Source: Zhongshania aquatica (GTDB lineage Bacteria; Pseudomonadota; Gammaproteobacteria; Pseudomonadales; Spongiibacteraceae). From it: 64,000 bases of DNA. Both the position numbers and the translations under genes were made by a program. The notes beneath the pieces were generated by a model that was given only the letters and a program-made list of their open reading frames with translations, was not told where the DNA came from and made no database searches. Each line of letters begins with the position of its first letter. Within the stretch, counting starts at the first letter, position 1. The DNA lies in the NCBI RefSeq assembly GCF_027257955.1, contig NZ_JANZNQ010000001.1, forward strand, positions 248,001 to 312,000. Reading direction: 5' to 3'. Of this stretch, positions 1 to 64,000 are shown in pieces.

Positions 1-1819
1 TGAACGCGCAGAGGAAATTATCGCAGGCGCAAAGATTCTGCGGCATATCATTAAACCGAACAAAGAAACCCTAATCGGTGTAGAAGACAATAAGCCAGAA
101 GGCATTGCCGCACTTGAAAAGGCCGCGGAAGGCACCGGCATTGAGATCGTCACTTTTCCGACCAAGTACCCCTCTGGCGGCGAAAAGCAGCTAATTCAAA
201 TCTTAACCGGCAAAGAAGTTCCCACTGGCGGGCTTCCTTCTGATGTCGGTATTGTGTGTCAAAACATCGGCACAGCAACGGCAATTTACCGCGCCATTCA
301 ATTTGGCGAGCCACTGATTTCCCGCATCACCACGGTGACCGGCGATGCATGCGAACAACCGCAAAATTACGAGACCTTACTGGGCACGCCGGTTCAGTAT
401 TTATTAGACAAAAGCGGCTTCAAAAAAGATGCCTGTATTCGTTTAATTATGGGCGGCCCCATGATGGGCTACACACTGCAAGACACCGCCGTGCCCATCG
501 TAAAAACAAGCAACTGCGTACTAGCGCCAACCGTAGCGGAATTGCCGCCACCGCCACCGGCTCAGGCCTGCATCCGCTGCGGCATGTGTGCAGAAGCCTG
601 CCCCGTTTCGCTTTTGCCTCAGCAAATGTACTGGTTCTCTCGTGCCCAAGAACACGAGAAGCTCGAAGATCATAAGTTGTTCGACTGCATCGAATGCGGC
701 GCCTGCTCCTTCGCCTGCCCGAGTAATATTCCATTAGTTCAGTACTACCGTGCATCAAAAGCTGAGATTCGCCAAGCGCAGCAAGACAAGATGAAAGCCG
801 AGCGCTCTAAAGAACGCTTTGAAGCGCGCACTGCAAGACTAGAACAAGAAGAAGCAGAGAAGGAAGCCAAACGCGCCGCGCGGATGGAAGCCGCGAAGGC
901 CAAAGCGGCTGCCGCCGCAAATGCACCGGACTCGAGCAAAGCCGATATTATTCAAGCCGCGATAGAACGCAGCAAAGCGAAAAAAGCCGAATCGGCTGAC
1001 CCCGCTCAAGCAGCCATCGCCCGTGCGCAGGCCAAACGTGATGGCAATGCCGAGGAAGAAAGTCCGCAGGAAAAAACCGAGCGCTTGCAAAAATTATTCG
1101 CCAGCGCCGAAAAACGTCTGACGGCGGCGAAAGAAAAACTCGCCCTTGCTCAAGAGCAACAAAGTGACAATGCAGATGCATTCGCCACAGCGGTGAGCAA
1201 AACCGAAGAAAAGCTCGCGGCAATTCAGCAAGAGCTGACTGAGCATCGAGCAAGCTTGACTCCGCCACCTGCAGACGCGACATCCGCAGACCCCGCCCAA
1301 GCGGCCATTGCCAGAGCCCTCGCAAAACGAGCCGGAACAACTGCGGACGAAAGCAAAGAAGACAAAACCGCGCGTTTGAAAAATACCGTAAGTACCACTG
1401 AAAAACGGCTTGCCGCAGCCCAAGAAAAGCTAGCACTGGCGCAAGAGCAGAATGACGCCAATGTCGCCGCCTTTGCCACCGGGGTTGAAAAAACCCAGGC
1501 TAAACTCGATACAGCAAAAAAAGAACTTAGCGATCATCTAGCCACGCTTGCCCCCAGTGATACAGCCAAGCAAATAGCGAGCGACGACCCTGTTCAAGCC
1601 GCCATTGAGCGCGCCAAGGCCGCACGCGAAGCGCAGGCTTCAATGAGTGATGCGGACAAGGTCAAACAAAATATCGAGTCGTTAGAAAATCGCATTGCCC
1701 GCACGAAAGAAAAGCTAGACGCCGCCCGCGCAGAGGGCAGCGACACAGCAGATATCTTGGCCGATTCATTAGCAAAACTAGAAGCCAAATTGGCCGCCGC
1801 TCAGCAACAACTGAGCTAA
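1..1819 (+). CDS. rnfC: RnfC, electron transport complex subunit C (5'-truncated by window edge)
   Basis: RnfC is the peripheral, NADH- or ferredoxin-facing Fe-S/flavin subunit of the membrane Rnf (Rsx) ion-pumping oxidoreductase. The open frame runs to the left edge with no start, so the N-terminus is missing; 605 codons are visible. Two 8Fe ferredoxin motifs are present, CIRCGMC...CP from nucleotide 569 and CIECGAC...CP from 686, each able to bind a [4Fe-4S] cluster. The segment before them is the soluble NuoF-like/SLBB part. After about nucleotide 760 the protein is a long Ala/Lys/Glu-rich coiled coil built of three roughly 97-residue repeats. It heads the rnfC-D-G-E genes; rnfA and rnfB are presumably just outside the window. 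Family identity is firm. Confidence 0.97.
   Translation, partial: ERAEEIIAGAKILRHIIKPNKETLIGVEDNKPEGIAALEKAAEGTGIEIVTFPTKYPSGGEKQLIQILTGKEVPTGGLPSDVGIVCQNIGTATAIYRAIQFGEPLISRITTVTGDACEQPQNYETLLGTPVQYLLDKSGFKKDACIRLIMGGPMMGYTLQDTAVPIVKTSNCVLAPTVAELPPPPPAQACIRCGMCAEACPVSLLPQQMYWFSRAQEHEKLEDHKLFDCIECGACSFACPSNIPLVQYYRASKAEIRQAQQDKMKAERSKERFEARTARLEQEEAEKEAKRAARMEAAKAKAAAAANAPDSSKADIIQAAIERSKAKKAESADPAQAAIARAQAKRDGNAEEESPQEKTERLQKLFASAEKRLTAAKEKLALAQEQQSDNADAFATAVSKTEEKLAAIQQELTEHRASLTPPPADATSADPAQAAIARALAKRAGTTADESKEDKTARLKNTVSTTEKRLAAAQEKLALAQEQNDANVAAFATGVEKTQAKLDTAKKELSDHLATLAPSDTAKQIASDDPVQAAIERAKAAREAQASMSDADKVKQNIESLENRIARTKEKLDAARAEGSDTADILADSLAKLEAKLAAAQQQLS
995..1816 (+). repeat. Tandem ~97-residue coding repeats in the RnfC C-terminus
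   Basis: Three successive units begin at 995, 1286 and 1583 with the same opening motif (D-P-x-Q-A-A-I-x-R-A) followed by a predicted coiled coil of the type EKRLxAAxEKLALAQEQ. The first unit spans 291 bp and the second 297 bp; the third is shortened at the gene end. A degenerate opening motif also occurs near 941. Repeats of this kind with A-A-I-A-R-A-K motifs are known in long gammaproteobacterial RnfC/RsxC proteins. Confidence 0.85.
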
Positions 1820-1846
1820 ACCCAGATTACGAGCACCAGTGACATT

Positions 1847-2896
1847 ATGGGATTTTTAAAAGTCAGTTCACCACATGCCCACGGCCCCATGAGCACCGCG
1901 AGAGTGATGCGCTTGGTGCTACTGGCGACCATTCCCGGCGTGTTTTCGCTGACCTTTTTCTTCGGTTTTGGCACGCTCATGAATGTACTCTGGGCGAGCA
2001 TTACCGCACTTGCGTTTGAAGCCTTAGCCTTAAAACTTCGCAAGCGCCCCATCGGTTTTTATCTCAATGATTACAGCGCCCTAGTCACGGCATTTTTACT
2101 CGGCATTGCGCTACCGCCAGCGTCACCGTTCTGGCTCATCATGATCGGCACCGGTTTTGCCATACTCATTTGCAAGCAGCTATACGGCGGTATGGGCTAC
2201 AACCCCTTCAATCCCGCCATGGCTGCCTATGTCATGCTGTTAATATCCTTTCCTGTACAAATGACCACATGGCTAGCGCCCAAAGGCAGTTTTGCAGGCG
2301 ATCTGTTAGGCCCGATCGATGCGTTGCGCTACTGCTTTGGTTTTGGCCGCGAGGCCATAGACGCCATCACCATGGCAACCCCGCTGGATGTACTCAAACA
2401 AAATAATTCACTGCTGGTCAAAGACCTCTGGGAAGAATCAGCCCAGTTTGGCCAATTCGCAGGAATAGGTTGGGAATGGGCGAACATTGGATTTTTACTC
2501 GGCGGCATTTATCTTCTCTATCGACGCGTGTTCACATGGCACGCGCCAATAAGCATGCTAGCCTCGTTAACCGTCATGTCGGCTCTCTTCTACGATGGCG
2601 GAAGCTCAGCTTCAGGTGGTTCACCGCTGTTTCACTTGCTCAGTGGCGCGACCATGCTCGGCGCATTCTTCATCGTGACTGATCCCGTTACCTCCGCAGT
2701 GTCCAATCGCGGTCGCCTTATTTACGGTGCGCTCATCGGGGTTTTGGTCTACATCATTCGAGTCTGGGGTAACTATCCCGACGCGGTGGCATTTTCTGTT
2801 TTACTAATGAATTTTGCCGCGCCATTTATCGACCACTACACCCAACCCAGAACCTATGGTCATAAACTGAAGGATCAGCAGGGAGGAAAGTCATGA
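1847..2896 (+). CDS. rnfD: RnfD, electron transport complex subunit D
   Basis: RnfD is an integral membrane subunit of the Rnf complex, related to NqrB, which carries covalently bound FMN. The 349-residue protein has about nine to ten hydrophobic segments. The likely FMN-bearing threonine is Thr178 in the T-M-A-T-P-L-D motif, matching the S/T-x-A-T rule of NqrB/RnfD; a second S-G-A-T motif lies at about residue 266-269. The conserved GGMGYNPFNPA segment occurs near residue 113. It lies 27 bp after rnfC and its stop overlaps the rnfG start by 4 bp (ATGA), implying translational coupling. Confidence 0.97.
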   Translation: MGFLKVSSPHAHGPMSTARVMRLVLLATIPGVFSLTFFFGFGTLMNVLWASITALAFEALALKLRKRPIGFYLNDYSALVTAFLLGIALPPASPFWLIMIGTGFAILICKQLYGGMGYNPFNPAMAAYVMLLISFPVQMTTWLAPKGSFAGDLLGPIDALRYCFGFGREAIDAITMATPLDVLKQNNSLLVKDLWEESAQFGQFAGIGWEWANIGFLLGGIYLLYRRVFTWHAPISMLASLTVMSALFYDGGSSASGGSPLFHLLSGATMLGAFFIVTDPVTSAVSNRGRLIYGALIGVLVYIIRVWGNYPDAVAFSVLLMNFAAPFIDHYTQPRTYGHKLKDQQGGKS

Positions 2897-3567
2897 ACAT
2901 CCTCGGCAAATCCATCACCAAGAATGGCATCCTGTTGGGTCTTTTCGCCATCGTCACCACAGGCGTGATTGCCGGTACGTACCTCTCAACCCGCGGATTA
3001 ATCCAAGACAATATTCGCCATGCAGAAGAAAGTGCGCTGCTAGAGCTATTCCCTAAATCTCGCCATGACAACTCCATGCTCGACGACGCTATCAGTGTCG
3101 ACAACAGCGAACTGCTCGGACTGCGAGAAGCTAAAAAACTCTACCGCGCCAGTATGAACAGTGAATTCGTCGGCGCAATCCTACCTGCGACAGCACGAGA
3201 CGGATACACCGGCGACGTAGATATGATTGTCGGCATTAACCGGGATGGCACCATCGCCGGAGTACGGGTGCTTTCCCACCGAGAAACCCCAGGTCTTGGC
3301 GACCAGGTCGACTACAAAAAAAGCCAGTGGGTAGATGGATTTATTGGTAAAAGCCTAACTAATCCAGAAGAATCAAAATGGGCAGTGAAAAAAGACAAAG
3401 GGGTATTCGACCAATTTACCGGTGCCACCATCACCCCAAGGGCGGTTACTAAAGCCGTACACAAAGCATTACAATACTACGACGCTAACATCGATACGAT
3501 CAGCGACATCAATGATTCGCTCAGCGCCGATCTGAACACCCAATCAAATTCGGGAATCCAGCAATGA
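2893..3567 (+). CDS. rnfG: RnfG, electron transport complex subunit G
   Basis: RnfG is the mostly periplasmic subunit of the Rnf complex, anchored by one N-terminal membrane helix (about residues 13-31), and carries a second covalent FMN. The FMN-binding domain is complete: the T-G-A-T-I-T-P motif places the modified residue at Thr179, and the upstream [12 protein letters not shown] motif near residue 133 is typical of the family. Length (224 residues) is normal. The start overlaps the rnfD stop and its own stop overlaps the rnfE start by 4 bp. Confidence 0.97.
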
Positions 3568-4277
3568 GTGACATCAGCTACCGCGAAATATCACTAAACG
3601 GACTCTGGAAGAACAATCCCGCCATTGTTCAGCTATTAGGCTTGTGCCCATTACTCGCCGTCACAGGCTCAGTAATAAACGCCTTAGGCATGGGCTTAGC
3701 GACAATGTTAGTACTCACTGTGTCGAACACCTGCGTCTCCATGATTCGCAACTTTGCCTCGGATGCCATTCGTCTGCCCGCCTTCGTCATGATCATCGCG
3801 GCAGCAGTAACCTGCATAGAGCTACTCATGCAGGCCTTCGCTTACGAGCTATTTCAAATACTCGGTATCTTCCTGCCACTCATCACCACCAACTGCGTCA
3901 TCCTCGGACGCGCCGACGCCTTCGCCTGTAAAAACAAAGTACTGCCAGCCATGTATGACGGCTTCATTATGGGTGTAGGCTTCGCGGTAATACTCATGCT
4001 ATTGGGCGCCATTCGTGAAGTTATCGGCACGGGCGCCATCTTCGCCAATATGGATCTACTGTTCGGCGAAGGCGCAAAAAGCTGGAAAATCGTGTTGGTA
4101 GATGACTACACCGCCGTCCTTGTCGCCATTCTACCGCCCGGTGCGTTTATATTTACCGGCATGATCATCGCGCTGAAGAATATTATCGATACCGGCATTA
4201 AAAACCGCGAAGCAGCGAAAACAGAGAAAGTTGCACCGACGAGTAGGCGGGTTCGGGTGACGGGGAATATAAGTTAA
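3564..4277 (+). CDS. rnfE: RnfE, electron transport complex subunit E
   Basis: RnfE is an integral membrane subunit homologous to NqrD and RnfA. The 237-residue protein shows six hydrophobic segments. Cys28 (in L-G-L-C-P) and Cys111 (in T-T-N-C-V) correspond to the cysteines that, with RnfA, hold an Fe-S centre inside the membrane. It is the last gene of the visible operon. In many Gammaproteobacteria nth (endonuclease III) follows rnfE; here it does not, and the next gene is on the opposite strand. Confidence 0.96.
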
Positions 4278-4500
4278 TCAGCAGGAAAGTTATCATTTTC
4301 AGTTACGTATTATCACCTGCGGCTCGTCAAGCCGTAGGACTTCAAAAGCACTAAAATAATAGCTCGCAAAACCGAGATAAACGAAAAGTTTTCAGCGACA
4401 AGCTCAAACCAACGCGATAGGCGCCGCCCTCACCATTAAACTAGGAACAGTCTCTCCTTTTATTACTGCAGAATAAAGAAGTGACACAAAATTCGAAACA
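4278..4500. other. Convergent intergenic region rnfE / pilin-modification locus
   Basis: A 223-bp spacer between converging genes. A short inverted repeat (CGGCT...AGCCG) sits at about 4321-4333 but lacks a T-run. No gene, and none of the usual nth sequence, is visible. From here to about 7650 the sequence is noticeably richer in A+T than the rnf genes. Confidence 0.5.
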
Positions 4501-5754
4501 CTACAGATGCTTACAATTAAGATTTCTGTCCGCAAAAGGTAAAAAGAAATATGCCGACACCATCAGAAACATCGATAGCGGCATGATGTGGTAAAACAGC
4601 CCATCAAAAACCGAAAATACTGGAATCGAAATAACTAACGCGGCGAGCACCACATCTGCCAATGAAGATGACCTTCCGATTACAATCTTAAGGCACTTAA
4701 AAAGCAAATACCCGAAGATCAAGAATATAGCTAAGGACCCAATCACGCCGAATTCGAGTAAAAATTGAACTACAAAATTGTGCGGCTGGACAATATTTGA
4801 CCCCATAACACCAAGGCGAATAAAGGCATCAGGCCCAGCACCAAATAACCAAGAACCATCCAAGGCTTCGATGCTTCTCGACCAAATTGACAATCGACCT
4901 GAAGAAATCCTATTAATAGTGGCGTCAGCGGCGCTCCGCGTCAGAGAATTAAAAAGAATATGGGTTTCACCACTCAACACCAAGGCCAAACCACCTGAAA
5001 AAAGGCCGAAAGGAATAACCATATATTTCTTGAGATTAGCTCTAAAGCTTCTATTCATAAACGACAAAACCAAAAAAGCTAGCAATGCTACCCACTGGCC
5101 CCGACCACCGGTCCAAAGAGTCAAAAAACCAAGTATAAAAAATATTGGAAAAGCAAGATAATGCGCGATACGCCCTCTAAAGATCATCCAGGCAGACAAA
5201 CCAATCAAAAAAGCCAAATCGTAATTCATGTGGCGTAAATGTCGGTAAAGTGGGGGGTGCCCTTTTATATTACGCCTCCACTCCAAAAGATCCGCTCCCA
5301 AATAAACATAGAAGAAATAAACACATGTTCCGATAAGCGACAGCAATTTTAAGTAATATACCCACTCCAAACCTTTTTCGTCACTAACATGAAGCCAAGC
5401 CAAAAATCCGAAGATGAACATAAGTTGAGCGACGTAAACCCATCCCCGATATATTCCTAAAACCGGAATATAATGGCACGCCCAGACCATCACCATCAAA
5501 AACATAACAAAACAAAAAATCCTAAAAATAAGGCTTTCCTTGATAGCAGCGACAAACAAAATAATTGCTTCAGGCAACATTATTAATGAAAATATCAGCT
5601 GTTCAATCGACGTCCAATAGTTCACCAGCAAAGAGGTATTGCTATATGTAAACAACAGCGGCGAGATTACAATTGCAACCAAAACAGCGGACGCCAATGC
5701 AACTCGAAATTTAAGACTTGCTATAAAATAGTCTTTCAGCACATTCCAACCCAT
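4501..5754 (-). CDS. O-antigen ligase (Wzy_C/WaaL) family membrane protein, possible pilin O-oligosaccharyltransferase
   Basis: The 417-residue protein is almost entirely hydrophobic, with about ten to twelve membrane segments. It has the family's hallmarks: W-T-G-G-R-G-Q-W in a membrane helix near residue 210 and a large periplasmic loop before HNFVVQFLLEFGVIG near residue 330, resembling the H-N-x-x-L-Q-x-x-x-E-x-G motif. Members either ligate O-antigen to lipid A core, polymerise O-antigen, or transfer oligosaccharide to proteins (PglL, TfpO). No other LPS-glycan gene lies nearby, while pilA is two genes upstream on the same strand, so pilin glycosylation is the favoured inference. The pilin does not end in serine, which argues against the TfpO C-terminal-Ser mode. 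The start overlaps the preceding stop as TAATG. Base use is A+T-rich. Confidence 0.75.
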   Translation of the reverse strand: MGWNVLKDYFIASLKFRVALASAVLVAIVISPLLFTYSNTSLLVNYWTSIEQLIFSLIMLPEAIILFVAAIKESLIFRIFCFVMFLMVMVWACHYIPVLGIYRGWVYVAQLMFIFGFLAWLHVSDEKGLEWVYYLKLLSLIGTCVYFFYVYLGADLLEWRRNIKGHPPLYRHLRHMNYDLAFLIGLSAWMIFRGRIAHYLAFPIFFILGFLTLWTGGRGQWVALLAFLVLSFMNRSFRANLKKYMVIPFGLFSGGLALVLSGETHILFNSLTRSAADATINRISSGRLSIWSRSIEALDGSWLFGAGPDAFIRLGVMGSNIVQPHNFVVQFLLEFGVIGSLAIFLIFGYLLFKCLKIVIGRSSSLADVVLAALVISIPVFSVFDGLFYHIMPLSMFLMVSAYFFLPFADRNLNCKHL

Positions 5755-7643
5755 TAATTTTCAGAAAAGACACGATTGTTATGTAGCGAGATCAGACTCA
5801 AGCCTTTACTCAGCCAATCTTCACTTACAATGGTTTGGCGATACCCCCCGCCATGCAGTGGATCTCCGTCCAACAAATAACATTTTTGCAGTTCGCCAAC
5901 ACTACCGAGATAAATTTCACCATAACTTTTCGCCATGCATTCTTGGTGAGCCCCACCACAACTACCGCTCGCCATACTGCAAAGCATATTCCCGACACGC
6001 ACAGAGACTTCACCACTTTTCATCATTATCGCCCATGGCTTCTCTACTGCAGTAAGCAGATCCTTACCTACAAAATTAGAACTGTATTTGGTAAGTCCCA
6101 ACATCGACAACAAGGTGGGAGGAATATCTATTTGACTGCCCACTTGAGTAATTTCGATCGGCTTATCGATATAAGGATGATAGATAGCCAATGGCATTCG
6201 AAAAAACTGCTCATTTTTTATAAGGATATCCGCCTTTTCGGAATCTCGGTCAAACGCCCATATCCCATGATCCGAAGTAACTAAAACAATAGTATTTGAT
6301 GCTAAAGCGGAATGACGAAACGCATCCCAGAATTTTGAAAACGCATAATCTTCGTAATGTGCAGCGGTTAAGTAATTTGAGAAAAGCTCTACCCCTCCGG
6401 CAGCACTCAGGTAATCTGGGGACGGCAAGCCCCACTCCCACTTAAAGGGATAGTGACTACTCAATGTGGTAATGTGCGCAAAGAACGGCTCGCTTTCACC
6501 ACTCAATTTATCCAACATTAGACCATACATTGCCTCGTCCGAAACTCCCCAACCAATCTCGGGTAAATTCGCCTCTTTGCGACGCTCAGCGTCAAAAAAC
6601 TCTAGTTGCTGAAAACCTATTTTCGGAAGATATTGATCGCGGTTATAAAATTGGCTTTTATTTCCATGGAAATAGAGTGTTTTATAACCTTCTCTCGCTA
6701 GTATTTCCGGCAAACACTCCAGATTTTTAATCTCGTCCGCGAACTTCGAATAGGGAGGCTTGCTGCTGTAATCGAAGATACCGCACCAAATAGCCGTCTC
6801 TCCTTTTACAGTAAAGTTTGTATTTGCGTAGAATTGTGTCGCTTTAATATTTTCATTAGCAAATTGATTCAGATGTGGAGTTACATCGCCCACCTCAGGA
6901 TAAGGTCTCATCAAAGACGCGCGAATCGACTCCAGCGTAATTACGATGACATTTAATTTTTCGGACGGCCGCGCATCCAGCCCACTACTAATCGTTTTTC
7001 GATTAAGGCTTTTAAATTCTAATTCCGCTGCAACCTGCCCCTTCTCTAGTGCTTTTGGCAAACTTTCTCGCACAAAAAAAGCATGCACGGGGCTGACATA
7101 AGAAGGGGAAAGTGTAAACACCGACAGCTGACGGTAACGATCAAACGAAACTGTTAAAGTTATTGCAGCCACCAATGTGATGACCAAGGGAAATGCTATT
7201 AACACAGCTCTTACCTTGACTATAGGCGTTAAAGGCTTGCTGTGGACACATATGGAAATAATGGCCAATACCAATCCTATACCTGATATCCAGAGCAGAT
7301 CAGACAAAAGACTAAATTCGGAAATCGCCCTAAAGCTGTCGAGAGAGTCATCGATTAAGGATAACGACTGGTAATTAAAGTAGGTCTGGAAATACTGGAA
7401 ATACCACCAGTTACCGGCACTCAATATCACATGTACAAGCCACACCCCAATAACAGTAGACGCATATATCCATCTGGAAAACCAACTCGAAATTAAGACT
7501 ATAGAAAGGGAGAGTGATGCAATAAAAACGGCACTCAGCATGCCCGACGGATGAGGGTTGAGGCGCCCAAAATATGATGTAAAAGCAAACAACAAGACCA
7601 TTGCAGCTGCGCAGGTTAGACTGGACTCAAAAATTCGTTTCAA
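5754..7643 (-). CDS. LtaS/OpgB-like phosphotransferase (sulfatase-fold membrane enzyme)
   Basis: This 629-residue protein has about five N-terminal membrane helices (within residues 10-165) and a periplasmic alkaline-phosphatase/sulfatase-fold domain. The metal and catalytic residues of lipoteichoic-acid-synthase-type enzymes can be placed: Glu238 (T-L-E-S), nucleophile Thr284 (K-G-E-T), Asp458-His459 (S-D-H-G), and His397. Spacing closely parallels LtaS (E255, T300, D475, H476). Such enzymes move phosphoglycerol, or in related groups phosphoethanolamine, onto acceptors. A Cys-rich tail near residues 545-580 is unusual. The start is TTG with a weak ribosome site; no ATG lies upstream in frame. 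It sits 121 bp after pilA behind an intrinsic terminator and is coupled to the glycosyltransferase-like gene. Acting on pilin is my inference; lipid A or periplasmic glucan are alternatives. Confidence 0.75.
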   Translation of the reverse strand: MKRIFESSLTCAAAMVLLFAFTSYFGRLNPHPSGMLSAVFIASLSLSIVLISSWFSRWIYASTVIGVWLVHVILSAGNWWYFQYFQTYFNYQSLSLIDDSLDSFRAISEFSLLSDLLWISGIGLVLAIISICVHSKPLTPIVKVRAVLIAFPLVITLVAAITLTVSFDRYRQLSVFTLSPSYVSPVHAFFVRESLPKALEKGQVAAELEFKSLNRKTISSGLDARPSEKLNVIVITLESIRASLMRPYPEVGDVTPHLNQFANENIKATQFYANTNFTVKGETAIWCGIFDYSSKPPYSKFADEIKNLECLPEILAREGYKTLYFHGNKSQFYNRDQYLPKIGFQQLEFFDAERRKEANLPEIGWGVSDEAMYGLMLDKLSGESEPFFAHITTLSSHYPFKWEWGLPSPDYLSAAGGVELFSNYLTAAHYEDYAFSKFWDAFRHSALASNTIVLVTSDHGIWAFDRDSEKADILIKNEQFFRMPLAIYHPYIDKPIEITQVGSQIDIPPTLLSMLGLTKYSSNFVGKDLLTAVEKPWAIMMKSGEVSVRVGNMLCSMASGSCGGAHQECMAKSYGEIYLGSVGELQKCYLLDGDPLHGGGYRQTIVSEDWLSKGLSLISLHNNRVFSEN

Positions 7644-7670
7644 GATAGGCCACTCTACTTGCTTACCATT

Positions 7671-7696
7671 AAAAAAGGGGAGTCCAGAGACTCCCC
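7671..7696 (-). terminator. Intrinsic terminator after pilA
   Basis: On the minus strand, GGGGAGTC and GACTCCCC form a perfect 8-bp stem with a 4-nt loop (7677-7696) followed directly by six T. It lies 68 bp after the pilA stop and 28 bp before the next start codon on the same strand, so it would cut most pilin transcripts while some read through into the two downstream genes. Confidence 0.9.
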
Positions 7697-7736
7697 TTCA
7701 ATTCCAAGCAGCCAGCAAAACTAAAATCAGCCGGCC

Positions 7737-7764
7737 TAAACAATACTAAACAATACTAAACAAT
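7737..7764. repeat. Tandem decamer CAATACTAAA next to pilA stop
   Basis: The 10-bp unit TAAACAATAC occurs twice plus most of a third copy, ending in the pilA stop codon region. It is in the 3' untranslated part of the pilin transcript, just ahead of the terminator. Confidence 0.8.
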
Positions 7765-8249
7765 CAGTTCTGAGCGATACGACATGAGCCAGGCAGGTAC
7801 TTTGCATTGCCAGCAGTATCAGTAGTGGTGTCTGGCCCACATACCCACTGCGCAACCAAGCCGCCCGCAGCAACATCAGCACAAGTTGCAAACGTTGTTG
7901 CAGTTGCATTTGAACAAGGCTTCATCTGAACGATAACCGGAGTTGCGCCTAAACTTTGAGATGTAACGGTGACCAAACCAACAGCGTTAGTTTCAATAGA
8001 TGCCACATATTTACTAGTAGACGTGCTTGATTCACAACCCCATTCATTTGCATCCGGCAATGTAGTCGAACTCTGAACAACCTCAGTAATAGAAGTACGG
8101 CACGCTGAAGCCGCAAGTACCACTTCAGAAGCCTTGGCACGAATGGTGTAGTCTTGGTAAGCAGGTAAGGCAACCGCTGCCAAAATACCGATAATCGCGA
8201 TAACGATCATCAATTCGATAAGAGTAAAACCTTGTTGTGTTCTTTTCAT
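7764..8249 (-). CDS. pilA: PilA, type IVa major pilin precursor
   Basis: Structural subunit of the type IV pilus. The 161-residue precursor starts [19 protein letters not shown]: a 7-residue basic leader ending in Gly, Phe at mature position 1 and Glu at position 5, exactly what PilD cleaves and methylates. The hydrophobic N-terminal helix is followed by a Thr/Ser-rich globular domain with several cysteines; the last pair (about residues 142 and 157) would form the C-terminal D-loop. The ATG at 8249 is chosen over longer frames because the leader is canonical and GGAGT lies 7 bp upstream. The chain ends in Asn, not Ser. Assembly genes pilB, pilC and pilD lie divergently upstream. A sigma-54-like promoter precedes it. 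Confidence 0.96.
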
Positions 8250-8627
8250 AATGAACTCCAAAAATTTGTCGATTTCTTTTTGTGATAGAAATCCATCACT
8301 ATCGAGTAACATACAATATGTATGCCACCAGCCCCAGCTATCAGCAAACTTATTTTAAATAATGAATTATTACAGTGTTTCACTCCAATAATCACGCGCA
8401 TGAACACCTACAAACTAACCATCGCTACAGAAAACCAAAGTAATCAAATGGCGCACTATGACAATAATTGTCACAAACTACGCATATCTGGCAGGCACTA
8501 GAGATGACAGTTGAATCTTTCCGCCACTAAAGCTGCACGCCTAAAACTCCTTTTCCGCGCTATAGTGCTTAATCTAATGATAGGCACTATACTGTTTTAA
8601 TTACATTTTTAACGACAAAGCGACGCT
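8250..8627. other. Divergent regulatory region pilA / pilB with two palindromes
   Basis: This 378-bp gap has no gene. Besides the sigma-54-like element it holds a perfect palindrome TGACAAT-A-ATTGTCA at 8459-8473 and an inverted repeat TATAGTGC...GCACTATA at 8561-8591 with a 15-nt centre, 36 bp before the pilB ATG. The first contains TGTC on both strands, the core reported for PilR sites, and lies about 145 bp upstream of the -24 element, where an enhancer-binding protein could act. The second looks like an operator or leader hairpin for pilB. Confidence 0.45.
8312..8327 (-). promoter_or_regulatory. Sigma-54-like promoter of pilA
   Basis: The minus strand reads TGGCATACATATTGTA: GG at -24 and GT (consensus GC) at -12, separated by 10 bp. 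The expected transcript start is about 50 bp before the pilA ATG. In Pseudomonas pilA is transcribed by sigma-54 with PilR; rpoN is in this window. The -12 element is imperfect, so this is a moderately confident inference. Confidence 0.5.
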
Positions 8628-10346
8628 ATGAACAGCCCCATAACGCCTTTAAATGGTTTAGCCCGACGCCTTGTTTACGATGAGGTTCTTGACGAAGATA
8701 CCGTTCGTAAAGCTCAGGAAACCGCCCAAAAAGATAAGAAAAGCCTCGTTTCCTACTTAGTCAGCAAAAATTTAGCAGATGGCGTTCGCATTGCGGAAAT
8801 AGCGGCGGATGAATTCGGCATTCCTTTTATCGATCTACGCTCGTATACAACAGAGCTGGCTCCCCAAAAAATTATCGATAACAAGCTGATAAAGCTTCAC
8901 CGAGCTTTGCCGTTGTGGAAACGCGGAAAGCGTTTGTTTATTGGCATGTCTGACCCAACCAATATTCACGGCCTAGACCAGATTAAATTCCATACAGGCT
9001 TAACTACCGAACCCATCATTGTCGAAGAGGCTGCACTGAATTCGGCTATTGAGAAATACCTAGCAGCTCAGGAAGAATCCCTCGCCGATAGTCTTGGCGA
9101 TATGGATGATATCAATTTAGAAAATCTAGATATAGAAGCCGTCGACGAGACCGGCGGTGGTGATGTTGAGCTTAAAGGTGCTGACGAAGCTCCAGTGGTT
9201 AAGTTTGTAAACAAAGTACTATTGGATGCAATTCGCGGAGGGGCGTCTGATATCCATTTTGAACCCTACGAAAAGATTTATCGAGTCCGTTTTCGTACCG
9301 ACGGCATATTGCAAGAAGTCGCGCGTCCGCCCGCATCTTTAGGATACCGCCTAGCTGCACGTCTTAAGGTTATGTCCCAGATGGACATTTCCGAACGGCG
9401 AGTGCCGCAAGATGGCCGAATTAAGATGAAGCTGTCTAAAACCCGAGCAATAGATTTTCGGGTAAATACGCTGCCTACCCTTTGGGGGGAGAAAGTAGTT
9501 TTGCGGATTCTCGATCCCAGCTCAGCCCAGATGGGTATAGATGCGCTGGGCTATGAACCCACGCAAAAAGATATGTATATGAAAACCCTGAATCAGCCAC
9601 AGGGCATGATTTTGGTAACTGGCCCGACAGGCTCAGGTAAAACAGTTTCGCTCTATACCGGTTTAAATATACTTAATACGCCTGAACGAAATATCTCTAC
9701 AGCCGAAGACCCGGTAGAGATTAACTTGGAAGGCATTAACCAAGTTCACGTAAATGCCAAAGTGGGACTTGGCTTCCCTGAAGCCCTCCGCTCCTTCCTA
9801 CGGCAGGACCCTGACATCATCATGGTCGGTGAGATTCGAGATTTGGAAACGGCGGAGATCGCTATCAAGGCGGCCCAAACAGGTCATTTGGTTTTATCGA
9901 CACTCCACACCAACAGCGCCTCAGAAACCCTAACGCGACTCCTCAATATGGGAGTGCCCGCATTTAACGTTGCCACCTCCGTTAGTTTAATTATTGCGCA
10001 GCGTCTCGCAAGGCGCTTATGCAAAGAATGCGCTATACCTTTAGATGTACCGCAACATACCTTAATTGAGGAAGGCTTTACCGCTGAACAATTAGAGTCA
10101 GCGACTATTATGCACCCCGTTGGTTGCGACCGCTGCAATAATGGCTACAAAGGCCGCGTGGGCATTTACGAAGTTGTTCGCATCACGCCAGAGATATCCC
10201 GTATTATTATGGAGAATGGCAACTCCATTGAAATTGCCGCCCAAGCGCAAAAAGAAGGCTTCCCTAATTTGCGACAATCCGCGCTGAAGAAGTGCGCACA
10301 GGGCGTTACTAGTCTTGAAGAAGTAAACCGAGTGACGAAGGATTAA
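8628..10346 (+). CDS. pilB: PilB, type IV pilus extension ATPase
   Basis: Cytoplasmic hexameric ATPase that powers pilus extension. The 572-residue protein has an N-terminal MshEN/GspE-N domain (about 5-150) and a C-terminal secretion ATPase core. Walker A is GPTGSGKT at 332-339; Walker B with the following arginine (D-I-I-M-V-G-E-I-R-D) starts at 396; the His box TGHLVLSTLHTN follows. A tetracysteine zinc site is formed by Cys465, Cys468, Cys500 and Cys503. All elements expected for PilB rather than the retraction ATPase PilT are present. It starts the pilB-C-D-coaE-yacG run, with 2 bp before pilC. Confidence 0.97.
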   Translation: MNSPITPLNGLARRLVYDEVLDEDTVRKAQETAQKDKKSLVSYLVSKNLADGVRIAEIAADEFGIPFIDLRSYTTELAPQKIIDNKLIKLHRALPLWKRGKRLFIGMSDPTNIHGLDQIKFHTGLTTEPIIVEEAALNSAIEKYLAAQEESLADSLGDMDDINLENLDIEAVDETGGGDVELKGADEAPVVKFVNKVLLDAIRGGASDIHFEPYEKIYRVRFRTDGILQEVARPPASLGYRLAARLKVMSQMDISERRVPQDGRIKMKLSKTRAIDFRVNTLPTLWGEKVVLRILDPSSAQMGIDALGYEPTQKDMYMKTLNQPQGMILVTGPTGSGKTVSLYTGLNILNTPERNISTAEDPVEINLEGINQVHVNAKVGLGFPEALRSFLRQDPDIIMVGEIRDLETAEIAIKAAQTGHLVLSTLHTNSASETLTRLLNMGVPAFNVATSVSLIIAQRLARRLCKECAIPLDVPQHTLIEEGFTAEQLESATIMHPVGCDRCNNGYKGRVGIYEVVRITPEISRIIMENGNSIEIAAQAQKEGFPNLRQSALKKCAQGVTSLEEVNRVTKD

Positions 10347-10348
10347 TA

Positions 10349-11563
10349 ATGGCAGCAACATCCAAAACACAGGTTTTTGTTTGGCAGGGCGTAGATAAGC
10401 AGGGCCGAAAAACACGAGGCGAGCTTACTGCCGGGTCTAGCGCCTTGGTCAAGGCTCACCTTCGGAAACAAGGCATTGCTGCTAAAAATGTGAAGCGCAA
10501 ACCAAAGCCTCTTTTCAGCAATAAAAAACCGATAAAGCCTGCAGATATCGCGATTTTCACGCGTCAAATGGCAACCATGCTTAAAGCGGGTGTACCTTTA
10601 GTACAAAGTTTCGACATTGTGGCTGAAGGCGTTGAAAACCCGACCATGCAAGAACTAGTTGTCGATATTAAAAACGAAGTTGCTTCCGGTGGCGGTTTTG
10701 CCGCTGCTTGCGCGAAACACCCTCAATATTTTGACGACCTGTTTTGCAGTTTGATTTCTTCAGGCGAGCAATCCGGTACGCTGGAGGTAATGCTTGACCG
10801 AGTCGCTACCTATAAAGAAAAAACTGAGGCACTGAAAGCTAAAATCAAAAAAGCACTTACCTACCCAATCGCAGTTATGGTTGTTGCCGTTGTAGTTACA
10901 GCAATTCTATTGATCAAAGTAGTACCAACTTTTGCGGTCACCTTTGAAAGCTTTGGCTCAGACCTTCCCGCTTTTACAAAAATGGTGGTCGGCTTATCTG
11001 AGTGGACGCAAGGCAACTGGTATATTGTATTGGGTCTAGCCATCGTCGCCGGCGCCGCGTTTAAGAAGGGAAGAGAAAAGTCCCAGCCATTTTCAGATTG
11101 GGTCGATAAGATGACCCTAAAAATGCCAGTGGTTGGCGACATCGTATTCAATTCCGTCATAGCACGCTTTTCTAGAACCCTTGCCACAACATTTGGCGCG
11201 GGTGTTCCACTGGTTGATGCGCTGAATTCGGTTTCGGGTGCAGCCGGCAACGCGGTATACCGAAAAGCCATAATTCAGATTAGGGACGATGTAACGACTG
11301 GTCAAACCTTGTATTCGTCGATCCGCTTCACCAACCTGTTCCCAAACATGCTTCTGCAGATGGTATCCATCGGCGAAGAGTCTGGATCACTGGATGAAAT
11401 GTTAGACAAAGTCGCCACCCATTATGAAGAAGCCGTAGATAATGCTGTAGACACACTTACCGCCTTGTTAGAGCCATTTATCATGTCGGTACTTGGCGTA
11501 TTAGTTGGGGGCTTAATGATCGCGATGTACCTACCTATTTTCATGCTAGGTTCTGCAATGTAA
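10349..11563 (+). CDS. pilC: PilC, type IV pilus inner-membrane platform protein
   Basis: Polytopic platform protein that links the PilB motor to the growing pilus. The 404-residue sequence contains two type II secretion F domains (about 70-195 and 275-397), each ending in hydrophobic helices; the repeat signature FTRQMATMLKAGVPLVQS and its partner FSRTLATTFGAGVPLVDA are clear. Length matches the family. It begins 2 bp after pilB, so translation is likely coupled. Confidence 0.97.
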   Translation: MAATSKTQVFVWQGVDKQGRKTRGELTAGSSALVKAHLRKQGIAAKNVKRKPKPLFSNKKPIKPADIAIFTRQMATMLKAGVPLVQSFDIVAEGVENPTMQELVVDIKNEVASGGGFAAACAKHPQYFDDLFCSLISSGEQSGTLEVMLDRVATYKEKTEALKAKIKKALTYPIAVMVVAVVVTAILLIKVVPTFAVTFESFGSDLPAFTKMVVGLSEWTQGNWYIVLGLAIVAGAAFKKGREKSQPFSDWVDKMTLKMPVVGDIVFNSVIARFSRTLATTFGAGVPLVDALNSVSGAAGNAVYRKAIIQIRDDVTTGQTLYSSIRFTNLFPNMLLQMVSIGEESGSLDEMLDKVATHYEEAVDNAVDTLTALLEPFIMSVLGVLVGGLMIAMYLPIFMLGSAM

Positions 11564-11628
11564 AGCCATCCACTTTCTTGAAAAAATGCTCCCAGTTGAG
11601 CTGAATAGACATTTTTCTGAGTATTGTT

Positions 11629-12516
11629 ATGACGTTATTTGAGGCTATAGCGAGGGAACCAGCCCTCACTATAGGGTTAGTAGGTATTGTTGGATTACTC
11701 CTTGGCAGCTTTTTCAACGTTGTCATTTACCGACTCCCGAAAATGATGGAAGCCAATTGGCGACAGGAGTGTGAATACTTACTCAGTGACGACAAAGATT
11801 CATCGCCACAAATATCACAGACCGAGCAATTCAATCTAGCCATACCCAATTCACATTGCCCTTCCTGCAATGCGCCAATAAAGGCGTGGCAAAACATTCC
11901 AGTAATTAGTTATGCGATGTTGGGTGGACGCTGCGCTAGCTGCAAGACTAGCATTAGCCTGCGCTACCCACTTATTGAAGTTATCACGGCGCTATTAAGC
12001 GTCTTTCCCTTATTAATGTTCGGCCTTACGCCCTACGCCTTTGCTATTATTTTGTTCAGCTGGCTACTGCTGATTCTTACCGTTATTGATATAGACCATC
12101 AACTTTTACCAGACCAAGTTACCCTACCTCTGCTTTGGCTCGGGCTTCTCTATAACAGCATATTTGCCCACATCCCGATTACCGATGCACTGTGGGGAGC
12201 GATGGCCGGCTATATGATTTTATGGAGCGTGTTTTGGCTCTTTAAAATTGTTACTGGCAAAGAAGGTATGGGATACGGTGATTTCAAATTACTAGCAGCC
12301 TTGGGCGCATGGCTTGGCTGGCAGTATTTACCTTTAATAATTCTTCTGTCGTCGGTCGTAGGGGCGGTATGTGGCGGGATTATATTAGTGGCGAAACGCA
12401 ACTCAACATCCACACCCATGCCGTTCGGTCCCTACTTAGCAGGCGCAGGCTGGATAGCGGTTTTCTGGGGCGATACGATTATTAATACTTATCTTGGTGT
12501 TGCTGGGCTTCGCTAA
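11629..12516 (+). CDS. pilD: PilD, prepilin peptidase and N-methyltransferase
   Basis: Bifunctional inner-membrane aspartic protease that cuts the type IV prepilin leader and methylates the new N-terminus. The 295-residue protein has the N-terminal cytoplasmic zinc motif (CPSC ... CASC, about residues 79-105) and two catalytic aspartates: Asp154 in V-I-D-I-D and Asp218 in G-M-G-Y-G-D-F-K. About seven membrane segments are visible. The PilA leader at this locus is a proper substrate. It lies 65 bp after pilC. Confidence 0.97.
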   Translation: MTLFEAIAREPALTIGLVGIVGLLLGSFFNVVIYRLPKMMEANWRQECEYLLSDDKDSSPQISQTEQFNLAIPNSHCPSCNAPIKAWQNIPVISYAMLGGRCASCKTSISLRYPLIEVITALLSVFPLLMFGLTPYAFAIILFSWLLLILTVIDIDHQLLPDQVTLPLLWLGLLYNSIFAHIPITDALWGAMAGYMILWSVFWLFKIVTGKEGMGYGDFKLLAALGAWLGWQYLPLIILLSSVVGAVCGGIILVAKRNSTSTPMPFGPYLAGAGWIAVFWGDTIINTYLGVAGLR

Positions 12517-12566
12517 GAAACGCTAACTTATGAAACTCTTTCCACCTAATATGATCACGTTAAATT

Positions 12567-13175
12567 ATGAGTAACTTTATTGTTGGCCTAACCGGTGGCA
12601 TTGGCAGCGGCAAAACCGCTGTTTCTGACCGCTTTGCGAAGCTCGGCATTGGTATTGTCGATGCTGATGTTATCGCGCGCGAGGTTGTGGAGCCAGGCAC
12701 TGAGGCCCTAGGAAAAATTACTGCGCATTTTGGCGAAAGCTTACTTTTAGATAACGGCCAGCTTAATCGCGCGGCGCTGAGGCAGCTTATATTTACTGAT
12801 GCTAGCGCCAAATCGTGGCTAGAATCGCTTTTGCACCCACTCATTGCCCATGAAACACTCAAGCAACTAGGCGCTATTCAAAGCAGCTACGGAATCTATG
12901 TGTCGCCGCTATTAGTCGAAAGCAAACAACAAGGTATGTGCCAGAAACTAGTAGTCGTTGATGTTCCTGAGTCAGTGCAACTTGAACGCACAATGAAACG
13001 CGATAGTAATGAACAAACGCAAGTGGAACGGATAATCGCCAGTCAAGCAACCCGCAAGGAACGGCTTGCTGCAGCGACCGATGTCATCGACAACAATACG
13101 GGGTTTACCGATCTCGATCTGCAGATCAGTCGTCTACACAAACAATTTTTAGAATTAGCCGGAACAGATAAATGA
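12567..13175 (+). CDS. coaE: Dephospho-CoA kinase
   Basis: CoaE catalyses the last step of coenzyme A synthesis, phosphorylating the 3'-hydroxyl of dephospho-CoA with ATP. The 202-residue protein begins with the P-loop GGIGSGKT (residues 10-17), then the conserved DADVIAREVVEPG segment that binds substrate, and the lid region around residues 115-150. Gene order pilD-coaE-yacG is common in Gammaproteobacteria. Its stop overlaps the yacG start by 4 bp (ATGA). Confidence 0.96.
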   Translation: MSNFIVGLTGGIGSGKTAVSDRFAKLGIGIVDADVIAREVVEPGTEALGKITAHFGESLLLDNGQLNRAALRQLIFTDASAKSWLESLLHPLIAHETLKQLGAIQSSYGIYVSPLLVESKQQGMCQKLVVVDVPESVQLERTMKRDSNEQTQVERIIASQATRKERLAAATDVIDNNTGFTDLDLQISRLHKQFLELAGTDK

Positions 13176-13378
13176 ATAATTCGACTAAGAAGCCACCCGT
13201 CGTCCCCTGCCCCAATTGTGGGACAGAGCTAGTGTGGGACACTAGCAATAGCTATCGCCCCTTCTGCTCTGCGAGCTGCAAAAACAATGATTTAGTGGCT
13301 TGGGCAAATGAGGATCACGCTATTCCAGGCCAGCCTTTAGAGGATGTGTTTAGCGAGGATTTAGACCGTAATTATTAG
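13172..13378 (+). CDS. yacG: YacG, zinc-binding DNA gyrase inhibitor
   Basis: Small zinc protein known in E. coli to bind GyrB and inhibit DNA gyrase. The 68-residue sequence has the four zinc ligands Cys13, Cys16, Cys32 and Cys36 (CPNCG and FCSASCK), and the typical acidic tail ending EDLD. Its start overlaps the coaE stop, so it is the last gene of the pil operon side. Confidence 0.93.
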   Translation: MNNSTKKPPVVPCPNCGTELVWDTSNSYRPFCSASCKNNDLVAWANEDHAIPGQPLEDVFSEDLDRNY

Positions 13379-13587
13379 AAACAATTTTGCAAATTCGTAT
13401 AAATTATAAGCTATACAAAAACACACCAAATTCACCATACTGCATAGATACCCATGCCCAGCCTTTGTTTAACCCCCCCTTAGAAAAACCAAAAACGATT
13501 CCTTCAATAATAAAGGCATTCGCCCCGCAGATATGTCTACCCGCTCTTGATCGGGTACGACAATGACTAATAAAAACTACTTAAAAC

Positions 13588-14013
13588 CTAGCGTTGAGAA
13601 GATAGATTTAAGATGGCGTCTACAATAGCGGCATTGGCGGCGGGGAATTCGTATTCAGGAAGCGCTTGCGGCTCTACCCAGCGCAGAGGCTGGCCTTCTT
13701 TACCAACTGGCTCGCCGTCAAAATCCGAGACAGTCCAAACATCGAGTAGCACTACTTTATCTGTGTAATCGTGGCGTATTTCAAGCAATTGAGTACAACT
13801 GGAAACGTGAACAACAATGCCGAGTTCTTCATGTAGTTCACGAGCTAGCGCGTCACCTACCGTTTCACCGGATTCGACTTTGCCACCAGGAAATTCCCAC
13901 ACGCCACCTTGATGCGCATCGTCATGACGACGCGCAATCAGTATCTGGCCCTTAGGATTAAAGATGACGCCAACCGCAACATGAACCCGTTTATTAACTA
14001 CGGTATTCGGCAT
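13588..14013 (-). CDS. mutT: MutT-type Nudix pyrophosphohydrolase (8-oxo-dGTPase)
   Basis: Nudix hydrolase of 141 residues. The Nudix box runs from Gly44 to Ile66 (G-x5-E-x7-R-E-x2-E-E-x-G) preceded by WEFPGG, as in MutT, which clears 8-oxo-dGTP from the nucleotide pool. The RRHDDAHQGGVWEFP segment and the secA-argJ-mutT neighbourhood support MutT rather than another Nudix member. It overlaps the end of argJ by 20 bp. Unlike some marine relatives it has no fused thiamine-phosphate-synthase domain. Confidence 0.93.
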   Translation of the reverse strand: MPNTVVNKRVHVAVGVIFNPKGQILIARRHDDAHQGGVWEFPGGKVESGETVGDALARELHEELGIVVHVSSCTQLLEIRHDYTDKVVLLDVWTVSDFDGEPVGKEGQPLRWVEPQALPEYEFPAANAAIVDAILNLSSQR

Positions 14014-15214
14014 TGATTTTAACGTAGTCGTAGGAGAAGTCTGTGGTCCACACCGTCTCGGTGTGCTGACCTCGATTTAGGTTGATGCGAATAGACATTT
14101 CGGCCTGTTTCATCACCGCCGCACCCGCCGCCTCAGTATAGCTTGCCGCACGACCACCGTTCTCAGTAATCAGTACGTCATCAAGATGAACCGTCAATGA
14201 CGAGACATCTAAACTATCTACCCCAGCACGACCAATGGCCGCCAATATACGCCCCCAGTTAGGGTCGCTGGCGAACAGTGCCGTTTTTACAAGAGGTGAT
14301 TCCGCTACGGCATAGGCAACTTTAAGCGCCTCTGACACATCATTCGCACCAGCCACCTCAACCGCGACGAATTTTGTCGCGCCTTCGCCGTCTCGAACAA
14401 TCGCATGTGCTAGTTCAAGAAATACGTCGTTTATGACCTGCTGTAGCTTCTCGTAAACCGGACCTTTTGCGATTGTCAATTGTTCGCCGCCAGCACGACC
14501 AGTAGCAACCAATACACAGGAGTCGTTTGTGGAGGTATCACCGTCAATGGTAATTCGGTTAAACGAGGCGTCAGCGGCAATATCTAACATGTGCTGTAAT
14601 ACATCAGGCGCGATAGCAGCGTCCGTCGCCACATATCCCAACATGGTTGCCATATTGGGCTTAATCATACCGGCGCCTTTAGATATGCCGGTAATTGTTA
14701 TCAAACGACCGTCGATCTCAATCTGCTTTGATGTTGCCTTGGGACGCGTATCGGTAGTCATGATGCCGTTAGCAGCGTTTAACCATGCATCTGCTGACAA
14801 CGCGCTCACAGCCGCAGGCAATGCAGCGACAAGTTTTTCAATCGGTAATTTCTCGCCAATGACACCTGTCGAGAACGGTAGAATTTGATCGGGGGTAACG
14901 CCAACTTCCGCCGCCAAGGCGGCGCATGACGCCTCTGCGTCAGCCATACCGATTACGCCGGTACCGGCATTGGCATTACCGGTATTGATCAGCAAATAAC
15001 GCGATGATGCCGCGGCAAGATGCTTTTTAGACAGGGTAACCGGCGCTGCGCAGAACGCATTTAGCGTAAATACACCCGCGACCGAGCTACCTTCGGCCAA
15101 TTCAAAAACCACGGTATCAATACGGCCTGGCTTTTTTATACCCGCACTGGCTACACCAATCCGCACACCATTAACGATATGCAGCGCACCCAACTCACCA
15201 GAACCTACCGCCAT
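13994..15214 (-). CDS. argJ: Bifunctional glutamate N-acetyltransferase / ornithine acetyltransferase
   Basis: ArgJ recycles the acetyl group between N-acetylornithine and glutamate in arginine synthesis and may also use acetyl-CoA. The 406-residue proenzyme cleaves itself at the conserved K-P-N-M-A|T-M-L motif; the new N-terminal nucleophile would be Thr190. The KGAGMI sequence before it and the C-terminal RGQHTE region are typical. It lies 13 bp downstream of secA on the same strand; the pairing secA-argJ-mutT is seen in other Gammaproteobacteria. Confidence 0.96.
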   Translation of the reverse strand: MAVGSGELGALHIVNGVRIGVASAGIKKPGRIDTVVFELAEGSSVAGVFTLNAFCAAPVTLSKKHLAAASSRYLLINTGNANAGTGVIGMADAEASCAALAAEVGVTPDQILPFSTGVIGEKLPIEKLVAALPAAVSALSADAWLNAANGIMTTDTRPKATSKQIEIDGRLITITGISKGAGMIKPNMATMLGYVATDAAIAPDVLQHMLDIAADASFNRITIDGDTSTNDSCVLVATGRAGGEQLTIAKGPVYEKLQQVINDVFLELAHAIVRDGEGATKFVAVEVAGANDVSEALKVAYAVAESPLVKTALFASDPNWGRILAAIGRAGVDSLDVSSLTVHLDDVLITENGGRAASYTEAAGAAVMKQAEMSIRINLNRGQHTETVWTTDFSYDYVKINAEYRS

Positions 15215-15227
15215 GTTTTTGTTTTCC

Positions 15228-17960
15228 TTAGTCTAATTTACCATGACATTGCTTATATTTTTTACCCGAGCCACAAGGACAAATCTCGTTGCGACCCACT
15301 TTGCGGGTTTCACGAACGAAGGTCTCTGGCTGCGCAGCCGGCGCTGCTTGATCAGGCTCGTCTTCATCAACACTTAAGCCACTAGACACTGCGTGCTGAA
15401 ATTCCATTGCACGCTTAGCCTGTTCTTCACGACGCTGCTGCTCAAGCGCTTCTGCATTTTCATCTTGCTGCAAACGGAGATGCGAAAGGAAGCGGACAAC
15501 GTCGTGTTTAAGCGAATCCAACATTTGCTGGAATAGCTCAAATGCCTCTCGCTTGTACTCTTGCTTGGGGTTCTTCTGTGCAAAGGCGCGCAAATGAATA
15601 CCGTGACGCAGGTGATCCATTGTCGACAAATGCTCCTTCCACAGCGTGTCCAGAACCTGCAAGAAAATGTGACGTTCGATTTTACGCATATCGGCACCGA
15701 CCAGGGCGCATTTTGCCTCGTAAGCTTCGTCGATAGCTGCGTATACACGTTCTTGGATGATCGATTCATTCACCGAACGATCTTCATCCAGCCACTGCTG
15801 TATTGGCAGTTGAACTTCAAACTCAGTAGCAATACGAAGTTCTAATCCAGCAATATCCCACTGCTCTTCAAGCGTTTGCGGAGGAATATATTCGCTAATA
15901 ACATCGCCAACTACATCCGCACGAATCGCTTTTAACATGTCGCTGATATCGTCAGCTTCTAGTAATTCGTTCCGCTGCTGATAAATAATCTGACGCTGAT
16001 CGTTTGCCACATCATCGTATTCGAGTAGCTGCTTACGCATGTCGAAGTTACGTCCTTCAACCTTGCGCTGCGCTTTCTCAATAGCGTTAGACACCATGCG
16101 ATGCTCGATGGCTTCACCTTTTTCCAGCCCCAAGGCCTGCATAATGCCGCGCACCCGATCGGAAGCAAATATACGCATTAAGCTGTCTTCAAGTGACAGA
16201 TAAAAACGCGATGCACCCGGGTCGCCCTGACGACCGGCACGACCACGCAACTGGTTATCAATACGGCGTGATTCGTGACGTTCGGTACCAATAATCAGAA
16301 GACCGCCAGCCTGCATGACCTTCTCGTGGCGTATTTTCCAGGCCTCGCGAAGCTCATTGATCATGGCATCGGAGGGGTTGTCTAAATGAGCAATCTCAAC
16401 GTCTACATTACCGCCGAGAACAATGTCTGTGCCTCGACCAGCCATATTCGTTGCAATGGTTACGACACCTGGTCGACCAGCCTGAGCAATAATTTCCGCT
16501 TCTTGTTCATGGTATTTCGCGTTAAGCACTTTGTGCTGAATACCTGCTTTTTTGAAACGCTGGGACATTTCTTCAGAGGTTTCTATTGACGCGGTACCCA
16601 CTAGAATCGGCGCACCGGTTTCAACAATGTTTTTCACATCATCGACAATCGCGTCGTATTTCTCTTCTTTGGTCAGGTAGACCAAATCATTAGAATCTCT
16701 GCGCGCACTTGGCTTATTGGTCGGGATAACGACAACGTCTAAACCGTAGATCTGGCGGAATTCGAATGCCTCTGTATCTGCCGTACCGGTCATACCGGCC
16801 AATTTCTCGAATTGGCGGAAGTAATTCTGGAAGGTGGTAGAAGCAAGCGTTTGACTCTCGGCCTGAATAGTTACGCCTTCTTTGGCTTCAATCGCTTGAT
16901 GAAGCCCTTCAGACAAGCGACGACCAGCCATGGTCCGTCCAGTGTGTTCATCAATCAGAACGACTTGATCGTCTTGAATAATGTATTCCACGTTATTGTG
17001 GAACAGAATATGAGCTCGCAGAGCGGAATTCACATGATGCAGTAAATTCAAATTGCCGGCTGAATAAAGACTGTCGCCCTCATCCAACAAACCAGCTTGT
17101 GTTAATAGCTCTTCAACTTTCTGATGACCCTGCTCAGTCAACTCGACCTGACGCATTTTCTCATCAACGGTATAGTGACCATCACTGCTAGGCTTGCCGG
17201 TCTCATCAACTTCGGCAGGAATAAGTGAGGGAATAAATAAGTTAATTTGCTTGTAGAGCTTTGAGCTGTCTTCCGCTGGCCCTGAAATGATCAGCGGCGT
17301 CCGTGCTTCATCAATAAGTATGGAATCGACTTCATCGATAATGGCGAAATTTAGACCGCGCTGGAAACGATCGCTGATGGCAAACGCCATGTTGTCACGC
17401 AGATAGTCGAAACCAAATTCATTGTTGGTGCCGTAGGTAATATCTGATTGGTAAGCTGCGCGCTTTTGCTCTGAATCTTGACCTGAGCGGATAATACCAA
17501 CGCTTAAGCCCAAAAATTCATAAAGGGGTCGCATCCAGTTGGCATCACGCTGGGCTAGGTAGTCGTTAACCGTCACCACAAACACACCATTTCCTTCAAG
17601 CGCGTTTAAATACACCGCTAGAGTACCAACAAGGGTTTTACCCTCACCGGTGCGCATCTCAGCAATAGTGCCTTCATGTAAACTGATACCACCGATAAGC
17701 TGAACGTCAAAGTGACGCATGCCCATCACTCGGCGGCTCGCCTCGCGACAAACAGCAAACGCTTCGGGTAATAACTGATCTAAGGTCTCACCTGCACTTA
17801 AACGCTCTCTAAACTCGGCTGTTTTAGCCGCGAGCGCCGCATCATCCAATGCAGTCATGCCCTCTTCATGCGCATTGACCTTAGCCACAACTTTACGCAT
17901 CCGCTTAAGTTCGCGGTCGTTTTTACTACCAAAAACTTTTTTAACTACTGCTGATATCAT
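15228..17960 (-). CDS. secA: SecA, preprotein translocase motor ATPase
   Basis: SecA drives Sec-dependent export at the inner membrane. The 910-residue protein is full length: Walker A TGEGKT (104-109), DEAD-type Walker B DEVDS (209-213), the helicase-like second nucleotide domain with [10 protein letters not shown], the scaffold and wing domains, and a C-terminal zinc motif (Cys894, Cys896, Cys905, His906) that binds SecB and phospholipid. No secM precedes it. Confidence 0.98.
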
Positions 17961-18252
17961 GATGAATTCGTTACTGTTCCCGGGATTAGATCCCTATCAT
18001 TGATGGCTTTAGCGGAGTGTCAAAATTCTACTACGACCCTGGCTCGAAAAATCAATTAAGCCCCTCACCACGCGATGAATTTGTATCGCCCACAAAAACC
18101 GCACCAAGCTACATTGTCCGAATGAAAATTTGATGACGGCCCTGATGTAATATCCGAGGAATTTACACCAAATTTTGCACCAAGTTCCCGTAGGTAGGAA
18201 AAATACTTGCCTTTACACCGAGGCGCAATATCGCATAGATGAGAGAATATTA
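17961..18252 (-). promoter_or_regulatory. Upstream region of secA with a candidate sigma-70 promoter
   Basis: The full secA-lpxC gap is 335 bp (17961-18295). I see no convincing gene in it; a 63-codon frame at 18065-18256 resembles nothing I know. Neither secM nor the DUF721 gene found here in some relatives is visible. On the minus strand a perfect -35 TTGACA (18018-18023) is followed after 18 bp by TGATAG (17994-17999), a poor -10. This could give secA its own promoter. Confidence 0.4.
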
Positions 18253-18284
18253 CCATGCTTGGGCTGATGCCAGACCAAGCATGG
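18253..18284 (-). terminator. Hairpin downstream of lpxC
   Basis: CCATGCTTGG and CCAAGCATGG form a perfect 10-bp stem with a 12-nt loop, 12 bp after the lpxC stop. The trailing minus-strand sequence is TAATATTC, not a solid T-run, so termination may be partial or the stem may protect the 3' end of the dcw transcript. Confidence 0.5.
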
Positions 18285-18295
18285 CGAGGTGCATA

Positions 18296-19207
18296 TCACG
18301 CTACCGCGGCGGGAGCCATGTAGCTAATCGGTGCGTCAGCAGGATCATCGAATGTCACCCACTCCCAGGCATCGGTATCTTTAATAAGCGCTCTAAGAGA
18401 CACGTTATTAAGACCATGACCAGACTTATGGGCTTTAAACTCGCCTATCAGGCTGGTACCCAACAAGTACAAATCACCAATTGCATCTAACACTTTGTGC
18501 TTAACAAATTCATCTTCATAACGAAGTCCGTCTTCGTTAAGAATACGGTATTCATCAACCACAATCGCGTTATCGACACTACCACCCTGTGCTAAACCTT
18601 TAGAGCGAAGGTATTCGATTTCGTGCATAAACCCGAAGGTTCGCGCACGGCTGACTTCCTTAACAAACGAGGTAGTCGAGAAGTCGAGTTCGGCATGACC
18701 CGTCCGGTCTTTAAAAACCGGATGGTCAAAGTCGATGGTAAAAGAGACTTTAAAACCGTCAAAAGGGAGGAAACTCGCGATTTTATCGCCATCTTTCACC
18801 GTCACCGCGCGCTTTATACGGATAAATTTCTTAGGCGCACTCTGCTCCTCAATCCCGGCAGACTGAATGAGGAAGACAAATGGCCCAGCACTACCATCCA
18901 TAATCGGCACTTCCGAAGAGCTGACCTCTACATAGGCATTATCAATACCCAAGCCCGCCATTGCAGATAGCAAATGTTCAACCGTAGATACCCGCACATC
19001 GCCGTTCATCAAAGTCGTCGACAACGTGGTATCGCCCACATTTTCAGCGCGAGCATGGATTTCAACAACGGGATTCAGGTCGGTGCGACGAAAAATCACA
19101 CCAGTATCAACCGGCGCGGGCTTCAGCGTCAGGTAGACCTTGTCTCCAGTATGCAAACCAATTCCGGTGGCACGGATGGTGTTGCGTAAGGTGCGTTGTT
19201 TAATCAT
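18296..19207 (-). CDS. lpxC: LpxC, UDP-3-O-acyl-N-acetylglucosamine deacetylase
   Basis: LpxC is the zinc deacetylase of the first committed step in lipid A synthesis. The 303-residue sequence has the zinc ligands His78 (V-E-H-L-L-S-A), His237 and Asp241 (H-K-x-L-D), and the general base/acid His264 (H-K-S-G-H), each one position off E. coli numbering. It sits 108 bp after ftsZ at the end of the dcw cluster, as in E. coli and Pseudomonas. Confidence 0.97.
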
Positions 19208-19315
19208 GTTTCACACTCACTCTATGGGCCGGAAGGCTACATTTACTGGGGCGACAATCTTTAGTTGCTAGCGAAAATCGCTAACACCTCGCCCCACTAC
19301 ACCGGCTACTACTAA

Positions 19316-20473
19316 TTAATCAGCTTGGCGCCGCAGAAACGCAGGAATATCTAAATATTCCATGTCTTTATCTGCCATTGGCGCCGGAGCCACATCTCGC
19401 GCAACCGCCGCTTGCTGGTTGTTACGCATTACTGTTGGCCGATCAAGCTTGCGATAGTCTGTTGAACGCGCCTCTACAGGACGTGATTCAACGACTTTTA
19501 GTGGTGCTTCTTGACCAATTCCGTCAAGACCGGTTGCGACCACAGTTACTCGCAATTCATCAACCATATCTGGATCGATTACCGTTCCGACAACGACTGT
19601 TGCGTTCTCAGAAGCGAATTCCTCGATAGTATCCCCGACATCGTTAAACTCGCCTAGGGACAGATCCAGACCTGCGGTAATATTAACCAAAATGCCGCGC
19701 GCCCCTTGCAAATTAACATCTTCAAGCAAAGGACTGCGAATGGCTGCTTCCGCCGCTTCGCGAGCACGATTTTCGCCAGTGGCAATACCACTGCCCATCA
19801 TCGCCATGCCCATCTCTGACATCACTGTGCGCACGTCGGCAAAATCGACGTTGATCATACCTGGGCGGATAATCAGATCCGCAATACCCTGAACTGCGCC
19901 CAACAATACATCGTTAGCAGCTTTAAAGGCATCGAGTAAACTGGTGTTTTTACCCAAAACTGGCAGCAACTTTTCGTTGGGAATAGTAATCAAGGAATCC
20001 ACGTGTTGGCGTAGTTCTTTCATACCCTCCAGCGCAACTGCCATGCGCTTTTTGCCTTCAAACGGAAATGGCTTAGTAACCACCGCAACGGTAAGAATAC
20101 CCAGCTCTTTTGCCACCTGAGCAACAACCGGCGCAGCGCCCGTGCCCGTGCCACCACCCATACCGGCAGTGATAAAGACCATATCAGCACCTTGCAGCGC
20201 TTCAGCAATACGATCGCGATCTTCCATCGCCGACTGACGGCCAATTTCTGGGTTTGCGCCTGCGCCCAAACCTTTGGTAATAGTCGTACCTAACTGCAGT
20301 ACAGTTTTAGACGATACATTGGTCAGCGCCTGTGCATCGGTATTAGCGCAGATAAAATCTACACCTTCTACATTTGATGCAATCATGTGCTTAACAGCGT
20401 TGCCGCCGCCGCCACCAACACCCACGACTTTAATTACTGCGTTTTGTGGAACGTTATCTACTAGTTCAAACAT
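19316..20473 (-). CDS. ftsZ: FtsZ, tubulin-like cell division GTPase
   Basis: FtsZ polymerises into the cytokinetic ring. From ATG 20473 the protein is 385 residues: GTPase domain with the tubulin signature GGGTGTG at 106-112, a disordered linker, and the conserved C-terminal peptide DIPAFLRRQAD that binds FtsA and ZipA. I prefer this start, with GGGAG 8 bp upstream, to an in-frame start at 20515, which would add 14 residues not typical of the family. It lies 59 bp after ftsA. Confidence 0.97.
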   Translation of the reverse strand: MFELVDNVPQNAVIKVVGVGGGGGNAVKHMIASNVEGVDFICANTDAQALTNVSSKTVLQLGTTITKGLGAGANPEIGRQSAMEDRDRIAEALQGADMVFITAGMGGGTGTGAAPVVAQVAKELGILTVAVVTKPFPFEGKKRMAVALEGMKELRQHVDSLITIPNEKLLPVLGKNTSLLDAFKAANDVLLGAVQGIADLIIRPGMINVDFADVRTVMSEMGMAMMGSGIATGENRAREAAEAAIRSPLLEDVNLQGARGILVNITAGLDLSLGEFNDVGDTIEEFASENATVVVGTVIDPDMVDELRVTVVATGLDGIGQEAPLKVVESRPVEARSTDYRKLDRPTVMRNNQQAAVARDVAPAPMADKDMEYLDIPAFLRRQAD

Positions 20474-20532
20474 GGTTTTTCTCCCTTTTTGCATATTCAA
20501 CCGTGCTGCCAACACGACCGGTTATTACATCG

Positions 20533-21762
20533 TTAAAAATTGTTTTGAATCCACTGTTTCAAATTTGCCAAAAAGCCACCACTGCGGACGCGACCGCGCC
20601 CACCGTGTTCTGCCTGATGTTTAATGCCGTAAAGCAGCAATCCCACGCCCGTTGCGTATATGGGATTGCGAACGATATCTGTTAAACCGCGTGCATCTTG
20701 CGGAACACCAATGCGCACCGGCATGTGGAAAATTTCTTCCGCTAGCTCCACTACGCCTTCCATTTTCGAGGTGCCGCCGGTCAGCACAATCCCGGCTGCG
20801 CACAGATCTTCGTAGCCACTACGACGGAGTTCTGCTTGAATCAGCGTGAACAATTCGTCGTAACGCGGTTCAACCACTTCGGCCAATGCTTGGCGAGACA
20901 ATTCACGCGGTGCGCGATCACCCACGCTAGGCACTTTGATCATTTCGCCTTCTCCAGCAAGCTGGGTTAAGGCGCAAGCGTATTTAATTTTGATTTCTTC
21001 CGCGTACTGCGTCGGTGTGCGCAAGGCCATCGCGATGTCATTAGTCACCTGATCACCAGCAATCGGAATCACACCCGTGTGGCGAATAGCACCGTCGGTA
21101 AAGATTGCGATATCCGTGGTGCCGCCGCCGATATCTACTAGGCACACTCCCAGCTCTTTCTCATCTTCGGTCAACACCGCATAGCTCGACGCCAACTGCT
21201 CTAAAATGACGTCTTCAACTTCCAAGCCGCAACGACGAATACATTTCTCTATGTTCTGCACCGCATTCACCGCACAGGTCACTAGATGCACCTTGGCCTC
21301 AAGCCGCACACCAGACATACCTAAGGGTTCTTTAATACCTTCCTGCTCGTCGATCACGAATTCCTGCGGCAGGATGTGCAGTACTTTTTGATCCGCCGGA
21401 ATCGCGACCGCCTGAGCGGCATCGATGACTCGATCAAGATCAAGTTGGAATACTTCGCGATCTCGAATTGCCACGATGCCGTGGGAATTCAAACTACGAA
21501 TATGGTTACCTGCGATACCAACGTAAACGCTGTGGATCTCGCAACCAGCCATCAATTCCGCTTCTTCTATCGCGCGTTGAATGGAATGTACGGTCGATTC
21601 AATATTGACCACCACGCCTTTCTTTAAACCCCGCGACGGGTGTGAGCCAATGCCGACAATTTCCAGCTTGCCGTCTTCGTTCGTCGACCCGACGATAGCC
21701 ACCACTTTCGAGGTGCCAATATCCAGACCGACGATCATCCGGCTTGCATGTGAACTAGCCAT
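20533..21762 (-). CDS. ftsA: FtsA, actin-like membrane tether for FtsZ
   Basis: FtsA links FtsZ filaments to the membrane and recruits later division proteins. The 409-residue protein begins with the actin-fold phosphate loop IVGLDIGTSK, has the SHS2 1C insertion, the second phosphate motif VDIGGGTTDIAIF near residue 205, the adenosine motif IVLTGGTSKMEG, and ends in an amphipathic helix (FLANLKQWIQNNF) for membrane binding. Order ftsQ-ftsA-ftsZ is standard. Confidence 0.97.
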   Translation of the reverse strand: MASSHASRMIVGLDIGTSKVVAIVGSTNEDGKLEIVGIGSHPSRGLKKGVVVNIESTVHSIQRAIEEAELMAGCEIHSVYVGIAGNHIRSLNSHGIVAIRDREVFQLDLDRVIDAAQAVAIPADQKVLHILPQEFVIDEQEGIKEPLGMSGVRLEAKVHLVTCAVNAVQNIEKCIRRCGLEVEDVILEQLASSYAVLTEDEKELGVCLVDIGGGTTDIAIFTDGAIRHTGVIPIAGDQVTNDIAMALRTPTQYAEEIKIKYACALTQLAGEGEMIKVPSVGDRAPRELSRQALAEVVEPRYDELFTLIQAELRRSGYEDLCAAGIVLTGGTSKMEGVVELAEEIFHMPVRIGVPQDARGLTDIVRNPIYATGVGLLLYGIKHQAEHGGRGRVRSGGFLANLKQWIQNNF

Positions 21763-21828
21763 TGCTTTGCTTCTCCCTATTTAGCGATCCGTTCCGCACC
21801 GGCAACGCACTTACTTTAGCCATCTTCT

Positions 21829-22611
21829 TTAACTACCTTCCGACTGATGCCATGACACCGCCAACCCATTGATATAGCGCGTGTCTACCCGCTTAACTCG
21901 TTCAAAATCTGCAGCCAATTGCTGCTTATACACCCACATAAATCGTCGCAGCTTTTCCAAGGGCTCTTGGCGCCCCAAAACCAATACTGCACCGCCATTC
22001 AATGTGGCTGTCCATGCGCCGCGATCATTCATTTGCAATCGCTGCAGCACCAAATCTTCGTCACCCAGTAACTGACTCATCAAGCGATACTGGCGCATGA
22101 TTTCAATCGCGCTACCCTCGGGGCCACTCAACAACGGTAAATTCGCGTCGCCAACCAACTCCTTCGTCGGCAAAAAAATCTTGCCGCGATGATTAAGTAG
22201 TCCGCCTTTACCCCAAATCGCAATTGGCGTTTCCTCAACAATCGTAATTTTCAATTCTCTCGGCCAAACCCGCTCAACAATGGCGCGATATACCCACGGT
22301 TCCTGTTCCAGCTCGCCTTGAATACCTTCCAGGTCCAAACCGATATACCCAACCGCCAAATGACTCGTTACCCGATCAACCAATACATCACGGCTGACGT
22401 GGCGAAAATCCCCAGCAAACACCACTCGGTCTACCGGAATAGATTCTAATTGGCTGCCCAATCGCTCCACGCCATAAACAAAGCCCATTACCGCCGCAAC
22501 CAGCAATAGGCGATTAACAATTCGCCCCCACTCCCGCGATACCGGCTGACGCTCACCGCGCTCCGGTTTGCTGCGCTTAAAGCGATTGGGCTTAGTGCTG
22601 GCCCGCTTCAT
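21829..22611 (-). CDS. ftsQ: FtsQ, divisome membrane protein
   Basis: FtsQ bridges early and late division proteins through FtsB and FtsL. The 260-residue protein has a basic cytoplasmic tail, one membrane helix (about 31-48), a periplasmic POTRA domain (about 56-125) and a beta domain ending near residue 255. Its start overlaps the ddl stop by one base. The sequence is divergent, as usual for this family, but position and architecture are decisive. Confidence 0.94.
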   Translation of the reverse strand: MKRASTKPNRFKRSKPERGERQPVSREWGRIVNRLLLVAAVMGFVYGVERLGSQLESIPVDRVVFAGDFRHVSRDVLVDRVTSHLAVGYIGLDLEGIQGELEQEPWVYRAIVERVWPRELKITIVEETPIAIWGKGGLLNHRGKIFLPTKELVGDANLPLLSGPEGSAIEIMRQYRLMSQLLGDEDLVLQRLQMNDRGAWTATLNGGAVLVLGRQEPLEKLRRFMWVYKQQLAADFERVKRVDTRYINGLAVSWHQSEGS

Positions 22612-23558
22612 TAGCTGGTTTTACCATCACGAATACTGCCCGCTAAAATAGCCAAAACCAGCTGCTCAAAATTCAAGCCCGCTTGTTTTGCCGCCATGGG
22701 CACCAAGCTGTGATCCGTCATGCCGGGTACGGTATTTACTTCTAACAAATAAAACCGACCGTCGCTGTCTCGCATCACATCTACCCGCCCCCAGCCCTCG
22801 CAGCCCAAACTATTAAATGCGCCCAATGCGAGCTCGCTTAGCTCTAATTCGTCCGCTGCACTCAGTTCGCAGGGACACAAGTAACGTGTTTCGTTAGATA
22901 GATATTTGGCATTAAAATCATAAAATGCCGCATCGGTTTCTAACTTGATCGCGGGTAAGGCCACCCCGTTTAATATCGCAACGGTATATTCACTGCCTAC
23001 TACCCACTGCTCCGCAAAGACGCGACCGTAAGCCTGTGCGTTTTGCCAAGCCGCTTGTAATTCCTCTGCGCTTTCCGCACGCGACATGCCGATACTGGAG
23101 CCTTCGCAAGCCGGTTTAACAATCACCGAACCAAGGTCAGCAATAATTGCCGCCCAATCACTGCCCGCCGTTAACTCCATAAACTTGGGGGTGGACAAAC
23201 CCAGGCCCAGCCATAGCAATTTGCAGCGAAATTTATCCATCGCCAGCGCCGACGCCATAACACCGCTACCGGTGTAGTTCATACCCAAACATTCCAATGC
23301 GCCCTGCACTGTGCCGTCTTCACCACCCGGTCCGTGTAAGGCAATAAACACCTGGCTGAAATCTGACTTTAAACGCTGCATCCAGCCATCATCTGCCACA
23401 TCAATTTTTTCAACTGACACGCCTTGGCGCTCAAATGCGGCGGCAACCGCAGCACCGCTTTTTAGCGAAATTTCGCGCTCGGCCGAGCGCCCACCAAACA
23501 ACACGGCAAGCTTGCCGCCAATGGCTTGATTAATTTCTGCTACCGTCATCTCTTTCAT
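22611..23558 (-). CDS. ddl: D-alanine--D-alanine ligase
   Basis: Ddl joins two D-alanines with ATP for the peptidoglycan stem peptide. The 315-residue ATP-grasp protein has the N-terminal VLFGGRSAEREISLKSG, the HGPGGEDGTVQG loop near residue 75, the VKPACEGSSIGM ATP-grasp strand, and the metal site EVNTVPGMTDHSLVP. DdlB-type position inside the dcw cluster, 7 bp after murC and joined to ftsQ. Confidence 0.97.
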   Translation of the reverse strand: MKEMTVAEINQAIGGKLAVLFGGRSAEREISLKSGAAVAAAFERQGVSVEKIDVADDGWMQRLKSDFSQVFIALHGPGGEDGTVQGALECLGMNYTGSGVMASALAMDKFRCKLLWLGLGLSTPKFMELTAGSDWAAIIADLGSVIVKPACEGSSIGMSRAESAEELQAAWQNAQAYGRVFAEQWVVGSEYTVAILNGVALPAIKLETDAAFYDFNAKYLSNETRYLCPCELSAADELELSELALGAFNSLGCEGWGRVDVMRDSDGRFYLLEVNTVPGMTDHSLVPMAAKQAGLNFEQLVLAILAGSIRDGKTS

Positions 23559-23565
23559 CAGTCGC

Positions 23566-24990
23566 CTACACCCAGTCCTGACCTGACAATTGCTGCGCTA
23601 ATGCGCCTATATTTCCCGCTCCCTGTGTAAGTAACACATCACCGGGGCGAATCTTTGATTTCAATATGTCGAAGGCAGCGTCAATGCTTTCGACAAACAC
23701 TGGCTCAAACTTGTCTTGCAAACGAATGCTACGGCATAAACTGCGGCTATCTGCCCCCGCTATTGGCTCTTCGCCTGCGGGGTAAACGTCTAGCAACAAT
23801 AAACTGTCTACCGTCGATAAAACCCGCACAAAATCTTCATATAAATCTTTGGTACGACTAAAGCGATGCGGTTGATACAACATCACCAAGCGGCGATCAG
23901 GCCATGCTTGCCGAGCGGCAGAGATGGTTGCCGCCACCTCGGTTGGGTGATGGCCGTAATCATCAACCAACATAAATGCGCCACCGGCCACGGCCAACTC
24001 GCCGTAGCGCTGAAAACGACGACCAACGCCTTGAAAGTTTTTGATACCTGCACAAATAGCATCAACCGACAAACCTTCATCCGTCGCTACCGCAACAGCC
24101 GCCGTCGCGTTTAACACGTTATGTACACCGGGTTGCTGTATGCACAAGGCGAGCTCACTGCCATCTGGACGAGTAACCGAAAAACAACTCTGCATACCTA
24201 GCTTTTGTAAGGAATGGATACGGAAATCCGCATCGTCACTAAATCCATAGGTCAGCGTTGGTCTACCAATATCCGGCATTAATTCACGCACGACAGGATC
24301 ATCAATACAAACCACGGCAATACCGTAAAACGGCAGGTTGTGGAGAAACTCAATGAACGTTCTCTTCAGCTTGCTAAAGTCACCGTCATAGGTCGCCATA
24401 TGATCGGCTTCTATATTGGTAATCACCGACACCATCGGCTGCAAATGCAAAAACGACGCATCGCTTTCATCGGCCTCGGCAACTAAATAACGGCTTTCAC
24501 CTAGAGCTGCATTCGTACCTGCGCTATTCACCAATCCGCCAATCACGAAGGTAGGATCTAAACCCGCCTCTGCAAATATTGACGTAATTAAGCTCGTTGT
24601 AGTGGTCTTGCCGTGGGTGCCCGCAACCGCAATACCATGACGATAACGCATCAACTCAGCCAACATTTCTGCGCGGCGCACAATAGGCACCCGGCTCTGT
24701 CTTGCAGCAATGATTTCGGGGTTCGCATCGTTAATGGCGCTAGACACAACCACAACATCAGAGTCGCCAACATTCTCGCCGCGATGGCCAAATGCGACTC
24801 TGGCGCCCAACTGCTGTAAACGCGCCGTGCTAGGTGACGCTTTTAAATCCGACCCGGAAATTATGTAGCCAAGGTTTAACAATACTTCGGCAATACCGCA
24901 CATACCGGCACCGCCGATACCAACAAAATGAATACGCTTAACTCGGCGCATTTCTGGCACAACAAAAGGATGCTTAGGACTCATGGGCAA
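23566..24990 (-). CDS. murC: MurC, UDP-N-acetylmuramate--L-alanine ligase
   Basis: MurC adds L-alanine to UDP-MurNAc. The 474-residue enzyme has the N-terminal Rossmann motif [17 protein letters not shown] (about 21-37) and P-loop GTHGKTT at 124-130; [10 protein letters not shown] in the C-terminal domain is typical. The start overlaps the end of murG by 17 bp. A second in-frame ATG two codons on is equally possible. Confidence 0.97.
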
Positions 24991-26059
24991 ACTCCATGCA
25001 ATAATCCGCAGCTACATCAGCAGCATCAATTTTTGCGAGCCCTCTCGCCGCTTCCGCGTTATTCAACAATGTCTCCCGCTGAGCTTTATCACTTTGCAAC
25101 CACGCCAATAGGGCTGAGGCAGTGAATTCTTTCTGATCAATAATTTCGCCAGCCCCACCATCGGCAAACCACTTCGCGTTTGCGCGCTGATGATCATCAA
25201 TAGCATGCGGCAGCGGAATTAATATTGCTGGCACGCCTGCGGCAGCCAACTCCGCAACCGTTAACGCGCCCGCACGACAGATCACGACGTCAGCCCAGCT
25301 ATAAGCTGCCGCCATATCATCAATAAATGCTTCCGCTAAAACCTCTAAGCCTGCGGCAGCATAAGCTGTCTGGACGGATGTTTCGTGATCACGTCCTGTT
25401 TGATGCCACAGCAACGGTCGATCGACGTCACCAAATCTCAGCCAAGTTTCAATTACCACATCATTGATTGGCTTTGCCCCAAGGCTTCCACCCAACACCA
25501 ATACTCGCAATGCTCCGCTACGCTCTGCCCAGCGCACCGCTGGCGCTTCAATTACCGCTATTTCGTGTCGTACAGGATTTCCAATGTAGCGATTTTTTTC
25601 GCCACCAAGCGCAATTGGATAGCCCGTCAGGCATAGATTGGCAAGCTTCGCTAGCAAGCGATTAGTTGTTCCGGCCACCGCGTTTTGTTCTTGAATCACG
25701 ACCGGCACCGCTAATAATTTTGCCGCCAAACCGCCAGGGCCCGATGCATAACCACCCATACCCACAACACAAAACGGTTTCAACCTCAGAATTAAACGCA
25801 TGCTCTGCAGCACCGCCAATCCCGCTTTCATTATTGCCAACACGCGAAACAACGGATTCTTACCGCGCACACCAGCCATATTTAAACAATGCAGGGGTAA
25901 ACCCGCCGCTGGCACCAAACGCGCTTCAATACCCGCCGCCGTGCCGAGCCAATGCACAGACACGCCACGCGCAGCTAACACCTTAGCCACCGCCAGTGCG
26001 GGAAAAACGTGGCCGCCAGTTCCGCCAGCCATCATTAGTACGGTTCTCTCAGCGGCCAT
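24974..26059 (-). CDS. murG: MurG, lipid II synthase glycosyltransferase
   Basis: MurG transfers GlcNAc from UDP-GlcNAc to lipid I on the inner face of the membrane. The 361-residue GT-B protein has the G-loop [13 protein letters not shown] at 11-23, a second glycine-rich loop [11 protein letters not shown], and the donor site with [26 protein letters not shown]. Overlaps ftsW by 11 bp and murC by 17 bp. Confidence 0.97.
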
Positions 26060-27191
26060 CTTGCCTCCGACATTCCCGTTCTATTCGCCCAACTAAGGCC
26101 ACCATCCCCATACATACGATCAAACTGCTGCCGCCATAACTCATAAACGGCAGGGTCAATCCCTTGGTTGGTAATAGCCCTGCATTCACCCCCATATTGA
26201 TAAATGCTTGCCCACTGATCATGACCGCAACACCGTAGGCGACATAGGCATGGAACTGCTTGCCCATCGACTCAGCATAGCGACCGATATATAAAATCCG
26301 ACCGATCAACGCAACAAACAAACCCAATATGAAAAGTGTGCCGAGAAATCCAAATTCCTCAGCAAATATGGCAAATACAAAATCCGTGTGTGCCTCTGGC
26401 AGATAGAATAATTTCTGTACGCTGTTACCTAAACCTACGCCGCTAAATTGTCCGCGGCCAAAAGCAATAAGCGACTGCGTTAGCTGATAGCCAGTATTGA
26501 ACTGATCGGCCCAGGGATCGGTAAATGCGGTGAGACGCTTCATTCGATAAGGTTCAAAAATAACCATCGCCACCGCGCCAGCGACACAGCTCAGTATCAC
26601 CAACAAGAATTGGCCAAGCTTTACACCACCAAGAAATATCATCACAAATGCGGTACCAGCGGTAACAACCGTGGCACCAAAGTCAGGTTCAAGCATCAGC
26701 AGTAAGGTCACGGCAAATAGCAGCGCCATGGGTTTAACAAATCCAGACCAGCTCTGACGCACTTCGTCATGACGGCGCACAAGATAGCCCGCCAGATAAA
26801 ATATAACGCACAGTTTTACAAACTCAGACGCCTGCAGAGTGATTGGCCCAAGAGATATCCACCGACGACTACCATTCACTTCGCGACCAACGCCTGGAAT
26901 TAATACCAAGGCAAGGACGACAAAACCAAGTAAGAGCAATAACCAGCCACTACGTTCCCACACGTCGATAGGAGTGAGATACATCACGATGCTCACTACT
27001 GATGCCAAGCTAAAATGAAATAGATAACGCTTAGCAAAATAAAACGCGTCATCATAACGACTGGCTGCGTGCTCTACTGAGGCCGACGTCATCGCCACAA
27101 ATCCGACGACGACTAAAGTCGCTAAAATCAACTGAAGATGGCGATCAAATTGTCGTATTTCTGTCACGCTATTGCGTAGGTAGGTGATCAC
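26049..27191 (-). CDS. ftsW: FtsW, septal SEDS peptidoglycan polymerase
   Basis: FtsW polymerises septal glycan together with its transpeptidase partner FtsI. The 380-residue protein has ten membrane segments; conserved SEDS features include the REVNGSRRWISLG loop, the catalytic-region acidic loop, and the C-terminal LPTKGLTLPFMSYGGSS motif. It overlaps murD by 4 bp and murG by 11 bp; ftsI is in the same cluster. Confidence 0.97.
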   Translation of the reverse strand: MITYLRNSVTEIRQFDRHLQLILATLVVVGFVAMTSASVEHAASRYDDAFYFAKRYLFHFSLASVVSIVMYLTPIDVWERSGWLLLLLGFVVLALVLIPGVGREVNGSRRWISLGPITLQASEFVKLCVIFYLAGYLVRRHDEVRQSWSGFVKPMALLFAVTLLLMLEPDFGATVVTAGTAFVMIFLGGVKLGQFLLVILSCVAGAVAMVIFEPYRMKRLTAFTDPWADQFNTGYQLTQSLIAFGRGQFSGVGLGNSVQKLFYLPEAHTDFVFAIFAEEFGFLGTLFILGLFVALIGRILYIGRYAESMGKQFHAYVAYGVAVMISGQAFINMGVNAGLLPTKGLTLPFMSYGGSSLIVCMGMVALVGRIERECRRQDGR

Positions 27192-28540
27192 ACTTCACCC
27201 CCTAGCATTGCTGTTACTGCGTCGGCGAATACCCGTCCGCGATGCTCATAATTATTAAACATGTCAAAGCTAGCGCAGGCAGGTGACAACAGCACGACAT
27301 CGCCAGCTAAGGCATATTCAGACGCCGCGCTGACCGCCGCTGACATCGTATCTGCGATGGTTGACGGAATTCTTGACGCTAGCAACTCCTGCATAGGGTC
27401 AGCCATTTCACCTATAAATATTGCGGCCCGACCTAGTTTTGCCAAGGTATCCATCAGTGGCGCGAAGTCCGCCCCCTTACCTACACCACCGGCAATCAAT
27501 ACTACTTTTCCTGAACCTGACAAACCGCGCAATGCTGAAACAGCGGCGCCCACGTTTGTGCCTTTAGAATCGTTGTAGTACCGAACTCCTCGGATGTCGG
27601 CGACAAATTCACAGCGATGCTCAAGCCCCTTAAACTCACATAGCGCGGTTAGCATTGCAGGCATTGGCAAATTAACCGCACTTCCCAAGGCCAACGCCGC
27701 TAGCGCATTACTCACATTATGCGAACCCGCAATTTTCATTGCACTAACTGGCAGCAGCGCCTCGCGTGCCAAGGCTAAATGGGATTCGCCGTCTTTATCT
27801 AACAAACCAAAACCGCGGAAGTCTGAACGACCAAGACCAAAATACCATTTCACAACATTGTCAGGGATCAATGGCGCGCTAAGTGCGTCATCACGGTTAA
27901 TAACAACCTGCTTACAGTCTCGGAAAATACGATGTTTCGCTTGGTGGTAATTTATAAGATTGCCGTGATGATCGAGATGATCCTCTGTCACATTCAGGAC
28001 GGTAGCGACTTCCGCTCCAACAGACGCGCAGCGCTCTAATTGAAAAGACGACAATTCCAATACATAAAGATCAATATCGTCACTCAATAAATCTAATGCT
28101 GGCGTACCTAAATTACCGCCCACCGCGACACGTCGACCAGCGCAAGCGGCCATTTCACCCACCAAGGTTGTCACGGTGCTTTTACCGTTCGATCCTGTAA
28201 TCGCAACTAGCGGTGCAGCTGCTTCTCGACAGAACCAATCAATATCGCCAGAAAGAACAACACCGATCTGTTTTGCAGCGGCAATTGCGGGTTCGGATAA
28301 TGAGATACCCGGACTGACCACTAATTCCGTTGCAGATAAAAATTGATCGTCCGTAAACGCACCCAAGATCAAAGGCACATTGGGAAACTCTTTGCGGAAC
28401 TGATCAAGCCCTGGTGGAATTTCACGGCTATCTGCAACCGAAAATGACAGACCTTGGCGAGAGAAATAACGGGCGACAGACAGCCCGGTTACTCCCAAAC
28501 CAATGATGACCCGCCTATTATCGGACGCTATCAAACTCAC
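27188..28540 (-). CDS. murD: MurD, UDP-MurNAc-L-Ala--D-glutamate ligase
   Basis: MurD adds D-glutamate to the growing UDP-linked peptide. The 450-residue protein carries an N-terminal UDP-binding fold with GLGVTGLSVARYF, the Mur ligase P-loop GSNGKST at 116-122, and the C-terminal motif YYNDSKGTN. It follows mraY with a 27-bp gap and overlaps ftsW by 4 bp. Confidence 0.97.
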   Translation of the reverse strand: MSLIASDNRRVIIGLGVTGLSVARYFSRQGLSFSVADSREIPPGLDQFRKEFPNVPLILGAFTDDQFLSATELVVSPGISLSEPAIAAAKQIGVVLSGDIDWFCREAAAPLVAITGSNGKSTVTTLVGEMAACAGRRVAVGGNLGTPALDLLSDDIDLYVLELSSFQLERCASVGAEVATVLNVTEDHLDHHGNLINYHQAKHRIFRDCKQVVINRDDALSAPLIPDNVVKWYFGLGRSDFRGFGLLDKDGESHLALAREALLPVSAMKIAGSHNVSNALAALALGSAVNLPMPAMLTALCEFKGLEHRCEFVADIRGVRYYNDSKGTNVGAAVSALRGLSGSGKVVLIAGGVGKGADFAPLMDTLAKLGRAAIFIGEMADPMQELLASRIPSTIADTMSAAVSAASEYALAGDVVLLSPACASFDMFNNYEHRGRVFADAVTAMLGGEV

Positions 28541-28567
28541 GCTAGCATTAACCCCGTATTACAACTT

Positions 28568-29650
28568 TCATCGTAGTTTTAATGTTGCTAAACCGAATAA
28601 CACCAACATCACTGTGATAATCCAAAACCGCACTATGACGCGCGGCTCCGGCCAACCTTTAAGCTCAAAATGATGATGAATAGGTGCCATCCGGAAAATA
28701 CGCCGTCCGGTTAACTTGAACGACGCAACCTGCAAAATGACCGACACCGTTTCTAAAACGAAAATGCCGCCCATAATAAAAAATACTATTTCATGTCGCG
28801 TAATCACTGCGACGGTGCCCAGTGTTGCGCCCAATGCGAGCGCACCGACGTCACCCATAAATACTTGCGCCGGGTAGGTGTTGAACCAAAGAAATCCCAA
28901 ACCAGCACCAGCTAGGGAGCCACAAATAACAATTAATTCACCGGCACCTGCCACATAGGGAATGTGAAGATATTCAGCAAACTTTACGTTACCCGTGAGG
29001 TAAGCAATAAGACCTAGCGCCGCACCGACCATCACTGTCGGTAAGATCGCAAGCCCATCTAAACCATCGGTTAAATTGACTGCATTACTGGATCCGACAA
29101 TAACGAAGTACGTTAGCACGATAGAAAATGCGCCCATCTGCCAACTTATGTTTTTAAAAAACGGAAAAAACAGTTCAGTATTCACCGGACTATCTGCGGT
29201 CATATATAAAAATATAGCTGCACCTAAACCGGCGACACTTTGCCAAAAATACTTCCAACGAGCAGGAAGCCCGCGGGGGTTGCGCTCAATAACTTTGCGA
29301 TAATCATCTACCCAACCCACCGCACCGAATATGGCCGTGACCACTAATACGGTCCAGACATAAGGGTTGCGTAAATCAGACCACAGCAAGGTACTGGTAA
29401 AAATAGCCACAAGTATCAGCGCGCCGCCCATTGTCGGCGTACCGGACTTGCTCAAATGGGATTTCGGACCGTCGTCACGTACGGCTTGGCCGATCTGGTA
29501 ATAATTTAATTTACGGATCATGAACGGGCCAACGAGCAACGAAATTGCTAAGGCCGTTAACACACCGAGTATGCCGCGAAAACTAAGGTACTGAAATACT
29601 GCAAAGCCACTGATGTGCTGACTTAAATACTCGGAAAGCAGTAGCAACAT
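28568..29650 (-). CDS. mraY: MraY, phospho-MurNAc-pentapeptide translocase
   Basis: MraY makes lipid I by moving phospho-MurNAc-pentapeptide to undecaprenyl phosphate. The 360-residue protein has ten membrane segments, the KSGTPTMGG motif, the aspartate pair [16 protein letters not shown], and the C-terminal [14 protein letters not shown], all diagnostic. Its start overlaps the murF stop by one base. Confidence 0.98.
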
Positions 29651-31014
29651 TAGCTATTCCTCCCAAGCAATTCAGCAGAGAGTGCATCCACCACGTCTTC
29701 CATCGCGGCACTGCGCGAACCCTTAACCAATACCGTATCCCCTGCTTCCACAAATGTATTTAATACTGGAATCAATTCCGATTTTTGGGAAAATGCGAAA
29801 TTTTCTTGCCCAAACTCGTTCGCCATCAGCGCGGCAAATTCGCCGACAACAAAAAATGCATCGAGTCGATTTTCACGGGCGTAAGCCGCAATCTCACGAT
29901 GGCGTAGCGCCGCCTCCGGACCTAGCTCACCCATATGCCCCATTACAAACACTTTCCGACCAGAACTACTGGCGAGTACATCAATAGCTGCGCGTACCGA
30001 TCCGGGGTTTGCATTGTAGGTATCATCAATAAGCGACACATCCGCGATTTCACGACGCAGTAATCTGCCGCTAACGCTACGCATCGATTCCAATCCAGCA
30101 ACCACATCTATTAAGCTCACTCCAGCAGACAAGGACGCCGCCGCCGCCGCAAGCGCGTTGGCCACCATGTGCTTGCCTGAAAGCGGCATGCAAACCTTTG
30201 CGCTACCACTAAAGCTCACCAGCTCAAACTGGACTTTACCAGGCACACTTAAATCAATATCACGAGCAAACACATCGACATCCTCACGCACAAGACTGAA
30301 CAAGCGCTGCATTGCATGCTTGGCATTTTCCTGCCAAAACTCGCAAAACACGTCATCAGCATTTATGACGGCAAGGCCATGCTTCGGCAAACAGCGGAAA
30401 ATCTCGCCCTTGGTCTTCGCCACACCTTCTAAAGATCCAAACCCTGCAATATGCGCCGGCTGTGCATTTGTGAGGATTGCTATTTCTGGTTCAGCAAATT
30501 CACACAAATAGGCGATGTCGCCCTGCTTTGCAGCGCCCATCTCAATAACAGCAAAACGATGTTTTTCATCAATGGCGAGCAAACTTAATGGCACGCCAAC
30601 TTCATTATTTAAGTTTCCCTTGGTAGCGAACACTTCGCCCTGCTGAGCAAAAATACTAGCGAGCATTTCTTTGGTGCTCGTCTTGCCACTACTGCCAGTA
30701 ACAGCAACTAATGGCCCGGTAAATTTTCGGCGGTTTTCTCTCGCGAGCAAGCCTAGGGCGCGGCGACTGTCTGAGACCAATACATTGGGCAGAATATCCG
30801 TCGGCTTAGTCACTAACGCAGCAATTGCACCGTTTTTTTCTGCTGTCGCAACAAACTGATTGCCATCAAAATTTTCGCCAGACAAAGCAATAAATAAATC
30901 ACCTTTCTCAATTCTGCGAGTATCAGTAGATACTCCATAAAACTGAATATCATCACCGTGCAGCACACCAGATGTACAGTTAGCTAGCTGCTGCAACGTC
31001 ATCGACGCAATCAC
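29650..31014 (-). CDS. murF: MurF, UDP-MurNAc-tripeptide--D-Ala-D-Ala ligase
   Basis: MurF adds the D-Ala-D-Ala dipeptide. I place the start at GTG 31014, which overlaps the murE TGA stop as GTGA and has GAGGGTGA just upstream; a longer frame from 31050 overlaps murE by 40 bp and lacks support. The resulting 454-residue protein matches the family length. P-loop GSSGKT is at 107-112; [10 protein letters not shown] in the C-terminal half is typical. Confidence 0.95.
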
Positions 31015-32492
31015 GACGTCACCCTCGCGACCAAGGCAAGTCGTGCGCACTGCACATCACTAAACGGCAATCGACGACCTGCAATCTCTTGATAATCCTC
31101 ATGGCCTTTTCCAGCCACCAATACAACGTCACCTGGGTTTGCAGCCTGAATTGCTGCATGAATTGCGCGATCACGTTCCGGCTCGATCGTTGGTTGGCCA
31201 CGCATTCCTGAGCAAATATCAGCAATTATTGCTTCCGCAGTTTCTGTTCGCGGATTGTCATTGGTCACCCAAACGCGGTCCGCACATTGTTCGGCAATCT
31301 CACCCATCATCGGACGCTTTGATTTATCCCTGTCACCACCGCAGCCCATTACGCAATAGACTTTGCCTTGGGCAATAGGTCGCAAGACTTCTAATACTTT
31401 TTGCAATGCGTCTGGTGTATGTGCGTAGTCCACCACAGCCAATACACCATCTTCGGACCGCAAACATTCCATGCGACCCGGCACTGGTTTTAATAAAGGT
31501 AGAGCCGCTTCAATTTTTTTCGCTGACACCCCCAAACCCAACAACACCGTACTGGCGGCAATTAAATTAGATAAATTAAATCCGCCTAATAGCGACGAAT
31601 TTATAGTCAAATCGCCCCACACACTACGCAAGCGCGCTCGGATACCGCGAATATCACAACTAACATCTTCGGCGTAGACCTTTGCCCTACTATCAAACAC
31701 GCTAAAATCTATTATTTGTTTTGCCGTCGATTTGGATAATAGTTGGCGACCGAATTCGTCATCGCGATTAATGACCGCGAGTTGTAGATCTGGCCAGGTA
31801 AATAATCGAGCTTTCTCATCGCCATAGGCCTCCATTGAGCCGTGGTAATCGAGATGATCCTGGCTAAGATTGGTGAATACGGCGGCCTGGAATTGCAGCG
31901 CCGCAACACGATGCTGCGCCAAACCATGTGACGACACTTCCATCGCTGCCCAGTTGGCACCGCCATCACGCCAATCGCCCAGCAATGCCTGCACAGAAAC
32001 CGCATCAGGCGTTGTATTACTGCCACTATTTAAACGTCCGAATCGGCCATTACCCAAGGTTCCAATGAGCCCACAGGGTTCGCCGATAGCCTCTAACAAC
32101 TGAGCAACCATCCAAGCACAACTGGTTTTACCGTTAGTCCCGGTAATACCAATCAATTTGAGCTGTGTTGAGGGTTTTTCGTAAAATCGGCCCGCGATCT
32201 CACTCAATTGAGATAACAAATTATTGACGACGATAACCGGTAGCGACCATTGCGCTGCATCAAAAGGCGCATCCGCAATCACCGCTACCGCGCCGGCGTG
32301 AATCGCAGAATTTATATAATCACGACCATCTGCAACGTGGCCCTTCACAGCTAAGAATACGTCGCCAGCCTGAACGTCGCGGCTATTAAGCGCCAAACCG
32401 GTAACGGGCACAGCAGCCACCTCAGCAGCAAGGTTAGGCAATAAGTCACCGAGCAAACGCGGTGTTGTATAGTCTCTCTGTTCCGCCATCAC
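31011..32492 (-). CDS. murE: MurE, UDP-MurNAc-dipeptide--meso-diaminopimelate ligase
   Basis: MurE adds the third stem-peptide residue. The P-loop GTNGKT is at 118-123 and the amino-acid selectivity motif reads D-N-P-R, which specifies meso-diaminopimelate, as expected for a Gram-negative. Length 493 residues. The start is GTG at 32492 or ATG at 32489; GGGAG upstream is better spaced for GTG, and both overlap the ftsI stop. Confidence 0.96.
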   Translation of the reverse strand: MMAEQRDYTTPRLLGDLLPNLAAEVAAVPVTGLALNSRDVQAGDVFLAVKGHVADGRDYINSAIHAGAVAVIADAPFDAAQWSLPVIVVNNLLSQLSEIAGRFYEKPSTQLKLIGITGTNGKTSCAWMVAQLLEAIGEPCGLIGTLGNGRFGRLNSGSNTTPDAVSVQALLGDWRDGGANWAAMEVSSHGLAQHRVAALQFQAAVFTNLSQDHLDYHGSMEAYGDEKARLFTWPDLQLAVINRDDEFGRQLLSKSTAKQIIDFSVFDSRAKVYAEDVSCDIRGIRARLRSVWGDLTINSSLLGGFNLSNLIAASTVLLGLGVSAKKIEAALPLLKPVPGRMECLRSEDGVLAVVDYAHTPDALQKVLEVLRPIAQGKVYCVMGCGGDRDKSKRPMMGEIAEQCADRVWVTNDNPRTETAEAIIADICSGMRGQPTIEPERDRAIHAAIQAANPGDVVLVAGKGHEDYQEIAGRRLPFSDVQCARLALVARVTS

Positions 32493-34213
32493 GCCGCCGC
32501 ATCTCCCTTCACTTTGGGTTTAGGGTCAGCCGGTTCGATATTGTCCGGTGCGATATTCAATAAACGTAGTGCATCAGAAACCACCTTTGAAAAAACAGGC
32601 GCTGCGACTAAGCCACCAAAATAATCACCATGAGGCTCATCTATTGTCACCACCGCGACAATGCGCGGGTCACTGGCAGGGGCGACACCCGCAAACAAGG
32701 CAAAATACCGATCCTTTGCGTAACCGCCGGCTTCCGCTTTGTGGGATGTACCGGTTTTTCCAGCAATACGATAGGCGTCAACTTGAGCGCGCGTAGCGGT
32801 ACCACCAAGCTCAGTCACTTCCTCCAGCATGTCGACTATCTGGCGTGCAATTTTTGCTGAAATAACCTGCTGTTTAACGGGTTTTTCAGTTCGTTTTAAC
32901 AGCGATACCTGTTGAAACATTCCGCGGTTTGCAAAGACTGAGTAGGCCTGTGCAAGCTGCAAATTGGTAACGGTTAAACCATAGCCGAACGCAAAAGTAG
33001 CGCGCTCAATTGGTCGCCAATTTGGCCGGTTCGGCAACATACCGTTACTCTCACCGGGGAAACCTGAGCCTGTTGAACGGCCAAGGCCAAAACGATTAAA
33101 GACTCCCCACACGTCATGCTCGTCTAGGGACAATGCGATTTTTGTAGTTCCGACTTGGCTAGATTTTTTTAACACTTCTGCGACCGTGATCGAACCGTAA
33201 TTGCGGTGATCTTCGAGTAATTTTGGGCCGACTTTGATGTATCCCGGATTAGTATTAATAATGGTTTCTGGCGTGTACTTTCCACTTTCCAAACCCGCAA
33301 CAATGGTCAAGGGTTTTACCGTCGAACCTGGCTCAAACATGTCGATAACCGCGCGATTACGCATTGCATCGGGAACTAACTGACTGCGGTTATTCGGATT
33401 GAATGAAGGCTGATTTACCATCGCCAGCACTTCACCAGATTCACTGTCGATAATAACGACTGAACCGGCTTTAGCGCCGGTTTTAGTGATTGCTGCCTTA
33501 AGCTCTTTGTATGCCAGATATTGCAAACGCAAATCTATGCTGAGCTGTATGTCCTTGCCAGGGCTAGCCGCCTCGCCGGCGTCAATCTCCCGTATTATGT
33601 TTCCATATAAATCTTTCAATACCTGCTTTCTACCGGGCGTACCATTTAGCCACTCGTCGTAAGCTAGCTCTAAGCCTTCTTGACCACGATCATCAATATC
33701 AGTAAAACCGAGAATATGCGCGGTCACTTCACCGGCAGGATAGAATCTACGGTATTCGCGCTGCAGGTACACACCCGGTACTTTTAGTTGCGTTACAAGC
33801 TTAGCGGCACCCGGTGCCATATGTCGCCGCAGGTACATAAATTGGCTACCGCGATATTTTTCTATGCGGCGCGCTAAGTCACCCGCATTCATATCAAGAC
33901 TGGCAGCTAATCGAGCCCACTCGCCTTTCGCCTCTTTTAATTCTTGGGGATTCGCCCAAATAGACGCAACAGGCGTACTAACCGCAAGCGGCTCGCCGTT
34001 ACGATCTGAAATCATACCGCGATGCGCGGGAATAACTTCGGTACGGTTGGTACGCGCATTGCCTTGGCCTTGCAAAAATTCATAGCCACGATCAACGTCT
34101 AACACCTGTAGGGTTAGCGTACGCCAGACCAAAAGTAGGGCGAGCACGAGCAGCGCTCCCACCACTATGCGGAAACGCCACGGCGAAATAGGTGCTTTAA
34201 CCTGCTTTCCCAT
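32489..34213 (-). CDS. ftsI: FtsI (PBP3), septal peptidoglycan transpeptidase
   Basis: FtsI crosslinks septal peptidoglycan and is a beta-lactam target. With ATG 34213 it has 574 residues (a TTG at 34222 would add three): one membrane helix (about 17-33), pedestal domain, and transpeptidase domain. The acylated Ser297 and Lys300 lie in E-P-G-S-T-V-K-P, and K-T-G is at 486-488. The S-x-N motif instead reads Ser351-Ser352-Gln353, an uncommon change of the third residue. The start overlaps ftsL. Confidence 0.95.
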   Translation of the reverse strand: MGKQVKAPISPWRFRIVVGALLVLALLLVWRTLTLQVLDVDRGYEFLQGQGNARTNRTEVIPAHRGMISDRNGEPLAVSTPVASIWANPQELKEAKGEWARLAASLDMNAGDLARRIEKYRGSQFMYLRRHMAPGAAKLVTQLKVPGVYLQREYRRFYPAGEVTAHILGFTDIDDRGQEGLELAYDEWLNGTPGRKQVLKDLYGNIIREIDAGEAASPGKDIQLSIDLRLQYLAYKELKAAITKTGAKAGSVVIIDSESGEVLAMVNQPSFNPNNRSQLVPDAMRNRAVIDMFEPGSTVKPLTIVAGLESGKYTPETIINTNPGYIKVGPKLLEDHRNYGSITVAEVLKKSSQVGTTKIALSLDEHDVWGVFNRFGLGRSTGSGFPGESNGMLPNRPNWRPIERATFAFGYGLTVTNLQLAQAYSVFANRGMFQQVSLLKRTEKPVKQQVISAKIARQIVDMLEEVTELGGTATRAQVDAYRIAGKTGTSHKAEAGGYAKDRYFALFAGVAPASDPRIVAVVTIDEPHGDYFGGLVAAPVFSKVVSDALRLLNIAPDNIEPADPKPKVKGDAAA

Positions 34214-34544
34214 AGCCCCCAACCATTTTCACTTCCCGCGCTTTAGGCGCTTGCATTTTTAATTTTTGAACCGCCATATCCTGAACTCGATCAGGTGACG
34301 CCCAAGTACTTTGCTCTAGCAGCAGCCGCCCCCAATCCTCTTCGATCGACATTGCGTCTCGCCGCAGATCCTGCAACTGCCCAAATAATTTTCGGCTTTT
34401 ATGTGAGCTTTGAACGACAGCAATACAAGAAATCAAAACCAGCAATATAAGCAAAGGCACAGCCAACCCACCGATGGGCGCCTGCACCTCTTCTTCCAAG
34501 ACATAGTTCTTTTTATTCGTGCTGCGCTGTCTACTGCCCAGCAT
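34197..34544 (-). CDS. ftsL: FtsL, divisome bitopic membrane protein
   Basis: Small single-pass protein that forms the FtsQLB complex and activates FtsWI. The 115-residue sequence has a membrane helix at about 25-45 followed by a periplasmic coiled coil; the LLLEQSTWASPDRVQDMA stretch is the commonly retained segment of this otherwise variable family. Identification rests on this and on its place between rsmH and ftsI. Confidence 0.92.
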   Translation of the reverse strand: MLGSRQRSTNKKNYVLEEEVQAPIGGLAVPLLILLVLISCIAVVQSSHKSRKLFGQLQDLRRDAMSIEEDWGRLLLEQSTWASPDRVQDMAVQKLKMQAPKAREVKMVGGYGKAG

Positions 34545-34553
34545 AATCCACCC

Positions 34554-35504
34554 CTACGCACACACGTCGAATGCTAGTTTTTCCGCCACTCGCATAACTG
34601 CACTGCGAGAACGCGGGTTTGCTTCTACTTCTAATTCGGACGCTTTTACTGCCTTGCCGATGATCTTTAGACGGCGATTACGCTGACTTTCGGTAACAGG
34701 TATATAAGCCGGTACTTCATCACCTTCTGATTGCCGCCGCATAAAGCGTTTTACCATTCGATCTTCTAAAGAATGGAAACTGATTACGACCAAACGACCA
34801 CCCACGTCTAATTGATCTACAATCTTGCTGAGCAAACGCTCTAAATCCGCAAGCTCATCATTTATAAAAATTCGAATTGCCTGAAAACTTCTTGTCGCGG
34901 GATGCTTGTGTTTTTCCCACGCTGGATTCGCCTCAGCCACAATTTTCGCCAGCTGCAATGTACGAGTGATCGGTGCCTCAGCGCGGGCAGCAATAATCGC
35001 CCTAACAATTCGCTTGGCGAATCGCTCTTCACCATAATCACGCAACACTTGAATCATCTCAGCCTCTTCCGCTGTTGCGATCCACTCCGCCGCACTCATG
35101 CCACTGTCGGTATCCATCCGCATATCGAGATCACCGTCGCGCAAAAAACTAAAGCCGCGCTCCGCCTGATCTAATTGCGGGGACGACACACCTAAGTCCA
35201 GCAGCACCCCAGAAAACGGGACCGCGAATCCAGATTGCGCCGCCAATGTCGACAGTTCCGCAAATGAGCCACGAGCAATACGAAAACGCTCATCGCTCAA
35301 GGCAAGTTGCTCACCCTCTGCAACAGCTTGGGCATCTTTATCAACCCCCAACAAACTGCCATCTGCGGCTAAGCGCGACAAAATCAAGCGACTGTGGCCG
35401 CCGCGACCAAAGGTACCGTCGACATATCGACCACTGGTATCGGTTACCAATGCGCTTACGGCCTCATCAAGCAAAACTGTTAAATGCTGTTCCAAGTGAT
35501 CCAC
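34554..35504 (-). CDS. rsmH: RsmH (MraW), 16S rRNA m4C1402 methyltransferase
   Basis: RsmH methylates N4 of C1402 in 16S rRNA using S-adenosylmethionine. The 316-residue protein has H-x-x-V-L-L-D-E near the start, the SAM-binding [12 protein letters not shown] motif (about residues 27-38), [12 protein letters not shown], and the C-terminal [15 protein letters not shown]. It lies 3 bp after mraZ. Confidence 0.97.
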
Positions 35505-35507
35505 TCT

Positions 35508-35948
35508 CTATAAGGAAAGGGACAACATTTCTTCTGGCATATCTCCCTCCCCGGCTGCACCCAACCAGTCAAACCAACTTGACTCGCTCCACAGCTCTAA
35601 TTTCTTGCCCTGCCCGACCAACAACAGTTTCTTTTCAAGGTCTGCGTAATCACGCAAAGGCTGAGGCAATAGCACACGTCCATTACCGTCCATCTCCAAT
35701 GGCGTCGCATAACCTAGCAACAAGCGCTGTGCGAGACGGGCTTTGCGATGGATATTGGGGAGTGCTTCTATTTTGGGCAGTAAATCCAGCCATTGCGGCT
35801 CTGGATAAACCAGCAAGCAGCGCTCTTCGGTATGCGCAGTAATCACGAGACGACCTTCACAGGCAGACATTAAGGCGTCGCGAATTTTGGCTGGAATTGC
35901 CAATCGCCCCTTACCGTCCATTGTGATTGTGTGACTACCCAGGAACAT
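35508..35948 (-). CDS. mraZ: MraZ, transcriptional regulator of the dcw cluster
   Basis: DNA-binding AbrB-fold protein that in E. coli represses its own operon. The 146-residue protein has two SpoVT-AbrB-like halves, each with a D-x-K/N-G-R motif (M-D-G-K-G-R-L and M-D-G-N-G-R-V). I choose ATG 35948, with GGTGGG just upstream, over an in-frame ATG at 35969. Being first in the dcw cluster, with its own operator directly upstream, it probably sets expression of the genes through ftsZ/lpxC. Confidence 0.95.
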
Positions 35949-35973
35949 AATTCCCACCAAGCTCCGCATTTAA

Positions 35974-36008
35974 ACCGCAAAAAACCACTAAAAACCACTT
36001 TTACCCAC
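35974..36008 (-). promoter_or_regulatory. MraZ operator: four 10-bp-spaced GTGG-type boxes
   Basis: On the minus strand, GTGGG, GTGGT, GTGGT and GCGGT begin exactly 10 bp apart (+ strand 36004-36008, 35994-35998, 35984-35988, 35974-35978), each followed by five A/T bases. MraZ is known to bind direct TGGGN repeats separated by 5 bp. The array starts right at the expected transcription start of the promoter at 36017-36046, a position suited to repression. Confidence 0.85.
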
Positions 36009-36016
36009 TGTGGCAC

Positions 36017-36046
36017 ACTATAGGAACTTGCAAGCACAGGTGTCAA
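36017..36046 (-). promoter_or_regulatory. Sigma-70 promoter of mraZ and the dcw cluster
   Basis: TTGACA (36041-36046) and TATAGT (36017-36022) on the minus strand are separated by 18 bp, giving a strong promoter whose start would fall near 36010, about 60 bp before the mraZ ATG and at the edge of the MraZ boxes. Confidence 0.85.
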
Positions 36047-36164
36047 GCTGCGAAACAGTGAAAACACAGGGATTTTTTGTAAATGTGTCAGTGACTTGCG
36101 TGAAAAACCGCAGTAGAAAAACGAGGAATTCTTGGCTAATTTTTGTAAAACAAAGACATGACCT

Positions 36165-36195
36165 CAGCACTTAATGTAAAACATTAAGAGTGCTG
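36165..36195. terminator. Hairpin between rnpB and mraZ
   Basis: CAGCACT-TAATGT / ACATTA-AGTGCTG forms a long stem with a small bulge about 26 bp past the rnpB 3' end. The T-run (TTTTT) is on the + strand side; on the minus strand, where rnpB is transcribed, the following bases are only moderately T-rich. It may end the rnpB primary transcript. Confidence 0.4.
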
Positions 36196-36220
36196 CGTTT
36201 TTGGGAAATAGTGGGAAAAG

Positions 36221-36567
36221 TTGAGTCGGCCGATAAGCCGGGTTCTGTCTTGGACGACCATTCATCTGGGACCTGCGTCACCGCAAGCCTCTAGCAGCCT
36301 ACCCGAATCCACTGTGGGCCACAGCGCTGGATTCCTATTTGGCCTTGCTCCAGGCGGGGTTTACCATGCCACGAACTGTTGCCAGTCGCGCGGTGCGCTC
36401 TTACCGCACCATTTCAACCTTACCGGCAGCTTGCGCTACGTAGGCGGTGTATTTTCTGTTGCACTTTCCGTAGGCTCGCACCTCCCAGGAGTTACCTGGC
36501 GCCTTGCCCTGCGGAGCCCGGACTTTCCTCCCAACAGTAAACTGAAGAGCGATCGTCTGGCCGACTC
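36221..36567 (-). ncRNA. rnpB: RNase P RNA (class A)
   Basis: The catalytic RNA of RNase P, which matures tRNA 5' ends. On the minus strand the 5' GAGTCGGCC pairs with the 3' GGCCGACTC (P1 helix), the universally conserved block GAGGAAAGTCCGGGCTCC lies at about 36514-36531, and the 3' conserved block ACAGAACCCGGCTTATCG at about 36231-36247. Length about 347 nt fits bacterial type A. It lies downstream of rsmI on the same strand and has its own promoter. Confidence 0.97.
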
Positions 36568-36574
36568 GACTGTA

Positions 36575-36603
36575 AGAATAACCAGTAGTCTGTTTTATGG
36601 CAA
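36575..36603 (-). promoter_or_regulatory. Sigma-70 promoter of rnpB
   Basis: TTGCCA (36598-36603) and TATTCT (36575-36580) on the minus strand have an ideal 17-bp spacer; the RNA 5' end deduced from the P1 helix is 8 bp downstream of the -10 hexamer. Confidence 0.8.
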
Positions 36604-36616
36604 GCGGTATTTGCGG

Positions 36617-37462
36617 CTATTCCAAGGGAAAGTCGAGGCCATACTGATAAAGTTGGTTCTTTTTAAGACCACTGATCTTCGCGCACAGTGCGGCCGCTTG
36701 CTTAAGGGGCAATTCTTCCCTGAGAATATTTAATACTTCAATCGCAGCGGTTGGGATTCCTTCATCGCCCTTGAACCCCTCGATTAACAATACACACTCG
36801 CCACGCTGCTGGTTACTGTCAGCACTAACCCACTCATGCAGTTGCGCCGCAGGTAAACGCTTCACCGTTTCAAACATTTTGGTAATCTCGCGGGCTAGTA
36901 CCACCGTCCGCTCGCCACCCATTGCCGTACTGATATCCGCCAAACTATCGCGAACCCGATGTGGCGCCTCATAAAAAATCATAGTGCGCTTCTCACGCTG
37001 CAAACCTTTTAGCACCGCCAATCGAGCGTGCTGCTTTGCCGGTAAAAAACCCTCAAACATAAATCGATCGGATGGCAAGCCAGCGACACTAAGCGCGGCA
37101 ATTACCGCGCATGCACCTGGAATAGGCACCACCTTAATCCCTTCGCTTAGCGCCAAATCGACCAAGCGGTAGCCCGGATCAGACACCAAAGGAGTGCCGG
37201 CATCGGAAATAAGCGCCAAACTTTTACCATCACGCAAATGCGCCAGTAAACGCTCTAGCTCCGAGCTGGTACTGTGGTCATGATAGGCACACAGCGGGGT
37301 ACGTATATCAAAATGGCTTAGTAATGTACGGCTATGACGTGTATCTTCCGCTGCAATGAGCGCTACTGTTTGTAGGACCTCTACAGCTCGGGGTACCATA
37401 TCCGACAAATTACCTATCGGCGTGGCGACAACGTAGAGGATGGGAGTATTATCCACGGTCAA
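36617..37462 (-). CDS. rsmI: RsmI, 16S rRNA 2'-O-ribose C1402 methyltransferase
   Basis: RsmI methylates the 2'-hydroxyl of C1402, the same nucleotide modified by RsmH. The 281-residue tetrapyrrole-methylase-fold protein has the N-terminal LYVVATPIGNLSDMVPRA, AEDTRHSRTLLSHF, the SDAGTPLVSDPG motif and YEAPHRV. It is divergent from lpoA across 47 bp, the usual arrangement. Confidence 0.97.
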   Translation of the reverse strand: MTVDNTPILYVVATPIGNLSDMVPRAVEVLQTVALIAAEDTRHSRTLLSHFDIRTPLCAYHDHSTSSELERLLAHLRDGKSLALISDAGTPLVSDPGYRLVDLALSEGIKVVPIPGACAVIAALSVAGLPSDRFMFEGFLPAKQHARLAVLKGLQREKRTMIFYEAPHRVRDSLADISTAMGGERTVVLAREITKMFETVKRLPAAQLHEWVSADSNQQRGECVLLIEGFKGDEGIPTAAIEVLNILREELPLKQAAALCAKISGLKKNQLYQYGLDFPLE

Positions 37463-37509
37463 ACCTCAGTCAGTATTACATAACCGCGCAGACTAACAAC
37501 GGCGAATCA

Positions 37510-39432
37510 ATGAAGACAAGAACTTTTATACTTATACTTGCTGCCACTATGTTGGCGAGTTGTAGCTCGACGCCGACAACGGTATCGAAACCCGCCCAAT
37601 CTAGCGGGGAAAGGTACACTGTAAAACCTCGCCCCGTGCCTACCGTAACCGCCTCAAATGAGTTTAATCCTGCCACCGTCGATGTCAGTACCGTTGAGCA
37701 GTGGCTGCTCGACGCCAAAGACATGGATCCCGAGGAGTCTGCGGAGCTCTTATTAAGGGCTGCGGAAGTCTTACTCCGCGAAGGAGAACTGGCGCGAGCG
37801 GACGACGTGGTTGGCGAACTGATCTCTCCAGAGCTCAGTACAGATCAAGCACTTCGCTTAGCCATTATTCGCGCTCGTGTTCAGCGCGGCCACGCTGAAT
37901 TCAGCCAAGCACTCGCGCAACTGTCCGACCCACTGATAGAAAAAGCGGTAATCGAGGCGCCAGTCCGTCAACAAATGCAGTACAGCCAATTGCGCGCCTC
38001 TCTTTACGAAATAGAGGGAGATCACTTATCTGCCGCTCGAGAGCGAATATTTATTGATCCTCTTCTGACTCCCAGCCAGCAGCCCGCCAACCGGCAATCA
38101 ATTTGGGGATCGTTGATGCAGATACCCACCTCGGTACTCATCAGCAATATCAACAGTACTAATAATCGCGACTATATTGGCTGGCTAGAGCTCGCCTCTA
38201 TCGCGAAAGATAACCAAAATGATATAGACGCCCAAGTAAGACAACGAGATACATGGCTGCGCAATTGGCCCAACCACCCCGCCCATAACAATCTCCCCGG
38301 GGGGTTAGACAAGCTAAATGACCTGATAGTAGAACGCCCAGACCAAGTTGCGCTAATCCTTCCGGTGACAGGTCGCCTAGCTGCTTACGGAAAGGCAATT
38401 AGAGACGGTTTTTTTGCCGCCTATTATGAAACTTTGAATCAGGGCGGTAACGTTCCGCAAATCAATCAGTACGACAGCAATGGCGCCGACATTAACGCCT
38501 TGTATCAAGAGGTGCTGAATAGCGGCAATAAGCTCGTTATTGGACCGCTGGAAAAAGAAAGCCTAAGCGCCCTAGTAGCAAGCCACCCAAGTTCAATCAA
38601 TGTACCTACGCTTGCACTGAATCGTATTGATGGCGATCGCTTTCCCAATGGCCTATACCAATTTGGACTAAATCCAGAAGACGAGGCTGAGCAAATTGCA
38701 GATATCGCGATGGCTAAAGGGTTTTCTCGTGCGCTAATCCTCACACCAGAAGGCTCCTGGGGACAAAAGGTAGCCGGTGCATTTGCACAACGCTGGCAGA
38801 GCCTAAATGGAAAAATTGTCGCCAGCCAAACCTTCGATGCGTCGAAAAACAATTACTCGCAGCAAATTAAAAGCGTTTTGCAGATAGACCGAAGCCAACA
38901 GAGGCTGCAAAAGCTGCAGCAAATCATTGGAATACACCCGAGCTATGAGCCCTATCGCCGCACAGATATCGACTTTATTTTCTTGCTAGCCCGCCCCAAC
39001 GAAGGTCGCGCCATAAAGCCTTTACTGGCCTACCACTACGCTGGCGATATACCGGTGTACGCCACCTCACATATCTACAGGGGCAATGACTCAGCAAATA
39101 AAGATCAAGACATAAATGGCGTTCGTTTTATCGATATACCCTGGATCTTTAATAATAAATCGGCCCTCCGCAAAGACATAAATGCGGGCATTCCGTCTAG
39201 CCAAGGCTACCAACGCATGTATGCCCTCGGCGTAGATAGCTTCAGGCTGCATTTGCGTCTTAAACAATTGCGAAATGGCGCAAGCGGCCAAGTTTTCGGT
39301 GAAACCGGTACACTCACTCTCAATGAACTAGGCCAAATAGAGAGGGAATTGGCACTCGCTGAGATTCAAGATGGTATTGCCGTTGTAAATCCAGTCGGCG
39401 CTACAGGCCCCATCGAAAGCAATGATTTTTAA
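37510..39432 (+). CDS. lpoA: LpoA, outer-membrane lipoprotein activator of PBP1A
   Basis: LpoA reaches through the periplasm to stimulate the transpeptidase of PBP1A. The 640-residue protein has a lipoprotein signal with lipobox L-A-S-C at Cys18, a helical TPR-like N-terminal domain (about 50-265) and a C-terminal domain of the periplasmic binding protein fold beginning RPDQVALILPVTG. Asp does not follow the lipidated Cys, consistent with outer-membrane sorting. Its end overlaps yraN by 11 bp. Confidence 0.94.
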   Translation: MKTRTFILILAATMLASCSSTPTTVSKPAQSSGERYTVKPRPVPTVTASNEFNPATVDVSTVEQWLLDAKDMDPEESAELLLRAAEVLLREGELARADDVVGELISPELSTDQALRLAIIRARVQRGHAEFSQALAQLSDPLIEKAVIEAPVRQQMQYSQLRASLYEIEGDHLSAARERIFIDPLLTPSQQPANRQSIWGSLMQIPTSVLISNINSTNNRDYIGWLELASIAKDNQNDIDAQVRQRDTWLRNWPNHPAHNNLPGGLDKLNDLIVERPDQVALILPVTGRLAAYGKAIRDGFFAAYYETLNQGGNVPQINQYDSNGADINALYQEVLNSGNKLVIGPLEKESLSALVASHPSSINVPTLALNRIDGDRFPNGLYQFGLNPEDEAEQIADIAMAKGFSRALILTPEGSWGQKVAGAFAQRWQSLNGKIVASQTFDASKNNYSQQIKSVLQIDRSQQRLQKLQQIIGIHPSYEPYRRTDIDFIFLLARPNEGRAIKPLLAYHYAGDIPVYATSHIYRGNDSANKDQDINGVRFIDIPWIFNNKSALRKDINAGIPSSQGYQRMYALGVDSFRLHLRLKQLRNGASGQVFGETGTLTLNELGQIERELALAEIQDGIAVVNPVGATGPIESNDF

Positions 39433-39796
39433 ACGTACGAAAGGCATTGATGCTGGCATACTTGCCGAGCAAGGTGCCTGTCGGTTTTTACAGAAGCACA
39501 ATTTAAAAATACTGAAACAAAATTACCGCAGTCGATTTGGCGAAATTGATATCATCGCCCTTTCAGATCAATACTTAATTTTCGTAGAAGTACGCTATCG
39601 GCAAAACACGAGCTACGGCAGCGCAGCTGAATCGGTAACGAGAGCAAAACAACAACGTATCATTAACACAGCGAGACATTTCTTGAGTCGGGGTCTCTAT
39701 AATGAACTCCCCTGCCGCTTTGATGTCATTGAAGCTAGTAGTGATAAAAGCGGTAACTTACATTTTAATTGGCTAAGCAACGCGTTCCAGGAGTGA
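39422..39796 (+). CDS. yraN: YraN (UPF0102), putative endonuclease-fold protein
   Basis: A 124-residue protein of the YraN family, which has a Holliday-junction-resolvase/restriction-endonuclease-like core: E-x-x-A, then GEIDIIA and FVEVRYR, the D...ExK-like set where the Lys position is Arg here. Function in the cell is not established. It starts inside the end of lpoA, and the order lpoA-yraN-diaA-dolP is widely conserved. Confidence 0.93.
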   Translation: MIFKRTKGIDAGILAEQGACRFLQKHNLKILKQNYRSRFGEIDIIALSDQYLIFVEVRYRQNTSYGSAAESVTRAKQQRIINTARHFLSRGLYNELPCRFDVIEASSDKSGNLHFNWLSNAFQE

Positions 39797-39809
39797 GAAC
39801 CAACATACC

Positions 39810-40400
39810 GTGGACTATTCCGAGCAAGTTATAGATTTATTTCATCGCCACATCGAAAGCTGCATGTACACAATGGAAGCACTTGGCAACGGCATTGCAA
39901 AAGCCAGTGAATGCCTTGTGGAGTGTATGCTACAGGAACACAAAATCATCTGCTGCGGCGAAGGAAATAGCAGACTTATTGCCCACCACTTAGCCACCAA
40001 TTTATTAAATAGCTTTCAGCAGGAGCGCCCGGCATTACCCGCGATGATTCTTAGCTCGGATGCGGCGACTGCGATTGCGGCAGATTCAAGTTATAACGAT
40101 ATTTACGCCAATCAAATCCGCGCTTTAGGGCAGAGCGGAGACTGCCTTGTACTCTGCTTTAACGGCAGCGGCTCAACAGCAACCCTGAGAGCGATACAGG
40201 CCGCCCATGAACGCAATATGCGCGTTATTTCATTATGTAATTTGAAAGGCGGTGATGCGGGCGCATTGCTATCACCAGATGATATTGAACTCACCTTTCC
40301 CGTAGATGATCGAGCCCGCGCGATAGAAATGCAACTTGTCGCAGTACACAGCATTTGCGAACTCATTGACACCCAACTTTTTGGAACCCAACACGCATGA
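39810..40400 (+). CDS. diaA: DiaA-type SIS-domain protein (DnaA initiator-associating)
   Basis: A 196-residue single SIS-domain protein. E. coli DiaA binds DnaA and helps timely initiation at oriC; the relative GmhA is a sedoheptulose-7-phosphate isomerase. Identity here rests mainly on the conserved place after lpoA-yraN and before dolP. The phosphosugar-binding loop is F-N-G-S-G-S-T near residue 114. Start is GTG at 39810, since no better ATG is in frame. Its stop overlaps the dolP start by 4 bp. Confidence 0.88.
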   Translation: MDYSEQVIDLFHRHIESCMYTMEALGNGIAKASECLVECMLQEHKIICCGEGNSRLIAHHLATNLLNSFQQERPALPAMILSSDAATAIAADSSYNDIYANQIRALGQSGDCLVLCFNGSGSTATLRAIQAAHERNMRVISLCNLKGGDAGALLSPDDIELTFPVDDRARAIEMQLVAVHSICELIDTQLFGTQHA

Positions 40401-40969
40401 ATAATTCGACACGCGCCATATCCTTTGTGGCATTGGCACTTTTGTTATCTGCCTGCACCCAAATCATCACTGCAACCACCGACGAACCGATCGCAGAAGA
40501 TCCAGGTAGCCGGAGTCTTGGTAGCTATCTTGATGATGAAATTATTGAAACCAAAGTACTTGTGAATATTAATAAAACTGACCCTGCACTAAAAATGTCG
40601 CGCATCAACGCAACTAGCCACAACGGCATCGTTTTGCTAACAGGCAACACCGCCAACGACAGTTTGCGTCAACTCGCTGGCGAGATCGCTACAGGTGTCA
40701 AAAAAGTTCGAAAGGTACACAATGAACTTGCCACCGGCGCCGACATTACTATGTTAGCCCGCAGCAACGACACGTGGATAAGTACAAAAGTGAAAAGCCG
40801 CCTATCTCTTAACGACCAGCTTGATGCATCAAAAATCAAAGTGGTTACCGAAAATGGGATCGTCTATCTAATGGGTTTAGTATCAAAGGCAGAATCTGAC
40901 ACCGCCGCGACAATTGTCAGTGAAACCAGCGGTGTCCAGAAAGTGGTGAGAGTATTTGAATACTACTAA
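40397..40969 (+). CDS. dolP: DolP (YraP), dual BON-domain outer-membrane lipoprotein
   Basis: Lipoprotein needed for outer-membrane integrity and linked to the BAM complex and septal amidase activation. The 190-residue protein has a lipobox L-S-A-C at Cys20 and two BON domains (about 48-115 and 125-190), each with a hydrophobic G-x-V-x-L-x-G strand pair (NGIVLLTG and NGIVYLMG). Last gene of the lpoA run. Confidence 0.94.
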   Translation: MNNSTRAISFVALALLLSACTQIITATTDEPIAEDPGSRSLGSYLDDEIIETKVLVNINKTDPALKMSRINATSHNGIVLLTGNTANDSLRQLAGEIATGVKKVRKVHNELATGADITMLARSNDTWISTKVKSRLSLNDQLDASKIKVVTENGIVYLMGLVSKAESDTAATIVSETSGVQKVVRVFEYY

Positions 40970-40973
40970 GCGC

Positions 40974-40994
40974 GACCGCTAAACATCCGCGGTC
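40974..40994. terminator. Weak hairpin between convergent dolP and sspB
   Basis: GACCGC and GCGGTC form a 6-bp stem with a 9-nt loop in the 35-bp space between converging genes. There is no T-run on either side, so termination is uncertain. Confidence 0.3.
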
Positions 40995-41004
40995 TCACAG
41001 AGGT

Positions 41005-41415
41005 TTACTTAACCACTTTGAGACTAGGCTTAGATTTAGACGGCAGCTTACTTAATGTAGCTGACGGCCGCGGATCAGAGGGCGCTGGTGGCGGCACAGG
41101 GTCTTCGGCATCAAACAACATACCCTGACCATTCTCTTTGGCATACACGCCCAGCACAGCGCCAACAGGCGCACTCACTTCTTGCGATACGCCGCCAAAA
41201 CGACCATTAAAGCTAATCATGTCATTGCCGACATTTAACCCCATTACTGCAGAGGGTGAAATGTTCAGAACGATCTGACCGTCCTGCACGTACTGCTGCG
41301 GCACGAAAACGCCTTCGCGTAACGCATCCACCAAAATATAAGGGGTACAGTTGTTATCCAGCACCCACTCATATATTGCCCTGATCATATAGGGACGACT
41401 AGAAGTCATTGCCAT
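41005..41415 (-). CDS. sspB: SspB, ClpXP adaptor for ssrA-tagged proteins
   Basis: SspB carries ssrA-tagged peptides to ClpXP. The 136-residue protein begins with the conserved SSRPYMIRAIYEWVLDNNCTP-type region (about 4-24), contains the substrate-binding NISPSAVMGL segment, and after a disordered Pro/Ser-rich linker ends in S-L-K-V-V-K, a ClpX-binding tail like the L-R-V-V-K of E. coli. It follows sspA by 17 bp. Confidence 0.96.
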   Translation of the reverse strand: MAMTSSRPYMIRAIYEWVLDNNCTPYILVDALREGVFVPQQYVQDGQIVLNISPSAVMGLNVGNDMISFNGRFGGVSQEVSAPVGAVLGVYAKENGQGMLFDAEDPVPPPAPSDPRPSATLSKLPSKSKPSLKVVK

Positions 41416-41432
41416 ACAATTTCAGCCAGCGA

Positions 41433-42080
41433 CTACGCTACTGACGCCTCACTACGAAGTTCACGTTCTTTTTCTGTCAAGCTCTCTTGGAAAGCAGGGC
41501 GTTCAAACAAACGCTCCATATAATCAAACAAAGGCTTAGACTGGCGAGTCTGAGGTATAACCACACCTAGTTGCGGTAAACGCCACAAAATCGGAGCCAA
41601 ACAGCAATCTACTAGCGTGAATTCTTCACTCATAAAGAAAGGCTTTTCTGCGAAGATAGGCGCTACAGTCAGCAAACTATCGCGCAATTCTTTCCGCGCC
41701 TTCTCGGCATTTTTGGGGTTAGACCCAGTCAAAAGCTCATCAACCAACCGACACCAATCGCGCTCAATACGGTAAATATATTGGCGACTTTCACCACGGG
41801 CAACAGGATACACCGGTAACAATGGCGGATGCGGAAAACGCTCATCCAAGTATTCCATCATGACCTTAGATTCGTATAAGGCCAAATCGCGATCAACCAA
41901 GGTTGGCAGCGAGTTATAGGGATTTAGTTCGGCGACCTCTTCCGGCAGGTTATCCGGCTTCACATCGACGATATCAACAGTCACGCCTTTTTCGGCCAAC
42001 ACAATTCTCACCCGATGACAGTAATGACTTGCTGCGTCGGAAAAGAACGTCATGGTAGAACGCTTGGCTACAACGCCCAT
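41433..42080 (-). CDS. sspA: SspA, stringent starvation protein A
   Basis: RNA-polymerase-associated GST-fold protein important for stationary-phase and acid survival. From ATG 42080 it has 215 residues: an N-terminal thioredoxin-like domain ([22 protein letters not shown] near residue 10) and a helical GST C-terminal domain. GAGGTGA 6 bp upstream decides this start against an in-frame GTG at 42089. Paired with sspB downstream. Confidence 0.95.
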
Positions 42081-42101
42081 TGATCTCACCTCAAATTAAT
42101 A

Positions 42102-42142
42102 AACTAAAACAACAAACGGGCAGCTCAAAATAGAGCCGCCCG
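42102..42142 (-). terminator. Terminator between the bc1 genes and sspA
   Basis: On the minus strand CGGGCGGCTC and GAGCTGCCCG form a 10-bp stem with one mismatch and a 6-nt loop, followed by a T-rich stretch (TTTGTTGTTTTAG). It ends 22 bp before the sspA start and probably separates sspAB from the cytochrome genes. Confidence 0.65.
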
Positions 42143-42189
42143 CTAACTAATACAGGCTTTTGCTTGAAGCAAAGGCAAGTAGCAAACTT

Positions 42190-44247
42190 TTAATGCACAT
42201 CCTTCCAATATTCACGATTCAACAAGTACGTAAATACAAAGAACAGGGCGATAAATAACAACACGAATCCGCCGATACGCTTGCTTTTTAATTGGGCAGG
42301 CTCACCAACGTACTCTAAGAAATTTACCAAATCGTAAATAACTTTATCATATTCGGCTGGGCTCAATGTGCCTTCGCTTGAATAGGTGAAAGAACCACAG
42401 GGATTCAACGCCTTACCATCTTCACCAAACAAAACGTCTTTACCGGTTAACGGATCGCGTAACACGCCACCATTATGAGCATGAACCGGACCGGGCGCGC
42501 ACTCAGGCATACCCTGAAGTTCTGCCAAAACATGTGGCATACCTACATCTTTAAAGACCTTATTGTTCACACCCCAAGGGCGTGACGGGTCTGAATGAAA
42601 TGTACGAAGGTAGGTATACAACCATTCAGGGGACCGAACACGAGCAACCAAGGTTAAGTCAGGCGGCGCTGCGCCAAACCACTTTTTTGCATCTGCAGCC
42701 GCGATGGAGTTAGTCATAAGCGAACCAATTTTAGCGCTCGCATCTAGCTTCAAATATTTATCGAACAACTCAACCGGAATACCTAGATCATCAGCGGTAC
42801 GTTGATAGCGACCATACTCAAGTGAATGACAACCCATACAATAATTCATATAAGTTGTAGCACCGCTTTGCAGCGATGCCATATCAGACACATCAGTGTC
42901 AATATGATCACAGGCTACGGTGCCACAGTCGAATTCAGCCTCGGCCCCAGCCGCTTTCAGTGGCAACACGGTCAACAATATCACCACCAGAAGAACCAGC
43001 ATGCTCTTCCAAAAACCCATTCCGCCATCAGTAGTACGTGTAGGCTCAGGCTTAGTCGCTTCCCACTTGGTCCAGAAAGGCATCAAGATAAAGAATGCAA
43101 AATAAATCACCGAACAAATACGCGCCAACAAAGTACGAGCCTCGGTTGGCGCTTTCACACCAAGTACACCAAGGATCAAGAATGATGCAACAAAGATCAA
43201 AATAGCAACTTTGCTAACACGGCCTTTATAGCGAATAGACTTTACTGGGCTGCGATCAAGCCAAGGCAATAGGAACAGGATCGCTACCGAAGAACCAAAG
43301 GCAACAAAACCTAGCAGTTTATCGGGCACTGCACGCAATACCGAATAAAACGGCGTGAAATACCATACCGGTGCAATGTGCGCGGGCGTCTTCAAGCCAT
43401 TCGCAATTTCAAAGTTAGCGTGCTCTATAAAGTAACCGCCCATTTCTGGCCCGAAGAAAAGTATGGCGCAGAAGACGAATAGGAACACAGCAATCGCAGT
43501 TAAATCATGAACCGTGTAGTAAGGATGGAAAGCAACGCCATCTAAAGGAATACCATTGGCATCCTTATTCTTTTTGATCTCAACGCCGTCTGGGTTGTTC
43601 GAACCAACTTCATGTAATGCTAACAAGTGCAACACAACCAAGGCGATCAACACGATAGGTAGAGCAACAACATGCAGAGCGAAGAAACGGTTGAGCGTGA
43701 TTCCAGAGATGAGATAATCACCACGTATCCACTGAACGATGTCATCACCAACAACAGGGATTGCACCGAACAAAGAGATGATAACCTGCGCACCCCAATA
43801 TGACATTTGTCCCCACGGCAGCACGTAACCCACAAAGGCTTCAGCCATTAACGCTAGGAAAATGAACATACCAAAAACCCAGATCAACTCACGGGGCTTT
43901 TTATATGAACCGTACAACAAACCGCGGAACATATGCAGATAAACCACAATAAAAAACGCCGAGGCGCCAGTGGAGTGCATATAACGGATTATCCAGCCAA
44001 ACTCGACATCCCGCATGATGTATTCAACAGAGCGGAACGCCTCTTCTGAGCTCGGGGTAAAGCTCATTGTTAACCAAACACCAGTTAGCAACTGGTTTAC
44101 CAGCACAACTAGTGATAACACACCAAAGAAGTACCAGAAATTAAAGTTTTTCGGCGCGTAGTATTTACCCATATGGGTATCCCACGCGCGCATAATAGGA
44201 AGACGGGCATCAACCCAATCACGCAGACCCACTAACATCTTGACCAT
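42190..44247 (-). CDS. Fused cytochrome b - cytochrome c1 subunit of the bc1 complex
   Basis: One uninterrupted 685-residue frame joins both membrane cytochromes of ubiquinol:cytochrome c oxidoreductase. Residues 1 to about 400 are cytochrome b: heme-binding His pairs in the helices around HSTGASAFFIVVYLHMF and HVVALPIVLIALVVLHLLALH, and the Q-site region. From Met410 a hydrophobic segment ending in A-G-A resembles a cytochrome c1 export signal, then Cys470-x-x-Cys473-His474 binds heme c, and a C-terminal membrane anchor lies at about 658-676. In Pseudomonas petB and petC are separate; a fused precursor cleaved after export is known for Bradyrhizobium fbcH. No ribosome site is seen before Met410. 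It joins petA as TAATG. Confidence 0.93.
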   Translation of the reverse strand: MVKMLVGLRDWVDARLPIMRAWDTHMGKYYAPKNFNFWYFFGVLSLVVLVNQLLTGVWLTMSFTPSSEEAFRSVEYIMRDVEFGWIIRYMHSTGASAFFIVVYLHMFRGLLYGSYKKPRELIWVFGMFIFLALMAEAFVGYVLPWGQMSYWGAQVIISLFGAIPVVGDDIVQWIRGDYLISGITLNRFFALHVVALPIVLIALVVLHLLALHEVGSNNPDGVEIKKNKDANGIPLDGVAFHPYYTVHDLTAIAVFLFVFCAILFFGPEMGGYFIEHANFEIANGLKTPAHIAPVWYFTPFYSVLRAVPDKLLGFVAFGSSVAILFLLPWLDRSPVKSIRYKGRVSKVAILIFVASFLILGVLGVKAPTEARTLLARICSVIYFAFFILMPFWTKWEATKPEPTRTTDGGMGFWKSMLVLLVVILLTVLPLKAAGAEAEFDCGTVACDHIDTDVSDMASLQSGATTYMNYCMGCHSLEYGRYQRTADDLGIPVELFDKYLKLDASAKIGSLMTNSIAAADAKKWFGAAPPDLTLVARVRSPEWLYTYLRTFHSDPSRPWGVNNKVFKDVGMPHVLAELQGMPECAPGPVHAHNGGVLRDPLTGKDVLFGEDGKALNPCGSFTYSSEGTLSPAEYDKVIYDLVNFLEYVGEPAQLKSKRIGGFVLLFIALFFVFTYLLNREYWKDVH

Positions 44248-44843
44248 TACGCAGCCCCCTGATCAATACCGATAACAAGCACGTTGTCACCCTCGTAGGA
44301 ATACGGAGGGACAACGAGGTTTTGAGACGCAGGTGAGCCCTGATATACACGTCCCGCCAAATCGAAGCGCGAACCATGACAAGGGCAGAAGAAACCACCA
44401 AGCCACGCTTTACCGCCCAAATCTGGAACACCAACCTCAGGGCGATGCGCCGGCGCACAACCTAGGTGTGTGCATAGACCAACCAACACCAAGTACTCGG
44501 GGCGAATAGCACGTGTTTCAGTGTCGACATAAGATGGTTGATCAGATCCAGTGGAATCAGGATCTTTTAAATATTGGTCTAACTGTTTCAAACCCGCGAT
44601 TTGCTCTTCAGTCCGACGCACGACGTAAACTGGTTTGCCACGCCACTCAACCACGACCATCTGACCCGGCTCTAATTTGCCGATATCAGCTTTCACTGGA
44701 GCACCTGCAGCCTTTGCCTTAGCGCTTGGATTCCAAGAACCCACAAATGGTGTCGCTATACCGACTGCTCCCGCGGCACCCACAACTGAAGTTGCAGCCG
44801 TCAGAAAACGTCGACGCCCTGTATTTATGCCGTCATTACTCAT
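44247..44843 (-). CDS. petA: Rieske iron-sulfur subunit of the cytochrome bc1 complex
   Basis: Carries electrons from ubiquinol at the Qo site to cytochrome c1. The 198-residue protein begins with a twin-arginine signal (R-R-R-F-L, about residues 10-14) that also serves as membrane anchor. The [2Fe-2S] ligands are in CTHLGC and CPCHGSRFD. Its stop overlaps the next start as TAATG, so the Rieske and fused b-c1 proteins are co-translated. Confidence 0.97.
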   Translation of the reverse strand: MSNDGINTGRRRFLTAATSVVGAAGAVGIATPFVGSWNPSAKAKAAGAPVKADIGKLEPGQMVVVEWRGKPVYVVRRTEEQIAGLKQLDQYLKDPDSTGSDQPSYVDTETRAIRPEYLVLVGLCTHLGCAPAHRPEVGVPDLGGKAWLGGFFCPCHGSRFDLAGRVYQGSPASQNLVVPPYSYEGDNVLVIGIDQGAA

Positions 44844-44918
44844 GACGATTCCCCCATAATATACGAAAACTCAGGCAGACCCTGTTCTCTAAACAGAGCC
44901 AAATCCAAAATTCCAAAT

Positions 44919-44944
44919 GGGCCAAATAGTAATGAACTTGGCCC
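44919..44944. promoter_or_regulatory. Inverted repeat upstream of petA
   Basis: GGGCCAA...TTGGCCC, a perfect 7-bp inverted repeat with a 12-nt centre, lies about 75 bp before the petA ATG and downstream of the rpsI terminator. It could be an operator or a leader hairpin for the bc1 genes. I cannot name the factor. Confidence 0.35.
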
Positions 44945-44998
44945 TTGCTGACAACATTGATGAGCAGTCCAGATCCGAATACGAATCTTAAAATGCGC

Positions 44999-45035
44999 AA
45001 AAAAAAACGCCCACATAATAGCTCGTGGGCGTTTT
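44999..45035 (-). terminator. Intrinsic terminator after rpsI
   Basis: On the minus strand AAAACGCCCAC and GTGGGCGTTTT form an 11-bp stem around a 10-nt loop, followed by a run of nine T overlapping the stem end. A textbook terminator 47 bp after the rpsI stop; it separates the ribosomal genes from petA. Confidence 0.95.
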
Positions 45036-45081
45036 CCGAGTGCCGTAACGGCAATCTCCACAGGCCTGGCGGCCGTCGCGG

Positions 45082-45474
45082 TTAACGCTTGGAGAATTGC
45101 GGCTTCTTACGTGCTTTACGCAGACCGACTTTCTTACGCTCAACTTCGCGAGCATCGCGAGTGACGTAACCGGCTTTACGTAGACCACTACGTAGGCCTT
45201 CGTCGTATTCCATCAAAGCACGAGTGATGCCGTGACGAATTGCGCCAGCCTGGCCAAAACTGCCACCACCGCTTACTGTTACAGTCACATCAAACTTTTC
45301 AGCCATTTCGACCAGCTCAAGCGGCTGACGAACGATCATACGCGCAACTTCACGACCAAAATACTGATCAAGAGTACGAGCATTAACTGATATAGCACCT
45401 GTTCCTGCTTTTAGGAATACACGTGCTGAGGAGGTTTTACGGCGACCTGTACCGTAATACTGGGTGGCTGACAT
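45082..45474 (-). CDS. rpsI: 30S ribosomal protein S9
   Basis: S9 binds 16S rRNA and its C-terminal tail contacts P-site tRNA. The 130-residue protein has the family features [15 protein letters not shown] near the start, [19 protein letters not shown], and the basic tail ending K-F-S-K-R. It is 12 bp after rplM. Confidence 0.98.
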
Positions 45475-45486
45475 ATTGCGCTTCCG

Positions 45487-45915
45487 TTAGATATTCAGTT
45501 CAACTGGTTGCTGAGCGGTATGGGGATGCTCAGTTCCAGCGTAGACTTTCAATTTTTTAAACATTGCACGACCCAGCGGGTTCTTGGGTAGCATACCCTT
45601 AACCGCTCCTTGGATCACACGCTCAGGGGCTTTATCAATCAACTTTTCGAAGCTAATAGACTTCAATCCACCTGGATAACCAGTGTGGTGGTGATAGATT
45701 TTACCAGTTGCTTTGTTGCCCGTAACGCGAATTTTTTCCGCGTTAACGACAACGATATAATCGCCAGTATCAACATGAGGCGTGTATTCAGGCTTATGCT
45801 TACCGCGCAGTCTATGCGCAATTTCGCTGGCCAAACGACCCAATGTTTTTTCGGCGGCGTCTACTACGTACCAGTCGTGTATTACGTCACTGGGTTTTGC
45901 GCTTAAGGTTTTCAT
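45487..45915 (-). CDS. rplM: 50S ribosomal protein L13
   Basis: L13 is an early-assembly 50S protein. The 142-residue protein contains [28 protein letters not shown] and [12 protein letters not shown], all typical. In E. coli L13 represses its own rplM-rpsI operon, but no leader structure was tested here. A promoter lies 41 bp upstream. Confidence 0.98.
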
Positions 45916-45955
45916 GTTTCTCGCCTATAGGGCCCGTACCGAACAAAGAGCGCGA

Positions 45956-45984
45956 ATACTACATAAGCGCCAAGGGTTTTTCAA
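45956..45984 (-). promoter_or_regulatory. Sigma-70 promoter of rplM-rpsI
   Basis: TTGAAA (45979-45984) and TAGTAT (45956-45961) on the minus strand are 17 bp apart; the start would be near 45949, giving a leader of about 34 nt. Confidence 0.65.
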
Positions 45985-46021
45985 GTGGAATATTGTTTTA
46001 TACGTCATAATTATCTACGAA

Positions 46022-47128
46022 CTACGGCTTGTGCTCACAAGCCAAATATTCCTCTGATTGCATCTCGAGCAAACGGCTCTGCGTCCGTTCAAACTCAAAA
46101 TCCAAGCGACCACCAGTATATAACTTCTCCAGCGGTGCCGCCGCGGATAATACCAGCTTAACGTTGCGGTCGTAAAACTCATCTATCAAATTAATAAAAC
46201 GTCGCGCCTGATCATCACGCCCTGCGCCCATTTGCGGAACATTGCTAATGACTACCGCATGAAATACCCGAGCCAATTCTATGTAGTCATATTGGCTTCG
46301 CGGCCCATCACACAGCTCAGAGAAATCAAACCACGCCACGTCATCTGCCACAAACAAGGCCTTAATATGTCGACCCTCTATATCTAGCAACTGGTCAGCA
46401 CACGCTACCTCAGGGGCCAAACGCTTAAAACTTAAGGCTAAACTTTGATCAGCCGACTCTCCTAAAGGATGGTAATACAGCTCTGCCTGCTCTAAGGCGC
46501 GCAAACGATAGTCAACGCCGCCATCGACATTAACGACCTCTACCCTTTCTTTTATCAATGCAATCGCCGGTAAAAACCGCGCGCGCTGCAAGCCATCTTT
46601 ATACAAACCGTCGGGGACGATATTTGAGGTTGCCACCAGAACTACACCGCGGGCAAACAATCTTTCGAATAGCCCTGCCAAAATCATAGCATCGGTAATA
46701 TCCGACACAAAAAACTCATCAAAACAAATCACCCGCGCCTCGTCAGCAATACGATCAGCAACAATAACAAGGGGATTTTTCTCACCAGAGAGCGATTTTA
46801 GCTCACGATGAACACGCTGCATAAACCGATGAAAATGGGCGCGCATTTTGTTGTCAAAGGGCAGCGTGTCATAAAAGGTGTCCATCAAATAGGTTTTACC
46901 CCTACCGACACCACCCCAGAAATACAAACCCTGAATCGCCACCTCTGGCTCACGACGACCAGCTATTTTCGCCCCCACGCGAGCAAAGAAGCCCATATTG
47001 CGCGTCAGCGGAGCAAGCAAATCATCATAGAGCCGCTGTAAACATTGAACAGCATATTCCTGAGCCGGATCATAGGAAAAATCGGCCTGCGTTAAATCAT
47101 GCTGATAGCGCTGTATTGGTGTAGACAT
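46022..47128 (-). CDS. zapE: ZapE, division-associated AFG1-type ATPase
   Basis: ZapE is an ATPase that in E. coli associates with the Z-ring under low oxygen or heat. The 368-residue protein has the Walker A motif GGVGRGKT (72-79) in the AFG1 context GLYFWGGVGRGKTYLMD, Walker B CFDEF, and the C-terminal RFINLIDEFYDRNVKL. ATG 47128 is used because AGAGGC precedes it; an upstream start at 47185 would add an untypical 19 residues. The zapE-rplM-rpsI neighbourhood is conserved. Confidence 0.95.
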   Translation of the reverse strand: MSTPIQRYQHDLTQADFSYDPAQEYAVQCLQRLYDDLLAPLTRNMGFFARVGAKIAGRREPEVAIQGLYFWGGVGRGKTYLMDTFYDTLPFDNKMRAHFHRFMQRVHRELKSLSGEKNPLVIVADRIADEARVICFDEFFVSDITDAMILAGLFERLFARGVVLVATSNIVPDGLYKDGLQRARFLPAIALIKERVEVVNVDGGVDYRLRALEQAELYYHPLGESADQSLALSFKRLAPEVACADQLLDIEGRHIKALFVADDVAWFDFSELCDGPRSQYDYIELARVFHAVVISNVPQMGAGRDDQARRFINLIDEFYDRNVKLVLSAAAPLEKLYTGGRLDFEFERTQSRLLEMQSEEYLACEHKP

Positions 47129-47277
47129 GCATCTAGCCTCTTTCAAGACGGGCGCAACTGTACCGAGCCGACGCCTATTTAGCAATTTTTTATCGGTGAA
47201 TACTGAACCCCGAGCGGTGAGCAGTTATACTGTTGCTCATAGAGTGACAAATACGTCGACTCATCGGAGGAGCCTCT

Positions 47278-47757
47278 GTGCAAGAAGATATCTACACACT
47301 AATCACGGTCGCCATTATCTGCCTGCTCAGCGGCGCAGCAATCGGCTATTTCATTCTTGGACGCTTAAAGCCCGAGGAGCAAAACCGCGCGGCATTAGAA
47401 AAGCAATTCAATGACATGCAACGCCAACAGCAAGATTACCAGCAAGAAGTTAGCCACCATTTCGACCGCACCGGCGAGCTGTTAAACGAACTTGCTGAGA
47501 GTTACCGAAGCGTTCACAACCACATTGTTGAAGGCGCCCAGAACTTGCACAGCACCGGCATCAGCCCGCTGCAGGCGATTCCCGAAGGCCGGCCAGTATT
47601 AGATAACAAGCCGAGCAAATTGGCGCCGTCTGCGCCACCCCTAGATTACGCACCAAGACAGCCCGGCAAAAAAGGCGCACTGCACGAAGAGTTCGGCATG
47701 GAATCTGAAAAGAAACCAAAAGATCACATCGAACCCCCTGTTTCGCCCCACGCCTAA
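47278..47757 (+). CDS. zapG: ZapG (YhcB), DUF1043 membrane protein
   Basis: A 159-residue protein with one N-terminal membrane helix (about 6-26) and a coiled coil, ending in a proline-rich disordered tail. E. coli YhcB/ZapG affects envelope growth and division. Conserved are the R-L-K-P-E-E-Q segment after the helix and HFDRTGELLNELAESYRSVHNH-type residues near 61-82. The start is GTG at 47278 with GGAGGAG upstream. Confidence 0.93.
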   Translation: MQEDIYTLITVAIICLLSGAAIGYFILGRLKPEEQNRAALEKQFNDMQRQQQDYQQEVSHHFDRTGELLNELAESYRSVHNHIVEGAQNLHSTGISPLQAIPEGRPVLDNKPSKLAPSAPPLDYAPRQPGKKGALHEEFGMESEKKPKDHIEPPVSPHA

Positions 47758-47784
47758 ACTAAGAATCAATCCTGCAGCAAACAA

Positions 47785-47809
47785 CCGGCCAACCAATAGG
47801 TTAGGCCGG
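47785..47809. terminator. Bidirectional hairpin between zapG and the Nif3 gene
   Basis: CCGGCC-AACC...GGTT-A-GGCCGG forms a ten-pair stem with one bulge. It overlaps the stop of the minus-strand gene and lies 28 bp past zapG. On the minus strand TTGTTTG follows, so it more likely ends the Nif3-family transcript. Confidence 0.5.
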
Positions 47810-48562
47810 ATTATCGATATCAATAAAGCGGTGATACAAACCAAATCGATCGGCCAGATTTTCTGCCAAGGCCTGAATACCATAGCGCTCGGTAGCGTGG
47901 TGACCGGCTGCTATGTAATGAATACCTAATTCTCTTGCCGCCAATATTGTTGGCTCAGAGACCTCGCCACTTAAATACGCATCCACCCCCGCGGCAACCG
48001 CCTTATCAATATAAGATTGCGCCCCACCAGTACACCAAGCAATACGCTTAATAGGTCGATCATGACCTACTTCTAGCAATGGCGTACGCCCCAAAACCCG
48101 CCTAACATGTTCGGCAAACACATCCGCAGACACAGCCTCAGCCAAATACCCAACATTCCCCACTGATCGCGAATGATTAGCATCCAAGCCACCATCCACC
48201 TCGATCCCCAACCGCTTAGCCAATTGCGCGTTATTACCTAATACCGGATGCGCATCTAATGGCAAGTGGTAGGCGATGAGACTGATATTATTCGCCAGCA
48301 ACAATGCTAAACGGTTGCGCTTCATACCGACAATACACGGGTCTTCGCCCCGCCAAAAATAGCCGTGATGAACCAGAATAGCGTCCGCATTTTCAGCAAT
48401 GGCAGCCTCGATTAAGGCCTGCGAGGCCGTCACACCAGACACAATACGCGCAACCTGATCAGAACCTGCAACCTGCAAGCCATTAGGGCAGTAATCGTTA
48501 AACTGGGCAGGCTCTAGAATTTCATCGGCTGCCGCCACCAAGGCCTTAAGTGAAACCGTCAT
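47801..48562 (-). CDS. Nif3-family metal-binding protein (YbgI-like)
   Basis: A 253-residue member of the NIF3/YbgI family, toroidal proteins with a dinuclear metal centre; some are annotated GTP cyclohydrolase 1 type 2 but the physiological role is unclear. Visible signatures: YCPNGLQVAG, ADAILVHHGYFW with the His pair, HLPLDAHPVLGNNAQLA with an Asp-x-His, and the C-terminal AGHHATERYG. It is a lone gene divergent from the degS-like protease. Confidence 0.92.
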   Translation of the reverse strand: MTVSLKALVAAADEILEPAQFNDYCPNGLQVAGSDQVARIVSGVTASQALIEAAIAENADAILVHHGYFWRGEDPCIVGMKRNRLALLLANNISLIAYHLPLDAHPVLGNNAQLAKRLGIEVDGGLDANHSRSVGNVGYLAEAVSADVFAEHVRRVLGRTPLLEVGHDRPIKRIAWCTGGAQSYIDKAVAAGVDAYLSGEVSEPTILAARELGIHYIAAGHHATERYGIQALAENLADRFGLYHRFIDIDNPA

Positions 48563-48669
48563 ATACCCTCACATTAATTCTGAAAAATCACTTTTCGTGC
48601 TAGGCTAGCACCCCATTAAGACGAGCCACCATCGCTCTTCTCTAATAATCATTCAACGAGGACGGGCAT

Positions 48670-49713
48670 TTGACACGGCACAGCCTTAAACCCCTTATTT
48701 GGCCAACCATCTGCGGCCTTTTACTCGGCCTATGCATACTCGCCTATCTTCCTAGCCAGCGCGATCAAGACTACGTCTACGCAGTTGAACATGCCGCTCC
48801 AGCAGTCGCAAACATCTACACCACCAAAGTAGTAGAGCAGCGCCACCCGCTTGCTGACGACCCACTTTTTAAACATTTTTTCAGTCGCAATGGCCGCGTC
48901 AAACAACAACTTGAGCGAAGCCTCGGATCCGGAGTTATTGTAAGCGACGCGGGCTACCTACTCACAAATTACCACGTGATCAAAGGTGCTGACGAGATTC
49001 TAGTATTACTTCACGACGGTCGCCAAGCCCTCGCCAGCGTAATAGGAAGCGATGCGGACACCGACCTTGCGGTATTAAAAATTGATCTCGACAACCTCAC
49101 TAGCATCACCATCGGTGACCCAGCAAAAATCCACGTCGGCAATATCGTTCTCGCCATCGGCAACCCCTACGGCTTTGGTCAAACCGTCACTCAAGGCATC
49201 GTCAGTGCTACGGGCCGCTATGGCCTAGGTCTAAGTCAGTTTGAGAACTTCATTCAAACAGACGCGGCGATAAATCCCGGAAATTCGGGTGGCGCACTCA
49301 TCGATACAAAAGGCCGCTTACTTGGAATCAATACCGCGATTTACACCCAAAGCGGAGGCTCAACCGGAATCGGCCTAGCGATTCCCACTGACCTTGCACT
49401 GCGAACTATGAGCGACTTAATCAGCTACGGACGCCCATTGCGCGGCTGGCTAGGAATAGAAGTACAGCCGGTCGGTGTGGGCACCAACGGCGTAATTATC
49501 ACCGCGCTCGCCGCCAGCGGCCCAGCGGAAAAAGCGGGTTTAAAAATCGGCGATATATTAATCAATATAAATGGAGAGCAAGTGGGCGATGGCCACGCTG
49601 GCATGAAGCTCATCACCTACACTCGTCCTGGTGAGCGAGTCAAAATCAACTTGCTACGTGGTGAAGAGCCTATGACGATTGAAACGGAAGTTGCCATGCG
49701 GCCCAATAGCTAG
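48670..49713 (+). CDS. degS: DegS/AlgW-type periplasmic serine protease
   Basis: Membrane-anchored trimeric protease that senses misfolded outer-membrane proteins and cuts the anti-sigma factor RseA/MucA to release sigma-E. The 347-residue protein has one N-terminal membrane helix (about 9-28), a trypsin-like domain with triad His102, Asp132 and Ser206 (G-N-S-G-G), and a single PDZ domain (about 245-340); having one PDZ points to DegS rather than DegP. Start is TTG at 48670 with GAGGA upstream. In Pseudomonas algW also lies next to hisC. Confidence 0.93.
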   Translation: MTRHSLKPLIWPTICGLLLGLCILAYLPSQRDQDYVYAVEHAAPAVANIYTTKVVEQRHPLADDPLFKHFFSRNGRVKQQLERSLGSGVIVSDAGYLLTNYHVIKGADEILVLLHDGRQALASVIGSDADTDLAVLKIDLDNLTSITIGDPAKIHVGNIVLAIGNPYGFGQTVTQGIVSATGRYGLGLSQFENFIQTDAAINPGNSGGALIDTKGRLLGINTAIYTQSGGSTGIGLAIPTDLALRTMSDLISYGRPLRGWLGIEVQPVGVGTNGVIITALAASGPAEKAGLKIGDILININGEQVGDGHAGMKLITYTRPGERVKINLLRGEEPMTIETEVAMRPNS

Positions 49714-49727
49714 ACCGCACAAGAACA

Positions 49728-50792
49728 TTAGTTTACTAGGAGCAGACGCTGTAGCGAGTTAAACAACACCTGGCTATCCTCTGGACGACCCACAGTAATC
49801 CGCAAATACTGGTCAATTCGCGCCATATTGAAATGACGAACTATTACGCCATCTTCGCGCAAACCTGCTGCCAATTCAGACGCATCGCGGTGTCGGTGCC
49901 TGCAGAAAACAAAATTAGCCGCCGACGGCAGCACCTGAAAATCCAGAGCCTCCAGACGGCTTACCATCGTCTCGCGCTCTGCGATAACCGCATTGCAGGT
50001 TTGCTCGAAATAAGACTGATCAGCAAACGATGCCGCAGCACCCATCTGAGCAAGGCGATCCAAGGGATAAGAATTAAAACTATTTTTGATTCGCTCTAGA
50101 GCCTCAATCAAATCCGGGTGCCCCACTGCAAAACCAACTCTTAATCCCGCCAGCGAACGAGACTTTGACAGGGTTTGAGTCACCAGCAGATTCGGATAGC
50201 GATCAACCAAAGAGATTGCCGTCTCGCCACCAAAATCAACATAGGCCTCATCAATCACAACCACGGTTTCATTATTGACCGACAATAGCCGCTCAATTTC
50301 CGCCAAGGCTAAAAAACACCCCGTTGGCGCATTGGGGTTGGGGAAAATAATACCGCCGTTAATACCCCGATACTCTTCAATGCGTATCTGGAAAGATTCA
50401 TCCAGCGGTATTGCTTCGAAGGGAATCTGATATAGCCCGCAATAGACCGGATAAAAACTGTAGGTAATATCTGGGAACAGCAGCGGCTTACCATTCTGAA
50501 AAAGCCCATGAAAAACATGAGCTAACACTTCATCAGAACCGTTTCCGACAAACACCTGAGACGCAGACACACCGTGATAATCCGCAATCGCGCTCTTTAA
50601 TACGTCGCTATTCGGGTCAGGGTAAAGGCGCAAAGCGTCTCCGGCTTCCGCCTTGATAACTTCCAACACCTGTGGCGACGGCCCATAAGGATTTTCATTT
50701 GTATTTAGCTTGGTTAACTTGCTTAATTTAGGCTGCTCACCGGGAACATAGGGCACTAAATCCTTGACAAAGGGGCTCCAAAATCTACTCAT
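49728..50792 (-). CDS. hisC: Histidinol-phosphate aminotransferase
   Basis: PLP enzyme converting imidazole-acetol phosphate to histidinol phosphate. From ATG 50792 it has 354 residues; the fold-I aminotransferase features [32 protein letters not shown] and [14 protein letters not shown] (with the PLP lysine in S-K-S) are present. The start overlaps the hisD stop by 8 bp; starts at 50801 or 50831 are less likely. Confidence 0.96.
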
Positions 50793-52104
50793 CTCGATCA
50801 TCCAATATGCGGTACTCAGCACTGCGCGCATGTGCCGTTAAGGATTCACCGCGAGCAAGAATTGACGCCACTTTTGCCAGTTCTGAGGCGCCGACAGCAG
50901 AACACCCTATCAGCGAAGACCGTTTTTGAAAGTCATACACACCTAAGGGTGATGAAAACCGCGCCGTGCCGGATGTAGGTAAAACGTGGTTTGGTCCAGC
51001 GCAGTAATCTCCCAGCGCTTCTGGGGTGTAACGCCCCATAAAAATAGCGCCGGCATGACGTATTTTAGCTAGCCACTGCTCCGCATTTTCAAGCGACAAT
51101 TCCAAATGCTCAGGCGCAATTCGATTACTCAAATGAACCGCCTCATCTATATCCTTGACCAAAATTAAGGCGCCGCGCTCTGCCAAGGACTGACGAATAA
51201 TATCTGCGCGCTCAGATTGGGGTAGCAAACGCGCAATACTCTCAGCCACCAGATCTAAGAACGCCGCATCAGGACTTAGTAGAATAGATTGCGCATCTTC
51301 ATCGTGCTCGGCTTGCGAAAACAAATCCATCGCAATCCAATCAGGATCGGTTTTACCGTCGCAAATAATGAGAATTTCCGACGGCCCTGCGATCATATCT
51401 AGACCAACGCTACCAAATACTTGCCGCTTAGCAGTCGCCACAAAAATATTGCCGGGACCAACTATCTTATCAACCTTAGGAATGGACTCAGTACCGTAGG
51501 CTAACGCCGCTATCGCCTGCGCACCGCCAATAGTAAATACACGATCGACACCTGCAATCGCCGCCGCAGCCAATACCATCTCATTTATAAAACCTTTGGG
51601 GGTTGGCGACACCATAATCAATTCATCGACACCCGCTACTTTAGCAGGAATAGCATTCATTAATACTGACGAAGGATACGTCGCTTTACCACCGGGCACG
51701 TATAAACCGACGCGCTGAAGCGCGGTAATTTGCTGGCCCAGCAAGGTGCCGTCCGCTTCACGGTAAGACCACGACTCTTGACGCTGATGCTGGTGATAAT
51801 CTCGTATACGCTGCGCAGCCGTTTCGAGTGCTGCGCGCACATCGCCATCTATATTTTCCAGCGCTGTTTGCAAACGACTGCGAGGAATTTCTAAATCAGC
51901 GGCGCCCTTCGCCTCCCAGCCATCAAAACGCTGAGTGAACCCGACCACCGCGGCATCGCCTTCCCCACGCACCTTAGCCAGTACATCGGCCACTGTTTCA
52001 ACCACGGAGGGATTAGATACAGATTCCCAATCAAGCAATGCGGTCAACGCCGAATCAAAATCAGCATCGCTCGACGTCATTCGTTTTATCAGAGTATCAG
52101 CCAT
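50785..52104 (-). CDS. hisD: Histidinol dehydrogenase
   Basis: Zinc enzyme that oxidises histidinol to histidine in two NAD-dependent steps. From ATG 52104, with GAGGAGG 9 bp upstream, it has 439 residues. Conserved segments: [51 protein letters not shown]-type motif (here [11 protein letters not shown]) and [12 protein letters not shown]. Overlaps hisG by 8 bp and hisC by 8 bp. Confidence 0.97.
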
Positions 52105-52762
52105 TGCTGACGACCTCCTCCGCTCGCTGACGGGCCTCAACAGCCGCGGTTAATTTAACAATTATGTCTTGGATACTCTTATGTTTGCGCTTCATCGCCG
52201 CCTTATTCACGACCAAACGTGAACTGACATCGGCAATCATGTCACGAGGCTCCATACCGTTAGCACGTAGTGTGTTTCCGGTATCAACGATATCGACAAT
52301 TAAGTCCGCCAAATTCATCAAGGGCGCCAATTCCATAGCCCCATAAAGCTTAATAAGTTCGACTTGGATGCCACGCTCTGCAAAATGACGCCGAGCGACA
52401 TTGACAAACTTGGTAGCAACACGAACGCGCCCCTGAGGCAAGGACTCTCCAACGCGCCCTGCAGTCATTAATTTGCACCGGGCAATATTAAGATCTAGCG
52501 GCTCATACATATCGCCTGCGCCGACCTCTAACAGCATATCTTTACCCGCCACGCCAATATCTGCCGAACCCAACTTCACGTAGGTAGGCACGTCGGTACC
52601 GCGAATAACAATTAACTGAATATGCGGGTGATTGGTCTCAAAAATCAGCTTGCGACTGCTGCTAATATCTTCAGCCGGCACAATGCCTGCCTCCGCCAGC
52701 AAAGGTAGGGTTTCTTTCAATATACGCCCTTTTGTAAGCGCAATAGTAACCGGCTGATTCAC
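52097..52762 (-). CDS. hisG: ATP phosphoribosyltransferase, short form (HisG-S)
   Basis: First enzyme of histidine synthesis. At 221 residues it is the short form lacking the C-terminal regulatory domain, which needs HisZ to be active and feedback-inhibited; hisZ is not in this window and should be elsewhere. Motifs: [28 protein letters not shown], and the PRPP-binding [14 protein letters not shown]. Same arrangement as Pseudomonas (murA-hisG-hisD-hisC). Confidence 0.97.
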
Positions 52763-52793
52763 AAATAAACTCCAGGTACTGAACTCATATTGT

Positions 52794-54086
<1,293 letters not shown>

Positions 54087-54092
54087 TTAGGA

Positions 54093-54320
54093 TTAGGCTT
54101 CTTCGGGGGTCAACGCTTTAATATTAATGGCGTGTAAAGAGCCATCCCGAATCCAATCATTTACCGCTGCATAAACAAGCTGTTGGCGCTTAACTGCGCG
54201 CAAACCTGCAAAGACATCGCTAACCACCCGCACATCAAAGTGACTACCATCGCCACTGACTGCCAGCTCGCTATTGGGAAAATGTTCTGAAAGACGTTGT
54301 TCGATATGCTCTATTTGCAT
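54093..54320 (-). CDS. ibaG: IbaG, BolA-family protein
   Basis: Small class II KH-fold BolA relative that can bind [2Fe-2S] with monothiol glutaredoxins; in E. coli linked to acid response. The 75-residue form from ATG 54320 fits the family; AGCGGA sits 6 bp upstream, whereas longer frames lack a site. The conserved helix-turn segment with FAGLRAVKRQQLVYAA and the HAINIKALTPEE tail are seen. It lies between mlaC and murA as in Pseudomonas, but mlaB, normally just upstream, is missing. Confidence 0.93.
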   Translation of the reverse strand: MQIEHIEQRLSEHFPNSELAVSGDGSHFDVRVVSDVFAGLRAVKRQQLVYAAVNDWIRDGSLHAINIKALTPEEA

Positions 54321-54438
54321 GCCCATTCCGCTCGTATCCACCACCGAGTTACTCAAGCGCGGAATTGTACGCAATTGCGGAGAACATGGCGAGGCGAAAC
54401 CCCAGTGGGCTTTACACCTCGCTCATAATGCCGCCAAA

Positions 54439-55110
54439 TTACTCAGCAGCTTTTTCCATTACTTCTTGAGGTGCGACAGTCCAGTTATCAATAACTTTAT
54501 CGATGTCACCACCGTACTGTTTGACCGCAGCATCGAATTGATTCTGATATATACGTCCCAAATTCAAGCCTTCGATAATCACATTACGTAGCTTCCAAGC
54601 ACCGTCAGACCCTTGACGAAGCGTATATACAACTTGATAAGGCTTAGCGCGTTCACCGTAAATATCTTGGCGGACGCCGACGCTACCTGACAAATCAACA
54701 TCATCTGCCAACGGAAGGACTTCTATACGATTGCCGTTAAAGCCCAGCAGGCCTTTTGAGTATGTATTAATCAAGCCATCTTTAAAGCTATTGGTAAAAC
54801 GAATGACTCGGTCGCGAAATTGCGCTCGCTCAGCTTCTGTTTTTAAACTTTCGTAATAACCACGGCTACCGTATTTGCCCATGATGCCGCGAGCAAAGCT
54901 TTGAAAATCGACAACATCATCCATGATACGACGAACTTCATTGTTAAAGCGTTGTGGATCTTTATCGATATAGCTGCGCGCGTCCTCAATCACTTTCACC
55001 AGTTCTTGAGTAGTATCTGCAACAACCTCATAGGGACCCTTTTCAGCTGCAAAACTCTGTGAAAGCATGCCGAACACTATGAATAACGTGATTCCTAATT
55101 TTTTTAACAT
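54439..55110 (-). CDS. mlaC: MlaC, periplasmic phospholipid-binding protein
   Basis: MlaC shuttles phospholipid between the outer-membrane MlaA and the inner-membrane MlaFEDB transporter. The 223-residue protein has a Sec signal peptide (cleavage probably after A-F-A-A, about residue 22) and a complete Ttg2D/MlaC fold, including MDDVVDFQSFARGIMGKY and the C-terminal NVIIEGLNLGRIYQNQF. In relatives mlaF, mlaE and mlaD lie immediately upstream and mlaB downstream; none is present here: the divergent kdsD begins 191 bp away and ibaG follows. The gene itself looks intact. Confidence 0.94.
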   Translation of the reverse strand: MLKKLGITLFIVFGMLSQSFAAEKGPYEVVADTTQELVKVIEDARSYIDKDPQRFNNEVRRIMDDVVDFQSFARGIMGKYGSRGYYESLKTEAERAQFRDRVIRFTNSFKDGLINTYSKGLLGFNGNRIEVLPLADDVDLSGSVGVRQDIYGERAKPYQVVYTLRQGSDGAWKLRNVIIEGLNLGRIYQNQFDAAVKQYGGDIDKVIDNWTVAPQEVMEKAAE

Positions 55111-55301
55111 ATCATCCCCTTAATTTTTATCCGCCTGTTATTACCAACAAAATACGGGCAACTGCGAGCTTCGACCACATTTTACGCTAATGACTCCCGA
55201 TTCAGACCTAAGCTAAACCTGTTATTTTGTCACATTGGAAATTATCATACCCAACATTAGCCCCAGCTGAACGGGCAACACAAATAAACAAGGTATCCAC
55301 C

Positions 55302-56276
55302 GTGACCAACAATCCAAGCTTTATCAGCTCTGCAAAACGCGTGATCACCATGGAACGCGATGCAGTCAGCGTCTTGTCTGAGCGAATTGACGAGAGCTTT
55401 GAACGCGCCTGCAATATTTTATTGTCCTGCAAAAGTCGTGTGGTTGTTACTGGAATGGGTAAATCCGGCCATATCGGCAATAAAATTGCCGCCACCCTCG
55501 CCAGCACCGGCACACCGGCTTTTTTTGTCCACCCCGGTGAAGCCAGCCATGGTGATTTAGGCATGATTACCTCAGGCGATGTCGTCATCGCGCTGTCTAA
55601 CTCAGGCACCACCGCAGAACTGATTACTATTTTGCCACTGCTAAAACTATTAGCGGTTCCGGTCATCGCGCTAACGGGCAACCCGGACTCAGAACTGGCA
55701 ACCAGCGCCGACGTCCATTTAAACGTAGCCGTTAGCGAAGAAGCCTGCCCACTCAATCTCGCGCCTACATCTAGCACCACGGTAACTCTCGTAATGGGTG
55801 ATGCGCTGGCAATCGCACTTTTGGAAGCCCGCGGATTTACCGCCAACGACTTTGCCATGTCTCATCCCGGCGGCGCACTAGGCCGGAGATTATTGCTAAA
55901 AATCGACAGCATAATGCACACCGGTGCGGCGATTCCCTCGGTTACGTTGGGCAGCGCGCTGAGCCGAGCCTTACTTGAAATGAGCACTAAGGGCCTCGGC
56001 ATGACCGCTGTCGTCGACGAGCAAGGGTCGCTAGCGGGAATTTTTACCGATGGTGACCTACGGCGGGCCATTGATCGCGGCATAGATATACACAGCAGCC
56101 CAATTGATGACATTATGACGCGCAATTGCCGTACTATTCAGCCCGGTACGATGGCCGCAGAAGCCTTGCGCGTCATGGAAGACAATAAAATTACCGTACT
56201 GGTGGCGGTCGACAGCGAGAACAAGCCAGTTGGCGTCATTCATACCCACGACCTGCTAAAAGCCGGCGTAGCCTAG
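55302..56276 (+). CDS. kdsD: KdsD, D-arabinose-5-phosphate isomerase
   Basis: KdsD turns ribulose-5-phosphate into arabinose-5-phosphate, the Kdo precursor of LPS. From GTG 55302 (AAGGT upstream) the protein is 324 residues, close to the usual 328; a TTG 25 codons earlier is less likely. A SIS domain (about 30-170) with GMGKSGHIGNKIAAT and SNSGTTAEL is followed by two CBS domains. Starts the kdsD-kdsC-lptCAB-rpoN run. Confidence 0.96.
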   Translation: MTNNPSFISSAKRVITMERDAVSVLSERIDESFERACNILLSCKSRVVVTGMGKSGHIGNKIAATLASTGTPAFFVHPGEASHGDLGMITSGDVVIALSNSGTTAELITILPLLKLLAVPVIALTGNPDSELATSADVHLNVAVSEEACPLNLAPTSSTTVTLVMGDALAIALLEARGFTANDFAMSHPGGALGRRLLLKIDSIMHTGAAIPSVTLGSALSRALLEMSTKGLGMTAVVDEQGSLAGIFTDGDLRRAIDRGIDIHSSPIDDIMTRNCRTIQPGTMAAEALRVMEDNKITVLVAVDSENKPVGVIHTHDLLKAGVA

Positions 56277-56291
56277 AGATTTTATAAACAC

Positions 56292-56813
56292 ATGCAAAGC
56301 GTGATAGAAAAAGCAAAAACCATCAAACTGCTGGCTATGGACGTCGACGGTGTCCTCACCGACGGCAGTTTGTACTTTGGAAATAGCGGTGAAGAAATGA
56401 AAGCCTTCAGTATTCTCGACGGCTTAGGCATCAAATTATTACGCGATGCAGGTATAAAACCGGCAATCATCACTGGCCGCAGCTCCGAACTATTGGCTCG
56501 TCGTGCAGCAGAGTTAAAAATCGATATCATTTATCAGGGCCGCGAAGACAAGCTTGTTGCTCTGGAAGAGCTGCGTAGCGACCAAGGACTAAGTTTTGAA
56601 GAGATCGCCTATGTGGGGGATGACCTTCCCGATCTTTCTGCCGTCCGTCAAGCAGGCTTGGGCATCACCGTCGCGAATGGTCATTACTATGTGGCAAGAC
56701 ACGCGGACTGGCAAACCAAAGCAGCCGGGGGGCATGGCGCAATTAGAGAAATATGTGAACTCATACTAAAGGCCCAAGGCAAACTAAATGACGCCCTGGA
56801 GCAATACCTCTAA
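56292..56813 (+). CDS. kdsC: KdsC, Kdo-8-phosphate phosphatase
   Basis: HAD-family tetrameric phosphatase releasing Kdo from Kdo-8-phosphate. The 173-residue protein has the nucleophile motif M-D-V-D-G-V-L-T-D-G (Asp17 region), TGRSSELLARRA as motif II, and GDDLPDL as motif III, with no cap domain, as expected for KdsC. It is 15 bp after kdsD. Confidence 0.96.
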   Translation: MQSVIEKAKTIKLLAMDVDGVLTDGSLYFGNSGEEMKAFSILDGLGIKLLRDAGIKPAIITGRSSELLARRAAELKIDIIYQGREDKLVALEELRSDQGLSFEEIAYVGDDLPDLSAVRQAGLGITVANGHYYVARHADWQTKAAGGHGAIREICELILKAQGKLNDALEQYL

Positions 56814-56816
56814 ACC

Positions 56817-57386
56817 ATGAAAGGATTCAATTTCTTTACCATTCTCTCGGTTTTATCCGCCATTACCGCATTGGCAGGTACAGTAGTGTATCTAACCCAA
56901 TACAGCGAGAGTGGCAAGCTGAGTATTGTTGACGAGTTTGAAGCCACCCCAGACGCGGACTCTCACCTCACCAAAGTAAAAGGCTTGAAATACAGTGCTG
57001 ATGGAGAAATTGCGTACCAGTGGCATGCAAGTAGCGCTGAGCGTTTGATTTCTGATGGCTCAATAACCCTACAAGAACCCTTTTATATTGGTAACATCGC
57101 CGAGCAGCGGCCATGGACTGCGAGCGCGCTAACAGGAAAACTATCGCAGGACGGTGAGCAACTGATTTTAGAGCACACTGTGGTAGTGAAAGATCTCATC
57201 CGCCAGGCGGAAATCACCACCGAAGCATTAAACATTAATCTTGAAAATAGCGAGGTAAGCACGCCGCTGGCGCTTACACTCAAATTACGCAACGGCAAAA
57301 CAGACTCAGTAGGCATGCAAGCAAGCCTTAAAGATGAGCGCGTTGAACTACTAGACCAGGTAAAAGGCCGCTATGAACCTTACTAA
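56817..57386 (+). CDS. lptC: LptC, LPS export bridge protein
   Basis: Bitopic protein that receives LPS from LptB2FG and hands it to LptA. The 189-residue sequence has one N-terminal membrane helix (about 8-26) and a periplasmic beta-jellyroll. Sequence is divergent, but the position 3 bp after kdsC and overlapping lptA by 14 bp is diagnostic. Confidence 0.93.
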   Translation: MKGFNFFTILSVLSAITALAGTVVYLTQYSESGKLSIVDEFEATPDADSHLTKVKGLKYSADGEIAYQWHASSAERLISDGSITLQEPFYIGNIAEQRPWTASALTGKLSQDGEQLILEHTVVVKDLIRQAEITTEALNINLENSEVSTPLALTLKLRNGKTDSVGMQASLKDERVELLDQVKGRYEPY

Positions 57387-58005
57387 AGCCGCACTCAGTG
57401 CCGTGCTTTTTATCAGTGTGAGCCATCTTGCACTTAGCCTTCCCGATGACCGGAAACAGGCGATCAACCTCAGTTCTGATCGCGCGGTATACGAGAAAAA
57501 TCAGGGCATCTATATCGGCAACGTCACTATGAGCCAAGGCTCACTTAAAATTCGTGCCGATAAATTGACCATCGTTGAGTCGGATCGAAAAGTAGAAAAA
57601 GTGATCGCAGAAGGCACACCAGCCTACTTTGAACAGCAACCCCGCGCCGATGAAGGGATCGTTGTAGCCAGCGCCCAACGCATTGAATACAGCCTTCAGC
57701 AAGAAGAGATTTTGCTACAAAGAAACGCCTCTATTACCCATCAGGGCTCGAAAATTTCCGGCGATAGAGTTGTGTATAGCGGCCGCAAGCAAATGGTAGT
57801 TGCTGACGGTGGCAGTAACGAAAAAGAAAACCGAGTTAAAATGACGCTTCAACCTCAGGCAGTGCCTGACGAGCCCGTTATTGCACCTAGCGGAACTAGC
57901 GCCCCCCCGAAAGCAATCCAAAACCAAGAAAAACCTGAATCAAGTGCTCCTGCCCCAAAAGATACCAACGCGGCAACCCCTCCTGCCGCAGAGGAAACGA
58001 ACTAA
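57373..58005 (+). CDS. lptA: LptA, periplasmic LPS transport protein
   Basis: LptA polymerises into the periplasmic bridge that carries LPS to LptD. The 210-residue precursor has a signal peptide (cut near L-A-L-S, about residue 22), an OstA-type beta-jellyroll with [23 protein letters not shown]-like segments (residues about 41-63), and an unusually long Pro/Ala/Thr-rich tail after about residue 155 that looks disordered. lptC overlaps its start. Confidence 0.94.
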
Positions 58006-58007
58006 CC

Positions 58008-58733
58008 ATGCCAGTCTTGCAAGCGAACAACCTCGCGAAAGCGTATAAAGGCCGAGAAATCATAAAAGACGTATCGCTGAAGATTAGCAGCGGTGAAATC
58101 GTCGGTCTACTCGGCCCAAATGGGGCGGGTAAAACCACCTGTTTTTATATGATTGTTGGCATAGTGAACGCTGACCGAGGATCGATTAAACTAGACGACC
58201 GAGACCTCACCAAACTGTCAATACAAGGACGCGCCAAACATGGCGTTGGCTACCTTCCGCAGGAAGCGTCCATTTTCCGAAAACTCAGTGTCGCCGATAA
58301 TATCATGGCGATACTTGAGACCCGAAAGGACCTGAATCGCAGTCAACGTAAAGACAAATTAGAGGCTTTGCTGCAAGAGTTCCACATCACCCATATCCGC
58401 AAATCTCAGGGAATGGCATTATCCGGCGGCGAGCGACGCAGAGTCGAGATTGCCCGTGCATTAGCAACAGAACCGAGCTTTATTCTGCTTGACGAGCCCT
58501 TTGCGGGCGTTGATCCAATATCGGTAAACGATATTCAAAATATTGTTCGGCACTTGCAAGCCCGAGGAATTGGCGTTTTGATCACCGATCACAATGTACG
58601 AGAAACCTTAGATATTTGTGATAAAGCGTACATCGTGGGCGAAGGCCGCATAGTCGCCGAAGGTAACGCCGAAGCAGTGCTCAACAACCAAATCGTCCGA
58701 GATATTTACTTAGGCGACAAATTTACTTTATAA
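58008..58733 (+). CDS. lptB: LptB, LPS export ABC ATPase
   Basis: Cytoplasmic ATPase of the LptB2FG exporter. The 241-residue protein has Walker [10 protein letters not shown] (36-44), the Q-loop YLPQEASIF, signature LSGGERRR, Walker [14 protein letters not shown] and the H-loop ITDHNVRET. The start is 2 bp after lptA. lptF and lptG are elsewhere. Confidence 0.98.
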
Positions 58734-58756
58734 GTAGAGTTCCGTATAAATGAATC

Positions 58757-58771
58757 GGCACAGGTATTGCA
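58757..58771 (+). promoter_or_regulatory. Sigma-54 (-24/-12) promoter upstream of rpoN
   Basis: GGCACAGGTATTGCA matches the sigma-54 consensus: GG at 58757-58758, GC at 58769-58770, exactly 10 bp between, with GGCAC and TTGCA fully conserved. The start would be near 58782, about 95 nt before the rpoN ATG. An inverted repeat CCATGTC...GACATGG (58778-58802) overlaps that start. Whether it is used is unknown. Confidence 0.6.
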
Positions 58772-58876
58772 GGGAACCCATGTCGCGACTACACTGACAT
58801 GGAGGCATACACAGTGCCGGTAGAACGAAACACCGTTCGCGTTACCATTTTTTTCACGTTGTAGAAGCCACCGCCT

Positions 58877-60367
58877 ATGAAACAATCGCTACAGCTAAAA
58901 GTCGGCCAAAGCCTGACAATGACCCCCCAGCTGCAGCAGGCGATTCGTTTATTACAACTGTCCACACTAGACCTTCAGCAAGAAATTCAGTCCGCGCTAG
59001 ATTCCAATCCTTTACTGGAAATTAGCGATGACGACGGCGAAATTGAAGTCAATACCGAGCCAACGTCCGCCGAACCCAAAAAACCTGAAAAAGCCACAGA
59101 CAACGAAACTGAAGCACCGCAGCCTGAAGCCGATACCGAGTGGGCCGAACGCAGTGATATTCCAGAAGACTTGCCCGTAGACAGCCAGTGGGACGATGTC
59201 TTCCAAACCAGTGGTAGCGGCTCCGGCAGCAGCTCCTCGGGAGAAGATAGCGACTACAACAACGACTATCGCCACTCCAGCTCAGATTCACTTCAAGACC
59301 ACCTTCGCTGGCAGCTAAACCTTAGCCGACTTTCTGACATTGACCAAATGATCGCGGCGGCGATTATCGATGCCATCGATGAAAAAGGTCGCCTCACGGT
59401 CAGTGCAGAAGAACTGGTAGAAAGTTTTGACAATAATGCGATAGAAATCGAAGAGTTCAACGCGGTTTTACACCTCATTCAGCAGTTTGACCCGCCGGGA
59501 GTGGGTGGCAGAGACCTGCAGGAATGCCTACTTATTCAATTAAAGCAGCTGCCTCGCAGTACCCCACTTGTAGAAGAAGCCTACTTAGTTGTCAGCCAAC
59601 ACATGGCACAACTCGGCAATAGAGACTATAACCAAATTATGCGGCGCTGCCGCTTAAAAGAAGAACAGCTGCGCGATATATTAAAGCTAATCCAATCACT
59701 TGACCCAACTCCTGGCAATGCGATTGGCAGCGATGACACCGAATACGTCATACCCGACGTTTTTGTTAGCAAAAAAGATGGCCGCTGGCTTGTCGAACTG
59801 AACCCTGATATTGCGCCAAAAATTCAAATCAATGCGCAATACGCCTCAATGGCGAGGCAAAGCAGTAATAGCAGCGACAATGATTATATTCGCGACAATC
59901 TCCAAGAAGCGCGCTGGTTCATAAAAAGTTTGATTAGCCGCAACGAAACACTGATGAAAGTCGCCAGCAAAATTGTCGAATACCAACGCGGCTTTTTAGA
60001 ATATGGCGAAGAGGCGATGAAGCCACTAGTGCTGCACGACATTGCAGAAGCCGTTGGCATGCACGAATCCACAATCTCGCGGGTCACCACCCAAAAGTAT
60101 ATGCATACCCCGCGTGGAATTTTTGAACTTAAGTTCTTCTTTTCTAGTCATGTATCTACAGACACTGGCGGCGAATGCTCAAGTACGGCCATACGCGCCT
60201 TAATTAAAAAACTGGTGGCGTCAGAAAACCCACGCAAACCCTTAAGCGACAGTAAAATTACAGATTTACTTGCCGAACAAGGCATTCAAGTTGCGCGACG
60301 CACCATTGCCAAATACAGAGAATCACTGGTTATTCCGCCCTCAAACGAGCGGAAACGACTGGTTTAA
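58877..60367 (+). CDS. rpoN: RpoN, sigma-54 factor
   Basis: Alternative sigma factor for nitrogen, pili, flagella and other genes, needing AAA+ activators. The 496-residue protein has the Gln/Leu-rich region I (1-50), an acidic Ser/Gly-rich region II (about 50-145) that is low-complexity, the core-binding domain, the HTH with [18 protein letters not shown], and the RpoN box [10 protein letters not shown] at 473-482 (Ile where Val is most common). A sigma-54-like promoter is found in its own upstream region. Confidence 0.98.
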
Positions 60368-60368
60368 C

Positions 60369-60425
60369 GCGGTAATCGAGTGATTACCGCAAGCAGCAAC
60401 TCGCCGCGAGGCGACAGCATTTTTT
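60369..60425 (+). terminator. Tandem hairpins between rpoN and hpf
   Basis: First, GCGGTAATC and GATTACCGC form a perfect 9-bp stem with a 4-nt loop (60369-60390) just after the rpoN stop, without a T-run. Second, TCGCC and GGCGA (60401-60414) are followed after five bases by six T. The pair could attenuate transcription or stabilise the rpoN message, letting hpf and ptsN levels differ from rpoN. Confidence 0.4.
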
Positions 60426-60444
60426 AGCGATGAAGGAGCAATAT

Positions 60445-60732
60445 ATGCAGATTACTGTAAGTGGTCATCACGTAGACGTTACCCCAGCCCTCCGCGATTA
60501 TGTAAACAATAAACTGACGAAACTCCAGCGACACTTTGACAATATAACCAATACCGATGTCACTCTGACGGTTGAGAAATTAGTGCAAAAAGCAGAAGCG
60601 ACAGTGCATGTTGCCGGCGCCGATTTGTTTGCTACCTGCGAGTCCGAGGACATGTATGCTGCAATTGATAGCCTGACAGACAAACTGGATCGCCAACTAA
60701 TCAAACACAAAGAAAAAACGCTGGGCCGCTAA
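60445..60732 (+). CDS. hpf: HPF, short ribosome hibernation promoting factor
   Basis: Binds the 30S decoding region and promotes 100S ribosome dimers with RMF. From ATG 60445, with GGAG 7 bp upstream, the protein is 95 residues, the short form lacking the C-terminal dimerisation domain of long HPF. MQITVSGHHVDVTPALRDYV-type N-terminus and basic helix are typical. Confidence 0.96.
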   Translation: MQITVSGHHVDVTPALRDYVNNKLTKLQRHFDNITNTDVTLTVEKLVQKAEATVHVAGADLFATCESEDMYAAIDSLTDKLDRQLIKHKEKTLGR

Positions 60733-60771
60733 TGGCCCCGCGCATCCACTCCTAGACAAAACGTAAACATC

Positions 60772-61221
60772 ATGACACTTGAATCCATACTAACCACAGG
60801 GCGCACCGAATGCGGTGCGCCCGTCACCAGCAAAAAGCGCTTACTCGAACACATTGCCGCAGCGGTCGCCGCGGACAATTCAGATTTTGACGCTGACGAG
60901 TTATTCAATGAACTACTCGCCCGCGAACGCTTAGGTAGCACAGGCATTGGGCACGGCGTGGCAATTCCGCACTGCCGCAGCAGCCGCTGCAGAAGTATCA
61001 CCGGCATGCTCTTAAAACTGGAACAGACCATCGATTTTGAGGCCATTGATGACGAGCCCGTCGATCTTATATTTGCCCTCATCGTTCCTGCCGAAGCCCA
61101 CGACGAACATCTAAAAGTACTCGGCGCGCTAGCAACCGCGTTTAATGAAGCGGACTATCGCAATCAACTGCGCAGCGCCGAAGATAACGAAACGCTGTAT
61201 AAACGCGCCATCACAAACTAG
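60772..61221 (+). CDS. ptsN: PtsN, nitrogen-PTS EIIA component
   Basis: Regulatory EIIA of the nitrogen phosphotransferase system, phosphorylated by NPr. The 149-residue protein has the active His67 in G-H-G-V-A-I-P-H, and the LLARERLGSTGIG segment of the family. It controls potassium uptake and other targets in relatives. Lies between hpf and rapZ, with ptsO beyond, so the nitrogen-PTS EIIA and NPr are encoded together. Confidence 0.97.
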   Translation: MTLESILTTGRTECGAPVTSKKRLLEHIAAAVAADNSDFDADELFNELLARERLGSTGIGHGVAIPHCRSSRCRSITGMLLKLEQTIDFEAIDDEPVDLIFALIVPAEAHDEHLKVLGALATAFNEADYRNQLRSAEDNETLYKRAITN

Positions 61222-61222
61222 C

Positions 61223-62080
61223 ATGAATCTGATCATTCTCAGTGGACGCTCGGGATCCGGCAAAAGCACGGCTCTTCACCAACTCGAAGACGAAGGTTTT
61301 TACGCCATCGACAATCTTCCAGTGTCACTGCTGCCAGAATTGGTCAGAGAACTATCGCAAAGCACCTTAAAAGTACATCAGCAAGTTGCCGTATGTATCG
61401 ATGCGCGTAACTCACAAGACGAACTCGCGCGGTTTAAATCCTTGTGTGACGAAGTCAAAAAGCATGCGCACTTGCGGATAGTCTTTTTAGATGCGACTGA
61501 CAATAAGCTCATAAAACGTTTCAGTGAAACACGTCGCCGGCACCCCCTAACAACAGATTCTTTGCCGCTCGCTGACGCGATAAAACTCGAATCTACGCTG
61601 CTCGAACCGATCGTCGTCGAGGCTTCGCTAGCAATAGATAGCAGCGACATGACGGTTCATGAATTACGCGCGACCATCCGCGACCGTATTCTCGGAGTCG
61701 ACGCCAGTAAACTTGCAGTGCAATTGAAATCTTTCGGATTTAAGCGAGGCCTGCCGATCGATGCCGACCTAGTTTACGATCTTCGCATGTTGCCGAACCC
61801 CCACTGGCAAGAAGATTTGCGTGTACTCACCGGACTAGACCAAGCCGTGCAAGAATTCTTAGCTAGCCAAGAAGATGTAAAGCTAATGCGCGCCGACATA
61901 CTGCAATATCTGCAACATTGGCTCCCCAAAATAGAAGCGAGCAACCGTAGCTATTTCACTATTGCCATCGGTTGCACAGGCGGTCAACATCGCTCAGTAT
62001 ACATGGCCGAAACGCTTGCCAAGGACTTACGCAGCACTTACCCAGACCTGCAAGTTCGCCATCGCGAACTGCAGTATTAG
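61223..62080 (+). CDS. rapZ: RapZ, RNase adaptor / nucleotide-binding protein
   Basis: In E. coli RapZ delivers the small RNA GlmZ to RNase E and so controls GlmS and amino-sugar supply. The 285-residue protein has Walker A G-R-S-G-S-G-K-S (8-15), the ETRRRHPL motif, and a C-terminal GCTGGQHRSVYMAE sugar-binding site. ATG 61223, 1 bp after ptsN, is chosen over a frame that begins inside ptsN. Confidence 0.96.
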   Translation: MNLIILSGRSGSGKSTALHQLEDEGFYAIDNLPVSLLPELVRELSQSTLKVHQQVAVCIDARNSQDELARFKSLCDEVKKHAHLRIVFLDATDNKLIKRFSETRRRHPLTTDSLPLADAIKLESTLLEPIVVEASLAIDSSDMTVHELRATIRDRILGVDASKLAVQLKSFGFKRGLPIDADLVYDLRMLPNPHWQEDLRVLTGLDQAVQEFLASQEDVKLMRADILQYLQHWLPKIEASNRSYFTIAIGCTGGQHRSVYMAETLAKDLRSTYPDLQVRHRELQY

Positions 62081-62090
62081 AGTACCGAAG

Positions 62091-62360
62091 ATGGTCGAAT
62101 CCAATATAATAATCATCAACAAACTCGGCCTGCATGCCCGCGCAGCAGCTAAATTAGTGTCTACAGCGGGCGCGTTTGGCGCCAGCATTCAAATCAGTGT
62201 TGGCGATAGAACAGTGGACGGTAAAAGCATTATGGCTGTAATGATGCTAGCCGCGAGCAAAGGTACAGAAATAAAAGTGCACTGTGATGGAGAGGATGAA
62301 CGCGAAGCTTTGTCCGCGGTACTCGATATTATCTCGCAACGTTTCGGCGAAGCGGAATAA
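62091..62360 (+). CDS. ptsO: PtsO (NPr), HPr-like nitrogen-PTS phosphocarrier
   Basis: Phosphocarrier between EI-Ntr (PtsP) and PtsN. The 89-residue protein has the active His15 in L-G-L-H-A-R-A-A-A-K and the conserved Ser46-type region GKSIMAVMMLAASKG. ATG 62091 lies 10 bp after rapZ. PtsP is not in this window. Confidence 0.96.
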   Translation: MVESNIIIINKLGLHARAAAKLVSTAGAFGASIQISVGDRTVDGKSIMAVMMLAASKGTEIKVHCDGEDEREALSAVLDIISQRFGEAE

Positions 62361-62472
62361 TTAACGGAATATGACGCATTTATGCTCGTTAGCTAAGCCT
62401 TGTGGATTGTTGCAGGCTGTACTTTAAAGGATAATTAACCCACATTTTTCTTTCCGCTTAATGGTTCAGGTA

Positions 62473-62527
62473 AGTGCAGTGTCCTGTATAAAATAGCTAT
62501 TAACTGCTTTATACAGGACACTGCACT
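62473..62527. repeat. Perfect 20-bp inverted repeat upstream of mgtE
   Basis: The arm at 62473-62492 (AGTGCAGTGTCCTGTATAAA) is exactly complementary to the arm at 62508-62527, with a 15-nt centre. It ends 10 bp before the mgtE ATG, right against the ribosome binding region (GGGATAGG). There is no T-run, so it is not a standard terminator. It is longer than any other perfect stem I noticed in the window. Confidence 0.95.
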
Positions 62528-62537
62528 AGGGATAGGT

Positions 62538-63896
62538 ATGGCCCAGACTGCTGACAAGCTTCAAACCGAGAGCCAACTCAAAACCCTGAACGAAGCACTG
62601 GGTTCTGGGGGCTTCCTGCAAATCCGTCGCATGCTCAACGGTTTGCCCCCTGCAGACGCGGCCCACTTAATAGAATCCACGCCGCACAAAATCCGTAGTG
62701 TGCTATGGCAGCTCATCGACATAGAGAATGAAGGTGACATTCTTCAGCATCTTAACGATGAAGTGCAGAGCCAGTTCCTGCGTCAAATGGACGCGGAAGA
62801 AGTCGCCACCATTACTGAGGGGCTGGAAGCTGATGATATCGCGGATATCCTCCAGCAGCTGCCCGACCGCGTCATTCGCGAAGTTCTCGACTCAATGGAT
62901 CATCAGGATCGGATTCGAGTAGAGCACGTACTATCCTACGATGAAGACAGTGCCGGTGGTTTGATGAACACCGACACCATCACGGTTCGCCCAAATATCA
63001 CCCTCGATGTTGCGCTTCGCTATTTGCGCCGCCACGAACAACTACCGGAGATGACCGACAGCCTGCTGGTTGTTAACCGCAACGATCAATACATTGGGGT
63101 TTTGTCGCTACGCAAACTTTTGGTATCAGACCCCAGCGTCACCGTGCGCGAAATCATGGACACCGAAGTAGAGCCGATTCCCGCACGCATGTCATCGCGA
63201 GAAGTCGCAACCCTCTTCGCTCGGCACGACTGGGTATCTGCACCGGTAGTCGATGACAACAGTTTGCTCCTAGGTCGTATTACCATCGATGACGTGGTTG
63301 ACGTTATTCGCGAAGAGTCCGACCACTCTTTAATGAGCATGGCCGGTTTAGACGAAGATGAAGACACCTTCGCAGCCGTTATGACAACTGCACCGCGACG
63401 CGCCGTGTGGCTGGGTATAAATTTGCTCACCGCATTTATTGCCTCTGGTGTGATCAATATATTCGAAGGCACTATCGAAAAAGTCGTCGCCCTAGCCGTA
63501 TTGATGCCGATTGTAGCAAGCATGGGCGGCGTTGCAGGCACCCAAACACTTACGGTTGTTATTCGCGGTATGGCCTTGGGTCACATTAGCCGCGACAACA
63601 GCCGCTGGCTAATTAGTCGTGAAATGACAGTGGGCGCAATTAATGGCGTCGTTTGGGCTATCATTGTCGCCGGTGCGACCACACTATGGTTTGACGATCC
63701 TCTGATGGGCGGTATTATCGGCGCGGCGCTGATCATCAATTTAATTACCGCAGCGCTGGCTGGCGCAGTACTGCCACTGGCCATGAAATCGATGAATATA
63801 GACCCTGCCCTTGCGGGCGGCGTCGTGCTAACCACCGTTACCGACGTAATTGGCTTTCTATCCTTTCTCGGACTGGCCAGTTACTTTTACGGTTAA
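62538..63896 (+). CDS. mgtE: MgtE-type magnesium transporter
   Basis: Mg2+-gated magnesium channel/transporter. The 452-residue protein has the cytoplasmic helical N domain (about 20-130), two CBS domains (about 140-260) rich in acidic Mg-sensing residues, and five C-terminal membrane helices with PIVASMGGVAGTQT and the pore-lining PLAMKSMNIDPALAGGVVLTT segment. The start ATG has GATAGG upstream, placed directly after the strong hairpin. Gene appears complete. Confidence 0.95.
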   Translation: MAQTADKLQTESQLKTLNEALGSGGFLQIRRMLNGLPPADAAHLIESTPHKIRSVLWQLIDIENEGDILQHLNDEVQSQFLRQMDAEEVATITEGLEADDIADILQQLPDRVIREVLDSMDHQDRIRVEHVLSYDEDSAGGLMNTDTITVRPNITLDVALRYLRRHEQLPEMTDSLLVVNRNDQYIGVLSLRKLLVSDPSVTVREIMDTEVEPIPARMSSREVATLFARHDWVSAPVVDDNSLLLGRITIDDVVDVIREESDHSLMSMAGLDEDEDTFAAVMTTAPRRAVWLGINLLTAFIASGVINIFEGTIEKVVALAVLMPIVASMGGVAGTQTLTVVIRGMALGHISRDNSRWLISREMTVGAINGVVWAIIVAGATTLWFDDPLMGGIIGAALIINLITAALAGAVLPLAMKSMNIDPALAGGVVLTTVTDVIGFLSFLGLASYFYG

Positions 63897-63947
63897 CGAC
63901 GTTCGAACTATACAAAAACACCATTAGTTAAATAAACGGATCGCAAC

Positions 63948-64000
63948 GTGACCGAATCAGAAATAGAACGCCCCAGTAAAACCGCAGTTAAAAAAGAAAT
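63948..64000 (+). CDS. darP: DarP/YjgA-type ribosome-associated protein, start only
   Basis: From GTG 63948 the last 17 complete codons read TESEIERPSKTAVKKE after the initiator, resembling the opening of YjgA/DarP (DUF615), which binds late 50S assembly intermediates. The gene is cut by the window end, so the call rests on a short stretch. Confidence 0.6.
   Translation, partial: MTESEIERPSKTAVKKE

Follow-up and report, generated by a model that had tools for sequence, protein, structure and literature searches.

The pilin glycosyltransferase TfpO of Pseudomonas aeruginosa, which adds O-antigen units, is placed in the Wzy_C family. Neisserial pptB is situated away from the pilin gene pilE, and, to our knowledge, pilin phosphoforms have been documented mainly in that genus. 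The P. aeruginosa pilin cassettes of groups I and III–V carry their accessory gene or genes (TfpO, TfpW, and TfpX/Y/Z) directly 3' of pilA, the accessory type matches the pilin type, and a terminator hairpin is described, in passages of one account, as separating pilA from the accessory gene (PMC11841053). No LtaS-type enzyme is among the accessory genes named in those passages (PMC11841053). In Neisseria, Ser69 of PilE is given as bearing phosphoglycerol in passages of two papers (PMC10948894; PMC4569582), and parts of another give the PptB site as Ser93 and report an effect of phosphoglycerol on pilus–pilus contacts and on detachment from microcolonies (PMC8445170). The passages on PptB that were consulted do not give its enzyme family.

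The locus described here lies in a window of 64,000 nucleotides (the whole stretch of Zhongshania aquatica DNA that was analysed) and consists of three genes, which the original prediction had placed on one strand and which the ORF list confirmed, all on the minus strand. They are pilA (7764..8249), whose product matches the Pfam N_methyl and Pilin models; a gene with a TTG start for an LtaS-type transferase of 629 amino acids (5754..7643; PF00884); and a gene for a Wzy_C-family membrane ligase of 417 amino acids (4501..5754; PF04932), a candidate pilin O-oligosaccharyltransferase. The two enzyme genes are joined by a stop/start overlap, TAATG, and are therefore probably translationally coupled to each other, as had been predicted, while pilA is uncoupled from them by 120 intervening bases and a terminator-like hairpin. 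The cassette (4501–8249) has a G+C content of 42.8%, against 52.4% for rnf (254–4277), 46.9% for pilBCD (8628–12516), and 49.0% for the whole window, so the A+T richness claimed for it differs little from that of pilBCD.

The hairpin was found by our own scan of the gap between pilA and the LtaS-type gene (7668..7697, minus strand, with the hairpin itself at 7697–7676) and is composed of a 9-bp perfect stem, a loop of 4, and a T-run with 6 T in 8; one of 100 single-base shuffles was equally good. The same scan revealed a Rho-independent-type hairpin between the pilin and enzyme genes in 11/11 loci, with 0–1 of 100 single-base shuffles equally good at each locus, an arrangement shared with the P. 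aeruginosa pilin cassettes (PMC11841053). The window hairpin is not among the results of a standard terminator scan of the window. At locus L019, the T-run extends to the listed start codon.

The tie of this LtaS subfamily to pilA is real. At each of the 11 distinct loci of the subfamily, the gene immediately upstream, on the same strand, encodes a type IV major pilin, and a Wzy_C-type ligase is present in 10/10 loci with enough context, nine recognized by Pfam and one (L020) by similarity; the idea of a pilin-decoration cassette gains strong gene-linkage support from the 11/11 LtaS loci and from 7/7 ligase matches (E 1e-5 or better, 21 family genomes), which all lie at pilA loci. Locus L094 ends at a contig end and was left out of the ligase count, the ligase of L091 is partial, and L093, where the LtaS-type gene runs across two frames, contributes to the locus count although its protein is not in the alignments. 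Homologues situated mostly away from pilin genes, which would have spoken against the cassette, were found in the wider superfamily, where 0/24 generic LtaS-like relatives have a pilin gene 1.5 kb or less from the matched stretch, but not in the subfamily itself. Two more distant LtaS-like genes stand outside the 11, namely L104 of genome G033 (246.8 bits), which has no pilin on its visible side, and L009 of genome G002 (26% identity), whose listed neighbouring ORFs (L022) include no pilin. The genome-contig scan is limited to relatives in which one or other of two peptide patterns is present. A further family search gave 2/112 carriers, which by contig coordinates are L091 and L098 and were not recounted, and a search of another family gave 0/22. 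In viral contigs, 139 stretches matched a pattern, with 0 confirmed relatives; matches in 31 plasmid records all had <60% identity, with none spanning 80% of the query, and among the ten of 31 listed, seven bear the annotation LTA synthase family protein and the other three have none.

This linkage bears on whether both enzymes serve lipopolysaccharide (LPS) or periplasmic glucans and stand at pilA by chance, which we consider very improbable. Such a role would fit a genome in which the cassette ligase is the sole Wzy_C match over the cut-off, as well as the presence of MdoG in 2/6 carriers; however, the linkage of 11/11 persists although the outer neighbours, named by eye, vary (pilBCD and rnf; nadC without pilBCD in Litorivivens; cinA/mutS; trpF), MdoG was not found in 4/6 carriers, the window's genome among them, and 15/21 family genomes gave no match to the ligase subfamily at E 1e-5. 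The failure to find MdoG in those four carriers also sets the cassette enzyme apart from phosphoglycerol transferase I (OpgB/MdoB), with which it shares the superfamily and the predicted donor; on the OpgB equivalogs NF009027 and NF003000 of NCBIfam it scores 65.2 and 40.2 bits, where 572 and 574 are the cut-offs.

The 629-residue protein matches Sulfatase PF00884 (E 2.9e-38) and has five N-terminal helices of membrane-spanning length followed by a catalytic domain. The structure comparison proposed by the original prediction was run on an AF2 model (mean pLDDT 68); LtaP was the best match (VIA Z 38.6, rmsd 2.9, 375 aligned), followed by LtaS of Listeria (VIA Z 36.5) and S. aureus (36.0), and GacH was also among the matches. 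Judged by this model, the protein carries an LtaS-type catalytic domain with a sulfatase fold nearest to that of LtaS. It shares with LtaS and LtaP a membrane region preceding a metal-dependent catalytic domain with that fold, a nucleophilic Thr, and conserved His and Arg, and differs from them in that it reaches 132.7 of 970 bits on the LtaS-proper equivalog NF053595 of NCBIfam and belongs to a Gram-negative, pilin-linked cassette, for which no glycerol-phosphate polymer is expected.

Glu238, Asp458, and His459 stand as had been predicted for the catalytic site, but the proposed nucleophile, Thr284, does not, as residue 284 is Ala and the adjacent Thr283 is replaced by Val, Leu, or Asn in 4/10 rows. 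The predicted nucleophile is instead Thr278 (codon 6810..6812, minus strand), which is Thr in 10/10 aligned rows, the window included, and occupies the same alignment column as the threonine of the T-x-D-x-E motif in LtaP and S. aureus LtaS (TSDSE in 2w5q, TADAE in 4uop); its loop in the AF2 model has pLDDT <50. The putative metal site, aligned with that of LtaS, comprises Glu238 and Thr278 in 10/10 rows and Asp458 and His459 in the 9/9 rows that reach them. Parts of the account of the P. aeruginosa cassettes report the group III and V pilins, which go with TfpY and TfpZ, as unmodified (PMC11841053), and the LtaS-type protein might likewise be a non-catalytic assembly helper, as is thought for TfpY; metal-site residues that are invariant in all rows covering them make this highly improbable, and we give it the least credence. 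The catalytic residues and those of the His/Arg pocket are conserved; His326, Arg335, and His397 retain the LtaS pattern, and we take the conserved His and Arg to be the glycerol-phosphate site of LtaS. The equivalents of LtaS Asp349 and Trp354 are Asn/Tyr and Tyr/Asn in the cassette enzymes, so the donor pocket differs from that of LtaS in detail.

The enzyme and Neisseria PptA presumably belong to the same superfamily, and transfer of another headgroup to pilin (phosphoethanolamine or similar), in the manner of PptA, is an improbable alternative. It draws on a published passage in which Ser69 of PilE is able to bear phosphocholine, phosphoethanolamine, or phosphoglycerol (PMC10948894); against it, LtaP and LtaS are the solved proteins closest in fold, the LtaS pattern of the three pocket residues is retained, and no EptA-type model of Pfam or NCBIfam was reported for the protein at E up to 1.

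PilA is a major type IVa prepilin of 161 amino acids, with cleavage expected after Gly7, and the nearest solved chains are those of Neisseria PilE. Four cysteines (Cys50, Cys72, Cys137, and Cys156) are common to 11/11 partner pilins, and the window PilA has two additional ones (112 and 123). A WGCESS motif, spotted by eye ahead of the all-column scan, is present in 11/11 partner pilins and in 0/20 same-type pilins from genomes without the enzyme, and when every column of these 11 and 20 pilins was scanned, positions 74 and 75 were the top two discriminators. Its serine pair, Ser74-Ser75 (mature 67-68; codons 8025..8030, minus strand), is the proposed phosphoglycerol site, on the basis of the pilin comparison and the PilE alignment. 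The equivalent of Ser75 alone occurs in 5/20 enzyme-less pilins and that of Ser74 alone in another 5/20, so that in these sequences the pair, rather than either serine, is exclusive to enzyme-linked pilins. The 20 comparison pilins hold one duplicate (19 are distinct), the pilins are related to one another, and some of the 20 come from genome G003, which is 70% complete; that the enzyme is truly missing is less certain for this genome and for G158, also searched, which is 84% complete. Only two well-supported independent pairs are available; both agree, which is not significant. One of 46 pilin rows was dropped by the tree program. The pilin tree and the enzyme tree conflict over the placement of L017, with starred support in both, which suggests that pilins have been swapped and the serine pair retained. 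The pilin of genome G019 has no WGC motif. A sigma54-like site upstream of the window pilA, 78 bases from its start, was given no weight; the pattern recurs only at L021 (232 bases upstream) and is absent at the other nine loci, of which L093 offers only 97 bases.

When searched with a profile of the 11 partner pilins alone, the second serine of the pair, Ser75, aligned with Ser69 of meningococcal PilE (5kua, 8p3b) and gonococcal PilE (2hi2), in a loop alignment that contains gaps. Residue 69 of another gonococcal chain, 1ay2, is Pro, and Ser75 therefore aligns there to Pro or to a later Ser. The cassette resembles the PptB/PilE system in the same predicted group, an aligned serine, a homologous pilin, and predicted O-glycosylation beside it, and differs from it in the linkage of the enzyme gene to the pilin gene.

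The 417-residue protein scores 46.1 bits against PF04932, over the gathering score of 31.7, which bears out its predicted Wzy_C membership, and His175, Arg218, Arg287, and His325 are invariant across eight ligases. PglL_A (PF15864) and Wzy_C_2 (PF11846) were not reported for it at E up to 1; PglL-type domains (PglL_A or Wzy_C_2) are present in the ligase of L087. WaaL was the best solved match to the fold (Foldseek E 3.4e-3, Z 13.4), at a strength that the tool rates uncertain for helical proteins, with FtsW/RodA close behind. With one Wzy_C match over the cut-off in the window's genome, PF04932 identified no separate WaaL there; a second match, below the cut-off in a 184-aa ORF, was taken as chance.

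LtaS, OpgB, and GacH have glycans or glycolipids as their substrates. The phosphoglycerol might accordingly be placed not on protein but on a glycan, pilin-bound or lipid-linked, that the ligase handles, and the Wzy_C-type ligase in every cassette with visible context and the GacH match both fit such a target, which we nevertheless hold to be rather unlikely, though of appreciable probability. The ligases differ, with 20–42% identity to that of the window and two gene orders plus one convergent, whereas the LtaS subfamily and the serine pair are constant; the pair thus tracks the LtaS enzyme more closely than it does any one type of ligase.

The interpretation put forward at the outset is partly supported, and the reading that we prefer, at slightly better than even confidence, is a pilin accessory cassette in which the LtaS-type enzyme puts phosphoglycerol on pilin, probably at Ser74-Ser75, and the ligase glycosylates beside it. 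PilA would be produced at a high level, and the hairpin after pilA would pass only some transcripts into the enzyme genes. The LtaS-type enzyme would be anchored in the inner membrane, its catalytic domain projecting into the periplasm, and bind a metal ion through Glu238, Thr278, Asp458, and His459; Thr278 would take glycerol phosphate from phosphatidylglycerol and hand it to a serine of pilin still embedded in the membrane, likeliest Ser75 or the adjacent Ser74. The Wzy_C ligase would attach a glycan from a lipid carrier to a different pilin site.

No description of a pilin locus with an LtaS-type enzyme and a Wzy_C ligase is among the literature matches listed. The linkage of pilA, LtaS-type enzyme, and ligase, together with a serine pair at the place of meningococcal phosphoglycerol, suggests a second, separately assembled pilus-decoration route in a group of marine bacteria. 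More tentatively, and at somewhat under even odds in our judgement, phosphoglycerylation of pili may have been assembled more than once, with an LtaS-type enzyme, genetically bound to its own pilin and to a pilin ligase in a mobile cassette, acting at the Neisseria position; if so, enzyme and serine pair would together make up a decoration module that can be transferred and that serves to alter surface charge, bundling, or phage binding. The locus adds to the pilin accessory cassettes already described in Pseudomonas and points to a proposed function for one subfamily of the LtaS-like proteins that Gram-negative genomes encode, and with an enzyme tied to its pilin and a serine that can be named, the role of pilus phosphoglycerol becomes testable outside pathogens.

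The cassette occupies 4501-8249 of the window, where the predicted same-strand trio was confirmed, with families assigned by Pfam: on the minus strand, pilA (8249-7764; N_methyl/Pilin) is accompanied by a gene for a 629-residue LtaS-type transferase (7643-5754; Sulfatase, 2.9e-38) and one for a 417-residue Wzy_C ligase (5754-4501; 46.1 bits against a cut-off of 31.7), the latter two sharing the overlap TAATG. It is flanked by rnfE and pilBCD (named by eye) and has a G+C content of 42.8%, compared with 52.4% in rnf, 46.9% in pilBCD and 49.0% in the window. An rnfC-like reading frame at 254-1819 has a long repetitive C-terminal tail rich in Ala, Lys and Glu.

The 629-residue protein is closest to LtaS among NCBIfam models (132.7 bits, far under the LtaS cut-off of 970), with OpgB models more distant (65 and 40 bits). 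Its AF2 model, built from an alignment of nine rows (mean pLDDT 68), comprises five N-terminal helices of membrane-spanning length and a catalytic domain whose best fold matches are LtaP (Z 38.6), VP1736 (37.5), Listeria LtaS (36.5) and S. aureus LtaS (36.0), with YejM (30.5) and sulfatases ranking below these four; fold and family searches thus uphold the LtaS-type assignment. Glu238, Thr278, Asp458 and His459 align with what we take to be the metal ligands and nucleophile of LtaP and S. aureus LtaS, and His326, Arg335 and His397 with the presumed glycerol-phosphate site of LtaS (His347, Arg356 and His416); all seven are invariant in every alignment row covering them. The original prediction was right about Glu238, Asp458 and His459, whereas its nucleophile, Thr284, is a few residues off and gives way to the invariant, aligned Thr278; position 283 varies among T, V, L and N in the alignment rows.

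The enzyme query matched 7 of 21 family genomes at E 1e-10; six matches, the window's own among them, are close (at least 41% identity), and the seventh is a distant protein at a different place. At all six close loci the gene lies directly downstream of pilA. A pattern-based scan of GTDB species genomes returned nine loci, four from the family set and five new (L091, L092, L093, L094 and L098), each of the new ones with a pilin gene directly upstream, so the enzyme is pilin-linked in 11 of 11 distinct loci. The L093 gene (655-2564), from a MAG, is broken across two overlapping frames. The place of the ligase gene varies: it follows the enzyme in the window, G001 and G005, and precedes pilA in G012 (listed as congeneric with the window's genome), G016 and G017. 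G005 has one on both sides, the copy upstream of pilA (L018:7257-8527) being spread over two frames that overlap, through either a frameshift or a sequencing error. A Wzy_C-type gene adjoins in all 10 loci with visible context (nine by Pfam, L020 by similarity); L091 and L098 have it in convergent orientation. The genes further out, identified by eye, are pilBCD and rnf in four loci, pilBCD and nadC in L021, nadC without pilBCD in L017 (G001), pilBC or pilBCD in L091, L092 and L098, cinA/mutS in L093, and trpF in L094. The pilB of G001 is on another contig, with no pilin found in the surrounding 12 kb.

Across the order, the enzyme was matched at 1e-60 in 6 of 390 genomes, one match (L104 in G033) being a distant protein with no pilin on its visible side. 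This LtaS-like gene lies at a contig end, has the nucleophile motif T-V-R-A-E, and has a divergent neighbour resembling polysialyltransferases by eye. A further 24 genomes among the 369 searched in the class have LtaS-like proteins at 1e-40. These score 140-170 bits, compared with 959 for the window protein, and in none of the 24 does a pilin motif lie within 1.5 kb of the match. The pilA-linked enzymes are therefore a discrete, rare subfamily.

A G+C-rich hairpin followed by a T-run lies 3' of pilA in all 11 loci, equalled by 0-1 of 100 single-base shuffles per locus; the stem is perfect in 10 and has one mismatch in L020. A standard terminator scan did not report the window hairpin, perhaps because its stem can extend into the T tail. 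Pilin cassettes of P. aeruginosa are described as commonly having a terminator behind pilA (PMC11841053). A sigma54-like -24/-12 match lies upstream of the window pilA (8327-8312); none of the other 10 loci has one in a corresponding position (the stretch available in L093 is just 97 bases long).

Eight ligases compared share the motifs R-H-x-x-Y, G-R-G, R-x-x-x-W and P-H, and the fold search gave WaaL as the first but weak match. Since no other Wzy_C gene in this genome scores over cut-off, the candidate pilin ligase may instead act as the strain's LPS ligase; its absence from 15 of 21 relatives disfavours such a housekeeping role, and all seven ligase matches in the 21 family genomes lie at these pilA loci.

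The partner pilins, encoded directly upstream of the enzyme, all contain WGCESS (11 of 11), whereas the 35 pilin rows taken from enzyme-less genomes all lack this motif. It was spotted by eye before an all-column scan restricted to [WF]GC pilins, 11 partners against 20 (19 distinct) from genomes lacking the enzyme in the family (21-genome) and order (390-genome) searches. Positions 74 and 75 ranked first (each 11/11 vs 5/20), and the Ser74-Ser75 pair separated the sets fully (11/11 vs 0/20; Fisher 1.2e-8, kinship ignored). Carriers are not one clade on the pilin tree, which needs five changes, two forced by starred branches; both supported independent pairs agree, too few for significance. The window pilin is sister to that of L105, which has GCESA, comes from an enzyme-less genome and is encoded beside a protein resembling PglL by eye. 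L017 groups with L020 and L021 on the pilin tree (100/99) and with the window and L018 on the enzyme tree (100/99), suggesting that pilin and enzyme were reshuffled while the serine pair was retained.

The closest solved relatives of the window pilin are gonococcal and meningococcal PilE. Two alignments, one from the window sequence alone (numbering checked for 5kua and 2hi2) and one from a partner-pilin profile (11 sequences, read by eye), place Ser75 at PilE Ser69 and Ser74 at residue 68 in 5kua, 8p3b and 2hi2. In 1ay2, which has Pro at 69, Ser74 is matched to Ser68, and Ser75 to Pro69 or to a later Ser. Ser69 bears phosphoglycerol in pptB strains (PMC10948894), Ser69 and Ser97 do in another strain (PMC4569582), and Ser93 is given elsewhere (PMC8445170), so the site varies or was revised. 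We read the cassette as a pilin accessory set with a dedicated predicted LtaS-type transferase. Pilin-directed action in some form is very probable; phosphoglycerol on Ser74/Ser75 is the leading candidate product, with chances about evenly balanced, its main rival being phosphoglycerol placed on the glycan.

Differing gene sets at pilA in the 15 other family genomes make this a pilin accessory hot spot. In five (L075, L077, L078, L081 and L084, from G006, G008, G009, G013 and G018), a 630-660-residue membrane protein (TPR matches in both tested) occurs with what by eye are a glycosyltransferase and an ABC-type protein, apparently forming another pilin glycosylation cassette. Three (L082, L083 and L086, from G014, G015 and G020) lack an LtaS-type gene and encode, immediately after pilA, a Wzy_C protein of 460-500 residues; L082 has two tandem pilin genes. 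One genome has a PglL-type protein. Another three have a 255-285-residue membrane protein, presumably resembling TfpY/TfpZ, with no family over cut-off in the two tested, and three, one at a contig end, show no accessory genes by pilA. Among the literature matches listed (titles and abstract openings, with few subscription papers), no LtaS-type or LTA-synthase gene was described with pilin or pilA, and none concerned Zhongshania with pilin. Pilin cassettes have been described before, as have pilin phosphoglycerol and LtaS-type enzymes; their combination appears to be new.
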